Origin: Paenibacillus solani
GTDB lineage: Bacteria > Bacillota > Bacilli > Paenibacillales > Paenibacillaceae
Assembly (NCBI RefSeq): GCF_001277345.1
Contig: NZ_LIUT01000003.1
Coordinates: 545,294-609,293 of the forward strand
DNA length: 64,000 nt
Direction: 5' to 3'
Below are positions 1-64,000 of this stretch, piece after piece. A model generated the notes under the pieces. That model did no database searches and was not told where the DNA came from. It was given only the letters and a program-made list of their open reading frames with translations. Position numbers and translations under genes: made by a program. The stretch's first letter is position 1. Every line of letters starts with the position of its first letter.

Positions 1-79
1 CCATTTCTTCATTTGACGCATTTTTTTATCTGACGAACTGTCCGTCAAGTGAGCAAACCTACTTATGGGACAGCCCCGT

Positions 80-769
80 TTAAAACGTTTTGTGCTTTCT
101 GCGGTGCGGTGGAATGACCGCTTTCTTTCCCTCCTCCTTTCCCTCCAGTTCAAAACCTTCGCCGCCAGGTTTAAACATCTGACGCAGCGTTCCCAGCATA
201 GACAAGGCATAAGCCACAGTAATAAAGCTAAAAGCAATCTCCATGACCACAACCAGCCGGGAAGTGTTATCAACTGGCGCAACGTCGCCGTATCCCACCG
301 TGACAAATGTCGCCATGCTGAAATACAGAAAGGTGATGAACTGACTTACCATATCCTCACCGAGATTTTTGCCTTCAAAGGAAACTCCTCCAAACAGCTT
401 GTAGATCGACATATATACCATCGTAAAGAACAAGATGCACATCCCCGCCGCCATACTGATTCGGACCAAGGTTGTTTTCATGCCTACATGCTGATGGACG
501 GAGTCTGCAATCTGACCGAATATATACAGTACATAGAAGATAACGGAGCCTAGGGCAAACAGCAGGATCAGGGCGCGCATGCCGCCTTCGCCTGGCACAA
601 CTTTCATAAGATCGATCCAGCCAAGCAAATCCTCGACGGACACCAGTACATATATGAGTAGTGGAGCAAGCAGCAAAGGCCTGCTGGACCACTTTTTATC
701 CATGCTGTAGAAAAGATAGATCAACAGCAAAAGTCCAATCATATTGAGCAGCCACATCCACCAAGACAT
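80..769 (-). CDS. Potassium channel family protein (two-pore-helix type)
   Basis: A 229-residue membrane protein with a K+ selectivity filter, TVGYGD, at residues 157-162. A pore helix precedes it and a final membrane helix follows at about 170-192. Upstream are three or four more hydrophobic segments (about 4-21, 33-45, 64-86 and 101-124), so it resembles a voltage-gated channel fold without a clear arginine-rich S4. The C-terminus is a short charged tail with no RCK domain. An AAAGGAGGGGG ribosome binding site precedes the ATG. Known for the family: passive K+ conduction across the cytoplasmic membrane. Gating cannot be inferred. Confidence 0.85.
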   Translation of the reverse strand: MSWWMWLLNMIGLLLLIYLFYSMDKKWSSRPLLLAPLLIYVLVSVEDLLGWIDLMKVVPGEGGMRALILLFALGSVIFYVLYIFGQIADSVHQHVGMKTTLVRISMAAGMCILFFTMVYMSIYKLFGGVSFEGKNLGEDMVSQFITFLYFSMATFVTVGYGDVAPVDNTSRLVVVMEIAFSFITVAYALSMLGTLRQMFKPGGEGFELEGKEEGKKAVIPPHRRKHKTF

Positions 770-993
770 GTTCAGGCCCCCTCCTTTAGCTCGGTCCCGA
801 ACTCCGGGCCGTACCCTTACATCCTATATAACCTCAGCAGAGGATGTTTGCACCTGGAGACCGCTGGCAGTCGGAGCAGACAGATACATCTTTATTGTAA
901 GCCAAGGGACCCATTCACCTCTGTACTTGAAATCTCTATCCCACCACCCATTGATGGCCACTCACATTAAACCGCACTGCTGCCATAGGGATA

Positions 994-1803
994 TTAACGG
1001 TTAGTCTCCAACCACTCCACTGCGTAGTCGACCATCGATCTTTGGTCTGCCAGAACGCAATCAGCCTTGCCGACAAGGCCACGTTTATATGCATTGGGAC
1101 ATTGAGCTTCAAAAGCGGTGCCCAACTCCTCAAAATCGTCTGAATGATAGTTGATATCCTGAAAGGCCTCCCATTCTGTTTTCCCCTGAACTCTGCGAAT
1201 CGGTGCATGAGCGGTAACCACCTTTTTTCCCGCCCAATCTGCACGATACTCGCCAAGATGAAAAGTAGTATTGTTGTCATAACCCGTGCCGAGCAACAAT
1301 ACATAAGCTCCTGCGTCATACAGACGTGCTAGAGGCGAGGCTTCGCCCAAGCTATAATCCAGCGCATGAGTTTGCATGAATGCTTCTGCAAGCCTCCCGC
1401 GCGCTGCAAACGAGACATGCGGATGCAAACTGCGGATGACGCCTGCTTGTTTGCGGAATGTTTCCGCAATAATCCCCATCCCCATACTGGCCGTCAAATT
1501 CGGATCGTAAGGCGGCATTTCATCGCGAATCAGCTCCCACCACTTCGGGTCCGCCGGAGGATACCTCCAAGTCTCTGGATTCGTCAGGTTTGCAGATTGC
1601 GTCGGCATTACCAGCGTTCCCTCTTCACCCAGAACCTCTTCGAGTGCGAGAATGACAGCTTCCGCACCGCCAACGATCCATCCGCCCAGGCTTTTAAGCG
1701 AGGAATGGACCAGTAGCGTCATTCCCTTCTGTACTCCCAGTGCCGCCAGGTCATCACAAATATCTCTTATCGTAATCGGTCTTTCGATGATCAAATGACT
1801 CAC
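994..1803 (-). CDS. AAC(3)-family N-acetyltransferase
   Basis: A 269-residue protein of the aminoglycoside 3-N-acetyltransferase (antibiotic_NAT) family. The N-terminal motif LLVHSSLKSLGG, the segment GTLVMPTQS and the later HPHVSFAARG are typical of the acetyl-CoA-dependent fold. Many chromosomal Bacillus and Paenibacillus members (YokD-like) have no proven resistance role, so an antibiotic substrate is not assured. The start is ambiguous: GTG at 1803 has almost no room for a ribosome binding site, whereas TTG at 1794 lies 6 nt after GAGGTG and may be the real start. It stands alone between the channel gene and the sdh operon. Confidence 0.82.
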   Translation of the reverse strand: MSHLIIERPITIRDICDDLAALGVQKGMTLLVHSSLKSLGGWIVGGAEAVILALEEVLGEEGTLVMPTQSANLTNPETWRYPPADPKWWELIRDEMPPYDPNLTASMGMGIIAETFRKQAGVIRSLHPHVSFAARGRLAEAFMQTHALDYSLGEASPLARLYDAGAYVLLLGTGYDNNTTFHLGEYRADWAGKKVVTAHAPIRRVQGKTEWEAFQDINYHSDDFEELGTAFEAQCPNAYKRGLVGKADCVLADQRSMVDYAVEWLETNR

Positions 1804-1848
1804 CTCAATCTATTATCCTGTAGAACATATGGAATGATATCACACAAC

Positions 1849-1892
1849 AAAAAAAGCGTCTGTACCGAAGCCATGCTCCGGTCAGACGCCTT
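1849..1892 (-). terminator. Rho-independent terminator of sdhCAB
   Basis: Inverted repeat GCGTCTG (1856-1862) and CAGACGC (1883-1889), with an inner ACCG/CGGT extension. On the minus strand it is followed by a run of seven U. It sits just after the sdhB stop codon. Confidence 0.8.
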
Positions 1893-1910
1893 GTGATGAA
1901 ACTAAACCGA

Positions 1911-2675
1911 TTAAACGCTCAACCAGCGCTTAAACAGCTGTTTGGTTGTATCTTTATTCATTTCCGCAATGGACGTTGTCAGCGGGATGCCCTTCGGACA
2001 AGAACGCACACAGTTCTGCGAGTTACCACAGCCCTCAATGCCTCCATCCTGCATCAGCGCTTCCAGACGCTCTTCCTTGTTCATCTCACCTGTCGGATGA
2101 GCATTGAACAAGCGGACTTGAGATATAGCGGCTGGTCCGATGAAGTCTGTTTTTTCGTTGACATTCGGACAAGCTTCGAGACATACGCCGCAAGTCATGC
2201 ACTTAGAGAGCTCATAAGCCCACTGACGCTTCTTCTCGGCCATTTTCGGTCCAGGGCCCAGGTCGTAGGTGCCGTCGATCGGAATCCATGCCTTCACACG
2301 CTTGAGCGCAGTGAACATGCGGCTGCGGTCGATCACCAAGTCTCTTACAACCGGGAATGTCTTCATCGGCTGGATCCGAATCGGCTGCTCCAGCTTGTCG
2401 ATCAATGCCGCACAAGCTTGACGCGGCTTGCCGTTAATGACCATGGAGCAAGCTCCGCACACTTCTTCCAGACAGTTCGAGTCCCAGCATACGGGTGCGG
2501 TATCTTTACCCTGTGCATTTTTGGGATTACGCTGAATCTCCATCAGCGCACTAATGACGTTCATACCGGGACGGTACGGGATTTCGAATTCCTCGGTATA
2601 GGGTTTCGTCTCCTGATTGTCCTGACGTGTAATGATAAACTTAACAGTTTTTGAAGCGGCTGCTGTTTGTGACAT
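1911..2675 (-). CDS. sdhB: Succinate dehydrogenase iron-sulfur subunit
   Basis: A 254-residue electron-transfer subunit of complex II. The N-terminal ferredoxin-like domain carries 2Fe-2S ligands Cys68, Cys73, Cys76 and Cys88 (CLEEVCGAC, then C after NGKPRQA). The C-terminal domain has CMTCGVCLEACP and CVRSCPKG for the 4Fe-4S and 3Fe-4S clusters. The start chosen is ATG 2675, which follows AAAGGGGGAT. A longer frame to 2723 overlaps sdhA and lacks a ribosome binding site. It is the last gene of sdhCAB and passes electrons from SdhA flavin to menaquinone through SdhC. Confidence 0.97.
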   Translation of the reverse strand: MSQTAAASKTVKFIITRQDNQETKPYTEEFEIPYRPGMNVISALMEIQRNPKNAQGKDTAPVCWDSNCLEEVCGACSMVINGKPRQACAALIDKLEQPIRIQPMKTFPVVRDLVIDRSRMFTALKRVKAWIPIDGTYDLGPGPKMAEKKRQWAYELSKCMTCGVCLEACPNVNEKTDFIGPAAISQVRLFNAHPTGEMNKEERLEALMQDGGIEGCGNSQNCVRSCPKGIPLTTSIAEMNKDTTKQLFKRWLSV

Positions 2676-2694
2676 CGTAAATCCCCCTTTCTTC

Positions 2695-4440
2695 TTACTT
2701 GTCTTTCGAATAGTCGCGAACACGCGGCGGGATTAAGGAAACATCTACTTCTTCATATGAAATCTGTGGGCCATCAGGCGTCCAGGTTGCTTTGGTTGTT
2801 TTGAGGTATTCCTCATCGTTACGATCAGGGAAATCCGGCTTGTAGTGAGCACCGCGGCTTTCATTCCGGAGAAGAGCTCCCAGTGTCATAGCTTCGGACA
2901 GCTCCAGCATGTTCCACAATTGACGGGTGAATGCCACGCCTTGGTTATTCCAGCGGGAAGTATCCGTCATATTGATATTGCGGTAACGCTGTTTCAATTC
3001 CTTGATTTTGTTGATGGTAGCTTCCAGCTTGTCATTATAGCGAACAACCGTCATATTGTTGGTCATCCATTCCCCGAGCTCTTTATGGATCACGTAAGCA
3101 TTCTCGGTTCCTTCCATCTTGAGCAGTCCCTCATATTTGTTCGTTTGCTCTTTCGCTGCACGATCAAATACTGTAGAGGAAACATCCTCGGAAGACTTCT
3201 TCAGACCTTTGACATATTCAATGGCCTTCGGTCCGGCCACCATACCGCCGTAAATAGCGGAGACCAGGGAGTTGGCGCCCAAACGGTTCGCGCCGTGATA
3301 TTGATACTCACATTCTCCGGCTGCAAACAAACCAGGAATGTTAGTCATTTGATTATAGTCAACCCACATGCCGCCCATGGAATAGTGGACTGCAGGGAAG
3401 ATTTTCATCGGGATTTTGCGCGGATCATCGCCCATGAACTTCTCATAGATTTCGATGATACCGCCGAGCTTAACATCAAGCTCTTTAGGATCCTTATGTG
3501 ACAGGTCGAGGTAAACCATGTTCTCGCCGTTAATGCCCAGTCCCATATCGACGCAGACGGAGAAGATTTCACGCGTTGCTATATCGCGCGGCACCAGGTT
3601 CCCGTAAGCAGGATACTTCTCTTCGAGGAAGTACCATGGCTTGCCGTCTTTATAGGTCCAGATCCGTCCACCTTCACCGCGTGCCGATTCCGACATCAAG
3701 CGGAGCTTGTCATCGCCAGGAATGGCTGTCGGGTGAATCTGGATAAACTCACCGTTAGCATAATGAACGCCTTGTTGATATACAGCACTGGCTGCGGTTC
3801 CCGTGTTGATAACCGAGTTAGTTGTTTTTCCGAAGATGATACCAGGGCCACCGCTTGCGAGAATGACAGCCTCGGCTTTGAATGCCTTGATTTCCATCGT
3901 GCGCAGATCCTGGGCAGCAATCCCGCGGCATACGCCTTCATCATCAATGATGGCATTCAGGAACTCCCAGTTCTCGTACTTGGTCACAAGACCTGCAGTT
4001 TCCCAGCGGCGAACCTGCTCATCCAGCGCATACAATAGCTGCTGGCCGGTGGTTGCTCCGGCGAATGCCGTCCGGTGGCGCTTCGTTCCGCCGAAACGGC
4101 GGAAATCGAGCAAGCCTTCCGGTGTACGGTTAAACATAACGCCCATACGGTCCATCAAGTGGATAATACCCGGGGCCGCTTCACACATCGCTTTTACCGG
4201 TGGCTGATTCGCAAGGAAGTCGCCGCCGTATACCGTGTCGTCAAAGTGCTCCCAAGGAGAGTCACCCTCACCCTTCGTATTAACAGCTCCATTGATACCG
4301 CCTTGCGCACACACGGAGTGAGAACGTTTAACGGGTACAAGTGAGAATAGATGAACATGAGCTCCGGCTTCTGCCGCCTTGATGGTTGCCATCAATCCGG
4401 CAAGACCGCCGCCCACTACGATAATATTAGATGATGCCAT
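2695..4440 (-). CDS. sdhA: Succinate dehydrogenase flavoprotein subunit
   Basis: The 581-residue catalytic subunit that oxidises succinate to fumarate. It begins with a dinucleotide-binding motif, VVGGGLAGLMATIKAAEAGA. The RSHSVCAQGGING segment (about residues 39-51) includes the His expected to bind FAD covalently. Further family signatures are HRTAFAG, SARGEGG and ANRLGANSL. Length is normal for the Bacillus-type enzyme. It lies 16 nt downstream of sdhC and 19 nt upstream of sdhB, in one operon. Confidence 0.97.
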   Translation of the reverse strand: MASSNIIVVGGGLAGLMATIKAAEAGAHVHLFSLVPVKRSHSVCAQGGINGAVNTKGEGDSPWEHFDDTVYGGDFLANQPPVKAMCEAAPGIIHLMDRMGVMFNRTPEGLLDFRRFGGTKRHRTAFAGATTGQQLLYALDEQVRRWETAGLVTKYENWEFLNAIIDDEGVCRGIAAQDLRTMEIKAFKAEAVILASGGPGIIFGKTTNSVINTGTAASAVYQQGVHYANGEFIQIHPTAIPGDDKLRLMSESARGEGGRIWTYKDGKPWYFLEEKYPAYGNLVPRDIATREIFSVCVDMGLGINGENMVYLDLSHKDPKELDVKLGGIIEIYEKFMGDDPRKIPMKIFPAVHYSMGGMWVDYNQMTNIPGLFAAGECEYQYHGANRLGANSLVSAIYGGMVAGPKAIEYVKGLKKSSEDVSSTVFDRAAKEQTNKYEGLLKMEGTENAYVIHKELGEWMTNNMTVVRYNDKLEATINKIKELKQRYRNINMTDTSRWNNQGVAFTRQLWNMLELSEAMTLGALLRNESRGAHYKPDFPDRNDEEYLKTTKATWTPDGPQISYEEVDVSLIPPRVRDYSKDK

Positions 4441-4456
4441 TGTTGGTTCACTCCCC

Positions 4457-5125
4457 TTAACTTAAGACTGTCTTAACTACATCGAATGCTGCTGTAGCAG
4501 CCTGAAATTCAGAACCGCGGAATGCTGTCATAGCAAGAACAAACAGCACGCTCATCAATACGAACAAGCCCATGCAGATGTACGTGGATACCTTCTGCGC
4601 ACGCGGACCAACCGTGATCCCCCAGCTTACGAGGAATGCCCATAATCCGTTTGCGAAGTGGAAGGTTGCCGATACAACCCCGATGACGTACAGTGCAAAC
4701 AATACCGGGTTGTTCATGATGCCATGCATCGTGGCGCCCAGATCATCGTGCGTGATTTTACCGATCATGATCTGGAAGCGCGTATCGTACATATGCCAGA
4801 TGATGAAGACGAATGTAATAACGCCTGTAATCCGCTGAATCGTGAAGCGGATGTTTCTCTCATAGTTGTAGTTGCCTACGTTGTTATTAGCTTGATAAGC
4901 AATGTATAACCCGTAGACGCCATGATATAGAAGTGGCAGCCAAATCAGGAACAGCTCAAGGAAAAAAATCAGCGGCATGCTGTTCAGAAAATTCACCGCG
5001 CTTGCGAAGCCTTCCTTTCCACCCTCGAAAGCTTTAAAGTTGGAAATCATATGGCTGAGCAAGAATGCCCCAAGCGGTATGATGCCGAGTAAAGAATGAA
5101 GCTTTCTGGAATAATACCCTTTCAT
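4457..5125 (-). CDS. sdhC: Succinate dehydrogenase cytochrome b558 subunit
   Basis: The 222-residue membrane anchor, matching the single-subunit (B-type) SdhC of Bacillus, which binds two b hemes and menaquinone. Five hydrophobic spans are visible, with His in or next to them (RKLHSLLGII, LLSHMISN, LYHGVYGL, IWHMYDTRF, TFHFANGLW) as candidate heme ligands. It is the first gene of sdhCAB. The leader towards the divergent LysR gene is about 320 nt, so the operon promoter lies there. Confidence 0.95.
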   Translation of the reverse strand: MKGYYSRKLHSLLGIIPLGAFLLSHMISNFKAFEGGKEGFASAVNFLNSMPLIFFLELFLIWLPLLYHGVYGLYIAYQANNNVGNYNYERNIRFTIQRITGVITFVFIIWHMYDTRFQIMIGKITHDDLGATMHGIMNNPVLFALYVIGVVSATFHFANGLWAFLVSWGITVGPRAQKVSTYICMGLFVLMSVLFVLAMTAFRGSEFQAATAAFDVVKTVLS

Positions 5126-5448
5126 CAGTTGACGTTCCCCTTTCCAATGTGCAGCGTTTTCATTTTCAATCTTTTCTTATTCTCAGAACAATACACTTAC
5201 CTGTCCTGCTTAAAACCGTTGCAACGACAAAAAGCTGCCTATTTCGGCAATAGTGTGAACAACTTGTGTCATATCTCATGTTACTCCTTTTTATCTTATA
5301 ATGGAATTGCAATATACGTATTAATTGTTATAACATTTATGCATAACCATTGTTACATGCAAAACGTTTCTATTAAATAGGCGATCAATTTAAGAGATCA
5401 TTCTTTTTCAATATAACTATACGTCGAGTACTTGGAGGGATGCTACCT
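5126..5448. promoter_or_regulatory. Divergent intergenic region, sdhC / LysR gene
   Basis: 323 nt without a credible gene. It is AT-rich towards the LysR side and must hold the promoters of sdhCAB (minus) and the LysR gene (plus). No riboswitch or strong consensus promoter was recognised. LysR regulators often bind such divergent regions, but no T-N11-A operator was confirmed. Confidence 0.45.
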
Positions 5449-6360
5449 ATGATGGAAGATTTTCTGGTATTCACTACGGTCGTTGAGCAATCCAGCATGA
5501 ACAAAGCTTCAAAGCTGCTAAATTTGTCGCAGCCAGCCTTGTCACGCAAAATAGCCAAGCTTGAGGAGGAATGGGGTGTCGCGCTATTCGAACGGAAAGG
5601 GAAGCGACTGGAACTGACCCGCGTCGGTCAGGAGGCTTACATATACGCCATGGAGCAGTGCCAGCGCCACCAGCATTTCCTGCAGTCGGTTTCCCGCTTC
5701 AAAACGGCAGAACGAAGGGTCGTCACTCTCGGAGCAAGCCTTACAACAATCCAGACGACCCTGCCCCCGCTGGTCACCGCGCTCATGAATAAATTGCCAG
5801 ACATCGAGGTGAAGCTCATTACGGGCAAAACCCATGAAATCGTCTCCTATGTCCGCGACAAAAGGGTCGATCTGGGCGTCGTCGCCTCGTCGATTTCCGA
5901 GCAGGGCTTGAAATGCATCCCCCTGTTTCAGGACCACCTGGAGCTGGTCGTTCCCCGGAACCATGTCCTGGCTGGAGAACAGCCTGCCGCCATGGAGGAT
6001 TTAAACGGGCTGCCCATGATCATTTTCTCCAAAGGAACATGGTACCGGAAGCTGATTGATCATCTGTTTGGACGATACGGCATCATACCGGATGTGCGAA
6101 TGGAAATCGATTCCTTCGAAGCCATTGTCCGTCTTCTTCCGACATGCCGAGCCGCCGCGCTCCTGCCGCAATCGTATCTGAGGCCCCAACTGCTTAAGGA
6201 TAATGAACTGGTGGCTCTGCCCATGAAAGAGCTGGAGCAAACGCGCCGGGAGACCTGCCTTATTTATGGCAGCAGCTTGGAGCTGACTCAAGAGACCAAA
6301 GATTGGATTAAGGATATCAAGGGCTGTCTGATCAATGCCCTGGAGCTGGAGCAGATTTGA
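5449..6360 (+). CDS. LysR family transcriptional regulator
   Basis: A 303-residue LysR-type regulator. The N-terminal winged helix-turn-helix is at about residues 2-60, with core NKASKLLNLSQPALSRKIAK and FERKGKRLELT. A periplasmic-binding-protein-like effector domain follows. The start is set by GGAGGG at 5434-5439, which lies 9 nt before ATG 5449. The in-frame ATG 5440 touches that site and is unlikely. It is divergent from sdhCAB. The effector is unknown, and regulation of sdhCAB or itself is an inference from position only. Confidence 0.9.
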   Translation: MMEDFLVFTTVVEQSSMNKASKLLNLSQPALSRKIAKLEEEWGVALFERKGKRLELTRVGQEAYIYAMEQCQRHQHFLQSVSRFKTAERRVVTLGASLTTIQTTLPPLVTALMNKLPDIEVKLITGKTHEIVSYVRDKRVDLGVVASSISEQGLKCIPLFQDHLELVVPRNHVLAGEQPAAMEDLNGLPMIIFSKGTWYRKLIDHLFGRYGIIPDVRMEIDSFEAIVRLLPTCRAAALLPQSYLRPQLLKDNELVALPMKELEQTRRETCLIYGSSLELTQETKDWIKDIKGCLINALELEQI

Positions 6361-6395
6361 AAACATCGTGAAGCATAAAGCAAATCACACAACGG

Positions 6396-6437
6396 CAAAA
6401 AGCAACCGCGAGCAAAGACTTCCGGTTGCTTTTTTAG
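6396..6437. terminator. Bidirectional terminator
   Basis: AGCAACCG (6401-6408) and CGGTTGCT (6423-6430) form a stem flanked by A-rich sequence on the left and T-rich on the right. It can end both the LysR gene and the converging Gfo/Idh operon. Confidence 0.8.
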
Positions 6438-6464
6438 GATTTTTTTAGAAAAACAAACGATCTG

Positions 6465-7490
6465 TTAAGCTTTCAAGCTATCAAAGTATACCTTTTGCCC
6501 TGATTGTGCGGACAAATAAAGCGCTTCAAGCGTCTCGGCAAGTGCAATCCCATCCTGGACAGCATTCGGCAGGCCCGCTTCTCCCTCCATGGCTTTAAGC
6601 CATAATGAAAGGGTGGATTCTCCGGCTTCGCCCATCGCGGCTGCCTCATTCAAAGCCTGCTTCTTCTCTTCTGGGGCAAACAGCCTTATCGTGCTATCGG
6701 AAGGATTCAGTAATTTGCGGTGCACTCCGTTTATACCTCCTCCAAGAAAGCTTCCGGATGTTCCGTAAAGCTCGATAGAGAACGGTGAATGATCGGCTGC
6801 GTAGCTAGTATCGCATATGACCAGTACACCATTCGGAAATTCGAACAATGCTGCCGCATTATCCTCCGCTCGGTGGTCTGTGTAATGAGCCGCAATTGCA
6901 GTTACGGCAATCGGTCGTCCCAACAGCCATCTCAACAGATACAAGCCATGGGCACCAAGATCCGTGAATACGCCATATGGCGTATTCAAATATCGCGAAT
7001 CAAGAGGATTTTCTCCGATCGCTCCGTTATGCGCATTCCGAATCCGAAGGCTGGTAATGTCACCGATGATTCCTGCAGACACGACTCTCTTGGCTGCTAT
7101 ATTGACTGGCCAGCGCCTTAAGGACATATCGATCGCGAAGTGAATATCAAAGCGCTCAATACATTTGGAGATCTTGTTTGCTTCCTGCAACGAAAGGGCC
7201 AGCACTTGGTCGCTGAGTACATGCTTTCCTGCTTGAGCGGCAAGCTCAATCAATGATCCGGCCTCTGCAGGTGAAGAGTCAATAATGACGCCATCCAAAT
7301 CTCCTCTAGCCAACAGCCTCTCTAAATCCGGCTCGAAATCCGTACCAAATTCCTCGGCAAAAAACTTCCCCCGCTCCATAGCGGAATCCCAGACGGCGCT
7401 GATTCGTACATCAGGGAAATCGGCCAAATCTCTAACGAAGCTTCTGGCATGATAGTGATTCCAGCAGCTCAGCATAGCTATATTGGGCAC
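6465..7490 (-). CDS. Gfo/Idh/MocA-like oxidoreductase with atypical motifs
   Basis: A 341-residue protein with the two-domain Gfo/Idh/MocA layout: an N-terminal Rossmann domain and a C-terminal alpha/beta domain. The start is GTG 7490, placed 7 nt after AGGAGG. A longer frame to 7562 would overlap the transporter gene. Two family hallmarks are altered. The dinucleotide motif GxGxxG is replaced by AMLSCWNHYHAR. The EKP catalytic motif reads SDQV at residues 93-96 (KHVLSDQVLALSL), so the usual lysine is absent. It is the last gene of the minus-strand sugar locus. The family usually performs NAD(P)-dependent sugar oxidation or reduction; this member may do something else. Confidence 0.8.
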   Translation of the reverse strand: MPNIAMLSCWNHYHARSFVRDLADFPDVRISAVWDSAMERGKFFAEEFGTDFEPDLERLLARGDLDGVIIDSSPAEAGSLIELAAQAGKHVLSDQVLALSLQEANKISKCIERFDIHFAIDMSLRRWPVNIAAKRVVSAGIIGDITSLRIRNAHNGAIGENPLDSRYLNTPYGVFTDLGAHGLYLLRWLLGRPIAVTAIAAHYTDHRAEDNAAALFEFPNGVLVICDTSYAADHSPFSIELYGTSGSFLGGGINGVHRKLLNPSDSTIRLFAPEEKKQALNEAAAMGEAGESTLSLWLKAMEGEAGLPNAVQDGIALAETLEALYLSAQSGQKVYFDSLKA

Positions 7491-7521
7491 AAGTCTACCT
7501 CCTTTTCCTGAATAATCAAAA

Positions 7522-8418
7522 TCATATATTGACAGCAATGATCGCCAGAATGCCTGTCGCAATTCCAGCCGCTCCCCCGCGCGTCACCTTCTCCTTAAAG
7601 AAGATGGCAGAAGCGAACGTAAGCAGGATGATCATGCTCCCGTTGACAAGCGGATAAAGATAGGCACCCGGCAGCCTGCCTGACAGAACATTCATCAATG
7701 CATTGCCTATACCGGTCGTTAGCGCGACACCGATGATCAGAAGCGTGGACTGCCAATAGACCGGGATTATTTTAGAAGATTCTCCCGAATTCCTAATTCC
7801 GCTGTACCCGCCGCATACCATCCATCCAAGCAGGGAACAAAGTGCCGCCACGGTGAAGCCGACCAGCGTCAGTTCTGCCGCTTCACGGCCGCCCATCAGC
7901 AATTGATGCGTTTTTGCAACCACGGGAATAAGTCCATTGAAGAGAAAAGCAAGCAGGCAATAAGCAAGCCAGCGCTTGTCTGTCTTGCCCGCATTTTCCC
8001 GGTGTTTGCCATAAATCTGGATGAAGTAAAAAGAAAGGAGAAACAGGATCAGTCCGATCCATCTCATAATTCCAGCCTTCTCCTGCCATATTGTCATGCT
8101 GGCCAGAACAGGAACCATGAGACTTGCAGAGAAATAAAAGGAAGAATACGAAAGCGGGCCGGTATTCATCGCGCGCGTGTAGCAGAACATTGTTGAAGTA
8201 AAGACAACACCGTAAAGAGAGCCGAGCAGCCACGTCATCGTGCTGGCCGCCATCTCTGCGGTAAATAAAGACCATACCCACAAACCAATGGCGATAAGAG
8301 AGCAGTAAGCTGCTATAAGTCCGAATGATGCCCGGTTGTTTTGTGGATCCGGCAGCCGTTTAAGACATAAGGACTGGAGAACGAACATGACGGCGGCGGC
8401 AATTGCAGCAAGCAGCAT
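7522..8418 (-). CDS. EamA/DMT-family transporter
   Basis: A 298-residue polytopic protein with about ten hydrophobic helices in two EamA-like halves, typical of the drug/metabolite transporter superfamily. AGGAGG precedes ATG 8418. The gene starts 12 nt after the PIG-L gene and is followed at 31 nt by the Gfo/Idh gene, so it appears co-transcribed. DMT members export or import small metabolites; the substrate is unknown. Its presence in an ABC sugar operon suggests handling of a pathway product or intermediate. Confidence 0.85.
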   Translation of the reverse strand: MLLAAIAAAVMFVLQSLCLKRLPDPQNNRASFGLIAAYCSLIAIGLWVWSLFTAEMAASTMTWLLGSLYGVVFTSTMFCYTRAMNTGPLSYSSFYFSASLMVPVLASMTIWQEKAGIMRWIGLILFLLSFYFIQIYGKHRENAGKTDKRWLAYCLLAFLFNGLIPVVAKTHQLLMGGREAAELTLVGFTVAALCSLLGWMVCGGYSGIRNSGESSKIIPVYWQSTLLIIGVALTTGIGNALMNVLSGRLPGAYLYPLVNGSMIILLTFASAIFFKEKVTRGGAAGIATGILAIIAVNI

Positions 8419-8430
8419 GTTTCCTCCTGC

Positions 8431-9270
8431 TTAATCTGCGGTCGATAGTCCCAGCATCGGGAACATTCGCTGCAATTCTGCGCCGCTAGGGCGGCGACCA
8501 TAAGAAGCAATTTCAAATGGTTCTGCATAACGAACCTTTTTCATATGCTCCTTGCCATATCCGTACTCAAGCGCCGGTCTCATTTCTTCGGAGACGTTCA
8601 TAAATTCGGCCCAGTACTTCAACAGGAAACTCTTTTTGTCCTCCCAACTCTCAGGCACCTCGCCCAGGAAACCGCCCTGCCACGGAGCAAATTCATAGAA
8701 CTGGGAAGCATGAGCATCGCATGCAAGGAGCTTCTTCTCCAGAACGGGCTCAATATCAATGACAAGATCTGCCGAATAGTGCTGTTTCATTGAATAATCA
8801 GGCATTAACAGCACAACGGGGCTTTGATTCAGCGCAGCAGCTTCCGTAACGGCATTCGGCGTCTTGGCAGTGAGTGGAATGGCATCGCCAACTACCTTTC
8901 CAGCGTAACGGTTATCGGGATGTGCTCCTCCTTCAGGATGAAAGGTAATGACCACATCCGCTTTCCAATTTCTAATCTGCCGAATGACCTCGTTACGGAC
9001 CTCAAGGGTGGGAAGCAGTTCTCCATCCGGCGTATGCAGCACTTCGTATTCGTCAATTCCAAGCCTCTTCGCCGCGTCCTCGGCTTCCTGCCTCCGCCGC
9101 TTGACCAGCTCTGTGCGAGTCATCGAATAATGCCCACAGCAGCCGTCTGTCAGAGACAAAAATTTCACCCGATGCCCCAACTCCGCGAATAATGCTGCCG
9201 TTCCACCTGCATAAATGTCCGGTTCATCCGGATGTGCCCCGATGACGATTACACGAATCTCCTCTTTCAT
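8431..9270 (-). CDS. PIG-L family (LmbE-like) deacetylase
   Basis: A 279-residue protein of the PIG-L zinc deacetylase family, whose members remove N-acetyl groups from GlcNAc-containing glycoconjugates (MshB, BshB). The N-terminal zinc motif reads AHPDEPD instead of the usual AHPDDE, so the second acidic ligand is Glu. The second motif is AHPDNRYAG. A YGRRPSGAE segment lies near the C-terminus. AAGGAGG precedes ATG 9270. It sits between the TIM-barrel isomerase and the EamA transporter, which suggests deacetylation of an imported amino-sugar compound. It could instead belong to bacillithiol-type metabolism, but the operon argues against that. Confidence 0.87.
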   Translation of the reverse strand: MKEEIRVIVIGAHPDEPDIYAGGTAALFAELGHRVKFLSLTDGCCGHYSMTRTELVKRRRQEAEDAAKRLGIDEYEVLHTPDGELLPTLEVRNEVIRQIRNWKADVVITFHPEGGAHPDNRYAGKVVGDAIPLTAKTPNAVTEAAALNQSPVVLLMPDYSMKQHYSADLVIDIEPVLEKKLLACDAHASQFYEFAPWQGGFLGEVPESWEDKKSFLLKYWAEFMNVSEEMRPALEYGYGKEHMKKVRYAEPFEIASYGRRPSGAELQRMFPMLGLSTAD

Positions 9271-9301
9271 TCCACACGCCTCCTTAAAGTTTAAGTTATA
9301 T

Positions 9302-10342
9302 TCAACCAGCTAATCCAAGCTCCCTTAGCACCTGCTGAAGGTACTTCCGGGATGACTCCAGCCTGTCGTCCATCTCATCCCAGTAACTGATCGCCTCGTA
9401 TACATCCGGCTTCATCCATTCTCCCGAAGCTATTTTCTGCTCGCAGAGCATTGCCAATCTGACCAGCTCCGTCACTTCTGCCATGTTAAGATCAGGGTGA
9501 ACGTTCCTCCACTCCTCAACAAAAATATCAACATGCATCAATCCCTTGTGATCTTCAACCTGGACATGAAGTTCGGGATTAACCTTGCCAATCTCCGCAA
9601 AGATCGTCTTGTAGTCAACGATCCCTTGACCGGAAGCCTTCAACTGGCGCACCAGCCCGTTCTCCGAAAAATATAAAATACCATCCTTCGCATGCATCTG
9701 ATGAATATATGGCGCAGCCCGTCTGGCAACAGCTACTGGATCTTCGGCCCGGGACAGCACATTGGCCGTATCAAAGGCAACGCCGAGCACATCGTCTCCC
9801 ACCTCCTCAATCATGCGCAGCACTTCATAAGAAGTGATTTCCTCGTGCGTCTCAAGATTGATCCGCGATCCGGCGTCCCTCAGCACTGGTGCCAGCCGCT
9901 TCAAAAAGCGGGTTGTTGCTTGCAGCTGCTCTTCCCAGGTGACATCTGTCCGGAAACGATCGTTCACAAAATATCCGGTGTGCTCTCCACGCCACCCTGC
10001 GGTCACTCCGATAAGCTCCTTTGCACCCATCTCCGCAGCTGCGTAGATTTGCTTCTCCATCGCCAGCTTATAGTCGCCTCCGCCCAGCATCCAAATCTCC
10101 GGCGATTCCGTCGTATTATAAGGGTTAACCCGCCCGATGCCAAAATCGAGGAACATCTCAAGCTGCTGAGCGCATTGACTTGCTGCCCTTAAAGCACCGA
10201 TATCCAATGTCTTGGATACATAGAATGGGGATTTATAATACACTCCCTCGTAACCATCGGCTTTCGCTTTCTGGAGCACTTGCTCAACAGACATATATTC
10301 ATCCCTTAAATAACCGTGATGCAGCTCGATACCTACCTTCAT
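9302..10342 (-). CDS. Sugar phosphate isomerase/epimerase (AP-endonuclease-2 fold)
   Basis: A 346-residue TIM-barrel protein of the xylose-isomerase-like superfamily. The likely metal ligands lie at strand ends: Glu in NLETHEE, Asp in AFDTANV, His in HQMHAKD and Glu in VQVEDHKG. The start is ATG 10342, preceded by GGGGGGCGAG. The frame extends to 10426 but that part crosses an intercistronic stem-loop. Genes of this family next to Gfo/Idh proteins usually act in inositol or rare-sugar catabolism. The exact substrate is unknown. Confidence 0.85.
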   Translation of the reverse strand: MKVGIELHHGYLRDEYMSVEQVLQKAKADGYEGVYYKSPFYVSKTLDIGALRAASQCAQQLEMFLDFGIGRVNPYNTTESPEIWMLGGGDYKLAMEKQIYAAAEMGAKELIGVTAGWRGEHTGYFVNDRFRTDVTWEEQLQATTRFLKRLAPVLRDAGSRINLETHEEITSYEVLRMIEEVGDDVLGVAFDTANVLSRAEDPVAVARRAAPYIHQMHAKDGILYFSENGLVRQLKASGQGIVDYKTIFAEIGKVNPELHVQVEDHKGLMHVDIFVEEWRNVHPDLNMAEVTELVRLAMLCEQKIASGEWMKPDVYEAISYWDEMDDRLESSRKYLQQVLRELGLAG

Positions 10343-10386
10343 GGCTCTCGCCCCCCTACTGTTGTCTTGATCCGGATCCTCATATC

Positions 10387-10422
10387 GAGACAGCCCCTTG
10401 ATAAATAGCAAGAGGCTGTCTC
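10387..10422 (-). promoter_or_regulatory. Intercistronic stem-loop
   Basis: GAGACAGCCCCTTG (10387-10400) faces CAAGAGGCTGTCTC (10409-10422): a 14-bp stem with one wobble and an 8-nt loop. On the minus strand it lies 12 nt after the binding-protein stop codon and has no U-run. Such structures commonly stabilise the upstream mRNA or cut read-through, giving more binding protein than enzyme. Confidence 0.7.
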
Positions 10423-10433
10423 CCATTACTTGC

Positions 10434-12005
10434 TTACTTCAATGTATTGTTATAAATTTCAAGCAATCTGGTAACACCTTTTTCGTTAATTTCCTGCACG
10501 TAATTGTCCCAGTCCTTATCGATCGAAGATTTACCATAGACGAACTGTTCCTGCATTCTCATGAAGTAATCATGAACGGTTGTATTTCTCATCGTCTCTT
10601 CTTCCTTGTCTTCAGGAGTCAGCTTCGGAACTTTGGCAACGGCAGGGAACCAATTCTTCTGATTCGCTTCATCTGTTAGGGATTCAACAAGCGGATTGTT
10701 CAACACCTTAGAAAACCAGTCATATGTAAATACCGTAGTAAAGTTGTTGTTGGAAGCACCCACATTCCATAATGCCTTCTGGATGCTGCCGCTTTCCTTC
10801 ACAGCATCGGTGAAATCCCGCTGGCCGTCCTTCTCCATAAACGTTTCGCCATCAATACCCCAGGTTCCTATATTGATAGCCTCATCGCTATACATCCAGT
10901 TCACGTATTCCAGCAGCTTGTCAAAGTTCGGCTTTTTAGCCGCGCTCTCCGGAATGGCATAAGCGAAGTTGATGCGCTGTGCAGAAGGCCCCTTGACTCC
11001 GCCCGGTCCGGCAATCGGCGGAAGTGGAGCAAGCTCAAAATCCGGCGTTACATTCTTCTTGCCATCCGCATTAATCTGGCCTAACTCGCTGATCCAGGTA
11101 TAGGTGAATACGCTTTGTCCTGTCGCCATTTTCTGCTTCCACTGATCCGTGCTGGAAGTAAAAATCTCCGGATCCGCCAATCCATCCTCCATTAAACGAC
11201 TAAAGAAGGACAAGTATTGTTTATAATTCTCGCTTGTATATGCATATTCGAACTGGTTTGATTCAGAATTGAACAAGAAACCGTTATAGACAGGTCCGAC
11301 ACCCCATGCAGCCCCTGACAAGTTCAACAAGCCGAGCGCTCCGTTGAGGTTGGCCATCGGATAACTGTTGGGATCAGCCTCCTTCAGCTTTTTCAATACC
11401 GTGTACAGCTCGTCCATCGTTGTTGGAGCTTCGAGATTGTATTTTTTGAGCAAATCTACACGTATGACCGGAGCCGTGTTATACATCGCCGATTCGAACA
11501 TAAAAGGCAGCCCATACAACTTGCCATCCTTCAACGTCCAGTTGTCGAGTTCCTCGGAAATATTGTATTTCTCCAGTTTTTCCTTCAAATTTGGCAGTTT
11601 GTCCATATAATCGCTGATCGGCAGTAATACCCCGGTTTGAGCGAATTTCATATAGACAGGGTGTCCGACGGAGCTGATAAGGTCCGGAGCGGTGCCTGAA
11701 CTGAGAACAATATTCAGCTTGTTCTGGTAATCAGCGTCGGGTGTCGGCTGGATCTCCAGCTTCACATTCGCCTGCTTTTGAAATTCCTGCAATACAGGCC
11801 AGGACGCATTGAAGGGATAGGACGGATTATCGTCATACATCATCGTAATCGTGACAGGCCCATCACCGGCTTTTTCTGTAGCCGCACCTCCTTTGTCCTT
11901 CGTGCCAGAGCCTGAGCATGCGGATAAAACTAACGACATCGCCAGCGTAAGCGCGGCTCCCTTGGCAAACCACCTGCTTGCTCTTTTGCCTTGTACCTCT
12001 TTCAT
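10434..12005 (-). CDS. ABC transporter extracellular solute-binding lipoprotein
   Basis: A 523-residue lipoprotein. It has a basic N-terminus, a hydrophobic stretch and the lipobox LSAC with acylated Cys30, then a Ser/Gly/Thr-rich linker. The mature part is a family-1-like solute-binding protein of the large LplA type seen with LplB/LplC permeases in Paenibacillus. AAAGGGAGGC precedes ATG 12005. It lies downstream of both permease genes, in the order permease, permease, binding protein. No ATPase gene is present, so a shared MsmX-type ATPase probably energises uptake. The substrate is likely an oligosaccharide or glycoside; not determinable. Confidence 0.92.
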   Translation of the reverse strand: MKEVQGKRASRWFAKGAALTLAMSLVLSACSGSGTKDKGGAATEKAGDGPVTITMMYDDNPSYPFNASWPVLQEFQKQANVKLEIQPTPDADYQNKLNIVLSSGTAPDLISSVGHPVYMKFAQTGVLLPISDYMDKLPNLKEKLEKYNISEELDNWTLKDGKLYGLPFMFESAMYNTAPVIRVDLLKKYNLEAPTTMDELYTVLKKLKEADPNSYPMANLNGALGLLNLSGAAWGVGPVYNGFLFNSESNQFEYAYTSENYKQYLSFFSRLMEDGLADPEIFTSSTDQWKQKMATGQSVFTYTWISELGQINADGKKNVTPDFELAPLPPIAGPGGVKGPSAQRINFAYAIPESAAKKPNFDKLLEYVNWMYSDEAINIGTWGIDGETFMEKDGQRDFTDAVKESGSIQKALWNVGASNNNFTTVFTYDWFSKVLNNPLVESLTDEANQKNWFPAVAKVPKLTPEDKEEETMRNTTVHDYFMRMQEQFVYGKSSIDKDWDNYVQEINEKGVTRLLEIYNNTLK

Positions 12006-12082
12006 TGTTCAACTGCCTCCCTTTGATTGATATTAATCTATCATTAAAGCTGTTCAGGCTGAGCCTGCGTTTAAAACTGCCT

Positions 12083-12961
12083 TCATCCCTTAACGGAGCC
12101 GATCATAACTCCCTTGGCAAAATACTTCTGTGTGAAAGGGAATATAAGCATGATTGGAAGCGTAGTTGACATAATCGCGGCCGCCTTAAGCGATGCCGTC
12201 GATACACTGTTTCCGATGTCGCCAACCGCGGCGGCATTTCCCGCCAGTTCTGATCCCGAGATAATATTGCGAACAATCATCATAACCGGATGCTTATCCG
12301 TGTTGTTCAGATAAATCATTGAATTGAACCAGTTGTTCCAGTAATACACAATGAGGAACAAGGTAAGCGCCGCTAAAATCGGCTTAGACAACGGAAGCAC
12401 AATTTTTACAAGGATACGAAAAGGTCCTAATCCGTCAAGCATCGCAGATTCTTCAATCTCTTCGGGAATCCCTCCAAAATAAGTCATCATCAGCAGCAAA
12501 TAATAAGGCGTAATACTGAAGGGGAGTACGATAGCCCAAATGGTGTCTAACAGCCCCAGACTCTTGACCAGCATATAGGTTGGAATCAAGCCTCCGCTGA
12601 AAAACATAGTAAACATTATGAAGAGGATAAGCAGTTTACGGCCCTTAAGTGTTCTTTTTGACAGGGGATAAGCACAAATCGTCAGCATGAACAAACTAAG
12701 CGTCGTACCCAACACGGTTTGAAAAATAGAGTTTTTGAACCCAACGATAATACTCGGATGCTCAAAAACGCGAACATACGCATCCAGATTGAAGCCTTTG
12801 GGCCATATTCCTACCTTTCCTCCCACGACTGCGCTGGAATGGCTTAATGAGACGGAAAGAAGATGAAGAAACGGAATTAAGATAGCGGCTACAAGAAGGA
12901 GCATAATGACTGAATTAATAACCATGAACCATTTGAACCCTAGTGAACGTCGGTATAGCAT
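12083..12961 (-). CDS. Carbohydrate ABC transporter permease (LplC-like)
   Basis: A 292-residue inner-membrane permease with six hydrophobic helices. The cytoplasmic EAA loop reads EEIEESAMLDGLGPFRILVK, where the family consensus is EAAxxDGA. It belongs to the MalG/CUT1 class and resembles LplC/YtcP. GGAGGGAGG precedes ATG 12961. The partner permease ends 21 nt upstream. Confidence 0.92.
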   Translation of the reverse strand: MLYRRSLGFKWFMVINSVIMLLLVAAILIPFLHLLSVSLSHSSAVVGGKVGIWPKGFNLDAYVRVFEHPSIIVGFKNSIFQTVLGTTLSLFMLTICAYPLSKRTLKGRKLLILFIMFTMFFSGGLIPTYMLVKSLGLLDTIWAIVLPFSITPYYLLLMMTYFGGIPEEIEESAMLDGLGPFRILVKIVLPLSKPILAALTLFLIVYYWNNWFNSMIYLNNTDKHPVMMIVRNIISGSELAGNAAAVGDIGNSVSTASLKAAAIMSTTLPIMLIFPFTQKYFAKGVMIGSVKG

Positions 12962-12981
12962 TGCAGTTATCCTCCCTCCTG

Positions 12982-13884
12982 CTAATACAATGAAAAGCCG
13001 GATATTTTTCTTGAAATATAGTTGCCCGCCGAGACGAGCACGAGTCCGATTAACCCGCCAAACAGGCCTACGGCTGTAGCGTAGCTGTAATTGTTATTCT
13101 GCAAGCCCATACGGAAGACGAATGTGTCGATAATTTCACTCGTTACGGAGTTGCTAGGCGTATACAGCAATAACACCTTTTCAAATCCAAGCATCAGCAT
13201 GGAACCTAGGGAGATGATCAGCACAACGGAGATCGTCGGCAGAATCTGTGGAATCGTTACACTTAACGTTTGCCGCCATCTCCCGGCGCCATCCATCTCT
13301 GCCGCTTCATATAACTGTGTATCCACCGAGGAGAGAGCTGCAGTATAGATGATGGCATTCCAGCCCATGAACTGCCAGATGTCGGATGAGATGTAGATGG
13401 TCCGGAACCAGCCAGGCTCGTTAACAAAAAAGATGGGGTCGATCCCAAAATACCCCAAAAAGGAATTCACGATCCCGCTCGTGGGAGACAGAATTTCCTT
13501 CAGCATGCCCACGACAACGACAACTGCGACGAAATTCGGGAAATAAGAGATCGTCTGAATCACGGTCTTGATCTTCTTATTCAAAATTTCATTCAGCAGA
13601 AGTGCAAATAGAATGGGGAGCGTAAACGTAATAGCCAAATTCATAACGCTCAGGAGAATCGTATTCTGAAACGCCTTCCAGAAGCTGGGGTCATTCCAGA
13701 ACATTTTGAAGTACTGAAGTCCGACCCATTCCTCCCCGTATATTGACCCGCCCGGTACATACTTTCTAAAGGCGAGCACGTTACCGATAATTGGCCCGTA
13801 TCTGAAAATAATGAAATAAACAATTGGCAGTATGAGCATGATGTAATACGCTTTGTAGCGTTTGAAATATGGACTCACCCGCAT
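12982..13884 (-). CDS. Carbohydrate ABC transporter permease (LplB-like)
   Basis: A 300-residue permease of the MalF/CUT1 class with about six helices and the EAA loop LYEAAEMDGAGRWRQTLSVT. AAGGAGG precedes ATG 13884. It is the first gene of the minus-strand locus, so the operon promoter lies in the 259-nt divergent region shared with the AraC-type regulator. Confidence 0.92.
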   Translation of the reverse strand: MRVSPYFKRYKAYYIMLILPIVYFIIFRYGPIIGNVLAFRKYVPGGSIYGEEWVGLQYFKMFWNDPSFWKAFQNTILLSVMNLAITFTLPILFALLLNEILNKKIKTVIQTISYFPNFVAVVVVVGMLKEILSPTSGIVNSFLGYFGIDPIFFVNEPGWFRTIYISSDIWQFMGWNAIIYTAALSSVDTQLYEAAEMDGAGRWRQTLSVTIPQILPTISVVLIISLGSMLMLGFEKVLLLYTPSNSVTSEIIDTFVFRMGLQNNNYSYATAVGLFGGLIGLVLVSAGNYISRKISGFSLY

Positions 13885-14143
13885 ACCAACCTCCTTCTTT
13901 GTAATCTTCCATTATCCAAACACATCCGAAAACCGCTTACTACAGCCAAATCAAGCCGAATGTCACACGAATCTACTTCTTCAAAGTCACAAAAAATAAT
14001 CTTGTAACACTTTTCTACCTATTTGCTTAATGAATAGCTTGACTCGTTGACAAGAAAGCGCATCCATAATACTCTTTGTGTCTAAGCAACGAATAACTCG
14101 GGACGGATGTCAGGTGGCTGGATAAGAAAGGTGGGTTTAAGGA
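13885..14143. promoter_or_regulatory. Divergent promoter region of the sugar locus
   Basis: 259 nt between the first permease and the AraC-type regulator. On the plus strand TTGACA (14047-14052) is spaced 17 nt from TACTCT (14070-14075), a plausible sigma-A promoter for the regulator. The minus-strand promoter was not pinned down. Operator sites for the AraC protein would be expected here. Confidence 0.5.
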
Positions 14144-16456
14144 ATGGGGCGGGTGACTAACATATGGAAGGTTGGTTTCCAAAGTATCTTTTTTCGGTTC
14201 ATCATTTTGTTTGTCTCCATATCCTTGTTTATTCAAATCATTAATTTCGCAACTTACAATATGTATTTGCAGTATGTGCAGAGCCACATCGAAACCAACT
14301 ACATCAGCTCTCTCTCTAACGTGGCTTCTTCTCTTAACCATCTGTTTGAGGGGATATATCAATCCAACTTTTTGCTTGCGCTTGACCGAAGCATTCTGAG
14401 TGTCTTCTCCGAGGAAGAAGACAACAAAGATATATCTAAATACGCCGACATTAGCCAAAGCGTTAGATCCTTAGCGAGGATTAAATATTTTGATTCATTT
14501 ATTGACAGCGCTTATATTTACAAAAAGAAAGACGACCTTATTATTAGCAATGAAGGTACCTTCTCGGCCTCTTTCTTCTATGATAAGGTGTACCGGTTTG
14601 AGGAGTATCCCGCCGATTTCTGGAAATCGAATCATACCAGCAACCAGTTGTTCTCCATTTTGCCCCCCTCACAGATCAGCGGAACAACAAAGAATGTAGA
14701 CAAGGTCATTATCCCGATTGTTCAGACTAAGATTGCGGAATATTGGTCCAACAATCTGTATGTTATCAACCTGAATGCTCAAGCCATAGTGCGACTGCTG
14801 CAAGATTACAAATTAACGCCGGGCAGCATATTGTTCATTGCCGATAAGGAAGGGACGATGCTGTCTTCCTCTGAAGCCGATTTTGTCCGTAATTCGGAGT
14901 TGCAGGCATTCATGTCCAGTCTTCTTAGAACCTCGGATACCGGGGCACCAGTAAACTATCGTGAACAAAAAATGAGGGTAATCACCCTCAACACAAATTT
15001 TTTCTATAACGATGTCGTCATGATCGCCGCTGTGCCGGAAAATGAAATCCGCAGCAGTCTAAGCAATCTGGAGAAATTGAGGACTTGGTCGACGATATTC
15101 ACTTTCCTTCTCTCCTTGATCTTGTCGGTGGCTTTCAGCAAGAATCTGTATGCCCCGATTAAATCGCTCGTAGATCGGCTGAATGGCCCGCGTAACAATG
15201 AATTTAAATACCTGAATGATGAGATTGGCCGGATTATGAACAATGTACAATCGCTTAATCAGCAGCTTTCCTACGCGCTTCCACTAGCAAATGAGCAGTC
15301 CCTGGTAAAAATGCTGAAATATAACTACCTGTATGATGATGTCAGCATCGAAATCCATCCGCATAATAGCAGCTTTTCATTTGAACACGACCATTTTATC
15401 ATCACCGTCTTCCAGTTCAATTTCCGGAAGCCTTTCTATCATTCGTTCAGTGAATCCTTTCAGAGCGATTCTTCGAGAATGCTTACAAGCCTTTTAAAGG
15501 CGCTGCTGCCCGCAGATCATCCCTGCTACTTTCTGGAGATGGATGCCCATTTGTTCTGCTTGCTCGCTAACGTACCGGAGGGGACCTCTCAGGAGTTCTA
15601 TCAGCGGTATTGCGAGGATATTGTGGAGCTGTTCCGTACGGATGAGGACTTCCTCAGAGTTCATGCCGGAATCGGAAGCGTGGGCCATGGATATAAAGGG
15701 ATGCGCCAGTCATATATTCAAGCGATGAAGGCGCTCTGGCGCATTTCTCCATTCGATGGAAAGCGCGTTTATACATACACGGATATAGACCAGGAACCGG
15801 GCGTGATGCGATATTTGCTAAGCAGAGATGACGAGAATCGGCTGTTCAATCTGCTCTTATCTGATAAGAAGGAGGAAATGCATGATCTGTTAAAGAAAAT
15901 TATCGATCAAAACTTGGCTGCACGTATTTCTCCTTCACTGCTCAAGGAGCTGTACATGAGATTTTATATGATCGGCCTCCAGGTTCTGAAGCAGCGGGAC
16001 AAGGATTTGGATGAGGAAACCAGCAATCTGTATACGAGTTTTATTCTTTCTAATGAGTCCTTATCCGTAGATCAAATCACGGAATCCATTTTCTCCTATT
16101 TTGACACGGTTTCAAGCTTGTCCAGCGAAACGCTCAAATTTGACGTCGGTTCCTTCAAAGCCTTCATAGACGGGCATTATTACGAGGATATTCATTTGGA
16201 AATGCTAGCCCAGAAGTACAATACTTCCGCGCAGTATATGTCCCGTCTACTAAAAAGAGAGCTTGGCATGGGCTTCCAGGAATATTTACTGGATCTTAGA
16301 ATTCGTAGAGCCAAAGAGCTGCTATCTCAATCCGACCGCAAAATCGGGGACATCTGGGAAGCTGTCGGCTTCAATAACAGAAATACATTTATTCGCGCCT
16401 TTAAAGGCAAAGAGGGCATTACACCAAGCGAATATCGGAAAAACATGAATAAATAA
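14144..16456 (+). CDS. Membrane-anchored AraC family transcriptional regulator
   Basis: A 770-residue regulator with three parts. The N-terminus has a membrane helix (about 15-40), an extracellular sensor region and a second helix near residue 310-328. The middle cytoplasmic region carries no recognised enzyme motif. The C-terminal 100 residues form an AraC double helix-turn-helix, including HLEMLAQKYNTSAQYMSRLL and DIWEAVGFNNRNTFIRAFK. This architecture is common for Paenibacillus regulators paired with LplABC transporters. Divergent placement supports control of the adjacent transport operon. Confidence 0.9.
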   Translation: MGRVTNIWKVGFQSIFFRFIILFVSISLFIQIINFATYNMYLQYVQSHIETNYISSLSNVASSLNHLFEGIYQSNFLLALDRSILSVFSEEEDNKDISKYADISQSVRSLARIKYFDSFIDSAYIYKKKDDLIISNEGTFSASFFYDKVYRFEEYPADFWKSNHTSNQLFSILPPSQISGTTKNVDKVIIPIVQTKIAEYWSNNLYVINLNAQAIVRLLQDYKLTPGSILFIADKEGTMLSSSEADFVRNSELQAFMSSLLRTSDTGAPVNYREQKMRVITLNTNFFYNDVVMIAAVPENEIRSSLSNLEKLRTWSTIFTFLLSLILSVAFSKNLYAPIKSLVDRLNGPRNNEFKYLNDEIGRIMNNVQSLNQQLSYALPLANEQSLVKMLKYNYLYDDVSIEIHPHNSSFSFEHDHFIITVFQFNFRKPFYHSFSESFQSDSSRMLTSLLKALLPADHPCYFLEMDAHLFCLLANVPEGTSQEFYQRYCEDIVELFRTDEDFLRVHAGIGSVGHGYKGMRQSYIQAMKALWRISPFDGKRVYTYTDIDQEPGVMRYLLSRDDENRLFNLLLSDKKEEMHDLLKKIIDQNLAARISPSLLKELYMRFYMIGLQVLKQRDKDLDEETSNLYTSFILSNESLSVDQITESIFSYFDTVSSLSSETLKFDVGSFKAFIDGHYYEDIHLEMLAQKYNTSAQYMSRLLKRELGMGFQEYLLDLRIRRAKELLSQSDRKIGDIWEAVGFNNRNTFIRAFKGKEGITPSEYRKNMNK

Positions 16457-16478
16457 ACTGCTTTTTGCCTAACAAAAG

Positions 16479-16520
16479 AACGAACCCTAGAAGGAATCTA
16501 GTGGTTCGTTCCTCATTTGT
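16479..16520 (+). terminator. Terminator-like hairpin after the AraC-type gene
   Basis: GAACGAACC plus CTAG pairs with CTAG plus GGTTCGTTC across 16479-16511. The following T-tract is weak. It could serve both the regulator and the converging ktrA gene. Confidence 0.6.
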
Positions 16521-16595
16521 TTATGGGAGCCATCCATGTTCATCTCCGACTTCATCTGCCGTAATAAGAAATTGCTTGACCGTTCCTTCTTATCG

Positions 16596-17264
16596 CTACT
16601 CATCCTCGTTAATGACAGCCTCAAATCTATCAATATTATCATTATCACCGATCATGACCATAATATCTCCGGCGTTCAGCACATCCATCGCGGTAGGAGC
16701 AACAATGACCCCTGTCTGCTTTTGGATAGCGACGATGGTGCAGCTGTAATTCACGCGCCGGTTGATCTCACCCAGCATCTTGCCGTCAAGACATTGGGGC
16801 ACACTTAACTCTACGATGCTGTACTCCTTTGACAGCTCGATATAATCAAGCAGATTGGGCGTTACAAGCTGGTGAGCTACCCGGATGCCCATGTCCCGCT
16901 CCGGAAAAATAACCCGGTCCACACCCAGTCTCTCCAGCGCCCGACCGTGGAGCACGGATATCGCCTTGGCAACGACCATGCCTACACCCAGCTCTTTCAA
17001 CAGGATGGCCGACAGGATGCTCATTTGGATATCGTTGCCTATGGCAACGATCCCGCAATCGAAGTTGCGGATGCCAAGCGATTTAAGCACCTCTTCATCT
17101 GTAGCATCCGCTACCACCGTATGTGTCAGCAGCTCGCTCATATCTTCGACGACCTCTTCGTTCCGGTCGATACCGAGCACCTCATAGCCCTGTTCCATCA
17201 GTTCGAGTCCGAGGCTTGCGCCAAAGCGTCCCAAACCGATGATTGCAAATTGCTTTGGTTTCAT
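16596..17264 (-). CDS. ktrA: Ktr potassium uptake regulatory subunit (RCK/TrkA-N)
   Basis: A 222-residue cytosolic RCK protein, the same length as B. subtilis KtrA. The N-terminal Rossmann fold begins with IIGLGRFGASL (GLGRFG at 10-15). A TrkA-C domain follows from about residue 140. It binds ATP/ADP, and in this family the C-domain can bind c-di-AMP, gating the KtrB channel. It starts 15 nt after ktrB. The order here is ktrB then ktrA, behind a c-di-AMP riboswitch. KtrC is the alternative name for stand-alone paralogues. Confidence 0.92.
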   Translation of the reverse strand: MKPKQFAIIGLGRFGASLGLELMEQGYEVLGIDRNEEVVEDMSELLTHTVVADATDEEVLKSLGIRNFDCGIVAIGNDIQMSILSAILLKELGVGMVVAKAISVLHGRALERLGVDRVIFPERDMGIRVAHQLVTPNLLDYIELSKEYSIVELSVPQCLDGKMLGEINRRVNYSCTIVAIQKQTGVIVAPTAMDVLNAGDIMVMIGDNDNIDRFEAVINEDE

Positions 17265-17279
17265 GTCTCTCCATGCTCC

Positions 17280-18620
17280 TTATCCAATAATCATTTTGCC
17301 TTCCGGATGACGATACAATTCTTTACCCTTTCTACGCCCAAGTGCATAAGCAAGCGTCAATGGCCCCAATCGCCCTACAAACATGGTAAGGCTGATCATG
17401 ATCTTGCCAAACACGGTCAAATCAGGCGTTAAGCCCATGGAGAGACCCACTGTTCCAAAAGCGGATGTGGTTTCAAATAAAATCTTCAGAAAATCCCCTT
17501 CTTCTGTCGTCGACAGAATCATCGATACCGTAAGAATAAGCAGAAGTGCCAATAATACAATGGTCAGCGCCTTTAACACCCGTTCCTGGGCCAAGCGGTA
17601 GCGGAACATAACGATGTCCTCGCGCCCCCGCATCATGGCGATGACCGCTCCGACCATAATGGTAAAGGTGGTTGTCTTGATGCCGCCCCCTGTTGATCCC
17701 GGAGATGCTCCGATAAACATTAGGATAACAATGAAAAATTGCGTGGCCTGTCTAAGACCGGTTATATCTATCGTATTCGCGCCTGCAGTTCGCGGCGTTA
17801 CGGATTGGAACATCGCACCAAAGAATTTCCCGCCCCAGTTCAGAGAACCAAGCGTTCTTGGATTCGTAAATTCAAAAATAAAAATGATGATAAATCCAAC
17901 CAGCAGCAATGCAGCTGTCGTGGTGAGCACAACTTTGGATTGCAGGGACAATTTCCGCTGCTTCCGGAAATCGATCAGATCAGACAGCACAATAAAACCA
18001 ATACCGCCGGATACAATCAAAAATATAACTACAATATTGACCACCGGATCATACACATATCCGGTCAAACTCCGATAATCGCCGAACAAATCAAATCCGG
18101 CATTGTTAAACATCGAAACAGCATGAAAAATGCCATAATAAATCGCCTGCCCGAGCGGCATGTCAAACGCAAAGCGAATCATGAGTATAACTGCGCTGCA
18201 AGCTTCGATAATGAGCGAATACAACAATACCCTGCGAATGAGTCTTACGATGCCTTCCATGGAGGACTGATTCATCGCTTCTTGCAGAATAAGTCGGTCC
18301 TTGAGGGATATACGTCTCTTGAATGCCAGTGCAAACAGAGTCGCCATCGTCATAAATCCAAGGCCGCCGATCTGAATCAGCAGCATGATCACAAATTCTC
18401 CGAAGTAACTGAATGTCGTCGCTGTATCTACCACAACCAGACCCGTCACACATGTTGCTGATGTCGAGGTGAACAATGCATCTATGAATCCTAGAGACTC
18501 CCCCGTTCGCGTTGAAATCGGCAGCATTAACAGCGCAGTCCCAAGCAGGATAATCGCTGCAAAGCCAAGCACGAGAATGCGCGGAGGAGATAATCTGAGC
18601 CATTTTAATTTCTCGTTCAA
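17280..18620 (-). CDS. ktrB: Ktr potassium uptake membrane subunit
   Basis: A 446-residue TrkH/KtrB-type K+ transporter with four pore repeats. Filter-like segments are TCVTGLVVVD, FNNAGFDLF, TAGANTID and FGTVGLSMG. The start is TTG 18620, positioned after AAGGTGA. With KtrA it forms a Na+-dependent K+ uptake system used in osmoadaptation. The long leader contains a ydaO-class riboswitch and terminator, so high c-di-AMP should switch expression off. Confidence 0.93.
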   Translation of the reverse strand: MNEKLKWLRLSPPRILVLGFAAIILLGTALLMLPISTRTGESLGFIDALFTSTSATCVTGLVVVDTATTFSYFGEFVIMLLIQIGGLGFMTMATLFALAFKRRISLKDRLILQEAMNQSSMEGIVRLIRRVLLYSLIIEACSAVILMIRFAFDMPLGQAIYYGIFHAVSMFNNAGFDLFGDYRSLTGYVYDPVVNIVVIFLIVSGGIGFIVLSDLIDFRKQRKLSLQSKVVLTTTAALLLVGFIIIFIFEFTNPRTLGSLNWGGKFFGAMFQSVTPRTAGANTIDITGLRQATQFFIVILMFIGASPGSTGGGIKTTTFTIMVGAVIAMMRGREDIVMFRYRLAQERVLKALTIVLLALLLILTVSMILSTTEEGDFLKILFETTSAFGTVGLSMGLTPDLTVFGKIMISLTMFVGRLGPLTLAYALGRRKGKELYRHPEGKMIIG

Positions 18621-18639
18621 TCGGTCACCTTCTTAAAAA

Positions 18640-18682
18640 AAATCAACGAAAAAAGACACTGGAAAACGCAGTGCCCCTAAGG
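18640..18682 (-). terminator. Attenuator terminator of the c-di-AMP riboswitch
   Basis: In minus-strand RNA a stem of seven pairs, GGCACTG with CAGTGUC, encloses CGTTTTC and is followed by UUUUUUC. It sits between the aptamer and the ktrB start, the usual place for ligand-dependent termination. Confidence 0.75.
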
Positions 18683-18689
18683 TCTGGTT

Positions 18690-18845
18690 CCTGTGCTGCA
18701 GCCTACGAGGTTAGCTGACGGGTTCGGGCATATCCACAGGCCGCCCTATTCATGCTCCTTACGAATCATGAAATTCACCCCAATTACATGGTTCCCCCAT
18801 TTTCAATACGAAATTCGGCTGGCATATTCAGTTCCTTGTACTTTC
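18690..18845 (-). ncRNA. ydaO/yuaA c-di-AMP riboswitch
   Basis: The minus strand shows the conserved blocks of the ydaO class in order: GGGGGAACC, GGGGTGAAT, AGGGCGGCC, CCCGAACCCGTCAGCTAACC and TCGTAGGC. These match the consensus of this riboswitch closely, and placement before a ktr operon is its best-known context. Binding of c-di-AMP favours the downstream terminator. The 5' boundary and P1 pairing are approximate. Confidence 0.93.
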
Positions 18846-19143
18846 CGTAAAGCATGATGTGATTATAACGCAATCTGAAACGTAACCCAACGCCCTTTTT
18901 CACCCAAAAAATCTTTAAAAGGACGCGAATTGGGCATATACAAGAATACAAGCATAGGGTTCTCTAACGTTTTCGAAATCTTTCATTGATTTTCATCGAT
19001 TTATTTCAATATTTCTCAAACTGGGATAAGCTGCTTATGACCTTCATAACTATGTTATATTGACTTTATGTGTTAATGTGTTCCTGAAATCAGGCCACTC
19101 GAATATCTGTAGAATCTCAACTTTCTTTATGAGGAGGAATTTC

Positions 19144-20832
19144 ATGAATCGTGCAAGAGAGCCCTTGAAGCTGGAACCCAATCTCAAACAGCTTTTTGTG
19201 CCTGCCGCAATCGGCCTGATACTGTTCCTGTTATTTCAGGTTTTTCCAACCTTCAGTCCCGAATCTGCCGAGATGGCATCGCCGGATATCATATCCAAGG
19301 AACAGGCTCAGCAAGCAGCTTTAAGATTTGCTTCGGAGCAGCTCCAGTTTTCGGCTGTGGACCCGGATGAAGCCTTGGTTACATATCAATCGAAATCCGA
19401 GCTTTACGGCTATTTAGCTAAGGTTAAGAAGCTTCAGGAATATAACAAGACTTATGAAGCCAAATATCCCTATGACGTATATCGTGTTCGCTTGAGTGAG
19501 CCGGGAGGTGATGCGCTGAACGTGGACGTGCATATGCAAAATTCAGGTATCGTCGGCTTCTCCTATGATTACGCCCGCTCCAGTTATGACCGGATCGAGC
19601 TGAACAAAGGAGATGTACAGAAGCAGATGCTTCTTATTGCCGAAGATGGCCTGACACTGGCCGAGAAAGAGGCGCTTGCTGAGCCTTGGCTCCAGCGGGC
19701 GGGTTACGACCTGCAGCATCTTGAACGGATTACGAAGGAAGGGGAACCAAGGCTCCAGTATGTGGACCGGGAATCCAAAATCGGCGATTCTGCTCTTGAG
19801 CTCCGATTTACCTTCGAAAATGGGAAGCTGCGTTCCTATGAGCCGCTTTTCTCCGTTCCGGCATCCCATTCGGCTTATGTCAACAAGCAGACTAAGAATG
19901 CAACGTGGCTGACGCTGGCAGGGTATGGCCTATTCACCCTTATTCTTGGCATTCTTGCGATTGTCTACAGCGTGAAGACCAGAGCCCACACATCGTTTAA
20001 GCGCGGCCTGTTTCTGTCGGCGCTGCTGTTCGTCATACAGATGCTGAATACGTATAATCTGATTCCGGTTTTCAAAGCCCAAGGCATGTCCCAAACCGGC
20101 TTAATCGGGATGATGATTTTCTATGCGATCTATTCACTCATTTTCTCGGCGCTGCTCTATTTCTCTCTTGTGGGCGGCAACGGACTGTGGAAAAAAGAGG
20201 ACGGACTCAATCCTTGGCCGCGTGCCAAAGAACCCGGATACGGACATTATGTACTAAACAGTATGAAGCTGGGATATGTATGGGCTTTAATTCTGCTAGG
20301 CATCCAATCCATCATCTTTATCGTTTTGAGTCTCACCTTGAATACATGGTCCACCACAGATGCCACGCAATCGCCTTATAATATGCTCTACCCTTGGATG
20401 TTCCCGCTAATGGCCTGGCTGGCCGGCATATCCGAGGAGGCCGTCTATCGGCTGTTTGGTATCAAAATGGTGAAGAAAATCGTCCGCAATACCTTTGTGG
20501 CGAGCTTGATTACCTCGCTCATCTGGGCGCTGGGGCACACTCTATATCCTATTTACCCGGTCATTTCCAGACCTATTGAGCTGGTCATTATCGGCTTGCT
20601 GTTCAGCTACATCTTCCTGAAATACGGTTATTTAGCGGCCATGTTCTCCCATGTCATCTTCAACAGCATCTTGATGGGCATCAGCCTGATCATGCTTAAA
20701 GATACAGCTAATATGCTGACAGGGGTCTTCTATATGGTGCTGCCGGCAATTGTCGCATATGTGATCTATCGATTTAATCCAACAAAAAAAGAGAAGCCGT
20801 ATATTACGACTCCTCCTCACGAAGTGCATTAA
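19144..20832 (+). CDS. CPBP family intramembrane metalloprotease with PepSY-like N-region
   Basis: A 562-residue protein. ATG 19144 follows GAGGAGGAAT, and the longer frame to 19060 lacks a site. One N-terminal helix (about 18-37) is followed by roughly 230 extracytoplasmic residues with PepSY-like features ([18 protein letters not shown]). The C-terminal multi-helix part carries the CPBP/Abi signatures [10 protein letters not shown] (EExxxR), LGHTLYP and SHVIFN, the glutamate and histidine residues of the intramembrane protease site. Substrates are unknown. Its last 29 nt overlap the convergent uvrC 3' end. Confidence 0.87.
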
Positions 20833-22807
20833 GAATATCCGTTGCTAATTTCTCACCGATTGAAAGGGGCTTGAAGTCTTCGACTGAAGCCTCTTTTATT
20901 TTTTTGATGGAGCCAAAATGCTTCAGCAGCATTTTGCGGCGTTTCTCCCCAATGCCTGGGATGGAATCCAGCTTGGAGGACACCATCGATTTGCCCCGCT
21001 GTTCGCGGTGAAAGGAAATCGCAAAACGGTGAACCTCATCCTGAATACGCTGCAGTAAATAGAACTCCTGGCTGTCCCGGGGCAGATTAACCGGCTCAGG
21101 CGGATCTCCAACCATCAGCTGAGCTGTTTTATGCTTGGCATCCTTCACAAGCCCGCACACCGGAATGAATAACCCCAGCTCATTCTCCAATACATCGATG
21201 GCTGCGGAGATTTGTCCCTTCCCTCCATCGACTACGATGAGGTCGGGAAGCGGCAAGTTCTCTTTCAACACGCGTTCGTACCGCCGCCGGATCACTTCCC
21301 GCATCGTATCATAATCATCCGGTCCAATGACAGAGCGGATCTTATATTTACGATATTCTTTCTTATCCGGTTTTCCGTTCGTGAATACGACCATGGCCGA
21401 TACTGGATTGGTTCCCTGAATGTTGGAGTTATCGAACGCCTCAATCCGGTTTAATGATTCAAGCCCGATCACTTCACCCAGATTGGCTGCAGCGACCGAG
21501 GTCCGTTCTTCATCACGTTCAATTAAACGGAATTTCTCATCCAAAGACACCTTCGCATTATCTATTGCCATGCCTACCATCTGTTTCTTCAAGCCGCGCT
21601 GCGGCACAAGCACCTTCACACCGAGCCATTCCTGCAAGGCGGCTGCGCCTCCAGCAGCATCCACGATGCCTGCTGCCTCTGCTTTCTTCTCTTGAGCTTC
21701 GACAAGCGCCTCCTGCTCTTCGGATGAGACCGAAGGAGCCTGCTCCTGCGATTCGTTTATAAGCTCTGAGGTGCGCTCACCTTCAACATCGGCAGAGGTT
21801 TCCATTGCCTTACCTGAATCAGCTTCCTCCAGAAGCAGCGGGCCCGGCAGCAGGATTTCCTGCGGCAGTGCCGGATTGTCACTGTAATACTGGGCAACAA
21901 ATGACATAAAGTCGCTGTGCGCATCACCATAGAATGGAAAAACCGACTTGTTACGCTGCACCATTTTTCCCTGACGCATGTACAGAATTTGCACACACAT
22001 CCAGCCTTTATCCACAGCATAACCGAATACATCCCGGTCCCGGGTATCCGTTGTCGTTATCTTCTGCTTCTCCATTAAGGTATCGATATGAATGATCTGG
22101 TCTCGAAGCTCCTTGGCTCGTTCAAAATACAGCTCCTCCGCAGCCTCCTGCATCTTGCGCTGCAGTTCCTTCTTGATCTCTTCATGACCGCCGCTCAAGA
22201 AAGAAGTGATCTCTCCCTTAATCTCTTCATATGCATTCTCCGGCACTTTCTTCTCGCATGGTGCCAGGCACTGCCCCATATGATAGTACAGGCAGACTTC
22301 TTTGGGCATAACACCGCATTTGCGCAAAGGATACATTCGGTCGAGCAGTTTTTTGGTCTGCTGTGCAGCATAAGCGTTCGGGTAAGGGCCAAAATACTTG
22401 GCTTTATCTTTAAGCACCCTTCTGGTCACTTCCAGTCGGGGATGCTCTTCATTCGTTATTTTAAGGTATGGATAGGTTTTATCATCCTTCAGCAGCACAT
22501 TAAATCTCGGCTGATGGGTTTTGATCAGATTACATTCCAGTATCAGAGCTTCCATGTTGCTGCCTGTTACAATATATTCAAAATCACGGATCTCCGAAAC
22601 AAGCATCTGGGTTTTTCCATTATGGCTGCCGGTAAAATAAGAGCGAACCCGGTTCTTCAGCACCTTGGCCTTGCCCACATAAATAATCGTACCTTCCCGA
22701 TTCTTCATCAGGTAACAGCCCGGCTGGTCCGGAAGCAATGCCAGCTTATGGCGGATATTCTCCATGGCCTTCTCCTGCTCCTGAAGCTGGTTAGCAAAGT
22801 CATCCAT
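20804..22807 (-). CDS. uvrC: Excinuclease ABC subunit C
   Basis: A 667-residue nucleotide-excision repair nuclease. The N-terminal GIY-YIG nuclease ([28 protein letters not shown]) cuts 3' of the lesion. A cysteine cluster ([13 protein letters not shown]) and a UVR motif at about 211-246 follow. The C-terminal RNase-H-like domain ([22 protein letters not shown]) makes the 5' cut, ahead of a helix-hairpin-helix tail ([19 protein letters not shown]). The start is ATG 22807, 6 nt after AGGAGG. It is longer than the usual roughly 600 residues because of an acidic insert at about 326-390. Confidence 0.96.
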
Positions 22808-22851
22808 ACTCATCCTCCTCTCCAAGGAGATTGTATATTATAGTAACCACA

Positions 22852-22884
22852 CAAAGCGCCTCCGGGTTACACCGAAGGCGCTGT
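22852..22884 (-). terminator. Terminator of trxA
   Basis: AAGCGCCTCCGG (22854-22865) faces CCGAAGGCGCT (22872-22882). In minus orientation the hairpin directly follows trxA. The U-tract (UUUGUGUGG) is short. Confidence 0.65.
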
Positions 22885-22911
22885 ATGAAAGCAGATGATG
22901 AAGCGTCCTGC

Positions 22912-23229
22912 TTATTGATGTTTTGCAATGATGCCCTTCAGGGCTTCTTTGGAGTTCAGACCTACTACTTTATCGACAGGCTGGCCGTCTTTAAAGAAGA
23001 TCATGGTCGGAATGCTCATCACACCGAAGCGTGCCGCGGATTCAGGATTCTCATCCACGTTTACTTTTGCAATTTTTACATCATCACCGAGTTCCGAAGA
23101 CAATTCGTCCAGAATCGGAGCAAGCATTTTACAAGGGCCGCACCATGGCGCCCAAAAATCAACTACAACCGTTCCTTGGCCTTCAACTTCATTCACGAAG
23201 GTTTGATCGGTAACATTGACGATAGCCAT
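22912..23229 (-). CDS. trxA: Thioredoxin
   Basis: A 105-residue classical thioredoxin with the redox site WAPWCGPCKM at about residues 26-35 and the cis-Pro loop SIPTMIFF. AGGAGGAG precedes ATG 23229. It reduces cytosolic protein disulfides using thioredoxin reductase. It is monocistronic, between uvrC and a small membrane-protein gene, an arrangement also found in Bacillus. Confidence 0.97.
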   Translation of the reverse strand: MAIVNVTDQTFVNEVEGQGTVVVDFWAPWCGPCKMLAPILDELSSELGDDVKIAKVNVDENPESAARFGVMSIPTMIFFKDGQPVDKVVGLNSKEALKGIIAKHQ

Positions 23230-23485
23230 TGTATTCTCCTCCTCACAGGATAAGATCAGGTATAGTGCGATGCATATTTGTCGAATGAGTCGACGAATTT
23301 AGTATACCACAACGCACCAGAAAAAGTGAAATATACTCACCTTAAGAAAGAGCTGCATTCAGGTTTTTCACGCAATCTTTACAAATGATTTGACCTTTGG
23401 GTATACTACTAGTAACAAGTCGGGGAACTGTCAATTTTTTTCTCTTGTTCATTCGGCATGTTCACCTATGGAGGAGGCAAGCACC

Positions 23486-23641
23486 ATGGATGTAAATGTA
23501 CGTATTAACGATCCACGGGAGCATATCAATGAAGAGCCGCGCAATGACTTTGGTGATTTGATGATGGGCTTCATTGGGATGTTCGGTTTTATGACCGTCA
23601 TCTTTTTCGGATTTGTCATCATCAAGTTCTTGGTTGGCTAA
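23486..23641 (+). CDS. Small single-span membrane protein, YqzM-like
   Basis: A 51-residue protein. ATG 23486 follows GGAGGAGGC; the frame extends upstream but without a site. It has an acidic, polar N-terminus (about 22 residues) and one hydrophobic helix, GFMTVIFFGFVIIKFLVG. Length and layout resemble YqzM of Bacillus. Function is unknown. The family name is a tentative match from memory. Confidence 0.65.
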   Translation: MDVNVRINDPREHINEEPRNDFGDLMMGFIGMFGFMTVIFFGFVIIKFLVG

Positions 23642-23666
23642 TTACGGATGACTCCTTGTGCGCACA

Positions 23667-23720
23667 TAAAAAGTCTGATCCTATAGCGTTCCTTACGCTA
23701 ACAGGATCAGACTTTTTAAC
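23667..23720. terminator. Bidirectional terminator
   Basis: AAAAAGTCTGATCCT (23668-23682) pairs with AGGATCAGACTTTTT (23703-23717), a 15-bp perfect stem with A and T flanks. It follows the YqzM-like gene and faces dnaI. Confidence 0.88.
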
Positions 23721-23773
23721 GTTTTACTCCCTAAGGAGGCCCCTCCCCACGGAGGAGCTGCGCTGTTATGGTA

Positions 23774-24727
23774 TTAAAACTTCCCTCTCTGATTCTCTCC
23801 GAATAAATGAACGACATCCACAAAAGGCGCAATCCGGTTCATCAATCGCTGGCCTTTGTGCATCTCCTCGCCATCCTTGCTCGTAAAGCTAAGATGCTGT
23901 TCAAGTCCATCAAGCGGATAGTTCGACGTATAGAAGGTCGGGAGTCGGTTCATTCGGAAATTCAGAATGGAACCAAGGACATGGTCCCGAACCCAAGGAT
24001 TCAAATTCTCAGCTCCGATGTCGTCAAAAATGAGCAAATCGCAATGCTTCATCGTCTCGACCATATCCTTGAGCTTCTGACCGTCCTGCATCATCGTTTT
24101 CAAATCTTCCACGAAATCCGGCATATATACGATCACACCTGAGTGACCCGCTTTTGCAAGCTCATGCATCAAATAACCCATCAGATAGGTTTTTCCGGTA
24201 CCGAACGAGCCTGTTAGATACAAGCCCCGCGGGGACAAGCCGTTCTCCTTCGTATCCTTAATATACTTGAAGACCTGGTGCACCGCTGGCGCCCGCAATC
24301 GGTCTTTTGCCATAATCTCCATGTTGTCATAACCTTCGTTCAAGGCATGTTCATCAACATAGAAGCTGCGGATCCGCTTCTTGATTTTATCTTCATTCGT
24401 TTTTGCAACCTGTAGGGAACAAGGCGTCTTCCGCTCATAAATCTCCACCGTCCCATTCATCCGCTGGATATCGAGCTTGCTGAAATGTCCCTGGAAGTCA
24501 TTCGGACAATGCTCCAGCCCAGGACATTCCCGACAGTGGGCCTGGTCTCCGGCATATTGATACAATTTACTTAGATTCAGTCGTATGACTCGGTCATCGA
24601 TCTCCGGATATTCACTCCGCAAAGCTTGTATCAACGGATTCCGCAGTAAATCCTCCGTGATCCGCTCGGTTCTTTGCCGGAGGGCGGGACTTTTCATACT
24701 TTGCAGCAATTCGCCAAGGGACTCCAT
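23774..24727 (-). CDS. dnaI: Primosomal protein, helicase loader
   Basis: A 317-residue AAA+ helicase loader. The N-terminal domain contains a zinc site (CRECPGLEHC plus a following His). The C-terminal ATPase has Walker A GSFGTGKTYLMG and Walker B LLIFDDIGAE. The start is ATG 24727, 8 nt after AGGAGGG; the track-like upstream TTG at 24733 is closer to the site. DnaI loads the replicative helicase DnaC at oriC and restart sites, together with DnaB and DnaD. It lies 33 nt after dnaB, in an operon. Confidence 0.95.
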   Translation of the reverse strand: MESLGELLQSMKSPALRQRTERITEDLLRNPLIQALRSEYPEIDDRVIRLNLSKLYQYAGDQAHCRECPGLEHCPNDFQGHFSKLDIQRMNGTVEIYERKTPCSLQVAKTNEDKIKKRIRSFYVDEHALNEGYDNMEIMAKDRLRAPAVHQVFKYIKDTKENGLSPRGLYLTGSFGTGKTYLMGYLMHELAKAGHSGVIVYMPDFVEDLKTMMQDGQKLKDMVETMKHCDLLIFDDIGAENLNPWVRDHVLGSILNFRMNRLPTFYTSNYPLDGLEQHLSFTSKDGEEMHKGQRLMNRIAPFVDVVHLFGENQRGKF

Positions 24728-24759
24728 TTCCAATTCCCTCCTCTCATAAACATCTGTAG

Positions 24760-26265
24760 TTATCCGCCTTTATGATTACCAGCCTGCATTTCTGCTGCAA
24801 ATCGCATCATGGCTTCGAATTCTTCATCCGATACGGCCTCACCCTGGTCAGTCTCCAGAGCCACTGGAATTTCCGGTTTCACCTTACCGCCTGCAGCGTA
24901 TGTACGCGTACGCTGTGTGCCTGCCTTCTGCTTGCCTTTCATCTTGGCTTGATCCCTTATATATTGAACGGCTTTCTCATAACTGTTTATCTGTTTCAGA
25001 AGCATATTGGAAGCAATGGCCTCCACGAAATTGCGGTTGATTCGCTGCTCGCCACCTGCGGCCATTAAGGACATCAGATAATGAATGAGCACATTAATGA
25101 CTTCACCCGGCAGCTTATAGCTCAGATCAATTTTTTCGAAAATATCAAGAAATTGAGCTGGAACTGAACCCGGGAAAAATGTCTGCAGGAGCCGGGTATA
25201 AGGTTCGTTGCGAAGCATCATATTATATTGGTGAATATCACATTTGGATTGAAATTGAGCCGGAACCTCTACATAATATTCCATCTGAACCGCATGCTCC
25301 TGGACAGGCTCATCCGGATCAGCCATCAATTCCTGATGCAGAGCCACCACTTTGCCAGCCGTAATCTGCCGCTGCTCCTGCATCTTCATGCCCTGCCGGA
25401 AATGAAGACTGGCCTTATGCTGCAGATCATCCAGCACGACCTCGCCGTGCTCGGTAAAGATCCCGTCTTCATCAAGCAGACGACATAAATCCTGTATGCT
25501 CAGATCGTATTTTCGCACAACGTAATTGACGATGCCCATCTGTTCGTGATCATAGCGCAGTCGCTCAACAAAGACCCGATTGCGAGATTCACGCGGAAAG
25601 CGAAGAATAATGTCCGCATAGTTCAATCCCTCGCCTTGGTGACTCGACGGCACGATGGGCTTGCGTGAGACTGCCACCTCTTCCAGTGCTTGCTCGAGTT
25701 CATAGTCGATAACATGCGTATTCAACTCAAAAATATCATAGAAGGGAACTGAAATGTTCTCCTTGTTCAAAGAAATACCAGACCATTCAAGGGGTTCCTT
25801 GCTCCACAGCTCTTCCCGCAGTGACAGAACTGCGAATTTCCCCACCATGTCGCGAAGCAGCAGCGTCAGATGCTGTGTATTAAAGAATTCTGCAGGGCTT
25901 AGCGGTGCCTGCAGTTCATATTCGTAAACATGGTCGTCCGTTTCTGGAACGAACATCCGGCTGGTCTGCAATAACCCGACCGCCTCCAGCTTGGAGGTCT
26001 GCTCGATGAGATAGCGGCGTCCTTTTTCACTTGGCTCTAGGCCCAGTGTCAAGAACAGTCGCCGCTGCTGCTCGATTGCTGAATACCCCACCTTCTCCAT
26101 CGGCACATGCGATACGAGAAGACGGTACAGACTGACCGCAAATGCACCAACCATCGGTTGATAAATCGAACCAAGCATTTTGTCATCCAGGCCGCTTAAA
26201 CAGAAGTCACGGTATACGCAGTAACGGTGATTCTCTGTAAAATGCAAAAAATTGGTCATGCGCAT
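24760..26265 (-). CDS. dnaB: Replication initiation and membrane attachment protein DnaB
   Basis: A 501-residue Bacillus-type DnaB (not the replicative helicase). It combines an N-terminal winged-helix/oligomerisation region and DnaD-like (DDBH2) domains towards the C-terminus, with the segment EKAVQYIRDQAKMKGK near residue 440. GGGGGAG lies 8 nt before ATG 26265. It brings DnaI and helicase to the membrane-associated origin. In Bacillus it is encoded next to dnaI, as here; nrdR is often upstream but is not in this window. Confidence 0.92.
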   Translation of the reverse strand: MRMTNFLHFTENHRYCVYRDFCLSGLDDKMLGSIYQPMVGAFAVSLYRLLVSHVPMEKVGYSAIEQQRRLFLTLGLEPSEKGRRYLIEQTSKLEAVGLLQTSRMFVPETDDHVYEYELQAPLSPAEFFNTQHLTLLLRDMVGKFAVLSLREELWSKEPLEWSGISLNKENISVPFYDIFELNTHVIDYELEQALEEVAVSRKPIVPSSHQGEGLNYADIILRFPRESRNRVFVERLRYDHEQMGIVNYVVRKYDLSIQDLCRLLDEDGIFTEHGEVVLDDLQHKASLHFRQGMKMQEQRQITAGKVVALHQELMADPDEPVQEHAVQMEYYVEVPAQFQSKCDIHQYNMMLRNEPYTRLLQTFFPGSVPAQFLDIFEKIDLSYKLPGEVINVLIHYLMSLMAAGGEQRINRNFVEAIASNMLLKQINSYEKAVQYIRDQAKMKGKQKAGTQRTRTYAAGGKVKPEIPVALETDQGEAVSDEEFEAMMRFAAEMQAGNHKGG

Positions 26266-26401
26266 CGTTTATGCTCCCCCTGTCGCCCAAAAATAGACTT
26301 CCTCTATTCTATCACAAAACTGAAGTTTCGAAGTCGGTTCTTTTGCATTGAAATTCTGGAATTCATACTTCAATTCAATGAAAATGACTGGACCATAAAT
26401 A

Positions 26402-26440
26402 ATAAATGACGGCCCTCAATAATTGGAGAGCCGTCATTAC
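26402..26440 (-). terminator. Terminator after yuiB
   Basis: AATGACGGCCCTC (26405-26417) and GAGAGCCGTCATT (26426-26438) form a stem with one mismatch. The downstream minus-strand sequence is U-rich but interrupted. Confidence 0.65.
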
Positions 26441-26467
26441 TACTACATTCAATTTACAACAAATCGA

Positions 26468-26767
26468 TTAAAACATTCTAAAGCCCTTAATCCGCAATGT
26501 CTTAATGGTCCATCCGCTCATATAAGCACCAATCAGACCTGCTACCCCCGTTAAGTAATCCACCAGTTGGAACGATCCAACATGGGTCCAGAACGACATC
26601 TGGCCCCGATCCCACAAGCTGTATACAACGACCGGCAAAATAACAATCACGAACAGAAAGCATGGAAACCAGGTCGTCTTCATCAACATATTTAGGATAA
26701 AACCGATACCGAACATCATGACAAAAAACAAAATCATCAGCACGAGCACAGGAATAAATTGAAGCAT
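26468..26767 (-). CDS. yuiB: YuiB-like membrane protein
   Basis: A 99-residue protein with three hydrophobic spans (about 5-27, 34-54 and 69-85). The opening MLQFIPVLVLMILFFVMM and GIGFILNML resemble B. subtilis YuiB. ATG 26767 is preferred; GTG 26782 is an alternative with AAGAGG touching it. The yu* neighbourhood (yumB- and yumC-like genes a few kb away) supports the match. Function unknown. Confidence 0.72.
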   Translation of the reverse strand: MLQFIPVLVLMILFFVMMFGIGFILNMLMKTTWFPCFLFVIVILPVVVYSLWDRGQMSFWTHVGSFQLVDYLTGVAGLIGAYMSGWTIKTLRIKGFRMF

Positions 26768-27017
26768 GATCGCTGTTTTCACCTCTTCTTTATCACCTAC
26801 GCATAGCAGCTATCCTACTTAATTTCAGCAAGAAACAGCACACCAAGCTTTAGCTAATTGCTAGTTTACTAAAAAAAATGTCACAGATCAATGAACAATC
26901 ATGAATACATTGTGTCAGCGTTTGCCCTTACGCCCGCGCTTACAGTACAATGTAGTGAGTTAACGCAAGCGGTCATCCGCTTCCATGATAACGAACATAA
27001 CGTTTAGGAGTGATCAC

Positions 27018-27767
27018 ATGAACGAAGCTGCTATGACGCTTGAGGGCTGGTATGCGCTGCATGATTTCCGCACCATCAATTGGCCGGCCTGGAAAGCTGC
27101 AGATGAAGAAGTACGTGCTTTTGCGCTGGACGAGCTGAATGCGTTCCTCGAGGAATGGGATGCCCTTGAAGCTGCTCTGAAAGGCAGTACCGCTGTATAT
27201 ACCATCGTCGGTCAGAAAGCCGATTTTGTATTCATGCTTTTGCGCGAGACGCTGGAAGAGTTGAACGCGATCGAGAATGCCTTTAACAAAACAACGTTCG
27301 CCCAGTTCACCACCAAGGCTTATTCTTATGTAAGCATTGTCGAGCTGAGCAACTACCTGGCCGGCTCCTCCGATGAGGATCCGATGCAGAATCCGCATGT
27401 CATTGCCCGTCTGAAGCCGGCTCTGCCTAAATCGAAGCATATCTGTTTCTACCCGATGAACAAGAAACGGGACTTATCGGATAACTGGTACATGCTGAGC
27501 ATGGACGAACGCAAAACTATGATGAGAAGTCATGGTATGATCGGCCGGGGCTATGCCGGCAAAGTGAAGCAGATCATCACCGGTTCCGTTGGATTCGACG
27601 ATTGGGAATGGGGCGTAACCCTTTTCAGTGACGATGCGCTTCAGTTCAAGAAGCTCGTGTACGAAATGAGATTTGATGAGGTAAGTGCGCGTTTCGGCGA
27701 GTTTGGTCCGTTCTATGTCGGAAATCTGCTTGATCAGGCTTCATTTACAGATTTAATGAAGGTATAA
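27018..27767 (+). CDS. hemQ: Coproheme decarboxylase (HemQ/ChdC)
   Basis: A 249-residue chlorite-dismutase-fold protein. TAGGAGTG precedes ATG 27018. It carries the coproheme decarboxylase hallmarks: the N-terminal [14 protein letters not shown], the YPMNKKR segment and the [17 protein letters not shown] segment containing the proximal heme histidine. It makes heme b from coproheme III in the Gram-positive coproporphyrin-dependent route. Monocistronic, with a terminator after it. It fits the respiratory content of the window. Confidence 0.95.
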
Positions 27768-27796
27768 TTCCTTCTGCACATAAACAGCATGTACGC

Positions 27797-27833
27797 AAAA
27801 AGGGATGCTCTCAACACGAGAGCATCCCTTCTT
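27797..27833. terminator. Bidirectional terminator
   Basis: AGGGATGCTCTC (27801-27812) and GAGAGCATCCCT (27818-27829) form a perfect 12-bp stem with a 5-nt loop and A/T flanks, between hemQ and the converging 87-residue gene. Confidence 0.88.
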
Positions 27834-28097
27834 CTATTCCTCACCGTCGTCCTCATCTTGCTCTTGCTTGCGCAAGTTTTCAAGATATTCAGCCGTCGCC
27901 CGGTCCCGGGCACGACCTTTATCCTTGAGCCGCTCAATGGCAGGAAGAATAAGAAGGTCAACTTCCTGTTGAATGGTGTATGCAAGATCATACCGCTCTT
28001 GCGACTCCAGATAGGAGCCGACTTCCATCAGAGCATTGTAACGATCCAGCTCGTCTCTCGTGAGCAGCCCCCGTACTTGAACGCTGCAATGTCTCAT
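27834..28097 (-). CDS. Uncharacterised 87-residue protein
   Basis: Not recognised. It is an 87-residue soluble protein, helical in character, ending in the acidic tail EQDEDDGEE. Its ATG directly abuts the TAA of the upstream NDH-2 gene (TAAATG), so translation is probably coupled. It has one Cys near the N-terminus. Co-transcription with a yumB-like dehydrogenase is the only functional hint. Confidence 0.72.
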   Translation of the reverse strand: MRHCSVQVRGLLTRDELDRYNALMEVGSYLESQERYDLAYTIQQEVDLLILPAIERLKDKGRARDRATAEYLENLRKQEQDEDDGEE

Positions 28098-29291
28098 TTA
28101 TAGAAACCTGCCTTTTTTCAGGACAAGCGGAATGCCTCCAATGATGAATAGGTAACGCAGATCCACCAGTTTCTTCAGCTGGGCCGCTTTCCATCCCTGA
28201 TATTTCTTATCTCCGACCACTGCAATCCCTTCACCCCGACCAAGGGATGCGACGGTTCCTTTGTTATGGAACTCAAACTTGCGCATCGACTTATCCCGAA
28301 TCGCTGCAACGATATTTTGTGCACAGCATACGCCCTGCTGCATCGCCATCTGGGCAGTAGGCGGGTAAGGCCGACCTTCCTCATTAAAAATCAAGGAATT
28401 ATCACCGATAATATAGATATTCTCATAACCTGGGGCACGTAAATACTCATCTACCTTCACGCGGCCTCTCATCGTTTCGAAGCCTGCTGCTTCGATTAGG
28501 CGATTCCCGCGGATACCGCCCGTCCATACTACGGTCGCGGCTCGAATCTCTTCCCCATTGCTCAGAATAACGCCGCCCGGTAGACATTCCTTGATGGCAA
28601 TGCCCATTTTGAAGGTAACGCCCTTCTTCTCAAGCACATTCATCGCGTACTCTACCAGTTCCGGTGCAAAGCCCGGAAGAGCAGCGGGAGCAGCTTCTAC
28701 ATTATAGATATTAACCAAGGCCGGATCTACGTCATATTCCTTACACAGCCTTGGGATGCGATCTGCCAGCTCGGCTACAAATTCGATACCGCTAAAGCCG
28801 GCTCCGCCCACCACAAAGTTAATTCGTTCTTGTGGTCTGCGCTCATTCTTATATAATGCAAATTGATATCCGATATGCTCCCGAATCAATCGAACCGAGT
28901 TGATGCTTCGAATGGTCATCGCATGCTCAGCGAGTCCTGGAATACCAAAGGTCTCCGGCTCTCCACCAAGTCCAATGACGAGATAGTCATACGACAACGT
29001 TCCATCTTCAAGAATGACCTTCTTATCGTGAAGCCGGATTTCCTGAACCGAGGATTTCACCAGGTCGATCTTGAACTCATCGATCAGTTTGGATATGGAT
29101 ACCCGAGTGTTCTCAATGCTGTCTGTTCCTGCTGCCGGCATATGCAAATGCGTTGTAATATAATGATAGTCATGGCGATTCACCAATGTAACATCGGCCT
29201 CATTATAATTCAGCTCTTTTTGCAGCCGCTGCGCTGTCAATATGCCCCCGTAACCCGCGCCAAGGATTACGATCTTCGGTATGCTGCTCAT
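28098..29291 (-). CDS. yumB: Type II NADH dehydrogenase-like flavoprotein (YumB-like)
   Basis: A 397-residue two-dinucleotide-fold flavoprotein. The FAD motif is ILGAGYGGILTAQRL, the NADH motif is VVGGAGFSGIEFVAEL, and the second FAD contact is IIGDNSLIF. A C-terminal amphipathic stretch fits membrane association. The family oxidises NADH and reduces menaquinone without proton pumping. Nearby yuiB- and yumC-like genes match the Bacillus yumB region. It shares the operon with the 87-residue gene. Confidence 0.9.
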   Translation of the reverse strand: MSSIPKIVILGAGYGGILTAQRLQKELNYNEADVTLVNRHDYHYITTHLHMPAAGTDSIENTRVSISKLIDEFKIDLVKSSVQEIRLHDKKVILEDGTLSYDYLVIGLGGEPETFGIPGLAEHAMTIRSINSVRLIREHIGYQFALYKNERRPQERINFVVGGAGFSGIEFVAELADRIPRLCKEYDVDPALVNIYNVEAAPAALPGFAPELVEYAMNVLEKKGVTFKMGIAIKECLPGGVILSNGEEIRAATVVWTGGIRGNRLIEAAGFETMRGRVKVDEYLRAPGYENIYIIGDNSLIFNEEGRPYPPTAQMAMQQGVCCAQNIVAAIRDKSMRKFEFHNKGTVASLGRGEGIAVVGDKKYQGWKAAQLKKLVDLRYLFIIGGIPLVLKKGRFL

Positions 29292-29771
29292 TCTACTGCT
29301 CCTTCCAACTTACTTCTTTTATATATACAGTATGGTGTAGATGTTAACATTCTGTGAAATGACATCCAAAAAAAGAGAAGAGCCCTAATCAGAGCCCGTT
29401 CCAGCATTTGTTCTGATGGTTACTAATAAATCAATAAAAGCCTAAATACCGCGGTATCCTTATAGAAGCACATGCTCACCAATAGATATAGCAAGCCCGC
29501 AATAAACGCAAGTTATCACGTTAATCATATGCATAATTCTTGCAAATATCAAGAATTTTTTTGCCATTTTATGTGCAAATTCTTCCAGTTATATCGCCTA
29601 TTATCGAAAGTAAGCGCAACCAATTCATTGTTACGCGTTTTAACTCAATTCTCGTCTTTTCATGCTGGTTCGGGAAGCTTATAATAAGTAAGAATTCCTG
29701 AATCAGCTTATTCCGGACAAGTACGTCTGTCTGATTCGAATATAAACTCATTTTATGGAGGTGCTTACCGC
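29292..29771. promoter_or_regulatory. Divergent intergenic region, yumB / yumC
   Basis: 480 nt, AT-rich, no credible gene. Near yumC a TATAAT (29680-29685) has a weak -35 (TTTTCA) 17 nt upstream. AATTCTTG and CAAGAATT (29535-29557) form an 8-bp inverted repeat with a 7-nt loop, followed by T-rich sequence. It could be an operator or a weak terminator. The minus-strand promoter was not identified. Confidence 0.45.
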
Positions 29772-30773
29772 ATGACAACGATGCCACAAGACAACAATAT
29801 GACGGATCTTTTGATTATCGGTGGCGGACCTGCCGGTATGTTTGCTGCTTTTTACGGCGGAATGCGCCAAGCTTCGGTAAAACTTATCGAGAGCATGCCT
29901 CAGCTTGGAGGCCAATTGGCTGCGCTGTATCCCGAGAAATATATTTATGACGTTGCGGGTTTCCCAAAAGTAACCGCTCAAGAGCTGGTGAACAATCTTT
30001 CCGCACAGATGGATTTGTTTAACACGGATATTCGTCTTGAAGAAAAAGTCCAATCTGTGGAAAAGCTTGATGAACGCCATTTCGTTGTAAAAACGAATCT
30101 GGGCGAACACCATGCCAAAGCCGTGATTATTACAGCTGGCGTAGGAGCATTCCAACCTCGTCGCTTGGAGATTGAAGGATGCGAGAAATACGAGAAGAAC
30201 AACCTTCATTATTTCGTCAACGATCTCAGCCGCTTCAAAGGCAAAAAGGTATTGATCAGCGGAGGCGGTGACTCTGCAGTAGACTGGGCGCTTATGATCG
30301 AACCGATCGCGGAACAGGTAACCCTGGTTCACCGTCGTGATAAATTCCGTGCCCATGAGCATAGTGTTGAGCAGTTAATGGCATCGAAAGTGGATATCAT
30401 CACCCCAACCGAAATTTCCGAATTGCATGGTGAAGGTTCCATTACCAAGGTGACGCTTTCGCATATCAAAACCAAAGAAACACAAGAGCTCGAAGTGGAC
30501 GATGTCATCGTCAATTTTGGATTTGTCTCTTCTCTCGGCCCGATTTCCGAATGGGGAATTGCCATTGAGAATAACTCCATCGTCGTAGATTCCCGCATGG
30601 AAACAAGCATTCCTGGTATTTTTGCCGCCGGCGACATCACAACCTATCCGGGTAAGGTTAAACTGATTGCTGTCGGATTCGGTGAAGCACCTACAGCTGT
30701 AAATAACGCCAAGGTATACTTCGACCCGGATGCCCGCTTAGCTCCTGGTCACAGCAGTAACATGAAGCTGTAA
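29772..30773 (+). CDS. yumC: Ferredoxin/flavodoxin-NADP+ reductase, YumC type
   Basis: A 333-residue thioredoxin-reductase-like FNR lacking the CxxC redox pair. The FAD motif is [17 protein letters not shown], the NADPH motif is [13 protein letters not shown], and the C-terminal FAD contact is [15 protein letters not shown]. Length and motifs match B. subtilis YumC, which reduces ferredoxin and flavodoxin with NADPH. GGAGGTG precedes ATG 29772. Monocistronic, with a terminator at 30815-30877. Confidence 0.95.
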
Positions 30774-30814
30774 TAGCTATAGCTTTTATCTTCATCTGAA
30801 TACGTATTACTATA

Positions 30815-30880
30815 GAAAAAAAGGTATCTTCGTTCTAGAGAGGCCAGGCGCCGCTCAGAGATCGAAGATACCTTTTCTAT
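30815..30880 (+). terminator. Terminator of yumC
   Basis: AAAAAAGGTATCTTCG pairs with CGAAGATACCTTTTCT across a GC-rich loop (about 30815-30878). It is A/T-flanked on both sides and may also serve sda on the minus strand. Confidence 0.85.
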
Positions 30881-30971
30881 TTCTACCCGTCATATGTAGA
30901 ACTTGGTTGAAGCTCCCACATTATATACGTGCATGTCGTAAATTTATCTATTCTATATACGAAAAATCGAG

Positions 30972-31115
30972 TTAATGCAGGATGCTACTGGAATCGGTGT
31001 CCAAGTTCCGTTTATGAATTTCAGCCAACAGTAGAGTGATGAACTCTCGCTCCAGCTTCAATTCAACAGCCATATGATAGGAATCGAGAAGCATTTCATC
31101 CGTTAACATAGCCAT
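30972..31115 (-). CDS. sda: Sporulation initiation checkpoint inhibitor Sda
   Basis: A 47-residue helical-hairpin protein. The core LTDEMLLDSYHMAVELKLER and FITLLLAEIHKRNL matches the B. subtilis Sda pattern of two antiparallel helices. ATG 31115 is chosen, 7 nt after AAGGGGTG. A frame to 31178 exists but runs through the promoter. Sda binds the dimerisation domain of sporulation histidine kinases such as KinA and blocks autophosphorylation when replication is active or stalled. A sigma-A promoter and a DnaA-box cluster lie immediately upstream. Confidence 0.88.
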   Translation of the reverse strand: MAMLTDEMLLDSYHMAVELKLEREFITLLLAEIHKRNLDTDSSSILH

Positions 31116-31149
31116 CCTCTCACACCCCTTCCTCAAATTTCCTAAATCT

Positions 31150-31178
31150 ATCATATCAGACATCAGAAAACGGAACAA
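31150..31178 (-). promoter_or_regulatory. Candidate sigma-A promoter of sda
   Basis: Minus strand TTGTTC (31173-31178), a 17-nt spacer and TATGAT (31150-31155), with a TG one base upstream of the -10 (extended -10). The start point would fall about 30 nt before the ATG. A perfect DnaA box lies just upstream of the -35. Confidence 0.65.
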
Positions 31179-31186
31179 CTGTTCGC

Positions 31187-31299
31187 TTATCCACAGCCTC
31201 TTGTGGAAATCCTGTGTATAATTTGTTGGTAAGTGTAAAAAACTAGGTCATATCAAAGTGGATTATGGGGATAAATGTTATACACAGGATATGTGGAAA
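31187..31299. promoter_or_regulatory. DnaA-box cluster upstream of sda
   Basis: A perfect TTATCCACA is at 31187-31195. Near-consensus boxes are TTGTGGAAA (31201-31209), TGTGTATAA (31213-31221), TTATACACA (31278-31286) and ATGTGGAAA (31291-31299). GGGGATAA at about 31267-31274 is a further weak candidate. In B. subtilis DnaA regulates sda through such boxes. Confidence 0.8.
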
Positions 31300-31386
31300 T
31301 CTACTATAAAAAAAATTGATCAATTATTATATCGGAATTTCTCGCTTATTTTTTTATTACCCTATTAAAAATTCATATAAACTAAA

Positions 31387-32049
31387 TTAACTTGGTCTTG
31401 TATTAACTTCTAAAATCCATATTTTACCTTCCGTATCTACTCCATAATCAAAACCGAGCTCCCCGATCCCTGGAAAGCGGGATTCGAGTAACGAGATACA
31501 TTGCCTTGTGAGATGACGCATTTCGTTTCGTTTTTCTACGGCATTAATATGGGGCAACGATAATCGCAGCGCATGACGGCAACGAAGCAGTACTCCCCCT
31601 TTGCAGACATTCGTTACGAAAAGCCCAGGACTCGCAAGCCGCCCAAGCATGGCTCGAAAACCCCATTTTCCCCGTTCCTTAACTACCTTCACCCGGTAAT
31701 CCAGCGGACGTCCTTGAATTCTGGCCAAATGAATACCCTGCTGTATCAAATATCGCCGTCTCAGTCTCAGTCTGTTTAGTACATATAACAGGGAATGCAA
31801 TGTATTTACATGGACCGAACGCCTTTTGTGAGTTATCAAATATCCCGTTTCGTTTTTTTGTATTCGGATGACCCCATTGCCACCAGTGCCCACAATCGGC
31901 TTGATCACAACCATTCCATATTCGGTGAGCATGGAGTCCAGATTATCCCCTCCATATGGCTTGGTAGCTGGAATGTAGGGAGCAACTTCCGGGTCGGTAA
32001 GCAACGTTTCCGTTTTCAGCCACTTGCTGGCCAATTGTCTTCCCGCCAT
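31387..32049 (-). CDS. YheC/YheD-like ATP-grasp protein, short form
   Basis: A 220-residue ATP-grasp protein of the YheC/YheD (endospore coat-associated) family. It contains the ATP-binding lysine segment VVIKPIVGTGGNGVIRI, the DYRVKVVKERGKWGF strand and the metal-binding end ELGFDYGVD and ILEVNTRPS. The protein stops right after the NTRP motif, so the C-terminal extension present in many relatives is missing. It also lacks the N-terminal YheC domain. The core catalytic site appears intact. Ligase substrate unknown. Confidence 0.82.
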   Translation of the reverse strand: MAGRQLASKWLKTETLLTDPEVAPYIPATKPYGGDNLDSMLTEYGMVVIKPIVGTGGNGVIRIQKNETGYLITHKRRSVHVNTLHSLLYVLNRLRLRRRYLIQQGIHLARIQGRPLDYRVKVVKERGKWGFRAMLGRLASPGLFVTNVCKGGVLLRCRHALRLSLPHINAVEKRNEMRHLTRQCISLLESRFPGIGELGFDYGVDTEGKIWILEVNTRPS

Positions 32050-32269
32050 GCTGCTTTCCCCTCCTTTTATTCATGACATACGTTATCCTATTCCTGTATC
32101 CGCTATTTGTCTTGGATGATTGTCCTGAACGTATGCCTAATAATTGGCATTATCGTGTCAGCATAAGGGCTTCCCTTTCCAAATGCTGTGATCTATCGTA
32201 TAGTTAGGACAGAGATTTGTCTGTAATACATCCATCACCCAGGATAATTTAAAGGAGGCTTTATCCCCT

Positions 32270-32479
32270 TTGGCAGACCTGTTTGAAGTTTTGTACTGGA
32301 TTGCTACTGTCGCCATGTCGGTTGCCTTTGCAGCCATAACCATCTTGATCTTTGTCATGGGCTTCAAGTTCATCAAAGACAAGCGCCGTGGCCTCGGCGT
32401 GGGCTGTATCGTCTTCTCGCTTGTTGCAGGCGGAATGATTGTCGTTATGCTCAACGATACCTTCTTCTTTCCCGTCTAA
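32270..32479 (+). CDS. Small two-span membrane protein
   Basis: Not recognised. A 69-residue protein with two hydrophobic helices (about 5-34 and 44-61) joined by a basic loop, FIKDKRRG. The start is TTG 32270, 11 nt after AAAGGAGG. A strong terminator follows. The clear ribosome binding site and terminator support a real gene. Confidence 0.65.
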   Translation: MADLFEVLYWIATVAMSVAFAAITILIFVMGFKFIKDKRRGLGVGCIVFSLVAGGMIVVMLNDTFFFPV

Positions 32480-32494
32480 TCGGATAAGAAGAGC

Positions 32495-32542
32495 ACAAAA
32501 TGCAGCTTCCTTCGTTACTGCGAGGGAAGCTGCATTTTTTCG
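32495..32542 (+). terminator. Rho-independent terminator
   Basis: AAAATGCAGCTTCCTTCG (32497-32514) pairs with CGAGGGAAGCTGCATTTT, followed by TTTT. Confidence 0.88.
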
Positions 32543-32718
32543 TTCTAAATGAGGACTAAACAGCGGTAATTTAACGCGGAAATAACGCGCTACCTGCTGA
32601 AATGATTTCATTTTATTGTATTGAAGCCGTAAAAACCATTCATTATTTTTGTTGTTATATCAACAAGATGATATCAACGGTATAAATGCTTTCTAAATAA
32701 AGGAAATGAGGATATACC

Positions 32719-33416
32719 ATGAGGAACATCATTATAATGTCGAGTCTTTTATTAGGAGTTATCGCTTTATCAGCATGTTCAGGGGAAAAAAATTGATTGA
32801 AGCAAGTGATATTATTTCAACTCCCGACAGCGGCTATCGAGTAGAAAATTTTGAAAAGTTGATAGCCGGCTCGGATCTTGTTGTTATCGGAACGGTAGAT
32901 AAAGTACATCCAGCGACTAATAGAAATATAAGCTCGGATAAGTCTGATCCATTTTATGCTGTCTACACTGACCTTGATATTAAAGCGGAACAAATAATTT
33001 TCGGAGAGATTAATCAAGGCACTCAAGACATGTTTAAGATGAAACAATTAGGTGGATTATACGATGGAAAAGAATACCCGACCTACGAACCTATCTTAGA
33101 AGAAGGGAAAACATATTTATTTTTCTTGGCTACTTTCGATAAACTCGGCATACCAGAGGAGCCTTATACATTGGTAGGCACTGATGAAATCGTGGTACCT
33201 GTGGAAGATGGGATCGTAAAATTCCATCCATCTCTAACTCTCACGGATCCCCTATCAACAAAACAAATCAAAGATGAAACATCCACGAATCATGAAGTTG
33301 TTCTAAAGATCGATGATGTCATTGCCGAGGTTGTCAGAATAGATAATTACCTTCCGGAACCAATTTATAATATAGATAATTATCTTCCGGATATGCCCGA
33401 TCCAGATAACAAATAG
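32719..33416 (+). pseudogene. Lipoprotein gene with frameshift in a 7-A run
   Basis: ATG 32719, after AATGAGGAT, opens a 25-codon frame coding a lipoprotein signal with lipobox LSAC (MRNIIIMSSLLLGVIALSAC). It stops at TGA 32794-32796. The rest of the protein, about 210 residues with no recognised domain, runs in the +1 frame to 33416. GGGG followed by seven A (32786-32792) sits at the break; an eighth A would restore one frame through SGEKKLIEAS. The cause may be a sequencing error, a recent mutation, phase variation or slippage. The C-terminus holds a short tandem repeat, IDNYLP. Confidence 0.8.
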
Positions 33417-33462
33417 GCCTCTATAGGAGTGATAGCACAAGGCTATCACTCCTATAGAGGCC
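33416..33462. repeat. 21-bp perfect inverted repeat
   Basis: The left arm at 33416-33436 begins GGCCTCTATAGGAGTG; the right arm at 33442-33462 is its exact reverse complement; the loop is ACAAG. It starts at the last base of the lipoprotein stop codon. No T-tract follows. It probably acts as a strong stem-loop terminator or mRNA end. Confidence 0.85.
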
Positions 33463-33544
33463 GTAATTCAGGACGCACATCCTGTGTAGTGCTCCCATTT
33501 CGAATCCGTTCAGATCAACGGATTACAACCGCGTGGCTACCTGA

Positions 33545-33904
33545 TTAACAAGGCTCTTCGTTCGGTTTACCCGCATCCTTTGCGGTGCGGAAGGAAGAAC
33601 CGCAGCCGCAAGTAACGGTAGCGTTCGGATTGTGGATCGTAAATCCGCCTGTCATGCCGGATTCCTCGAAGTCGATCTCAAGACCGTTCAGGTATTTCAA
33701 ATCGTCCTTTTCAACAACGACTTTCATATCCTTCAGGTCCATATATACATCAGCCTCAGATTCTTGATCGTCAAAGCCCATGGCATATGAAAAACCACTG
33801 CAACCGCCGGCAGCGACACCCAATCGAAGGAACATATTGGGCGTTTCCTGTTCAGCAAGCATTTCTTTCAGACGTTCTGCAGCTGTATCGCTGATTGTTA
33901 TCAT
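33545..33904 (-). CDS. yutM: Iron-sulfur cluster carrier, HesB/IscA family (YutM/ErpA-like)
   Basis: A 119-residue A-type carrier. The three ligand cysteines are in GGCSGFSY and CGCGSSF. AAGGAGGGTG precedes ATG 33904. It is longer than average at its C-terminus (RTAKDAGKPNEEPC). It receives Fe-S clusters from the Suf scaffold and passes them to apo-proteins. The NifU-like yutI lies 3.1 kb away. MqnE next door is itself a radical SAM Fe-S enzyme. Confidence 0.9.
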   Translation of the reverse strand: MITISDTAAERLKEMLAEQETPNMFLRLGVAAGGCSGFSYAMGFDDQESEADVYMDLKDMKVVVEKDDLKYLNGLEIDFEESGMTGGFTIHNPNATVTCGCGSSFRTAKDAGKPNEEPC

Positions 33905-33933
33905 AGGTCACCCTCCTTTTTGTTCATTCTTTA

Positions 33934-33962
33934 AGTATACTCCTGTTCACGTGTTCGCTCAA
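33934..33962 (-). promoter_or_regulatory. Candidate sigma-A promoter of yutM
   Basis: Minus strand TTGAGC (33957-33962), a 17-nt spacer and TATACT (33934-33939), 30 nt before the yutM start. Confidence 0.65.
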
Positions 33963-34312
33963 GGTGGTTATGACGGCCACTTGCCATGAGAGGAATAACC
34001 TATTTTCAATTCCTCTATATGTATTGCTACCCCGAAGGGTCAGGTTTATAATAGGGAAGGAACATGGGCGGCAACTGTTGGATTATTGTCACATCCCCCG
34101 GCTAAAAATCGGAAAAAGGTTATGGCTAGTCTACAGTTGTATTTTTTTTCACAAACCTATTTTGAATAATGATTTTATGCTCGCCCATTCATTACTAACG
34201 TTGTTAAACCACTACTACCAAACGGACCGTTCCCTAATGGGAGTGATTCACTTTATGATCACTTATGCTGCTCCATTGTCAGGCAGCTCAAGTGTGAACA
34301 GGAGGATGGAAT
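33963..34312 (+). promoter_or_regulatory. mqnE upstream region with distant promoter
   Basis: TTGCTA (34024-34029), a 17-nt spacer and TATAAT (34047-34052) form a good sigma-A promoter about 260 nt before mqnE, so the transcript would have a long untranslated leader. A 13-codon frame begins at the ATG near 34063 after GGGAAGGA. No known riboswitch consensus was recognised. No larger gene is credible here. Confidence 0.5.
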
Positions 34313-35419
34313 ATGTCCACAATTGTGACACCTTATACCGACCAGAGAATGGCTGAAATCGTTGCGAAAGTCCAAGGCGGCGAACGACTGAATCTCGAAG
34401 ACGGTGTGTATTTGTATCAAACAGACGATCTGCTTACCCTTGGGCAGCTGGCGAATGAAGCCAATCTGCGCAAGAACGGAAAAAAAGTTTATTTTATCGA
34501 AAATATGAGTCTCTATTTTACCAACGTATGTGAATCCCGCTGCGCATTCTGCAATTTCCGTAAAGACCAAGGCGAGGAAGGCTCCTATACCCTGTCCGGC
34601 GCTGAGATGATTGAGTATGTAGAACAGCATATTCATCCGGGCATTCGTGAATTCCATATCGTTGGCGGACATAATAACCATGTGCCATTCCAGTACTACG
34701 TTGATTCCCTCAAGGCACTGAAAGAGCGTTTCCCTGAAGTAACCCTTAAAGCTTATACGGCTGCCGAGATTGAATTTTTCACCCGCATTAGCGGACTCAG
34801 CACTAAGGAAGTGCTGCAAGAGCTTCAAAAAGCAGGATTGCAATCTTTAACAGGCGGCGGTGCCGAGATCTTGTCTGATCAATATCGTCAAAAAATGAAG
34901 GTAGACAAGGCCAATGTGGATCAGTACCTGGACGTACACCGCACTGCACATAAGCTTGGAATGAAAACACACACAACCATGCTGTACGGATCGATCGAGA
35001 GCCATGAAGACCGCATTCGCCATATGCTTCAAATCCGTGATCTGCAGGATGAGACAGGCGGATTCATGGTATTTATTCCTCTCTCCATGCAGCCGAAGAA
35101 CAAGAACGCAGGCATCATGCGTCGTAACTCCGCTTACGAAGATCTCAAAACCATTGCGATCAGTCGTTTGATGCTTGATAATATCGACCATATCAAAGCA
35201 TACTTCATTAATATCGGTGCGCAATTAACTCAGGTTGCCCTCAGCTTTGGTGCTTCCGATGTTCATGGTACGATCCTGAAAGAACGCATCAGCCATGCGG
35301 CTGGCGCCTTAACTCCGGAAGGTCTGACACGCAAAGAGCTTGTATGGCTCATCCAGGGTGCTGGCCGAATTCCGGTTGAACGCGATACGTTCTATAACGA
35401 AGTTAAGGTTTACGAATAA
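34313..35419 (+). CDS. mqnE: Aminofutalosine synthase
   Basis: A 368-residue radical SAM enzyme with the 4Fe-4S/SAM motif CESRCAFCNF at about residues 75-84, preceded by FIENMSLYFTNV as in MqnE. HHNN-like HIVGGHNNHVPF and the later KNKNAGIMRRNSAYEDLK are also family-typical. It converts 3-(1-carboxyvinyl)oxybenzoate plus SAM into aminofutalosine, the second step of the futalosine menaquinone route. AACAGGAGGA precedes ATG 34313. Other mqn genes are not in the window. Confidence 0.93.
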   Translation: MSTIVTPYTDQRMAEIVAKVQGGERLNLEDGVYLYQTDDLLTLGQLANEANLRKNGKKVYFIENMSLYFTNVCESRCAFCNFRKDQGEEGSYTLSGAEMIEYVEQHIHPGIREFHIVGGHNNHVPFQYYVDSLKALKERFPEVTLKAYTAAEIEFFTRISGLSTKEVLQELQKAGLQSLTGGGAEILSDQYRQKMKVDKANVDQYLDVHRTAHKLGMKTHTTMLYGSIESHEDRIRHMLQIRDLQDETGGFMVFIPLSMQPKNKNAGIMRRNSAYEDLKTIAISRLMLDNIDHIKAYFINIGAQLTQVALSFGASDVHGTILKERISHAAGALTPEGLTRKELVWLIQGAGRIPVERDTFYNEVKVYE

Positions 35420-35499
35420 GCCCTACCGCAGAGATGAATCAATTGCAGCGTTCCAAGAAACGGAAAATAGGTTAAAGAGATAATATAGCGTGGGTACCC

Positions 35500-35526
35500 T
35501 AAGCCGCTTTTAGCGGCGTTTTTCTT
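35500..35526 (+). terminator. Short terminator after mqnE
   Basis: GCCGC and GCGGC flank TTTTA (35503-35517) and are followed by GTTTTTC. Confidence 0.65.
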
Positions 35527-35571
35527 GCGATTGACGCCCACCTTCTTATTTCTTGAGAAAGGGAGAAATCT

Positions 35572-36630
35572 ATGAAAAAGCTCGTCATTCTCGGCGGAGG
35601 CTATGGTGGTCTTGCCCTAATTCAAGAATTATTCAGCAGCTATCTTCCTCCGGACGTGGAGGTCGTGCTCATCGACCGCATGCCATATCAAGGACTTAAA
35701 ACCGAATATTATGCACTGGCAGCAGGCACCGTGGCCGATACCGCCGTTCGTGTGAAATTTCCTGTGTATGACCGTCTCCAGATTGTTTATGGCGAAGTTA
35801 AATCCATTGATCTGGACAAAAAGCTGATTAATCTGGACAACAATGATCCCGTAGAATACGACCAGCTTGCTATTGCTCTCGGATGTACAGATCGCTATCA
35901 TGGGGTACCCGGCGCTGAAGAATTTACGTTCAGCCTGCAATCTTTCTCCGCATCCCGGGAAACCTATTTGAACCTGAACAACCTGAGGCCGTATGCGTCA
36001 GTTCATATCATTGGCGGAGGCTTAAGCGGTATCGAGCTTGCTGCCGATCTCCGTGAAAGTCGGCCCGATCTGAATATCGCCATTTTGGACCGGGGACAAC
36101 GGGTACTTTCCTCTTTTCCCAACCGATTGTCTGCATATATTCATCGCTGGTTTGAGGAGCATCATGTTGATATCCACAGCGGCGTTTCCGTTTCACGTGT
36201 TGAGAAAAACGCTGTGTATAACATGGATGTTCCCATTGCAACAGACTTGGCCGTGTGGACAGCCGGGATCCAGCCTGTACAAGTCGTACAGGATCTCGAT
36301 CTGCCAAAAGACCGCAGCGGACGCATTCTGCTGAACGAGTGGTATCAAGTACCCTCCCATCCGGAGGTGTATGTGATCGGAGACTGTGCCAGCCTCCCAT
36401 TCGTTCCAAGTGCACAAGCTGCTGGTGCTCAAGCCGAGCAAGTAGGACATGTCATGAAAGCCTTATGGCGTGAGGATACGCCCCGAGTATCTCCGCTTAA
36501 GCTGAAGGGGACGCTAGGTTCCCTTGGCAAACATGCGGGCTTTGGCCTCATGGGCAGCACATCAGTGATGGGCCGGGTGCCAAGAATATTGAAGAGCGGC
36601 GTGCTCTGGAAATCCAAGCGTCATTACTAG
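35572..36630 (+). CDS. yutJ: Type II NADH dehydrogenase-like flavoprotein (YutJ-like)
   Basis: A 352-residue relative of NDH-2. The FAD motif is ILGGGYGGLALIQEL, the NAD motif is IIGGGLSGIELAADL and the second FAD site is VIGDCASLPF. It is shorter than the yumB-type protein at 28098 and lacks a long C-terminal membrane-binding helix. AAAGGGAG precedes ATG 35572. The neighbouring yuzB, yutI and yutM match the B. subtilis yut region. Its electron acceptor is not established. Confidence 0.87.
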   Translation: MKKLVILGGGYGGLALIQELFSSYLPPDVEVVLIDRMPYQGLKTEYYALAAGTVADTAVRVKFPVYDRLQIVYGEVKSIDLDKKLINLDNNDPVEYDQLAIALGCTDRYHGVPGAEEFTFSLQSFSASRETYLNLNNLRPYASVHIIGGGLSGIELAADLRESRPDLNIAILDRGQRVLSSFPNRLSAYIHRWFEEHHVDIHSGVSVSRVEKNAVYNMDVPIATDLAVWTAGIQPVQVVQDLDLPKDRSGRILLNEWYQVPSHPEVYVIGDCASLPFVPSAQAAGAQAEQVGHVMKALWREDTPRVSPLKLKGTLGSLGKHAGFGLMGSTSVMGRVPRILKSGVLWKSKRHY

Positions 36631-36697
36631 TCTAAAGGCCTGGGTTATGTGCTTATAAATCCTTCTATAGAAGGATTCCACAGAGCAGAGCGGATCG

Positions 36698-36946
36698 TCA
36701 GCTTTTCCCTTCATCGTCCTGAAAGCTTTCAAGTTTCTGTACAATAACTTCCAGAAGCTCTTCTGCTGTTGGTGCCTCAACCCAATCGCCGTCCACATAG
36801 GCGAAAGGCATGAGGTAGCATTGCCCACAACTGGTGAGGCAGCCATATTCAACAACCTGGCAATCGAATCGGTCTTCAAGCGTGCTCAGTACTTTATCAG
36901 TACCGAAGTATGAATTATTTGTACAAAACTCAATGATAATGGACAT
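36698..36946 (-). CDS. yuzB: YuzB family protein (DUF1450)
   Basis: An 82-residue protein with a thioredoxin-like ferredoxin look. Cys in IEFCTNN and the cluster CLTSCGQCYLMPFAYVDG match YuzB. Cysteine spacing suggests redox or metal binding, but the function is unknown. It is divergent from yutI. Confidence 0.87.
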   Translation of the reverse strand: MSIIIEFCTNNSYFGTDKVLSTLEDRFDCQVVEYGCLTSCGQCYLMPFAYVDGDWVEAPTAEELLEVIVQKLESFQDDEGKS

Positions 36947-37027
36947 GATATTAGACCTGCCTTAAGATTGGCATTTTATTTTGCCGATTTATGTACTATA
37001 ATATAGGGAGGAAAGGAGTTGAACAAG

Positions 37028-37273
37028 ATGAGTGAAAACACGCAAACCACTGTATATGATGAAGTGGCTGAAGTTCTTGATAAACTTCGTCCGTTCCTGC
37101 AGCGCGACGGCGGTGACGTGGAATTGGTCGACGTTGAAGACGGCATCGTTAAGCTGAAATTGATGGGTGCATGCGGTAGCTGTCCAAGCTCCACCATTAC
37201 TTTGAAAGCCGGGATCGAACGTGCCCTGGTTGAAGAAGTAGAAGGCATTCAAGAAGTAGTACAAGTATTCTAA
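37028..37273 (+). CDS. yutI: NifU-like Fe-S scaffold/carrier (YutI)
   Basis: An 81-residue NifU C-terminal-domain protein with the cluster motif [12 protein letters not shown]. The N-terminal part [16 protein letters not shown] is diagnostic. ATG 37028 follows AAAGGAG by 9 nt; an upstream in-frame TTG at 37019 is less likely. It stores or transfers Fe-S clusters, probably with YutM. Confidence 0.93.
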
Positions 37274-37288
37274 AATTATTCTTTAAAC

Positions 37289-37334
37289 TATAAAGAGTCT
37301 TGGCTTCCCCTGTGGAACCAAGACTCTTTTTTTG
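37289..37334. terminator. Bidirectional terminator
   Basis: AAAGAGTCTTGG (37291-37302) pairs with CCAAGACTCTTT (37317-37328) and is followed by TTTT. It separates yutI from the converging SDR gene. Confidence 0.88.
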
Positions 37335-37357
37335 ATAAGGAAACATAGTGCAGTGCG

Positions 37358-38131
37358 TTAATCATTCTTAATCAGAGGACGGATTGGATCGAGTCCCCCG
37401 GATATATCCATAATGTTGCCCGTAATGAAATCGGAGTTGTCGAGGCATAAGTATTCAATCACTCGGGCGATGTCCTCTCCACTACCTGATCTTCCCCGTG
37501 GAGTCAGCCCATCGAAAGTTCCTGACACTTCGGCAATAGTTTTCTCTTTATTCACCCCACGGATATCCCCGGGACAGATCATGTTCACGGTGATGCCATA
37601 CGGTGCTTCTTCCACGGCAAGCGACTTCGTAAACGAAACCAAGCCTACTTTGGCAGCTGCATAGGCTGCGCGCTGAGGCCAGGCCCTGGCCTCTCCCGCA
37701 TGACCGAAGCCAAAGTGGATAATGCGTCCCCATTTCTTATCCCGCATGGCAGGCAGCACCCGATGGTCCAGCAGCATCACGCCGGTTAAATTACCATTAA
37801 CCATATGTACGATTTCATCACGGCTGTACTCTGAGAACAGACGACGTTCCCGAATAAACGGACCAGCGTTATTCACCAGAATATCAACGCTTCCCAGCTT
37901 CTCCTCCGTCTGATCCACCAATGAATACAGCTCACGCTCGCTCGCGATATCCGCTTTAATTGCAATAGATCTGACACCCAGCCCTTCAATTTCACGGGAC
38001 AGCGCCTCTGCCTCATCCTTGCTATTTACATAATTTATAACAAGATCACACCCCTGACGAGCTAACGCCAGAGCCGTCATTTTTCCTAAACCTGTCGCAC
38101 TGCCTGTAATCAGCGCCACTTTTCCCTTCAA
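37358..38131 (-). CDS. Short-chain dehydrogenase/reductase
   Basis: A 257-residue classical SDR. The cofactor motif is TGSATGLGK (about residues 10-18), NNAG is present (VNNAGPF), and the catalytic Tyr/Lys are in YAAAK (RAAYAAAKVG). The usual catalytic Ser region reads HFGFGHAGEA and has no clear serine, so catalysis may be altered. The start is TTG 38131, after GAGGAGGG. It resembles FabG-like 3-oxoacyl reductases by length; substrate unknown. Confidence 0.88.
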   Translation of the reverse strand: MKGKVALITGSATGLGKMTALALARQGCDLVINYVNSKDEAEALSREIEGLGVRSIAIKADIASERELYSLVDQTEEKLGSVDILVNNAGPFIRERRLFSEYSRDEIVHMVNGNLTGVMLLDHRVLPAMRDKKWGRIIHFGFGHAGEARAWPQRAAYAAAKVGLVSFTKSLAVEEAPYGITVNMICPGDIRGVNKEKTIAEVSGTFDGLTPRGRSGSGEDIARVIEYLCLDNSDFITGNIMDISGGLDPIRPLIKND

Positions 38132-38219
38132 GGCTTTCCCTCCTCAGATGGCTATCCTTTCTTCAGTATAAAAGATTTCATAAGCCCTCACAACTTAAGA
38201 GGCCACATATTACAAAGCC

Positions 38220-38281
38220 ACAAAAAAGAAAAGGCATGCTCCTTAAAGACCTACAGGTCTTCTGGAGCATACCCTTTCTTA
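38220..38281 (-). terminator. Terminator of the met operon
   Basis: In minus orientation AAGGGTATGCTCC and GGAGCATGCCTT enclose an inner hairpin, AAGACCT/AGGTCTT, followed by UUCUUUUUU. It lies just after metQ. Confidence 0.8.
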
Positions 38282-38296
38282 ATGAATGCAACTCGA

Positions 38297-39139
38297 TTAG
38301 AATGCCGGAATTACAGCACCTTTGTACTCTTGTTCAATAAAAGTTTTTACGTCTTCGGAAGTCAGCGCCTTCGCCAATTTCTGAATAGCATCGGAATCCT
38401 TGTTGTCTGGACGAGCTACCAGCAGGTTGGCATAAGGATTCTCTTTGTCTTCAATAAAGAGCGCATCCTTCGTCGGATCGAGTCCCGCTTCCAGCGCGTA
38501 GTTCGTATTGATGACAGCCAGATCCAGCTCATCGAGCATACGCGGCAGCATTGGAGCTTCAACTTCCTTGAACTTCAGGTTCTTCGGATTCTCCACGATA
38601 TCCTTGGCGGTAGCTTCAAGCTTCGTTTCATCCGCCAGCTTGATTATGCCATTTTTGGATAGCAAGGTGAGTGCACGGCCCCCATTCGAAGGATCATTCG
38701 GGATAGCTACAATAGCTCCGTCCTTCAGCTCATCCACAGATTTAATCGTTTTGGAGTAAGCGCCTAGCGGTTCCACATGGACGGCGATTACAGGTTCAAG
38801 GTTCAATTTACGCTCCTTGATCTCATTATCCAGATAAGGCTTGTGCTGGAAGAAATTTGCGTCGATTTCTTTAGAATCCACTTGTGTATTTGGCAGAACA
38901 TAGTCTGTAAACTCCACGATTTCCAGATTCACGCCCTCTTTTTCAAGTGCTGGTTTGACATGCTCCAGAATCTTGGCGTGAGGTGATGGCGAAGCCCCAA
39001 CTTTCAAGGTTACCGTCTCCTGATTGTCGCCTCCCGTTGTTCCCCCTGGCTCCGATGCGTTATCCGCAGGCTTGCTGCCGCATGCAGCCAGCACCGTTAC
39101 CAATGCCAAACTAATCAATGCTAATGTCCACTTTTTCAT
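38297..39139 (-). CDS. metQ: Methionine ABC transporter substrate-binding lipoprotein
   Basis: A 280-residue NlpA/MetQ lipoprotein. The signal ends at lipobox LAAC with Cys20. Mature-region signatures include VGASPSPHAKILEHV, NFFQHKPYLDNE and IPNDPSNGGRAL. ATG 39139 is chosen because the upstream extension to 39199 precedes a normal signal peptide. It captures methionine (L or D) for MetNI. Last gene of the SAM-riboswitch-controlled operon. Confidence 0.95.
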   Translation of the reverse strand: MKKWTLALISLALVTVLAACGSKPADNASEPGGTTGGDNQETVTLKVGASPSPHAKILEHVKPALEKEGVNLEIVEFTDYVLPNTQVDSKEIDANFFQHKPYLDNEIKERKLNLEPVIAVHVEPLGAYSKTIKSVDELKDGAIVAIPNDPSNGGRALTLLSKNGIIKLADETKLEATAKDIVENPKNLKFKEVEAPMLPRMLDELDLAVINTNYALEAGLDPTKDALFIEDKENPYANLLVARPDNKDSDAIQKLAKALTSEDVKTFIEQEYKGAVIPAF

Positions 39140-39206
39140 GCTAAAACCTCTCCCTCCGAAAAATATATTATTTATATGTTGTCTTTCTTGATGCTTCAAT
39201 TATCCG

Positions 39207-39875
39207 TCATTTTCTTGTATAACGTCGTACTAAGCGGTCACCAACCATTTGAAGGACCTGCACCAGTATGATCATTAAAACAACGGCCAGAATCATAATT
39301 TCAGTCTCATAACGGTAGTATCCGTACTTGATAGCCAAATCTCCCAATCCGCCCCCGCCGACTTGGCCGGACATGGCAGTGTAAGATACCAGGGTCACAA
39401 TCGTGATCGTCATCCCGGCCAGCAAACCCGGGCGGGCCTCGGGAAGGAGTACCCTCCATACAATTTGACTTGTCGAGGAGCCCATCGCATGAGCTGCTTC
39501 GATTACGCCTTTATCTACTTCGTTCAAGGCCGTTTCCACCAGTCTGGCAAAGAACGGCGCAGCCCCTACCACGAGCGGTGGAATGGTTCCTAGTACACCA
39601 AACGAAACACCCACAAGCGATTTTGTAATCGGGATCATGGCCACAATCAGGATAATGAACGGAATCGAACGCAGGATGTTCACAATGAATGACAGGATCG
39701 AGTATCCAAAGCGTACGAGGGCCGACGTAGATCTGGCGGCCATGTAGAGCAGCACGCCTACTGGCAATCCAATAATAAAACTGAACAAAGCCGAAGCCCC
39801 CAGCATTCGCAGGGTATCCCATGTTGCCGTCCATATTTCTGTCCAGTCAATCTGGGTAAAATCAAGTCCAAACAT
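39207..39875 (-). CDS. metI: Methionine ABC transporter permease
   Basis: A 222-residue MetI/MetP permease with five hydrophobic helices and the EAA loop GVIEAAHAMGSSTSQIVWRV. RSIPFIILIV and GQVGGGGLGDLAIKYGY are typical. Its ATG overlaps the metN stop by one base (TAATG), indicating translational coupling. Confidence 0.95.
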   Translation of the reverse strand: MFGLDFTQIDWTEIWTATWDTLRMLGASALFSFIIGLPVGVLLYMAARSTSALVRFGYSILSFIVNILRSIPFIILIVAMIPITKSLVGVSFGVLGTIPPLVVGAAPFFARLVETALNEVDKGVIEAAHAMGSSTSQIVWRVLLPEARPGLLAGMTITIVTLVSYTAMSGQVGGGGLGDLAIKYGYYRYETEIMILAVVLMIILVQVLQMVGDRLVRRYTRK

Positions 39876-40891
39876 TATTGAATCACCTCCACATCTAATC
39901 CCTGTTCAAGCAGCTTGGCGATCGTAGCATCGATGGCGCTCTCCATCCCTTCAAAACGGACGATAAGCTGGCCATACGGCGTCTCCTTAATCGTGGATAT
40001 CGTTCCCTGCAGAATCGCAAAATTCACGCCCGTCTCATGCACGGTCTGAGACAGAATGGATTCGTACGTTTTTGATCCAAGGAAAGTGATCTGTACCGCC
40101 CGGGAGTGACTATTCCCCTGGCCTTGAATGGCCAGTCGCAAAGCTTCTCCGCTGTCCATTTCCTGACGGATAAATTCACGCGTCACTTCATGCTTCGGCT
40201 TCAGGAATACTTCCGTCACCGGCCCTTGCTCCACGATGCCACCCTGATGAATGACCGCAACTTTATCGCATATGCTTTGAATCACGTGCATTTCATGTGT
40301 GATCAGCACGATTGTCAGATGAAATCTTTTATTAATGTCCAGCAGCAGGCGCAGGATTGAATCCGTGGTTTGAGGGTCAAGTGCAGAGGTTGCCTCATCA
40401 CACAGCAGCACTTCCGGATCACTCGCCAGCGCTCTGGCTATGCCGACCCGCTGCTTCTGCCCGCCAGACAGCTGGGACGGATACTTGTCCCGGTGGGCCT
40501 CCAGTCCGACCAAATCCAGCAGCTCTTTAACTTTGCGTTCTATTTCATCCTTCGACGTTTTGTTCAGACGCAGCGGAAATGCAATGTTATCGTACACGGT
40601 TGCGGAAGACAGTAGGTTAAAGTGCTGAAAAATCATGCCGATTTTGCGGCGTTCCGTCTGGAGCTGCTTCTTGCCGAGCGATGTTAAGTTCTTGCCATTC
40701 ACCCATACCTCGCCTGAGGTGGGACATTCCAACAAATTGATACAACGGATCAATGTACTTTTACCTGCGCCGGAGTGTCCAATGACTCCGAAGATTTCTC
40801 CCTTTTCAATCGACAAATCCAAGTCGGACAAGGCAGTTGTTAGAGTTCCGGCTTTTCCGTACCGTTTCGTCAATTGCTTAAGCTCAATCAA
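39875..40891 (-). CDS. metN: Methionine ABC transporter ATP-binding protein
   Basis: A 338-residue ABC ATPase. Walker A is GHSGAGKSTLIR (about 37-48), signature LSGGQKQRVGIARAL, Walker B VLLCDEATSALDPQ. A C-terminal ACT-like NIL regulatory domain (from about residue 260) binds methionine and inhibits transport. The start is TTG 40891, after AAGGAGG. First gene of metNIQ, directly downstream of a SAM-I riboswitch. Confidence 0.96.
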   Translation of the reverse strand: MIELKQLTKRYGKAGTLTTALSDLDLSIEKGEIFGVIGHSGAGKSTLIRCINLLECPTSGEVWVNGKNLTSLGKKQLQTERRKIGMIFQHFNLLSSATVYDNIAFPLRLNKTSKDEIERKVKELLDLVGLEAHRDKYPSQLSGGQKQRVGIARALASDPEVLLCDEATSALDPQTTDSILRLLLDINKRFHLTIVLITHEMHVIQSICDKVAVIHQGGIVEQGPVTEVFLKPKHEVTREFIRQEMDSGEALRLAIQGQGNSHSRAVQITFLGSKTYESILSQTVHETGVNFAILQGTISTIKETPYGQLIVRFEGMESAIDATIAKLLEQGLDVEVIQ

Positions 40892-40939
40892 TCCGATAAT
40901 CCTCCTTTTTCGATAGCTTCATATCTATTTTACCCAATA

Positions 40940-40982
40940 GAAAAGAGCCTCTTTTTGTAGATTCAAAAAGGGCCCTCTTTAC
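40940..40982 (-). terminator. Attenuator terminator of the SAM riboswitch
   Basis: Complementary arms around CAAAAAG/CTTTTTG with outer AAAGAG/CTCTTT (40942-40980), followed in minus orientation by a U-rich stretch. It lies between the aptamer and metN. Confidence 0.75.
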
Positions 40983-40997
40983 GTAAAAGTCAACGCC

Positions 40998-41150
40998 TTT
41001 TCTCATCTGTCAAAGCTAAAGGACCACCCTTTAACTTTGAAGGAATTAGCACCATGTCACTCCAAGCGTCATCGCGTTGATGCTGCGGTACGCTGGAGTC
41101 GGTTGCCGGGCTTCATCGGGCCTGTCCCTCCGCCTCTCTCGATAAGAAAA
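40998..41150 (-). ncRNA. SAM-I (S-box) riboswitch
   Basis: The minus strand contains the S-box core in order: CTTATCGAGAGAGGCGGAGG, GGCCCGATGAAGCCCGGCAA, then GTGCTAATTCC and the closing GACAGATGAGA arm. These are the invariant blocks of the SAM-I aptamer. Ligand binding terminates transcription before metNIQ when SAM is plentiful. Confidence 0.96.
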
Positions 41151-41267
41151 CATCAATATATAATTTTTCCGATTATTTTGATCTGATTTAATAACTTAAT
41201 GAATGCAATTGCTAGTATAGAATCTTTTTGAGTTTTTGTCAAAAGGTATTTCATGGCGATATCAGAC

Positions 41268-41987
41268 CTATGTCCTGATTCCATTCTCTGCCCACAGCTT
41301 ATTGGTATATTTGTAAGATGCTGCCAAGCTCTTGCATACCATCTCGAGACCCTGTTTCAGGTCATCCAAATGCTGATCAATATCCTCAAGCTCAATCTTT
41401 TCCTTTAGTCCTTGGTGTCGCTGCCATAGATCATCCTGCATTTCGGCATTCATGTAATGAATCTCAGCATTACGCCGTTTTCGAAGAGCGTTCAGAGGTT
41501 TCTTGTATTGATCTTTAATCTCCTCCAGTTCGTCTGCCAGCTCACCGTGTGACTTGAGGAATCTGAACTGCCTAAGCACCGTAAAATAAGAAAAGTGCGC
41601 TTTTACCTTGGAGGTATTAAGATCGTATAAATCATTCAACACCGTACCCAGCTTGTCAAGGATCGAGAATACGCGAATGAACCCGTTTTTGTAAAAATAT
41701 ACATAGCGCTGATATTCCCCCTGCTCCTGAATCGACATATCATCGATATAACCTGACTGGACGGATTGGCTGAAATGTTTGGCTGCATTCCAGCTCTGCT
41801 CCAGCTCGTCCAGGGATACGATCAGGCCTTTGGTCCAGATCTCAAGCTTGCGAAAATCATGCGTCGGATCTTGATGTTTATCTATTTCCTTCTGAAGCAG
41901 CTGGGATGTCTTGACCATCGATTCGATGGCTTCTTCCAGCAGGCCATTATTATGTCGGGGCTGTTCCCCGAGCAGCATGCGAAGCAT
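41268..41987 (-). CDS. Cthe_2314-like HEPN-domain protein
   Basis: A 239-residue, mostly helical protein. The segment RKRRNAEIHYMN (about residue 181-192) fits the Rx4-6H motif of HEPN domains, and overall composition matches Cthe_2314-type HEPN proteins. ATG 41987 lies after a G-rich site (AGGGGGGG); ATG 42032 is an in-frame alternative. HEPN proteins are often RNases or RNA-binding partners, but this subgroup has no proven role. No cognate MNT antitoxin gene is adjacent. Confidence 0.65.
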   Translation of the reverse strand: MLRMLLGEQPRHNNGLLEEAIESMVKTSQLLQKEIDKHQDPTHDFRKLEIWTKGLIVSLDELEQSWNAAKHFSQSVQSGYIDDMSIQEQGEYQRYVYFYKNGFIRVFSILDKLGTVLNDLYDLNTSKVKAHFSYFTVLRQFRFLKSHGELADELEEIKDQYKKPLNALRKRRNAEIHYMNAEMQDDLWQRHQGLKEKIELEDIDQHLDDLKQGLEMVCKSLAASYKYTNKLWAENGIRT

Positions 41988-42571
41988 AGCGGCCCCCCCT
42001 TGCGTCTTTGGATTATCACCGATTGCATGCAATTACAATTACCGATAAGGCTTGTCCGCTTGCCGCGACTTCTTCCTGATTCCTCCTGGCCTGTAATCCT
42101 CTCCACGTGAGGTTCGTTCTGGCTCCGGTTCATTCGTTTCGTTCTTTTAGGATGCCCTCGAAACAACAGACAACCCTCACCATATCGAGCGGGAAATGTA
42201 GGGCATTAAGGATTGTTATCTGTTAAATAAACAAGCGGGCCTTCCACCGACCGATCCCCATCAGCGCCAGCTTCCAGAGATGGCGTTCATGTCTGCGAGC
42301 TAAGGGTGATATCTAATTTATATAAACAAATCCATTGGATAATCAAACTTCTCATTGGCGTTTGGCAAGCCACAGGGGCCGGGATATTGCACGTCCACAG
42401 CCATTCAAGCATGCCCCGAACCATGCATTGTGCGCGCAGGGAGAGATGCCATGATGTACAAAGCGGATGTCCATTTCTATACAACAAAGCCCTCGAGCTT
42501 ACAGCTCGGGGACTTTGCTAACATTTAGGGTTATACATCGAATATTTGACTTTAAGTCGTGATGGTTACGC
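41988..42571. other. Long intergenic region, HEPN gene / ctaA
   Basis: 584 nt with no credible gene on either strand. A hairpin at 42485-42516 (AAAGCCCTCGAGCT / AGCTCGGGGACTTT) is the likely ctaA terminator. The rest has no recognised riboswitch, repeat or transposase remnant. It presumably contains the promoter of the HEPN gene. Confidence 0.5.
42485..42516 (-). terminator. Probable terminator of ctaA
   Basis: A 14-nt arm on each side with one or two mismatches around a TAC loop, 56 nt after the ctaA stop. The U-tract is weak (UUUGUUG). Confidence 0.55.
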
Positions 42572-43546
42572 TTAGACCACTTTTTCGCCGGGAATGCTGT
42601 GATTCTGAACCATCTCGGATTCATGCGGCCTGCTAAGCTGCCATACCCGGACGCTCAAATAACACAGTACGCCGAACAAAGCCGAGATGAGCAGCGTATG
42701 TCCCAGTGCAGAGAAGATATAGACCTCCTCATTATGCATCGTTCCCATTATGATGGCACCGCTGATTACCTGTAGGAAACAGAGAAGGGTTGCAGACAGG
42801 CCCAGCATCTGAATCTCACGGTTATCCCGATTACGCCAGTAGGCGAAATGCCCCATTACAGCAACCACGATCAGCAGCAGCAAAGCTGCTACCCGGTGCA
42901 TAAAGGCAATACCGACTCCACCGCTAAGCTCGGGAATCACTTCCCCGTTACACAGCGGCCAACCGGAGCAGCCTTCTCTGGAGTCTGTATGGCTGACGAA
43001 CGCTCCGACATAGACCACGACATAACTATATATAGTAGTCCCCCACACGAAATTCCGAAAGCCCTTGCTTACACGAGGCAGCCCTTCCCGGCCACTCGGT
43101 TTCTTCGCCTGTTCCAGCCGCCGCATACCCAGTGCCAGCATAACCGAGCAGGCAAAGGCAATCAGTGAGAAGCCAAAATGCAGCGCCATGATGGCAGCCG
43201 ACTGGGGTTTCACTACGGCAAGTGCCCCCATAATGGCTTGTACAACAACGAACACGGAAGTTCCAATCACATAAGCCATCAACTCCCTGCGCTCTCGCTT
43301 GTATCTCCAAAAAGCAAGCAGTGAAGCCAAGGCTGCCAAGCCCGCCATTCCACTGACTGCCCGGTGCGAGTATTCAATCATGGAAGCTACTGTATAAGCA
43401 GGGACAAACTTACCATTACATAACGGCCACTCCTGGCCACAGCCAAGACCCGAATCTGTCTTGGTTACAACCATGCCACCGAAAGTCGCAAAAAACATCA
43501 CCAAGCATGTTATGTAACTCAGCCACTTTAATTGTTTATCATTCAC
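42572..43546 (-). CDS. ctaA: Heme A synthase
   Basis: A 324-residue membrane protein with eight helices in two four-helix halves. Conserved heme-ligand His are in YSHRAVSG, ALHFGFS, FMHRVAAL and LGHTLLIS. The extracellular cysteine pairs (CGQEWPLCNG and CSGWPLCNG) match Bacillus CtaA. It oxidises heme O to heme A for cytochrome aa3. GTG 43546 follows AGGTGA by 5 nt; the GTG at 43555 is an alternative. In Bacillus ctaA sits divergent from ctaB; here ctaB is 12 kb away. Confidence 0.95.
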   Translation of the reverse strand: MNDKQLKWLSYITCLVMFFATFGGMVVTKTDSGLGCGQEWPLCNGKFVPAYTVASMIEYSHRAVSGMAGLAALASLLAFWRYKRERRELMAYVIGTSVFVVVQAIMGALAVVKPQSAAIMALHFGFSLIAFACSVMLALGMRRLEQAKKPSGREGLPRVSKGFRNFVWGTTIYSYVVVYVGAFVSHTDSREGCSGWPLCNGEVIPELSGGVGIAFMHRVAALLLLIVVAVMGHFAYWRNRDNREIQMLGLSATLLCFLQVISGAIIMGTMHNEEVYIFSALGHTLLISALFGVLCYLSVRVWQLSRPHESEMVQNHSIPGEKVV

Positions 43547-43744
43547 TCTTCTCACCTGCTGCTCTTAATCATTCACTATATTTCCTATCTGTAAACCTTT
43601 ACAGTATACCATTACTACATAATCCACATTTCATTATACCTGATTCTGCGGCTACGGTCACTTGAGCGATTGTGACAAAATGTTCAAAAATGGGATTGAT
43701 TTCCGCGATTCTGCACTTGACAGTGCAAACCAAGCAGATAGATT

Positions 43745-43785
43745 CAAAAACAGAACCGCCGCCCGAGTAGCTGTGGCGGCGGTGC
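43745..43785 (-). terminator. Terminator of the thioredoxin-like gene
   Basis: ACCGCCGCC (43755-43763) pairs with GGCGGCGGT (43775-43783). In minus orientation it is followed by UCUGUUUUUG. Confidence 0.8.
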
Positions 43786-43790
43786 TATTA

Positions 43791-44135
43791 TCACTTATGA
43801 ATCGTACCATACACATCAACGGCACGCTGTAGAAAATCCTCAATCTCTTGGCGCGATTTGCGAAGTTTGTTAACGTAGCGAACCAACTCGCGACCATCGG
43901 AATAGGCAACAAAGCTTGGTATACCCATAATATTCTGCTGTTGGCTTACGTCGCCAACGGCATCGACGTCAACTTCTACCAAAGTCAGCTGATTGGAGAA
44001 TTTAGTCTCAACCTCTGGCATGAATGGATCGATAAACTTGCAATCACCGCACCAATCGGCCTTGAAGACGGCTACTGTCAGTCGCGGAGACTGGATTGCA
44101 ACCTGAAATTCTGCTTCTGAAGTGATTTTTTCCAT
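43791..44135 (-). CDS. Thioredoxin-like protein (YdbP-like)
   Basis: A 114-residue thioredoxin-fold protein with the redox motif WCGDC (FKADWCGDCKFIDPF) instead of WCGPC. The cis-Pro loop is GIPSFVAY. No signal peptide is present, so it is cytosolic. AAAGGGGAG precedes ATG 44135. The acidic residue in the active site should shift its redox potential relative to TrxA at 22912. It resembles YdbP-type proteins; partner unknown. Confidence 0.87.
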   Translation of the reverse strand: MEKITSEAEFQVAIQSPRLTVAVFKADWCGDCKFIDPFMPEVETKFSNQLTLVEVDVDAVGDVSQQQNIMGIPSFVAYSDGRELVRYVNKLRKSRQEIEDFLQRAVDVYGTIHK

Positions 44136-44277
44136 TGATTATCTCCCCTTTACGTCGAATTCCTTCCTTCTCTTCTAGTGAATCAAAATGTGGAGTGGAA
44201 GTCAAATGTTTAGAGCATACTGACAACATAATATTGATGACCTGGATGATCATGAGAAAGTGCAGGTGACAACTGTA

Positions 44278-45633
44278 ATGCACTCGCACGAAGTAAAGAA
44301 CAGAAGAAAACGCGACACTGATGGATCCTGGACAGCCGCCATATCCCATGCCTTGACCGAGTCATGGACCGGTGCATTCGCTTCTTTACGATTCTCTATG
44401 AAGCTTCGTACCCGCAAACAGGAGCTGCAGTGGGAGCGCGCAGCTGTGAATGCGATTCACATAAAGCTGAAGGGAATTCTTTCATCGAGCTGCTGCGAAA
44501 TGGAGCGGAGACCTCCCCTGAATTACGATTATCAAGTTGATCCTATTCCCTGGGAAGAACAGCAGCTTATACAACGCATCTATGAAAAAACATCCGAGGC
44601 CAATCGCAGCAATGTGACCCGGACTCAAGCATACTGGGACTGCTATCTCTCCTATCCTGAAATCCATTGGGCTCTGCTGGCCCATATGGTGTCGCGTAAT
44701 GCTGGTTGGAATATGAGTGATCTGAAGGGTGGGTTAATGTCGGATCTCACGGATCCGGCATTCAAGAACAATCTATACCGCTTTCTGGAACGCTGTAATG
44801 CCCTGATTTTTCAAGATGCTTATCCACAGCTGCTTCTCTATATGCATAGTCGTAAAGAAGGAAAGCCTTTATTTCATTTACTTCCACACTTACATGTTTC
44901 ATCGTTCATGGCACCGTTCTGGGAGCAGTTTTGGCAGGATGGAGGAAGCTCTCTGCTCACGATAGCCCTTATTATTAATGAGCAGAATTACATTGAGGGA
45001 CGAGTGGCAAAACACCCTTTTTACCAGCAGCATCTTCTGAAGCATACTCTCTTCCGAACGCACGAGCTTGCCAGGCTGAATCAAATCGTGTTTCCCCTAG
45101 GGGACGGATATGTGAACAAATCCGATATGGATAACACCATTGGGCAAAACCTTCCTTCCCGACCATTAGCCGGGCTGACCCTGCCCAAGTTCGATAGCCT
45201 GTCGCTTCGGATCAAGGCAGGCCGTTCACTGTATGCTTTATTGTTCGGTTATGAGGAAATACATCGTGCTGTGCTGGCATTCGCTCAATCAACCAAACAT
45301 CAGGGCTCACGTGCCGAATATTGGCCTGCCTTGTTTACGCCAACGGTTGATCAGGCCATGAATCATGCTCACGTAAGCATTGATCTACTCAAATCGGAAT
45401 GGCTTCCGGCCGGTCAGCGCCTGTACAGCCCCCGTCTCGAAGAGGTTTGGCACGATGAACCTTCCGAACCCATCCCCCGTTACGACTGGTACCAGGACGA
45501 TTCCATGTTGACGCATATTCGAAAACCGCATCGTCCGCTGCGGCCAGATATGACTCATGCTCATCGTGCAGCCCTGGAGAAAACCTCCATCGCTCACGAT
45601 GCAGCTGCCCGGCTGCCATTCCATCGACATTAG
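44278..45633 (+). CDS. DUF2515 family protein (YppC-like)
   Basis: A 451-residue protein. The segment SEANRSNVTRTQAYWDCY, then WALLAHMVSRNAGWNMSDLK, matches the DUF2515/YppC signature. ATG 44278 lies 8 nt after AGGTGA; GTG 44260 is an alternative. No signal peptide or enzymatic motif is evident. In Bacillus, yppC lies near recU and ponA, but that context is absent here. Function unknown. Confidence 0.85.
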   Translation: MHSHEVKNRRKRDTDGSWTAAISHALTESWTGAFASLRFSMKLRTRKQELQWERAAVNAIHIKLKGILSSSCCEMERRPPLNYDYQVDPIPWEEQQLIQRIYEKTSEANRSNVTRTQAYWDCYLSYPEIHWALLAHMVSRNAGWNMSDLKGGLMSDLTDPAFKNNLYRFLERCNALIFQDAYPQLLLYMHSRKEGKPLFHLLPHLHVSSFMAPFWEQFWQDGGSSLLTIALIINEQNYIEGRVAKHPFYQQHLLKHTLFRTHELARLNQIVFPLGDGYVNKSDMDNTIGQNLPSRPLAGLTLPKFDSLSLRIKAGRSLYALLFGYEEIHRAVLAFAQSTKHQGSRAEYWPALFTPTVDQAMNHAHVSIDLLKSEWLPAGQRLYSPRLEEVWHDEPSEPIPRYDWYQDDSMLTHIRKPHRPLRPDMTHAHRAALEKTSIAHDAAARLPFHRH

Positions 45634-45643
45634 TACCATAGCA

Positions 45644-45684
45644 AATAGAGACCATCCCGATACTGCGGGATCGTCTCTTTAATA
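45644..45684. terminator. Terminator
   Basis: GAGACCATCCCG and CGGGATCGTCTC pair with one internal C-C mismatch, followed by TTTAAT, downstream of the DUF2515 gene. Confidence 0.75.
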
Positions 45685-45722
45685 AACCTGTATATTAGCT
45701 CTTGCTCCCTTATCTTAACGGT

Positions 45723-47348
45723 TTAACTCCGCTCACGGATACGGGAAGACTGCAATCTCATGAGTGGACGAAACACCTTCTGTAAAGGGCGCGGGTACGT
45801 GCTAAGTTCATCTTTACGCAATACACCAAGCACCACCAACAGTACAAGGTATAGAATAACTACAGCAGCGCCTACCACCAGACAGGTTATCAGGAAGGCT
45901 ACTCGTGCTGGCATAACATGCACCAATTGAATACCAGCCTGATTGAGTCCATAGCCGATGCCTCCGGCAACCGCCACGGTCAATAAGAAACCTGCCCAGC
46001 GTCCCCCCATAATCGAGAAGGAAACAATCGCTTTGATGGAACGCAAATTAAGCAGCGTAATGACAAGAAAACAGAGGGCAGTGCTGCCAATAATGCCATA
46101 AATGCCAAAGAACTGAGATAGCAAGAAGCTGGCAGCCAGCTTGACTGCAATTCCGATCATCACATGGACCATCGACAGCTTGGCCTTACCGATACCAAGA
46201 AGAATGGAATTGGTAGTCATCATGGTAATCTGGAAAATCGTGCCGAACGTTAGAAGACCGATGATTCCGCTTCCCCCCAGAGAACTGAACAGCAAGCCGT
46301 TTATGGAATAGGACGCAACGCATAGGGCGATCACGACGGGCATGCCCGTCAAGATAGCAACACGCATAGCCAGCGTCACCTGCTGCTTCAAATGCTCCTG
46401 ATCTTTCCTGGCAAATGCCGCTGAAATAATCGGAATAAGCGAGGTGCTGAGCGCAATCGCAAGTATCGGCGGAATCCCTGCCACACTCTGTGCGCGGTTA
46501 CCCAAAATGCCTAGAGCAGAAGTCGCCTGTTCCAGACCAATCTGTCCCATGAGCAAAGGCTTTACGATAGAACCGTCAATGAAGTTAACAGCCGGTACCG
46601 CCAACGAGGACAGCACTATCGGTATAGACAGTGTGAATATATCCCGGTAGATGCCGCCAAGCGGAATCGAACGATCCGCTGCTGGCATCTTGAGCTCACG
46701 ATCACTCCGGCGAAGCTTTACTGTGAAATACAGCATCACCGCAAACGCTCCGATACTGCCGAGCACTCCACCAAACGAGGCGCCGGCTGCAATCCAGGTA
46801 TCATCGTATCCTATCCGCAGCAGCACATAAGCCAAGCCGATCGCTGTTGCTACCCTAGCAATCTGCTCAATGATCTGCGATATACCGCCTGCGGTCATGT
46901 TATTACGTCCTTGGAAGTAACCCCGCATCATGGCTATGGCTGGAAACAACAGCAGTGCAGGTGCCAAGGCCTGAATAGCAGCGGCTGCCTCCGGCTGTTT
47001 AGCAATATGGGTAGCATAAAAAGGAGCGCCAAAAAAGAGCAGAAGCGTCATAAAAAGTCCTGCCGCCCCAGCAAATATAAGAGCTGCATGATATACACGT
47101 CTGGCCTCTGCTGGCTTATCCAAAGCATGCCGTTCCGATACCATTTTGCTCAGCGTGCTGGGAATGCCCGCAGTAGCTACAGTCAATAGCATTAAGTACA
47201 CATTATTCGCGAGTGTGAATGAGGCATCCCCAATATCATTCAGCATATGCTCCAGCGGCACCCGCTGAACAAGGCCCAATACGCGGGCTACCAACGCAGC
47301 GGCAGCCAAAATAATGGTGCCTTTAATAAATGATTCCTTCTTAGACAA
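45723..47348 (-). CDS. MurJ/SpoVB-like polysaccharide flippase
   Basis: A 541-residue polytopic protein of the MOP superfamily with about 14 helices. It opens SKKESFIKGTIILAAAALVA, typical of the SpoVB/YtgP/YabM group. Such proteins flip lipid-linked precursors, for vegetative wall or spore cortex synthesis. The start is TTG 47348, after GAAGGG. It cannot be assigned between MurJ and SpoVB by sequence reading alone. The adjacent PBP at 48664 makes a wall role plausible. Confidence 0.88.
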   Translation of the reverse strand: MSKKESFIKGTIILAAAALVARVLGLVQRVPLEHMLNDIGDASFTLANNVYLMLLTVATAGIPSTLSKMVSERHALDKPAEARRVYHAALIFAGAAGLFMTLLLFFGAPFYATHIAKQPEAAAAIQALAPALLLFPAIAMMRGYFQGRNNMTAGGISQIIEQIARVATAIGLAYVLLRIGYDDTWIAAGASFGGVLGSIGAFAVMLYFTVKLRRSDRELKMPAADRSIPLGGIYRDIFTLSIPIVLSSLAVPAVNFIDGSIVKPLLMGQIGLEQATSALGILGNRAQSVAGIPPILAIALSTSLIPIISAAFARKDQEHLKQQVTLAMRVAILTGMPVVIALCVASYSINGLLFSSLGGSGIIGLLTFGTIFQITMMTTNSILLGIGKAKLSMVHVMIGIAVKLAASFLLSQFFGIYGIIGSTALCFLVITLLNLRSIKAIVSFSIMGGRWAGFLLTVAVAGGIGYGLNQAGIQLVHVMPARVAFLITCLVVGAAVVILYLVLLVVLGVLRKDELSTYPRPLQKVFRPLMRLQSSRIRERS

Positions 47349-47404
47349 AACCGTACCCTTCTTTCTCCTCCAAAGCGCCTGTTACAGCGATTCCTAAGCG
47401 TCGA

Positions 47405-47890
47405 TTAGAAAATCCAGATGAAGAAAATGATAATCATTGCTAACTGCAAGATAATCTTCACCACAATGCTGCTGAACAATCCAAGGACAGAACCGAAGCC
47501 CACCTTCATGGATTTGCTTGGTCCCGAGCCAGCGAGCATTTCACCCAGAAAGGCCCCAAGAAACGGCCCGATAATCAATCCAAAAGCGGGAATAACGAAC
47601 GGCCCGATAATCAGCCCGATCGTACTGCCCCATATCGAAGCTTTGGAACCACCAAGCTTCTTAACTCCCCATGCGTTAACAGCATAATCGGCAATAAAGA
47701 GCACTACGAGAATTAGGGTCTGAATGATCCAGAACCACATATTGTAATGCTCAAACGTAAAGAACCAGCCGTAAACGAACAACGCCAGGTAAATAGCGAC
47801 AACCCCCGGCAAAATCGGGTAAATCGCTCCTGCCATCCCAATGATAAACAAAGCGATGACGATAATCCAGCCTAATATGTCCATCGACAT
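47405..47890 (-). CDS. DUF456 membrane protein
   Basis: A 161-residue protein with about five hydrophobic helices in the DUF456 pattern: ILGWIIVIALFIIGMAGAIY, then glycine-rich GPFVIPAFGLIIGPFLGAFL. Its first codon overlaps the upstream HAD gene context: the HAD stop (47892-47894) is one base before ATG 47890. In-frame ATG 47884, 8 nt after AAGGGTG, is a better-spaced start. Function unknown. Confidence 0.87.
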   Translation of the reverse strand: MSMDILGWIIVIALFIIGMAGAIYPILPGVVAIYLALFVYGWFFTFEHYNMWFWIIQTLILVVLFIADYAVNAWGVKKLGGSKASIWGSTIGLIIGPFVIPAFGLIIGPFLGAFLGEMLAGSGPSKSMKVGFGSVLGLFSSIVVKIILQLAMIIIFFIWIF

Positions 47891-47891
47891 C

Positions 47892-48638
47892 TCACCCTTC
47901 GATCAGAATATGATCCCTGATGACTTCCACGATTCCATCCTCATTGTTGCTAGAAACCACGATGTCCGCCTCGTCCTTCACCGTCTGCTGGGCATTGCCC
48001 ATAGCTACTCCCAGGCCTACCTGCTGAATCACAGCGAGATCGTTCAAGCTATCGCCCACGGCTACGACCTCAGACATTTGAATACCAAGCAGTTCACACA
48101 CCTGTTCGATTCCGGTCGCTTTGTTAACACCCAGTGGATTGATTTCCAGGTTATCCGGCGAGGAATTCGTGATCTCCAGCCCGCCCATCTCCTGCAAACG
48201 CATCAGAATATTGTGGCGCACCTCATGATCGTTCGTGGTGTAACCAAACTTCAACCATTCCTGATTCGCGATATCATCTGTCCAGTTCTCGTAATTAAAC
48301 AATCTATCTACTGCATACGCCCAATACCATGATCCGGTTTCAACGGCCAGGGCATGCATTTGCTCCACTAACTTGCTGTCCAGCAGCGCCCGGCGATGCA
48401 GTTCATAAGGAGCGCGCCATACCTCACCGCCATTCACCGTTACCATCGGTGTCATTAGCTCTAGCTGTTTGGCATATGGGTATGCATCCCGAAACGACCG
48501 ACCTGTCGATAGACAGACATGAATACCCTGCCGAACCGCTTCTTTGATCCACTTTCTTGTTTCCTCCGATACTTCATGATCATCTTGAAGCAGTGTACCA
48601 TCCATATCCAGTGCTAATAAACGATATTTCTTATTCAT
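47892..48638 (-). CDS. Cof-type HAD-IIB family hydrolase
   Basis: A 248-residue phosphatase. HAD motif I is LDMDGTLL (about residues 8-15), motif II STGR (LSTGRSF), motif III Lys in GVNKATGIE, and motif IV VGDSLNDLAV. The C2B cap is present. Family members dephosphorylate sugar phosphates or FMN-like substrates. AAGGGGG precedes ATG 48638. Confidence 0.93.
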   Translation of the reverse strand: MNKKYRLLALDMDGTLLQDDHEVSEETRKWIKEAVRQGIHVCLSTGRSFRDAYPYAKQLELMTPMVTVNGGEVWRAPYELHRRALLDSKLVEQMHALAVETGSWYWAYAVDRLFNYENWTDDIANQEWLKFGYTTNDHEVRHNILMRLQEMGGLEITNSSPDNLEINPLGVNKATGIEQVCELLGIQMSEVVAVGDSLNDLAVIQQVGLGVAMGNAQQTVKDEADIVVSSNNEDGIVEVIRDHILIEG

Positions 48639-48663
48639 GGTGTTACCCCCTTATAGCCTTACC

Positions 48664-50685
48664 TCATTCTTGATCATCCGTTTTCTTGGGATGAGGCGTA
48701 CCGTCAAGTCCATAAATCTCATCATACGCATCAAAAATCTTACGGGCAACCGGCGCAGCACTCTGAGAACCGAAGCCTGCTTCCGGTATTACAACCGCCA
48801 CCGCAAGCTTAGGATTCTGGCGTGGTGCGAAGGCGATGAACACCCCGTTTTCGATCATTCTTCCACCAACCAACTGCTCAGATGTACCGGTTTTACGGGC
48901 AAAATCGTATTTGAAATCTTCAAAGGCACGAAGTCCTTGCGTATTCATCCCTGCAATCACTTCATTCCAGTACTGTTGTGGAAACTCCTCTTTGTTCAAT
49001 ATTTCGCGCTTGAATTCCTTAATCACATTTCCGTCCTGATCCACAATCTTGCTCGCAAGCTGCGGCCGGATGCGCTCGCCCTGATTGGCAAGCGTGCTGG
49101 CATACTGTGCCAATTGGAGCGTCGTATATTTACCGGACTGTCCGAATGAAGCGTATGCCATGGCAGCCAGATAACTTCCCGCCTGCTCGATATTGGTATA
49201 CTCAATGATTCCTTTATGTTCTTTCGGCAGACCTGATTCCGTGGACACCCCCAGTCCAAACTTCTTCATATATTCATCCCATTTTCCAACGGATTCGGGT
49301 CCGTATTTGTTATAGAGGCGTTCCCCAACCCAATCAACCATGAAGGCATTGGAGGAATGCTCGATCGCTTTTCTTGCGTTCAGGGACCCATAGGCTTTAC
49401 CGCCGGAGTTCCGAACCCTTGAGTTATCTTTACCAAAGAATGCAGCACCGCCATCATAATAATAATCGTTCGGCCCGAACAATTTTTCATTAAGTCCAAT
49501 GAGTACACTTAATGGCTTTACTGTCGAACCCAACAGCACAACCGACTCCAAATTGTTCCCGGATCGGCCCGAGTTGTATGGAGAGATGGTTCCATTGCCA
49601 TAATACTTCATAACGGTTTCCCAATCGTCGGTTCCATTCTCCCATACATTGGGGTCATAGTCCGGCATACTGGCCATGGCAACAATATTACCAGTGTCCA
49701 CCTCCATCGCTACAGCATAACCCGTTTGTGCATTCGGATGTGTCTTACCAGATACTGTATTGGTGTGAAGCCATTTCAATTGATCCAGGATCGCTTGCTG
49801 GGCAACCTTCTGAATATCTTTATGGATCGTCGAATGAATATTGTAGCCTTTCTCCGGAGCGACCATAGTCGGCACCCCGCTGGCCATGTTCTGCGGATTA
49901 ATCGGAATACCGATATATCCATTCTTGCCTCGCAGTTCATCCTGGAACATCATTTCAAGTCCATCTACGCCTACCTTCTCCTGTTCGGTGTAAATGAGCC
50001 CCGGATCTTTTTGCGTTTTGTTCTTCTCATCGATCTCTTTATATTTATCGAGCGTTTTATTTCCGCGGAACTCCCTCAAATAACCGATCGTTTGCACGGC
50101 GATTTTGTCCGGATTATATTGACGCTGACTCTCTTCCACAACCTCAACCCCGGGATACTCGCTCTTATGCTCCATAAAATAAGCGACTTCTTTAGTCGAT
50201 AAATCCGCCTTAATACGTCTAGGCTCATAACCCGGCTGCTTGTTAAATTCCAGGTCCATCGCTTTGATTACATCATCCACGGTTAGCTTATCTGCTTTGG
50301 GGTCACCATATTTGTCGAATACCTTAACCATTTCCTCAGCCAGCTTCTGGATCTCCGGCCGATTCTTCTTTCCCCGCTCAGATGAGCTGTAATCCTTTAA
50401 CAGCGTTAAATACAGCGCTTGAGAGGGCGTCGAATAAGCAATCGGTGTTCCCGAAGCATCAATGATGCTGCCTCGGATCGGCTGCAGCGGGAAGTTCTTA
50501 ACCTGCCCTCCGGTTTCGAGTTCTTTCAGCTCAGGCCCTTCCACGAACTGCAGTATCGCCAGTCGTATAATGATGACACAAAATATGATAAATGTACTGA
50601 AAAAAAACACGTTTACCCGCAAGTTAAATTGACTGCCGGCAGTTTGTTCTTCTTGTTTGCGCTTATCCGGCCTAAACCCTTTCAC
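48664..50685 (-). CDS. Class B penicillin-binding protein 2
   Basis: A 673-residue peptidoglycan D,D-transpeptidase. One N-terminal membrane helix (about 25-48) is followed by a dimerisation domain starting RGSIIDASG. The transpeptidase has SxxK in GSTVKPLSV, SxN in HSSNAF and KTG in RKTGTSEQ. It lacks a glycosyltransferase domain. The closest functional class is the elongation PBP (PbpA/PbpH, PBP2), rather than the division PBP2B. The start is GTG 50685, after AAGGGGAG. It likely works with a SEDS polymerase encoded elsewhere. Confidence 0.92.
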   Translation of the reverse strand: MKGFRPDKRKQEEQTAGSQFNLRVNVFFFSTFIIFCVIIIRLAILQFVEGPELKELETGGQVKNFPLQPIRGSIIDASGTPIAYSTPSQALYLTLLKDYSSSERGKKNRPEIQKLAEEMVKVFDKYGDPKADKLTVDDVIKAMDLEFNKQPGYEPRRIKADLSTKEVAYFMEHKSEYPGVEVVEESQRQYNPDKIAVQTIGYLREFRGNKTLDKYKEIDEKNKTQKDPGLIYTEQEKVGVDGLEMMFQDELRGKNGYIGIPINPQNMASGVPTMVAPEKGYNIHSTIHKDIQKVAQQAILDQLKWLHTNTVSGKTHPNAQTGYAVAMEVDTGNIVAMASMPDYDPNVWENGTDDWETVMKYYGNGTISPYNSGRSGNNLESVVLLGSTVKPLSVLIGLNEKLFGPNDYYYDGGAAFFGKDNSRVRNSGGKAYGSLNARKAIEHSSNAFMVDWVGERLYNKYGPESVGKWDEYMKKFGLGVSTESGLPKEHKGIIEYTNIEQAGSYLAAMAYASFGQSGKYTTLQLAQYASTLANQGERIRPQLASKIVDQDGNVIKEFKREILNKEEFPQQYWNEVIAGMNTQGLRAFEDFKYDFARKTGTSEQLVGGRMIENGVFIAFAPRQNPKLAVAVVIPEAGFGSQSAAPVARKIFDAYDEIYGLDGTPHPKKTDDQE

Positions 50686-50763
50686 GTATGCTTCTCCCCT
50701 TTATCCACAATCCATAAAACCATATTAACATATCCGCCCTCTCCACTTCATCCGCCCGGCCTT

Positions 50764-50816
50764 CCAGATGGGAGAGGCGCACTTCCGCTTCCGAAAGTCC
50801 GCCCCTCTCCATCATC
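50764..50816 (-). terminator. Imperfect hairpin after the transglutaminase-like gene
   Basis: GGAGAGG and CCTCTCC ends enclose a partly paired GC-rich stem (50771-50810). No clear U-tract follows in either direction. Confidence 0.45.
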
Positions 50817-50825
50817 CATACTCGT

Positions 50826-51971
50826 TCAAAATACCTGTTCCTTTATATGCGTTTCATTAAAGCGCGGCGGGTTAAACCAGTTTCCGCTCTGGGCCCATGT
50901 GGGATCCAGCGGCACCCACCGCTTCTCTTCGGCCAAATAGACCTCATTCCATGCATGCGGACCGTAACCGCCTTGCCCGTTGTACCCTCTTCCTGTTACT
51001 ACGCGGACTTGAAGATCCTGAGAGCGGGCCATCATCGCATATAGCCGCGCGTAATCGATGCATACACCTAACCGGGTATCGTACGTATCCTGCGGGGTTT
51101 GCTCTTTCCATATCCGCTGTTCTTCATAAAGTGTGACCTTATCATAATCGTACGAAATTCGGGTCCCCACCCAATCATAGAGTTTTCGTGCCTTCTCTTC
51201 ATCGGTTTCCGCCCCTTGGACGACATGGGCCGCGGTCTGCTCAATACCTGCGGGAATTTTATGGTCGATAACCTCATACTTCCGCTGGATAATCCCATTG
51301 AGTTCCTCTTGGACTGACTGGGTAAATACCGGCAGTTTTTCCCGGACGAGCTTACCTGACAGCGGCTCTATGACTGCTTGGGCTCCCTGTTGATAAACTG
51401 GTGAAGCCTCAACGTACCGGCTGAAGCTTTGATCGGGATTAAGGCTGACATAGATGAATAACAGCGCAATAACGATAATAGCGCGCGCGGCACCCATGAT
51501 CACGCCGATTCCAGCACCAGTCAGGCGGCTGGGCAGCGATGAAGATCTATCCTTTCCAGATCTAATCAGCCCTTGTCCTTCCCCCATTATGAGGGATACC
51601 AAGAGACGAAGCATAAATACAATAAGGGCATAACTCAGCATGAACAACACAGCAAATCGCAACAACGGAAAATCGGCCAGCGATTTTATAACGGTATAAT
51701 ACATCTGTTCCCACACGCGCAGCCCACGATTCGGCAGGCTTGAGACACTGCTCAACCACTCTCCTGCTTTCGGTGAGAGCCACAATGTAAAAGGGATAGA
51801 TATCGCCAGTCCAACCAATCGAAGCACCGCATCCCCCAGAAAAAAAACAAGCTTCCCTGCCGAGCGGGAGGCTCCCCGATTCCATCCTTGTAATAAAGAA
51901 AAAGCTACAATCAGAAGCAGCAAGATGGTAATCCCATTACCATCCAGCACGCTTTCTTTCCATGCTGACAT
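50826..51971 (-). CDS. CvpA-like membrane region fused to transglutaminase-like domain
   Basis: A 381-residue protein. The first roughly 180 residues hold four or five hydrophobic helices laid out like CvpA (VAFSLLQGWNRGASRSAGK). The C-terminal domain carries the transglutaminase-like triad: Cys in LGVCIDYARL, His in YGPHAWNEV and Asp in VPLDPTWAQ. ATG 51971 (TTG 51974 is adjacent) follows GGAGGGG. The catalytic domain is probably extracytoplasmic. Family members act as proteases or crosslinking enzymes; substrate unknown. Confidence 0.85.
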   Translation of the reverse strand: MSAWKESVLDGNGITILLLLIVAFSLLQGWNRGASRSAGKLVFFLGDAVLRLVGLAISIPFTLWLSPKAGEWLSSVSSLPNRGLRVWEQMYYTVIKSLADFPLLRFAVLFMLSYALIVFMLRLLVSLIMGEGQGLIRSGKDRSSSLPSRLTGAGIGVIMGAARAIIVIALLFIYVSLNPDQSFSRYVEASPVYQQGAQAVIEPLSGKLVREKLPVFTQSVQEELNGIIQRKYEVIDHKIPAGIEQTAAHVVQGAETDEEKARKLYDWVGTRISYDYDKVTLYEEQRIWKEQTPQDTYDTRLGVCIDYARLYAMMARSQDLQVRVVTGRGYNGQGGYGPHAWNEVYLAEEKRWVPLDPTWAQSGNWFNPPRFNETHIKEQVF

Positions 51972-52082
51972 CAACGGGTAACCCCTCCTCTCTCATGATG
52001 TCTTCACTCACCGTGGCAAGCGGGCCAGCATGAATACACTTACGCCCGCTTACATACGTATCCGATTATGCTTCGTCAGGAT

Positions 52083-52529
52083 TTATTTAGATGCCGCATT
52101 GCCCTTTGCATCGTCGATAAAACTCCGAATCGTCTCATTGATTTCCCATTTCCCGACAGACACACCGCGGAAAGTAACGTCAACCTTTTCCGAACCGGCA
52201 CTTCCTGTCAGCTCCAGATTAGGAGCTTTGATGGAGTAGGTGCCGTCTCCATTGGAAGTATACTTCGCTTCCTTTGCTTCCTTCATCATCATGTTTAGCG
52301 CTTCTGTTTTTATCGTATCTACCGTTTCATCCTTTACAGTCGTTACGACCTCCTGAATCTTGTCGAAGGAAATTCCACTGTATATCAACAATCCCCCAAT
52401 AATAAGCACAACAAGTGCCCACTTAATGACGGTTCTCACCACATTAAGCACAATAAATAAAATAATTAACGCAATCGCAATGACTAACCAATTTTGTTTA
52501 AGGAACTCAATCCAGACCTGCATATCCAA
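52083..52529 (-). CDS. Uncharacterised membrane protein
   Basis: Not recognised. A 148-residue protein with two hydrophobic segments (about 14-29 and 33-50), followed by a soluble domain of about 95 residues rich in Lys and Glu. The start is TTG 52529, 7 nt after GGGAGTG; ATG 52523 is possible. It is 109 nt upstream of the transglutaminase-like gene in the same direction, so it may share its transcript. Confidence 0.7.
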   Translation of the reverse strand: MDMQVWIEFLKQNWLVIAIALIILFIVLNVVRTVIKWALVVLIIGGLLIYSGISFDKIQEVVTTVKDETVDTIKTEALNMMMKEAKEAKYTSNGDGTYSIKAPNLELTGSAGSEKVDVTFRGVSVGKWEINETIRSFIDDAKGNAASK

Positions 52530-52708
52530 TTCGTTTCACTCCCGTCAATCGTTTCAAAGCGGCCAGCTTAGGCCCTTATATTAATTATACATGATACCCC
52601 GCAAAGCTGTCAGCCAACCGGTCTTTTCATAAAAAGGTCTAAGCTTGCCCTTTCGAACGTACAAGTAGTAATGACGTATCGACAATTGCCGGATTGGAGG
52701 GGGCCCTA

Positions 52709-53872
52709 TTGAAAACCGCTTTATGGCTCTATATGTTTTTATTCCTGGCGTTTTTTGATTTGCATGCTCAGTATCCTGTGCTGACACCCTTTGCGATCTC
52801 GCTGGGTGCAGCTCCTACCTTTATCGGATGGATGATGGGCATCTATGCTTTAACACATCTGCCCGGTAATCTGCTTGCAGCCAATCTTATTGATCGACAT
52901 GGGAGCAGACGCTACATTATTTTCAGCCTAACCGCCGCTGGTGTTATTTTACTGCTCCAAGCACATGTCCAATTACCCTGGCAGCTGCTCGTCCTCCGCT
53001 CAATCAGCGGCTTTGTACTAGCATTTTTATCACCCGCCTGCTTGGCGCTGCTCGCCTCTCTATCCCGGGATCCCGTGACACAGGGGAAATACATGTCCGG
53101 TCACGGTGTAATCCATACGCTGGCCTCTGTGTTATCTCCGGCGGCAGGAGCCTTCATTGTGGCCAAGGCCGGGTTTTCTGGGACATTCCAAAGCTTGGGC
53201 TGGCTATTGATATTCACCGGCTTGATGGCATTCTTAAGCCTCCCCAAGCGTATGCCAGCTCTAGCCCAGAATGAGGAACAACGATCTCTCACGCAACAGA
53301 CGCCGTCAAGGCTGCCTTTTAGCCTGCGTTTATATTTAATACCTTTTGCTATCGCATGCTCTCAAGGAATCCTGTTCTTCGAAATACCGCTTCGAGAGAG
53401 CGGCCAAGCAAGCATTATGTCCACTGGACTTTTATTCTCTGTCATAAGCCTTGGAGCACTAGTGACGCTTAGCATGCTGTTCCTCAACCGTTATGGCCCT
53501 CATTCCAGAGTCGTCATCGGTGTGTTTGGGCTCGCTATTTGCTTCTATGCTTTGGCTGCTGCGGAACAAATACCAATTACTATCATTCTGTTCACACTCG
53601 GTCTTGCGAAGGGCCTGCTCTTTCCTGCGCTCTCCTCTTTGTTCATTGAACTTAGTGGCGGCGGCAGGCTCGGTAAAGTATTCTCCCTGCAATCGATTGC
53701 CATGTCGCTAGGCTCCTTTGTGGGTCCAATTGCGGCAGGACAGCTGCGGATCGTTGTATCTCCATATTTCATCGCGTTTCTGATGCTGATGACCGTCCTG
53801 CTGCTGCTTCCTAAACGCCCTCATGAGGAGCCGGTAACCTCTATCACCCCGGAAACTCCCATTACATCCTGA
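52709..53872 (+). CDS. MFS transporter
   Basis: A 387-residue major facilitator protein with about 12 hydrophobic helices. The loop 2-3 motif reads NLIDRHGSRRYI (consensus GxLaDrxGrrxxl). TTG 52709 is selected because GGAGGGGG lies 5 nt upstream. It may export drugs or small metabolites; substrate unknown. Divergent from the minus-strand genes at 52529. Confidence 0.87.
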   Translation: MKTALWLYMFLFLAFFDLHAQYPVLTPFAISLGAAPTFIGWMMGIYALTHLPGNLLAANLIDRHGSRRYIIFSLTAAGVILLLQAHVQLPWQLLVLRSISGFVLAFLSPACLALLASLSRDPVTQGKYMSGHGVIHTLASVLSPAAGAFIVAKAGFSGTFQSLGWLLIFTGLMAFLSLPKRMPALAQNEEQRSLTQQTPSRLPFSLRLYLIPFAIACSQGILFFEIPLRESGQASIMSTGLLFSVISLGALVTLSMLFLNRYGPHSRVVIGVFGLAICFYALAAAEQIPITIILFTLGLAKGLLFPALSSLFIELSGGGRLGKVFSLQSIAMSLGSFVGPIAAGQLRIVVSPYFIAFLMLMTVLLLLPKRPHEEPVTSITPETPITS

Positions 53873-53995
53873 AGCTGCACCAGGCGAGCGCCTAAATAGA
53901 TACAGATGGGCCAATGCACAATCCGTATGGGTAAACCCACATAAGATACAGTGTGGCATATGACCACTGATATCTAATCAAGGGGTGAAGCAATC

Positions 53996-54115
53996 ATGAC
54001 TCAAGTTCATCATCAACATCACAAACCTTGTTATACGGCAGGTCTCGGAAATGATGTAGGAATGATTTTGGTTTTGTACATTCTGCTCGTCATTATTCTG
54101 AGCTGCTTCTACTAA
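53996..54115 (+). CDS. Small YjcZ-like sporulation protein
   Basis: A 39-residue protein too short for routine gene finding. ATG 53996 follows AAGGGGTGA. The N-terminus is His-rich (TQVHHQHHKP) and the rest is one helix, GMILVLYILLVIILSCFY, matching the YjcZ/YjcM-like small sporulation peptides. Function unknown. Confidence 0.72.
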   Translation: MTQVHHQHHKPCYTAGLGNDVGMILVLYILLVIILSCFY

Positions 54116-54284
54116 CCATACATGGAAATAACATTTACGGCCCTCCGCATGGATGGCCGTTATTTGTCCTTTGCATGATCCGCCAAAAACAAGTTACACT
54201 ATGATTACATTATTCGACGGCACAACAACATTTCCCGGGGAATTGCCGCCAGAGATCTCCGTATCATGACAGAGGTGATAAATA

Positions 54285-54632
54285 ATGCCGATATTTCTCA
54301 TCGTAGAAGGGAAGAACGATCGAAGCCGACTTCGCCGTTTGCTCACTTCGGATATAACCATCCTATGCACCTTCGGAACGTTAAACTCCACCAAGCTTGA
54401 GAGCCTGTATAAACAGGTCAAGAACCAGGAAGTCTATCTCTTTATGGATAATGACAGCTCCGGCAAGAAAATCCGTGGTGCCCTTCGAGATGTATTTCCT
54501 GATGCTGAGCAAATCTATACACGCCGAGGATATGCCGGTGTCGAAGGAACTCCCGACGAATACTTAATAGCCCAGCTGGAGAAGGCTGGTTTGGAAGAAT
54601 TTATCATTTACCCTCCTCCTGATTCTTTTTGA
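54285..54632 (+). CDS. Toprim domain protein
   Basis: A 115-residue stand-alone Toprim domain. The catalytic Glu is in FLIVEGKNDR and the DxD-like metal site is FMDNDSSGKK. Related to small primase/RNase M5-type Toprim proteins; no other domain is present. The ribosome binding site GAGGTG is 9 nt before ATG 54285. It may act on nucleic acids; role unknown. Confidence 0.87.
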   Translation: MPIFLIVEGKNDRSRLRRLLTSDITILCTFGTLNSTKLESLYKQVKNQEVYLFMDNDSSGKKIRGALRDVFPDAEQIYTRRGYAGVEGTPDEYLIAQLEKAGLEEFIIYPPPDSF

Positions 54633-54678
54633 TTACAATGTACGAATCAGAGAGTCTCAATAACTCTTCAATTCAAAT

Positions 54679-54724
54679 CAAAAAGGCGTGCTCCATATAT
54701 AACGATAGAGCACGCCTTTTGGTT
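54679..54724. terminator. Bidirectional terminator
   Basis: AAAAGGCGTGCTC (54681-54693) pairs perfectly with GAGCACGCCTTTT (54708-54720). It separates the Toprim gene from the converging SCO gene. Confidence 0.88.
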
Positions 54725-54734
54725 TTACCGATGA

Positions 54735-55352
54735 TTATTCCTTGATTAAGGTTTTAATGTCCTTGACAATGTCCTCTGTCTTCATTTGAGCTGGGTCCGC
54801 TGCGTTGTAGGTCTTCCGAATATTGTTATCACGGTCAACCAAGGAAATGGAATTACCATGCGTGAAGTTTGTAGAGTTATTCCCGAGCAAAGGAATTTTG
54901 AAAGTATCCTGCATCAGCTTCCGCGTTTCCTCCTGGTCGCCCCGAAGGAAATACCAACCGCTATAATCAGCGAAGAATCGGTCACCAAATTCCTTGATTT
55001 TATCCTTTGTATCGGTCTCCGGATCAAACGAGATGGATACAAAGTTCACTTCATTTCCGAAGAGCCCCTCTTTTTTCAGTTCTTCCTGTATTTGCGAGAG
55101 AACCAATGTCGTGATCGGGCACACATCAGGACAACTGGTGAAATAGAAATACATCAGTTTCACCTTGCCTTTGGTATCCTCCGAAGTGATCGTCTTCCCA
55201 TCCACGTTCTCCATGGAGTAGGCGGCTACCTCTCGAACGATTGGGAGCTTATCCTTCCCAAATCCCAGCGAGTTGTATACCAGATAAATGGCAGCAATTA
55301 GACAGACTGCGAGCAGTGCCCACGTCCATTTATAGCGTTTAAAAGCTTGCAT
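54735..55352 (-). CDS. SCO1/SenC family copper chaperone
   Basis: A 205-residue membrane-tethered thioredoxin-fold protein. One N-terminal helix (about 10-28) is followed by the copper motif CPDVCP (TSCPDVCPITTL) and the distal His in FTHGNSISL. It resembles B. subtilis YpmQ (BsSCO), needed for CuA-site assembly of cytochrome c oxidase. It lies 81 nt downstream of ctaB. Confidence 0.92.
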   Translation of the reverse strand: MQAFKRYKWTWALLAVCLIAAIYLVYNSLGFGKDKLPIVREVAAYSMENVDGKTITSEDTKGKVKLMYFYFTSCPDVCPITTLVLSQIQEELKKEGLFGNEVNFVSISFDPETDTKDKIKEFGDRFFADYSGWYFLRGDQEETRKLMQDTFKIPLLGNNSTNFTHGNSISLVDRDNNIRKTYNAADPAQMKTEDIVKDIKTLIKE

Positions 55353-55432
55353 AACCTTCCATACTCTCCCTTCATCTCAGGCAATCCCTGTACACTATCA
55401 GGTTGTTTATAGCGCTAAAGCACTGCCACCTG

Positions 55433-56371
55433 TCAGAAGGTGGTGTTGAGTATTAGAACGATCAGGCTCAAGGTCAAATAGTTGATCGAGAAAATGAATA
55501 ACTTTTTGGACCACGCTTCATCGTCCTTGGCCCAGAATCCCTGCAATGCGATATAAAGCCATCCGATTGCCAGGAGGAGTCCGATTACCAAAAAGAATAT
55601 ACCTGCGTACCCGTATGTGTACATTAGAATCGGTATGGGTATGAGAAGTACCAAATAAGGAATCATCTGAATCTTGGTACGTTTAATCCCCTTAACCACC
55701 GGCAACAACGGAAATCCGGCTGCACGGTATTCCTCGACCCGACGGATGCCCAGCGCCCAGAAATGAGGCGGCTGCCAGAGAAACAGCAAGGCGAACAACA
55801 AGATTGCTCCCATATCTACGCTGCCAGTCACTGCTACATAACCGATCACCGGCGGCATAGCTCCAGAAATAGCACCTACGGATGTACTCCAAGTCGAAGA
55901 ACGTTTAAGCCATAGGGTATAAACTACAACATACACGAACATTCCAACGGCTCCGAACACACCTGCAAGCACGCCCGAGAACAGGAATAACATGGCTAGT
56001 CCCACGACTCCTAAAATAACGGCATACCAAAGAACAACCTTAGGGGTCAACCGTCCAGTTGGGAGAGAGCGGTCCCGAGTACGTTCCATCTTCATGTCGA
56101 GCTCGCGATCGAAATAGTTATTGAAAACACAGGACGAAGCCATGACGAGCACGGTTCCGAGAAGTGTCATAAACATCAAACCAAATTGAATATCCCAACG
56201 CGATGCTAACCAAAATCCGGCAAAAGCTGCTATCACATTCGACCGAATAATTCCAGGTTTCGTCACCGTGATAAAATCTTTCCAAGTCCCTGCCTGATCG
56301 GGAGGCACGGGCGCTGCCGAGGCCAATGCTGCGGATTCTGAAGGAGCTTGGTATCTCAAGTGATTATCCAC
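55433..56371 (-). CDS. ctaB: Protoheme IX farnesyltransferase (heme O synthase)
   Basis: A 312-residue UbiA-family prenyltransferase with about nine helices. The Asp-rich motif is NNYFDRELDMKMERTRDR, and the second loop is YRAAGFPLLPVVKG. It attaches farnesyl to heme b, making heme O for CtaA. GTG 56371 is preferred, 11 nt after AAGGAGG. ATG 56401 lies further upstream without a usable site. A TTCCTCC segment between the two can pair with that ribosome binding site. Confidence 0.95.
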   Translation of the reverse strand: MDNHLRYQAPSESAALASAAPVPPDQAGTWKDFITVTKPGIIRSNVIAAFAGFWLASRWDIQFGLMFMTLLGTVLVMASSCVFNNYFDRELDMKMERTRDRSLPTGRLTPKVVLWYAVILGVVGLAMLFLFSGVLAGVFGAVGMFVYVVVYTLWLKRSSTWSTSVGAISGAMPPVIGYVAVTGSVDMGAILLFALLFLWQPPHFWALGIRRVEEYRAAGFPLLPVVKGIKRTKIQMIPYLVLLIPIPILMYTYGYAGIFFLVIGLLLAIGWLYIALQGFWAKDDEAWSKKLFIFSINYLTLSLIVLILNTTF

Positions 56372-56593
56372 GTGTAAACGTTCCTCCTTAATATCTGTCA
56401 TTATGGAGGAAGTATTGCCTCCGCTATAAAGTTTATCATATCATTAGTAAAAAGTGTTTAGCAATCCTTCGGAATTAGTTCCATCTATATGACAATTCAG
56501 TGACATTCGATGGGTTCCGATCTTGACGTTATGGCGTTGTTTAAGGCACAATTTATCTATGTACTAGCCATTGTATCAAATCTTGATAAGTAA

Positions 56594-56630
56594 ACAAAAC
56601 CGGAGCGCTATTGCTAGCGCTCCGGGCTTT
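56594..56630 (-). terminator. Terminator of the first SASP gene
   Basis: CCGGAGCGCTA (56600-56610) and TAGCGCTCCGG (56614-56624), a perfect 11-bp stem with a 3-nt loop, followed in minus orientation by UUUUGUUU. Confidence 0.88.
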
Positions 56631-56653
56631 CTGCAAACATTATGAGAATAAGA

Positions 56654-56872
56654 TTACAGCGTACGTCCAGAGCCCGAGAGAGCCTGTTCTGCTTGCTGTA
56701 CCAAACGTTTTGTAATATAGCCACCCAGGGATCCTGTCTCCCGGGAAGTATAGTTACCATAGTAACCGTCTTGAGGAATTGTTACGCCCAGTTCTCGAGC
56801 AGCCTCGAGCTTCAAACTTTGCAATGCTGTTCTAGCTTGAGGTACAACCAGATTGTTGCTGCTGCGTGCCAT
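56654..56872 (-). CDS. Alpha/beta-type small acid-soluble spore protein
   Basis: A 72-residue SASP that coats forespore DNA and protects it from UV and heat. The GPR protease site region KLEAARELGV and the C-terminal DNA-binding block [15 protein letters not shown] are present. Its near twin lies at 59885. A sigma-G-like promoter is at 56927-56955. AGGGAGAA precedes ATG 56872. Confidence 0.96.
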   Translation of the reverse strand: MARSSNNLVVPQARTALQSLKLEAARELGVTIPQDGYYGNYTSRETGSLGGYITKRLVQQAEQALSGSGRTL

Positions 56873-56926
56873 ATTAAATTTCTCCCTTCACTGAATGTCT
56901 GTTATTCCAGTGCAAGCTTGCAAACT

Positions 56927-56955
56927 TATTATGGCTCTATCCTCAAACGTTATAC
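56927..56955 (-). promoter_or_regulatory. Candidate sigma-G promoter of the first SASP gene
   Basis: Minus strand GTATA (56951-56955), a 17-nt spacer and CATAATA (56927-56933). This agrees with the forespore sigma-G consensus (G-A/T-ATR and CATNNTA). Confidence 0.75.
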
Positions 56956-56992
56956 GTATTTTTTCAATTCAATCTTTGGAGGTTTTTTTCAT

Positions 56993-57160
56993 ATGAGTAA
57001 AGCGTTATCCCTATGGTTCGCGATCTCCTCTATCGTTCTGCTCGCCGCCTCAGCTATCTCCATAAGCTATAACGGTTTTCTTGCTGTCGGCTTGGGGCTG
57101 CTCTCCATCCTTAACATCGGGTGGGGCTTCATCATCAAAGCCAAGCGCAGACCTTCATAG
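56993..57160 (+). CDS. Small two-helix membrane protein (DUF5325-like)
   Basis: A 55-residue protein with two hydrophobic helices separated by ISYNG, ending in the basic tail KAKRRPS. ATG 56993 follows TTTGGAGG. The layout is like small DUF5325/YlaF membrane proteins, but this match is tentative. It is divergent from the SASP gene and converges on trpS. Confidence 0.65.
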   Translation: MSKALSLWFAISSIVLLAASAISISYNGFLAVGLGLLSILNIGWGFIIKAKRRPS

Positions 57161-57173
57161 AAGAGAAGCAAGA

Positions 57174-58160
57174 TTATTTAGGTGCCAGAAAGCCCATCTT
57201 ATCCTTCACACCATCCAGTATCTGAGTCGCTTTTTTCTGCGCCTGCTCGGCTCCCTTGGCGAGGATGTCATGAATTTCACCGGTTTGGCGAATTTCGTAG
57301 TATCTGTTTTGCAATGGCTCCAGAGCTGCTGCGACAACTTCGCCAAGCTCTTTCTTGAACGCTCCGTACATTTTCCCTTCAAAACGCGCTTGAACTTCTT
57401 GCAAAGATACCCCCGCGCACTCGGAGTAAATACTCATGAGATTGCTCACCTCCGGTTTAGCAGCTGGATCATAGCGTACCTCTGCCCCCGAGTCTGTTGT
57501 CGCTCGACTGATCTTCTTGCGAATTTGATCAGGTGTATCCAGCATCGCTATATAACTTCCCTCAACCGGATTACTCTTGCTCATTTTTTTAGAAGCATCA
57601 TCCAATGACATGATTCGAGCGCCTACTTTCGGAATAAACGGTTCGGGAATGTTGAAATAGTTGCCGAAACGGTGATTAAATCGTGCAGCCAAATCGCGCG
57701 TAATCTCCAAATGCTGCTTCTGGTCATCTCCCACGGGTACCAGATTGGCGTTATAAAGCAAAATGTCAGCGGCCATCAGCGCAGGATATACAAACAGTCC
57801 CGCTCCTACGGATTCCTTGCCTTCGGACTTATCTTTGAATTGTGTCATCCGCTCCAGCTCACCCATGTTCACCATGGTTGTCATAATCCATGCCAGCTCG
57901 GCATGCTGTGGAACATGAGACTGCAAGAAGATATTAGCCCGATTCGGATCAATGCCTGCGGCAACATATAGTGCTGCTACCGATTCAGAACGATCCCGCA
58001 GCGAGCTCGGCTCCTGGGGTACGGTAATGGCATGCAGATCGACCACCATAAAGTAACAGTCATGCTCTTCTTGTAGCTTAACAAAATTTTTAATAGCTCC
58101 AATGTAGTTACCAAGTGTCAAATTACCGCTTGGTTGGATCCCCGATAATACAGTTTTCAT
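57174..58160 (-). CDS. trpS: Tryptophan-tRNA ligase
   Basis: A 328-residue class I synthetase. The HIGH-equivalent is GNLTLGNYIG (about residues 11-20) and the KMSKS motif is KKMSKSNP. ATG 58160 follows GGAGGGTT; the frame to 58229 is leader sequence. It charges tRNA-Trp. Expression is controlled by the T-box leader upstream. Confidence 0.97.
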   Translation of the reverse strand: MKTVLSGIQPSGNLTLGNYIGAIKNFVKLQEEHDCYFMVVDLHAITVPQEPSSLRDRSESVAALYVAAGIDPNRANIFLQSHVPQHAELAWIMTTMVNMGELERMTQFKDKSEGKESVGAGLFVYPALMAADILLYNANLVPVGDDQKQHLEITRDLAARFNHRFGNYFNIPEPFIPKVGARIMSLDDASKKMSKSNPVEGSYIAMLDTPDQIRKKISRATTDSGAEVRYDPAAKPEVSNLMSIYSECAGVSLQEVQARFEGKMYGAFKKELGEVVAAALEPLQNRYYEIRQTGEIHDILAKGAEQAQKKATQILDGVKDKMGFLAPK

Positions 58161-58232
58161 GCTTAACCCTCCATATTCCTTGATATGATTCAAATTCACC
58201 ATTGTCCCGCCTTGGGGAGTTTCTGTCAAAAC

Positions 58233-58272
58233 ACAAAAAAGGCCTCACATCCGCAAGGGACGTGAGACCGTG
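58233..58272 (-). terminator. T-box leader terminator of trpS
   Basis: Minus strand GGTCTCACGTCC pairs with GGATGTGAGGCC, then UUUUUUGUG. The preceding conserved T-box sequence can form the competing antiterminator. Confidence 0.88.
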
Positions 58273-58492
58273 GTGCCACCCTTATTCGCTGCAACTTATA
58301 AAAATCGCTTGCTGCAGCCTTCCATTCTTGTAACGGAGAATACCCGGCCGGCATATTAAGGAAATAGCAGCACTTTCCCGTTCAGCACGGCACTCAAAGG
58401 TCCATTCGGCAAAGCGGATCCACCGGTTCACATCAACCACCGGCTTTCTGAAGGATGGCCGCACTTGCTTACTTGTCCTTGTCATCGTGTTT
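58233..58492 (-). ncRNA. T-box riboswitch (tRNA-Trp) of trpS
   Basis: The minus strand has the conserved T-box element AAGGGTGGCACCACGG just before the terminator. Stem I starts near AACACGATGACAAGGAC and carries the AGAAAGCCGGTGG apical part. The specifier loop GAATGGACCTTTGAGT contains TGG (58402-58404), the Trp codon. Uncharged tRNA-Trp should stabilise the antiterminator. Confidence 0.94.
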
Positions 58493-58675
58493 CAATTCAT
58501 CATTTTAGATCACTATTACATGCAATGATAAGACTCTTGCTCGACCTTGTCAATTCCAATTCGTCATGAAGTGTTCATCGGGTTTTGAAGCTTTTCTTTT
58601 ACCCTTTCCATAAAAATCTGTTATGATGTGGTTAATCGTCCAGACCATGATTTTTGTTAGTAAAGGAGCATCGAT

Positions 58676-59665
58676 ATGAATCAAGTGACCAAAGGCCAGT
58701 GGAATGGTTACGACACTTATATTTTAAACAGCGGCCGTCTTGAAGTGACTCTCCTTCCTCGTCTAGGTAACAACGTCATTGGAATTAAAGACACTGAAGA
58801 ACAGCGTGAAATCCTGCGAAAACCAGATGAAAGCGAGCTGGCCTTCTATTTGCAGAAGCCATACCACTTCGGCATTCCGATGCTCATTCCGCCGGGTCGA
58901 ATTGCTAAAGGCCAGTTTGAGTATGGCGGAACTTCGTACCAATTTGATCAAAACACTGCAAATGACAATCATATCCATGGTCTTCACCGATCGCAAGCCT
59001 GGTGTGTAAGCGACATAGAGGAAGATGAGGATGGGTGCGCTATTTCGACAGAATTTTTGTCAGCGGATGATCCCAAGTGGATTGCCCAATTCCCTGTTCC
59101 GTTAAAACTTGAGATGACCTTCCGTCTTCAGGGAACCCGATTGTCGCAGAGTCTTCGTGTAACAAATCTTGGCTCAAGCCCCGTCCCGTTCGGTATGGGT
59201 TACCATACGTGGTTTCTGCTCGATGGTGAACCACATCGCTGGACACTTGATGTGCCTGTAGAAGGTATTTATACCTTGAATAATGAGCTTATCCCGACTG
59301 GTGAGTTTTCACCTCTCGGCCATCTGGATCTTCTCAATAGCGGACTCAATTTGAAGGATACCGATCTGGATACGATATTAAAAATTCCCGAGGGTAAACC
59401 AGCCGAAGCCAGGCTTCAAAGAGATGATGGTTATGAGATTCTTTACACGGCTGATCGCTCCTATTTCAAGCACTGGGTGCTTTATACCAAAGGGATTGCT
59501 GAGCAGTTTCTCTGTATTGAACCCTACACCTGGCTTCCCAACGCCCCCAATTTGAATCTCTCTGACGAAGAGACCGGATTGATCCGTTTGGAACCGGGCC
59601 AATGCGTAAATCTGGACACCAAGATCAGCATCCAGAAGTCGCCACCGAATTCGGAGCGAGAGTAA
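58676..59665 (+). CDS. Aldose 1-epimerase (galactose mutarotase family)
   Basis: A 329-residue beta-supersandwich mutarotase. Catalytic-type His are in NHIHGLHRSQAW and MGYHTWF, and the late Glu is in LCIEPYTWLPNAPN. It interconverts alpha and beta anomers of aldoses in the cytosol. AAAGGAGC precedes ATG 58676. Monocistronic; no gal genes nearby. Confidence 0.92.
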   Translation: MNQVTKGQWNGYDTYILNSGRLEVTLLPRLGNNVIGIKDTEEQREILRKPDESELAFYLQKPYHFGIPMLIPPGRIAKGQFEYGGTSYQFDQNTANDNHIHGLHRSQAWCVSDIEEDEDGCAISTEFLSADDPKWIAQFPVPLKLEMTFRLQGTRLSQSLRVTNLGSSPVPFGMGYHTWFLLDGEPHRWTLDVPVEGIYTLNNELIPTGEFSPLGHLDLLNSGLNLKDTDLDTILKIPEGKPAEARLQRDDGYEILYTADRSYFKHWVLYTKGIAEQFLCIEPYTWLPNAPNLNLSDEETGLIRLEPGQCVNLDTKISIQKSPPNSERE

Positions 59666-59705
59666 ATCAACAATTTAGGAAGCGCGAGAAACTTATACTT
59701 AAGAC

Positions 59706-59762
59706 TTGCCAGGCCAAGAGCAGCCCTTTGAAAATCAAGGGTCCGCTCTTGGCCTGTTCTAC
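59706..59762 (+). terminator. Terminator of the mutarotase gene
   Basis: CAGGCCAAGAGC (59710-59721) pairs with GCTCTTGGCCTG (59745-59756), with a further inner CCCTTTGA/TCAAGGG stem. The T-tract is weak. Confidence 0.72.
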
Positions 59763-59822
59763 GTCAATAAGATTTTTTGGATGAGCGGCTAATTTTACCA
59801 GTACCTAATCTGCTCTAGGAAC

Positions 59823-59852
59823 GAATGAGATTCCTATCATTCAGTCATAATA
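59823..59852 (+). promoter_or_regulatory. Candidate sigma-G promoter of the second SASP gene
   Basis: GAATG (59823-59827), an 18-nt spacer and CATAATA (59846-59852), 33 nt before the start codon. The -10 is identical to that of the first SASP gene. Confidence 0.77.
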
Positions 59853-59884
59853 TCCTCATACAACATCAAAGGAGGTGACATGAC

Positions 59885-60106
59885 ATGGCTCAAGGTCGTT
59901 CTTCTAACAATCTTGTCGTACCTCAAGCAACTGCAGCTCTTCAACAACTGAAGATGGAAGCTGCACAAGAATTGGGTGTAACAATTCCACAAGACGGTTA
60001 CTACGGAAACTACACTTCCCGTGAAACCGGTTCTTTGGGAGGTTACATCACGAAACGTCTGGTGCAATTGGCTGAGCAGCAATTATCGGGTCGTTCGAAC
60101 CTGTAA
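59885..60106 (+). CDS. Alpha/beta-type small acid-soluble spore protein
   Basis: A 73-residue SASP almost identical in its core to the one at 56654, sharing [28 protein letters not shown] and [25 protein letters not shown] precedes ATG 59885. A terminator follows at 60135. It protects spore DNA. Confidence 0.97.
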
Positions 60107-60134
60107 ATCGCAACTCTTCCCTCCAGCCGTAAAT

Positions 60135-60173
60135 AGAAAGAGGCGATCTTCTCCCCAAAGATCGCCTCTTTCG
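60135..60173. terminator. Bidirectional terminator
   Basis: AAAGAGGCGATCTT (60137-60150) pairs with AAGATCGCCTCTTT (60158-60171), a perfect 14-bp stem between the SASP gene and the converging 137-residue gene. Confidence 0.88.
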
Positions 60174-60190
60174 TTCTATATGCTATATAA

Positions 60191-60604
60191 TTATGAGTTC
60201 ATGGATTCCGAAGCAGCTTCGGCATATGTATTACGTGGATACCGTATCATCAAACTGGCCATGTTATAGTTGGATTCAAGTATAGCATCAACGACGACCA
60301 TGCCGTGTCGCAACATAAATTCATAACTGATCTCACCATGGGTCCAATGACGTTTATGTTTCAGACTTTCAAGTGCCATCGTACGAAAAGAGAATTGTTG
60401 GGCTTCGCTTAGTCCTTCCCCACATGGAGTGATGACTCCGTTTCGCCCAGCCAAAGGATTATGCCTTATCCCAAACTTGCCAATTACATTATTTCGTATT
60501 TGTACAAATACTGTTCCTGAACTTAGACCACCCAACTCTTCCTGCAACTCTTTAAATACAATATCCAATTGTCTAGTCAGTGATAATTGATCTAGTTTAA
60601 CCAT
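60191..60604 (-). CDS. Uncharacterised 137-residue protein
   Basis: Not recognised with confidence. A soluble alpha/beta protein with no signal peptide or clear motif; notable segments are VFVQIRNNVIGKFGIRHNPL and HGMVVVDAILESNYN. GGAGGGAG precedes ATG 60604. It is monocistronic between spore and peptidase genes. No catalytic role can be assigned. Confidence 0.72.
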   Translation of the reverse strand: MVKLDQLSLTRQLDIVFKELQEELGGLSSGTVFVQIRNNVIGKFGIRHNPLAGRNGVITPCGEGLSEAQQFSFRTMALESLKHKRHWTHGEISYEFMLRHGMVVVDAILESNYNMASLMIRYPRNTYAEAASESMNS

Positions 60605-60777
60605 CCCTTCTCCCTCCTTTATTAGTAAATCTTCCCTATTATTAGGGCTTATGACTCATTATAGGGGAAAGGAACCAACGGATCAACATTATTCAACATA
60701 AATGGGTATTTATCCCTAAAAATGCACAATTAATTAGCAAATTCTCTTCTTCTTTACGTCACTATTCTTTCTTTTGC

Positions 60778-60813
60778 GACAAAAAAAGGAAGCCCGAAGG
60801 GCCTCCTTAGAGA
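60778..60813 (-). terminator. Terminator of the oligoendopeptidase gene
   Basis: AAGGAAGCCC and GGGCCTCCTT (about 60787-60809) pair with one mismatch and are followed in minus orientation by UUUUUUU. Confidence 0.82.
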
Positions 60814-60820
60814 TAGATAT

Positions 60821-62614
60821 TTAAACTCGATGTTCCGTCATTTGCAGGAATTGTTTAATATCGTCGACGCAGGCATTAGCCGCGCTCTGCCAAAAATCGC
60901 GCTCCGTCAGATCGACATTCAGATGCTTTTTCGCCAAATTTTCTACCGACATTACGCCAGTATCCCGAAGAAGGGCATCATACTTTTCTGCAAAAACAGG
61001 TCCCTCTTCCAAAGCCCGAACGTACAAGCCTGTACTGAACATATAACCGAAGGTGTAAGGGAAATTATAAAACGGCGTGCCCGTGATATAAAAATGCAGT
61101 TTGGATGCCCAGAAATGTGGGTGATAGGAGGTCAATGTGTCGCAATACGCTTCTTTTTGCGCCTCTACCATCATTTCTGAAATTTCTTCACTGCTGAGTA
61201 GTCCATTCTTCCGTCTGTCATAGAAACGGGTTTCAAACAAGAACCGGGCATGGATATTCATAAAGAAAGCCACGCTGTTCTGAATTTTCTCCTCCAGCAA
61301 AGCAAGCTTCTCATCCTCACTACCCGCACCTTTAACCATCGCATCAAAGACAATCATTTCAGCAAAGGTAGATGCCGTTTCGGCAACGTTCATGGCGTAC
61401 TTCTGATTCAGCACCGGAATTCCCCTCATAACATGCTGATGGTAGGCATGGCCCAGCTCATGCGCCAAGGTTGATACGTTGGATGCCGTACCGCCGAATG
61501 TCATGAAGATCCGGGTTTGATCGCTAGCCGGGAAGGATGTACAGAAACCGCCAGGCCGCTTGCCGGGACGATCCTCAACTTCTATCCAACCCTTATCAAA
61601 AGCCATTTGTGAGAAGTCAGCCAATCTTGGACTGAATTTACGGAATTGTTCCACAATGTTAGCTGCGGCATCATCATAAGAGATTTTGGCAGCCGAAGTG
61701 CTCAGCGGTGCATCGACATCGCTCCAAGAAAGTCCATCCAGTCCAAGCAGCTTCGCTTTACGGTTCAGATATTCCACAAGCACCGGCTTGGTATCCTGAA
61801 TGACAGCCCACATGGTATCCAGCGTCTGCTGGCTCATCCGGCCGATCGCAAGCGGTTCTTTCAGTACATCATCCCACCCGCGGTTCTCATACAGCTTTAA
61901 GCGATAGCCCGATAAGTGGTTGAGCGTATCCGCACAATAATCGGCCGAATTGCCCCAAGCCTGCTCCCACTTCTCAAACATCGCTTGGCGCACTTCCCTG
62001 CGGGGATCATGCATTTTATTGAATGCTTGTCCTGCAGACAGAAGAACCGTCTTTCCCTCTTCCTCATATGGGATTTGGATGTTTTTTACGATTGTGTCGT
62101 ACATTTTTCCCCATCCATGATAACCGTCCACACCCAGCGACAAGGCCAGGCTTTCGAGTTCAGGGCTCATCTTTTCCTGCGCAAGATGACGACTTTCGTT
62201 CAAGACAAAATCCAGGTCGGATACCTGATCCGAGGCAGTCCAGGCAGCCCATAGCTCATCGTCCATACCCCGCAGAATATTATCAAATTGATTCTTAACC
62301 GCCTGCAGGATTGCAGATAACGATGTGACCCGCCCTGACCATTGAACCGCCTTTTTGTCGTTTACGTTCTGCGCGGTTAAACAGCTTACAAATGCAGAGA
62401 CTTCCCGAATTCTGGCGTACGCTCTCTGAAAATGCCCAAGAAATTGTTCAAGACTGGATGCGTCCTGGATTGTTTCCGGAATATCCAGTGCTTTTACGTC
62501 TTGCTCAAGCTGTTGTACATCTTTCTCCAGCGTCTCAATAAAGGTCTTAAGCTGCGGTGAAGAAGAGCCTCCGGGAAATATCGATTCCAAATTCCAAGTC
62601 TGTTGAAGTGCCAT
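60821..62614 (-). CDS. M3 family oligoendopeptidase
   Basis: A 597-residue zinc metallopeptidase of the PepF/M3B group. The HExxH motif is HELGHAYHQH, with the downstream Glu in NVAETASTFAEM as third ligand. It cleaves short peptides in the cytosol. ATG 62614 lies about 9 nt after AAAGGTGAT; the upstream in-frame start at 62635 is less well placed. Monocistronic. Confidence 0.95.
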   Translation of the reverse strand: MALQQTWNLESIFPGGSSSPQLKTFIETLEKDVQQLEQDVKALDIPETIQDASSLEQFLGHFQRAYARIREVSAFVSCLTAQNVNDKKAVQWSGRVTSLSAILQAVKNQFDNILRGMDDELWAAWTASDQVSDLDFVLNESRHLAQEKMSPELESLALSLGVDGYHGWGKMYDTIVKNIQIPYEEEGKTVLLSAGQAFNKMHDPRREVRQAMFEKWEQAWGNSADYCADTLNHLSGYRLKLYENRGWDDVLKEPLAIGRMSQQTLDTMWAVIQDTKPVLVEYLNRKAKLLGLDGLSWSDVDAPLSTSAAKISYDDAAANIVEQFRKFSPRLADFSQMAFDKGWIEVEDRPGKRPGGFCTSFPASDQTRIFMTFGGTASNVSTLAHELGHAYHQHVMRGIPVLNQKYAMNVAETASTFAEMIVFDAMVKGAGSEDEKLALLEEKIQNSVAFFMNIHARFLFETRFYDRRKNGLLSSEEISEMMVEAQKEAYCDTLTSYHPHFWASKLHFYITGTPFYNFPYTFGYMFSTGLYVRALEEGPVFAEKYDALLRDTGVMSVENLAKKHLNVDLTERDFWQSAANACVDDIKQFLQMTEHRV

Positions 62615-62733
62615 CGAACATTCATCACCTTTCACGAAAAATTATGGTTTCTGTTTTATCCTGTTTGTATGGACCTAGAGAAAAGTGTATAACTATATAT
62701 AACAAAAATTTTTGCTGAAGGAGCTAAATGCCC

Positions 62734-62919
62734 ATGAGACCTTTGCAAATATCACCCGAGACGGCGATTACACTGTCCAAGCAGTTGGGCGTTCCGTTGG
62801 AACAGCTGATGCATATGCCGCAGCATATATTAATGCAGAAGATTGCCGAGCTAGCCAAACATCAGGAAGCCGAAGCAGCAACGAAGAGTGACGACGCCTC
62901 TGATTCGGAGAACTCATGA
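62734..62919 (+). CDS. yycC: YycC family protein
   Basis: A 61-residue protein. The N-terminal block RPLQISPETAITLSKQLGVP and EQLMHMPQHILMQKIAEL are the YycC signature. ATG 62734 is 10 nt after AAGGAG; ATG 62728 is only 4 nt away. It overlaps the next gene by four bases (ATGA), so the two are translationally coupled. Function unknown. Confidence 0.88.
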   Translation: MRPLQISPETAITLSKQLGVPLEQLMHMPQHILMQKIAELAKHQEAEAATKSDDASDSENS

Positions 62920-63146
62920 TCCCTTTTTCTAATACCTGGCCTTATGACGTCATTGGAAACGACGTTTATGTACAAAGCTGTCCATTCTGTGGAACGGATA
63001 ATGTTCTATTGCCGATGAAACCCACGGAGCTGATCAGCGTTAGGGAAGGAAAGAAAAAGCTGCTGATCTTTCCCTGCTGCCACAACAAAGTAACCGTATT
63101 GGATAGCGATCTCGACTACTTGCTCACGGATCAACGACTACGTTGA
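62916..63146 (+). CDS. Small zinc-ribbon-like protein
   Basis: A 76-residue protein coupled to yycC. CPFCG near residue 22 and a CCH near residue 54 form a possible zinc site. The sequence begins IPFSNTWPYDVIGNDVYVQS. It is not assigned to a characterised family. The operon link to yycC is the main context. Confidence 0.72.
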   Translation: MIPFSNTWPYDVIGNDVYVQSCPFCGTDNVLLPMKPTELISVREGKKKLLIFPCCHNKVTVLDSDLDYLLTDQRLR

Positions 63147-63214
63147 TTCCCTTCCGATACCTTGACTTAGAGCAATTTCCACAGCCTGCAGACCTGTCTG
63201 CGGGCTATTTTGCG

Positions 63215-63922
63215 TTAGGACTCTGCCTTGAGCGCAGTATTCTTCTGTTCACGGATCTGCTCGGATATCAGTCTCCACTGCTCTCTGGAAGCACGGATCA
63301 TCGCAGCATCCATGATCTTCTCATCCTGAACGACTCTCGAGAACCATTGAACGGCTTCTTGGAACTGACCAAGCCTCCGGTGTATTTCTCCGATGAGGTA
63401 CAGCAGACGGGCATCATTCGCCCCCACCCCTTCCAGCTCAAATACTCGGATATAAGACTCCAGACTATAACCCAAGAACCGCTTCTCTTGCTCTTCGTTG
63501 TTCTGATACCGATACAGCCACGCGATATGATGCAGGAGACTGGCTATAATGCGATCACGTTCCCCGATCACTTGCGCGCAGAGGAGAGCCAGCTTATAAC
63601 TCTCCAGAGCATCTTCCAGAGTGCGTTCCCCGCCCATATCCCTTTTTACCCAGCGGCATCCAATTTGCTCATAGAATAGCGCTTTCTGTCGTTGACTCAA
63701 TTTCAATGTTGAATTCTCCGTGGATGCGAATCCGCATTCGGGACAAATCCGCACGACATAGAAATCCGGATTCTCCGATTTGTAGTACGAGCAAAAGTCA
63801 GTGTCTGTTCGGTATGCTTTTTTAAAGCTGGGTCTCACCCTGGAAGTCAGGTATTCATGCTCACAATGTGCGCATACAACCTTGATCGAATACAATGGTT
63901 CCAATTTCAAGCCACTCGCCAT
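63215..63922 (-). CDS. DUF2225 family protein
   Basis: A 235-residue protein. The N-terminal zinc-ribbon pattern is VVCAHCEHEY with VVRICPECGFAS, and the C-terminal region is helical and TPR-like (RLLYLIGEIHRRLGQFQEAV), the DUF2225 layout. It converges on the zinc-ribbon gene. ATG 63922 has GAAGGG adjacent, so the exact start is uncertain. Function unknown. Confidence 0.87.
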   Translation of the reverse strand: MASGLKLEPLYSIKVVCAHCEHEYLTSRVRPSFKKAYRTDTDFCSYYKSENPDFYVVRICPECGFASTENSTLKLSQRQKALFYEQIGCRWVKRDMGGERTLEDALESYKLALLCAQVIGERDRIIASLLHHIAWLYRYQNNEEQEKRFLGYSLESYIRVFELEGVGANDARLLYLIGEIHRRLGQFQEAVQWFSRVVQDEKIMDAAMIRASREQWRLISEQIREQKNTALKAES

Positions 63923-63984
63923 CCCTTCATTCCATCTACTGCATATCTAAATCTAGATCTAAAGAACTAAGGAGTATTCACGAA

Positions 63985-64000
63985 GTGATGGGCGGGACCG
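63985..64000 (+). CDS. Possible start of a further gene, cut by the window edge
   Basis: GTG 63985 (or ATG 63988) lies 10 nt after AAGGAG (63969-63974). Only five codons are inside the window, so nothing can be said of the product. It would be divergent from the DUF2225 gene. Confidence 0.3.

Follow-up and report, generated by a model that had tools for sequence, protein, structure and literature searches.

A putative Paenibacillaceae operon for uptake and processing of a small nitrogen-bearing sugar-like compound, encoding a PIG-L protein with a reworked metal site

A group of genes in Paenibacillus solani is tentatively interpreted, at close to but short of even chances, as a Paenibacillaceae operon for the uptake and processing of a small nitrogen-bearing sugar-like compound, in which a PIG-L protein with a reworked site would break a C–N bond. 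The importer, driven by a MalK-type ATPase whose gene lies outside the operon, would take up a small nitrogen-carrying sugar-like compound, its nitrogen being suggested by neighbor genes, and a TIM-barrel protein with four conserved, presumably metal-binding residues would isomerize or beta-eliminate it. PIG-L, with its reworked metal site (H13, E16, N120, and perhaps H111), would cleave a C–N (amide-type) bond; an EamA transporter would move a small molecule, substrate or product, through the membrane, a role that NCS2 permeases may play in the type-B loci described below; and a Gfo/Idh protein would bind a sugar intermediate but probably not carry out hydride transfer with the usual help of a lysine.

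Locus layout and conservation

The window, a 64,000-nucleotide stretch of contig NZ_LIUT01000003.1, carries eight genes at positions 6465 to 16456, as seen from its open reading frames and Pfam matches: an AraC-type regulator and, divergent from it, seven minus-strand genes in the order two sugar-type permeases, binding lipoprotein, TIM barrel, PIG-L, EamA, and Gfo/Idh. The regulator (14144 to 16456, plus strand; 770 aa) matched HTH_18 (4.8e-22) and GGDEF_2 over the cut-off, contains a Cache-like stretch (dCache_1, below cut-off), and, judged by eye, spans the membrane; it was found in divergent orientation in most related loci (designated L with a number), being not visible in L039 and a different regulator in L050. 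An intergenic region delimited by the flanking ORFs (13885 to 14143) separates the divergent transcripts. The importer, which we take to be of the CUT1 type, consists by Pfam of the UgpA/MalF-like permease PermF (12982 to 13884; PF00528, 1.2e-16; best NCBIfam match UgpA, below cut-off), the MalG/UgpE-like permease PermG (12083 to 12961; PF00528, 2e-07; NCBIfam matches below cut-off), and a solute-binding protein (SBP; 10434 to 12005; SBP_bac_1, 2.7e-28) with a lipoprotein-like signal recognized by eye. It has no ATPase of its own, and two MalK-type ATPase genes (OB_MalK matches) lie elsewhere in the genome. The remaining minus-strand genes encode a TIM-barrel AP_endonuc_2 protein of the isomerase/epimerase/lyase type (TIM; 9302 to 10342; 346 aa; PF01261, 7.2e-19), the PIG-L (LmbE-like) protein (8431 to 9270; PF02585, 2.5e-24; AF2 pLDDT 94.5), an EamA transporter of the DMT superfamily (7522 to 8418; PF00892, 1.3e-08), and a Gfo/Idh/MocA-fold protein (Gfo; 6465 to 7490; 341 aa). 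None of the eight proteins was identified by Pfam as a glycosidase, kinase, or ABC ATPase, in agreement with a preliminary description of this DNA. Seven of the eight had NCBIfam matches, none of those shown exceeding its cut-off (25 of 27 shown for the regulator), and EamA had none.

All eight genes were present where that description had placed them, with the starts of two in need of correction. Gfo most likely begins at GTG 7490, with AAAGGAGG upstream, and so does not overlap the EamA gene; TIM most likely begins at ATG 10342, a choice set by the start site of most homologs. From the corrected starts, the gaps measure 20 nt (PermF-PermG), 77 nt (PermG-SBP), 91 nt (SBP-TIM), 31 nt (TIM-PIGL), 12 nt (PIGL-EamA), and 31 nt (EamA-Gfo).

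A terminator-like hairpin 3′ of Gfo (6397 to 6434, minus strand; MFE −20.8 for an 82-nt stretch, z −2.40) has a 3′ arm ending in a U-run, and part of the SBP-TIM gap is filled by a 14-bp hairpin (10387 to 10422, minus strand; MFE −27.1 for a 93-nt stretch, z −2.23) with no U-run following. When the SBP-TIM gaps of six relatives were folded, a hairpin with a U-run was found in L036, L043, and L075, one with a weaker run in L037, and none in L039 or L040. Because a U-run hairpin stands between the ABC genes and the later genes in three of the six, partial separation of the ABC-gene transcripts from those of TIM to Gfo is possible in some relatives, an observation that stands against the leading interpretation. 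The earlier proviso that transcript ends might part these genes from the ABC genes may apply to some of those relatives; the window's own hairpin has no U-run. Scans gave 20 promoter-like sites (shuffled mean 16.2) and 15 terminator-like sites (shuffled mean 11.0), neither clearly beyond chance.

The gene content of the window locus recurs in 13 other loci. TIM, PIG-L, and Gfo occur together in all 14 loci bearing the closest TIM homologs, with TIM adjoining PIG-L and Gfo lying in the same run in each; 13 of the 14 have the same ABC set, and EamA is present in 12, the remaining two carrying a second PIG-L in its place. In L050, the TIM-PIGL-EamA-Gfo block stands behind a different ABC set. Among 295 genomes of Paenibacillaceae, TIM and Gfo orthologs were found in an identical set of 11, the next-best scores outside the orthologs being 304 bits for TIM and 268 bits for Gfo. 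Since the content recurs and both orthologs fall in the same genomes, the arrangement is, on this comparative evidence, more than chance, and the four genes from TIM to Gfo behave in evolution as a single unit, in support of the earlier proposal of one system for importing and processing a carbohydrate-type compound. Related loci without PIG-L and Gfo, which by that proposal's own terms would have refuted it, appeared only at a distance: six loci with a TIM 36–40% identical and an M24 gene had no Gfo ortholog, and three of these also had no PIG-L. L044 and L076 represent one genome region and were counted once, and L048, which has a canonical motif, was left out of the clade counts. Because the loci behind the A2 and A3 profiles had been located via PIG-L, these profiles may favor PIG-L-linked members; co-occurrence was then read across all 295 genomes. 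Among L036, L043, and L075, dN/dS was 0.05–0.07 for both PIG-L and TIM, about 0.05 for SBP, 0.10–0.14 for Gfo, and 0.16–0.21 for EamA; by this measure, purifying selection on PIG-L in these loci is strong.

The PIG-L protein and its clade

Fold matches of the PIG-L protein reached E 1.4e-17, and the nearest folds to its AF2 model were diacetylchitobiose deacetylases. The A1 alignment comprised the window protein and, out of 38 related ORFs, all but the near-copies L044, L047, L065, and L073, which left 34. The metal motif of the clade reads HPDE...DN rather than HXDD...DH, with E16 and N120 in place of Asp and His in 34 of 34 members, whereas Asp and His occupy both positions in 19 of 19 other PIG-L proteins; L048 is the single canonical exception among the 35 rows. 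H13, D15, R59, D119, and R121 are invariant in all 35 rows, H117 varies in four, and F-H111-P is conserved in 34 of 34 clade members, such that H111 could be a substitute metal ligand. According to the available portion of a 2014 review (PMC4101496), all LmbE-like members characterized by then bind metal via His2-Asp, with the motif HXDD+H. The chemistry of the HPDE/DN proteins may differ from that of these relatives.

It is conceivable, though doubtful, that a zinc PIG-L canonically N-deacetylates an imported N-acetylated sugar, followed by isomerization and NAD-dependent oxidation or reduction. The PIG-L fold, the diacetylchitobiose deacetylases as nearest solved relatives, and D15 and R59 (kept in 35 of 35) are consistent with this, as are the GlcNAc-type neighbors of L063, all below NCBIfam cut-offs (a NagC-like ROK, an NgcE-like binding protein, and a NagK-like kinase); however, E16 and N120 depart from the motif of the enzymes characterized by 2014, and the EKP lysine that such a route would employ in Gfo is mostly gone (see below). 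The canonical GlcNAc-type deacetylation envisaged earlier is not secure, since one zinc-site residue is replaced and another changed. The same two changes, together with the variable H117, might also make the hydrolase role in the leading interpretation doubtful. That the clade performs non-hydrolytic chemistry or none, as a hydratase-like enzyme or a binding pseudoenzyme, seems quite unlikely: the altered metal site and the inclusion of GalB, a hydratase, in the PIG-L fold would fit, but the five invariant residues and the low dN/dS suggest a constrained active site, and F-H111-P, being conserved, could provide a replacement ligand.

The HPDE/DN clade was present in 24 of the 295 sampled genomes of Paenibacillaceae and was found here only in that family; a phylum-wide A1 search of 398 genomes recovered it only from the genome that carries the window, with five others far weaker at 107–120 bits. 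The PIG-L tree was a quick one in which ten forks stayed open and the outgroup branches were long; two label changes are required on it for the window-type loci, so a single-clade origin is unsupported. Assignment to bacillithiol or mycothiol pathways was rejected (BshB1, 96.8 against an NCBIfam cut-off of 182.5 bits; BshB2, 59.1 against 195.25), as was identity with Mca (35.3 against 277.15) or MshB (27.4 against 224.35).

The TIM-barrel and Gfo/Idh proteins

E164, D191, H217, and E263, which we take to be the metal-binding residues of TIM, are kept in 14 of 14 proteins. TIM matched solved proteins weakly (D-tagatose 3-epimerase, E 0.028), and its placement in the inositol pathway was rejected (as IolE, 22.5 against an NCBIfam cut-off of 290 bits). 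Gfo has the Gfo/Idh fold and the C-terminal domain, as indicated by PF22725 (1.3e-22), PF02894, and PF01408 over cut-off and by AF2 fold comparison (pLDDT 89.1); its identity as IolG was rejected (83.1 against 355 bits). In Gfo/Idh/MocA dehydrogenases, GxGxxG forms the dinucleotide loop and the EKP lysine is the usual aid to hydride transfer. Both motifs are absent from the window protein, which has LSCWNHYH at the loop and SDQV at the EKP site. The lysine is gone in 11 of 14 Gfo proteins and kept in three, with DQ, DH, DM, or DK replacing EKP, whereas a sister group keeps it in 19 of 19; D176 and H180 are kept in all 14. For Gfo, a classical dehydrogenase reaction is not supported, because this lysine is missing.

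A keto-glycoside route like levoglucosan catabolism, in which Gfo-type oxidation would be joined by beta-elimination and hydration by TIM, with PIG-L trimming an amide, appears unlikely. The conserved TIM residues would suit it. In the accessible part of the levoglucosan study (PMC7676230), two proteins, LgdB1 and LgdB2, carry the annotation sugar phosphate isomerase, LgdC is labeled Gfo/Idh/MocA, and the cluster includes a sugar ABC binding protein, a likeness by annotation. The route requires a working dehydrogenase, however, and the sole Gfo here has neither GxGxxG nor the lysine; there is also one TIM gene rather than two, with weak matches to solved proteins.

Related loci and comparison with known systems

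In the type-B loci (ROK-SBP-perm-perm-PIGL-NCS2), a purine-type NCS2 gene lies directly 3′ of PIG-L in seven of nine, the other two having no NCS2 gene beside PIG-L. As background, eight type-B genomes have 2–6 NCS2 matches each, and the nine loci form one PIG-L clade, so few independent events underlie the count. The NCS2 permeases beside PIG-L fall into two sequence groups. The EamA ortholog of L044 (46% identity) lies at the opposite operon end, before ROK and about 4.6 kb from PIG-L, and thus does not fill the NCS2 place there. Three operons add a nucleobase-deaminase-like amidohydrolase, that of L042 being tested (NF004801, 492.8 against a cut-off of 416 bits) and its counterparts in L041 and L047 sharing 92% identity with it; the three loci are one clade, and the nearest solved protein is named 8-oxoguanine deaminase / hydroxydechloroatrazine ethylaminohydrolase. 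The NCS2 gene and the amidohydrolase hint weakly at a nitrogenous product. A more specific and improbable extension is that the HPDE/DN proteins form a new group of enzymes that use another metal or lack a classical zinc site and would free an amine or a purine- or pyrimidine-like heterocyclic base from an imported sugar conjugate, with EamA or NCS2 of either sequence group carrying the free base and the 8-oxoguanine-deaminase-related amidohydrolase processing it in some operons. ANT(6)-like and AlkZ-like genes flanking Cohnella-type loci were dropped as substrate clues, as they may reflect plain synteny, and so was the creatininase next to the L048 PIG-L, which is canonical.

A literature search for this gene set, with subscription journals mostly outside its scope, returned no title or abstract opening describing it. 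A clade with two of the His2-Asp metal residues changed together tests how far a metallohydrolase fold can be reworked, annotations of "PIG-L deacetylase" in such operons may be wrong, and the adjacent permeases and amidohydrolase offer a concrete lead to the substrate.

Among known systems, the LmbE-like/PIG-L deacetylases (MshB, BshB, diacetylchitobiose deacetylase) share the fold (8bgo, 28% identity over the alignment) and the H13, D15, R59, and D119 positions, but the clade has Glu for metal ligand D2 and Asn for the third-ligand His. Gfo likewise shares the fold of oxidoreductases such as GenD2 and the inositol dehydrogenases, including D176 and H180, but differs from them at GxGxxG and EKP. 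In the type-B loci, too, a PIG-L protein of this clade is encoded next to an ABC importer, whereas their regulator is unrelated, their ABC set distantly similar, NCS2 mostly follows PIG-L, and no TIM or Gfo ortholog is present. The levoglucosan cluster LgdA-B1-B2-C shares sugar-isomerase- and Gfo/Idh/MocA-annotated proteins and a sugar ABC binding protein with the window, which differs in having one TIM and one Gfo devoid of the usual motifs; in the accessible part of its account, the Lgd enzymes oxidize and reduce sugars, and no PIG-L or EamA is described (PMC7676230).

Gene order and conservation of the operon

Seven minus-strand genes, encoding two permeases (PermF, 12982-13884, and PermG, 12083-12961), a binding protein (SBP, 10434-12005), a TIM-barrel protein (9302-10342), a PIG-L protein (8431-9270), an EamA transporter (7522-8418), and a Gfo/Idh protein (6465-7490), run divergently from the plus-strand gene of a 770-aa AraC-type regulator (14144-16456). 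The gene list and locus limits in the preliminary description were correct, with only two start codons changed. Outside the operon, an AAC(3)-like N-acetyltransferase gene lies at 994-1803 on the minus strand and scores under the AAC_3 cut-off (204.8 vs. 270 bits).

The operon was compared across 14 loci whose TIM proteins share at least 59% identity with the window TIM, specifically the window itself and loci L036-L043, L047, L050, L051, L066, and L075 from other genomes. The TIM gene adjoins the PIG-L gene in all 14, with the gene order either way, and the Gfo gene belongs to the same gene run in 14/14. EamA was found in 12, a second PIG-L occupying its place in L040 and L066, and the window-type ABC set in 13/14, with the L039 contig beginning within PermF; in L050, the TIM-PIGL-EamA-Gfo block follows a different ABC set and a two-component-like pair (the pair judged by eye). 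Among 295 genomes of the family, orthologues of TIM (at least 634 bits; next-best score 304) and of Gfo (at least 448 bits; next-best score 268) occur in an identical set of 11, all of which are among the 24 genomes with PIG-L clade members (at least 299 bits). This conserved locus is genuine, and in general terms it likely imports a small sugar-like compound and processes it enzymatically.

Six sister operons (L139-L141, L068, L069, and L071) share the regulator and ABC set, but in them the TIM has diverged and an M24 peptidase-like gene is present; three have a PIG-L and three do not, and a second TIM was detected in L069, L139, and L141. An ANT(6)-like adenylyltransferase gene (under the cut-off; L036 1888-2727) lies upstream of the regulator in L036, L037, and L043, and an AlkZ-like gene lies downstream; these families were tested in L036 and likened by eye in the other two, and probably represent synteny.

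Between the SBP and TIM genes of the window sits a 14-bp hairpin that lacks a U-run; another hairpin, 3′ of Gfo, has a U-run at the end of its 3′ arm. Among six relatives whose gaps were folded, a U-run directly follows the SBP-TIM hairpin in L036, L043, and L075, which may cause partial termination in these loci; in L037 the run accompanying the hairpin is weaker, and the stretches folded from L039 and L040 (25 and 23 nt, some flanking-codon bases included) contained no such hairpin. The expression level of a binding-protein gene is often set by a hairpin behind it. The SBP-TIM hairpin alone does not make two systems, yet it counts against a uniform transcript.

The PIG-L protein

According to a 2014 review, all LmbE-like enzymes characterised by then bind metal via HXD1D2 and a further His (PMC4101496). 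In an alignment of the window PIG-L with 34 related ORFs, E16 replaces D2 and N120 replaces the third ligand His in 34/35 rows; the exception, L048, is a Bacteroidota protein (46% identity) with the canonical motif. D16 and H120 were present in 19/19 other PIG-L proteins used as controls, including three own-genome paralogues, and one control (L002) lacks D15. The deacetylation step of the preliminary description is only a proposal, and the protein failed the metal-motif test. H111, within an F-H-P motif in 34/34 clade rows and matched by a His among the 19 controls only in L080, next to a gap, could be a ligand substitute for N120. H117 is Ser in 4/35 rows and aligns by spacing with the conserved His three residues ahead of the third ligand, and D15, which acts as general base in this family, is retained in 35/35.

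The structure of the window protein was predicted with high confidence (pLDDT 94.5), and its nearest folds were diacetylchitobiose deacetylases, with GalB, a hydratase, also among the matches. Since dN/dS is 0.05-0.07 among L036, L043, and L075, PIG-L is most likely a functional protein; similar values were obtained for TIM and SBP, and in comparisons with the window itself synonymous sites were saturated for PIG-L and TIM. A second clade member (60% identity) is encoded on another contig of the same genome (L057 9521-10384) beside class 3 lipase and TPR genes, and equal-sized ORFs lie next to PIG-L in L058 and L059.

The Gfo and TIM proteins

The fold of the Gfo protein is clearly Gfo/Idh. 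The window protein is without GxGxxG (LSCWNHYH instead) and without the lysine of EKP; aligned to solved dehydrogenases, SDQV falls over EKP, and across the 14 loci the lysine position is Q in eight, H in two, M in one, and K in three. Profile matches at E ≤1e-45 occur in 231/295 genomes, and 11 of these 231 carry the orthologue. All 19 weaker matches inspected (L120-L138) lack GxGxxG (LS.WHVHA or alike) and retain TEK, and EK is retained in 22/22 further, more distant rows. An EKP-type Gfo gene is close by in 15 of the 19 short loci of the L120-L138 group.

The TIM protein has only weak similarity to solved proteins, and E164, D191, H217, and E263, present in 14/14 loci, match the metal-site residues of the epimerase/isomerase family. 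A distant TIM homologue lies near AAC(3)-like, M81/MlrC, and aminotransferase genes in another uncharacterised cluster (L145 10474-14870).

Substrate clues and related pathways

The 35 PIG-L clade loci examined comprised 14 of the window type, three of an M24 type (an M24 peptidase-like gene with a TIM 39-40% identical), nine ROK-SBP-perm-perm loci, three with PIG-L alone, and six others. In three loci (L041, L042, and L047) an amidohydrolase gene lies between TIM and EamA; that of L042 scores above the NF004801 cut-off and is closest, among solved proteins, to one named 8-oxoguanine deaminase / hydroxydechloroatrazine ethylaminohydrolase. An NCS2 permease gene (PF00860) directly follows PIG-L in 7/9 ROK loci, with two NCS2 sequence groups tracking PIG-L subclades; none follows PIG-L in L064 or in L044/L076 (one genome region), the latter having an EamA gene (46% identity to the window EamA) before ROK at the operon's opposite end, ∼4.6 kb from PIG-L. 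The adjacency exceeds chance expectation because genomes with ROK loci hold only 2-6 NCS2 matches (eight of the nine counted), and it represents few independent events because the nine loci form one clade; it hints at, rather than proves, movement of a nitrogenous substrate or product.

The neighbours in L063 include NagC-like ROK, NgcE-like binding protein, GH4, and NagK-like genes, all under cut-offs; GH4 also occurs in L060 and L065 and as a fragment in L044, and a NagK-like gene in L065. Since these neighbours point to amino sugars, they favour the small N-acetylated sugar or pseudosugar proposed in the preliminary description. Separately, in L045 (8429-10831) a clade PIG-L lies ∼0.4 kb behind EutH with a PduL-like gene nearby (by eye), and L046 resembles it in ORF sizes.

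The levoglucosan pathway (PMC7676230) offers the closest worked-out logic to the window operon, which nevertheless forms a different set through its odd Gfo protein and its PIG-L.
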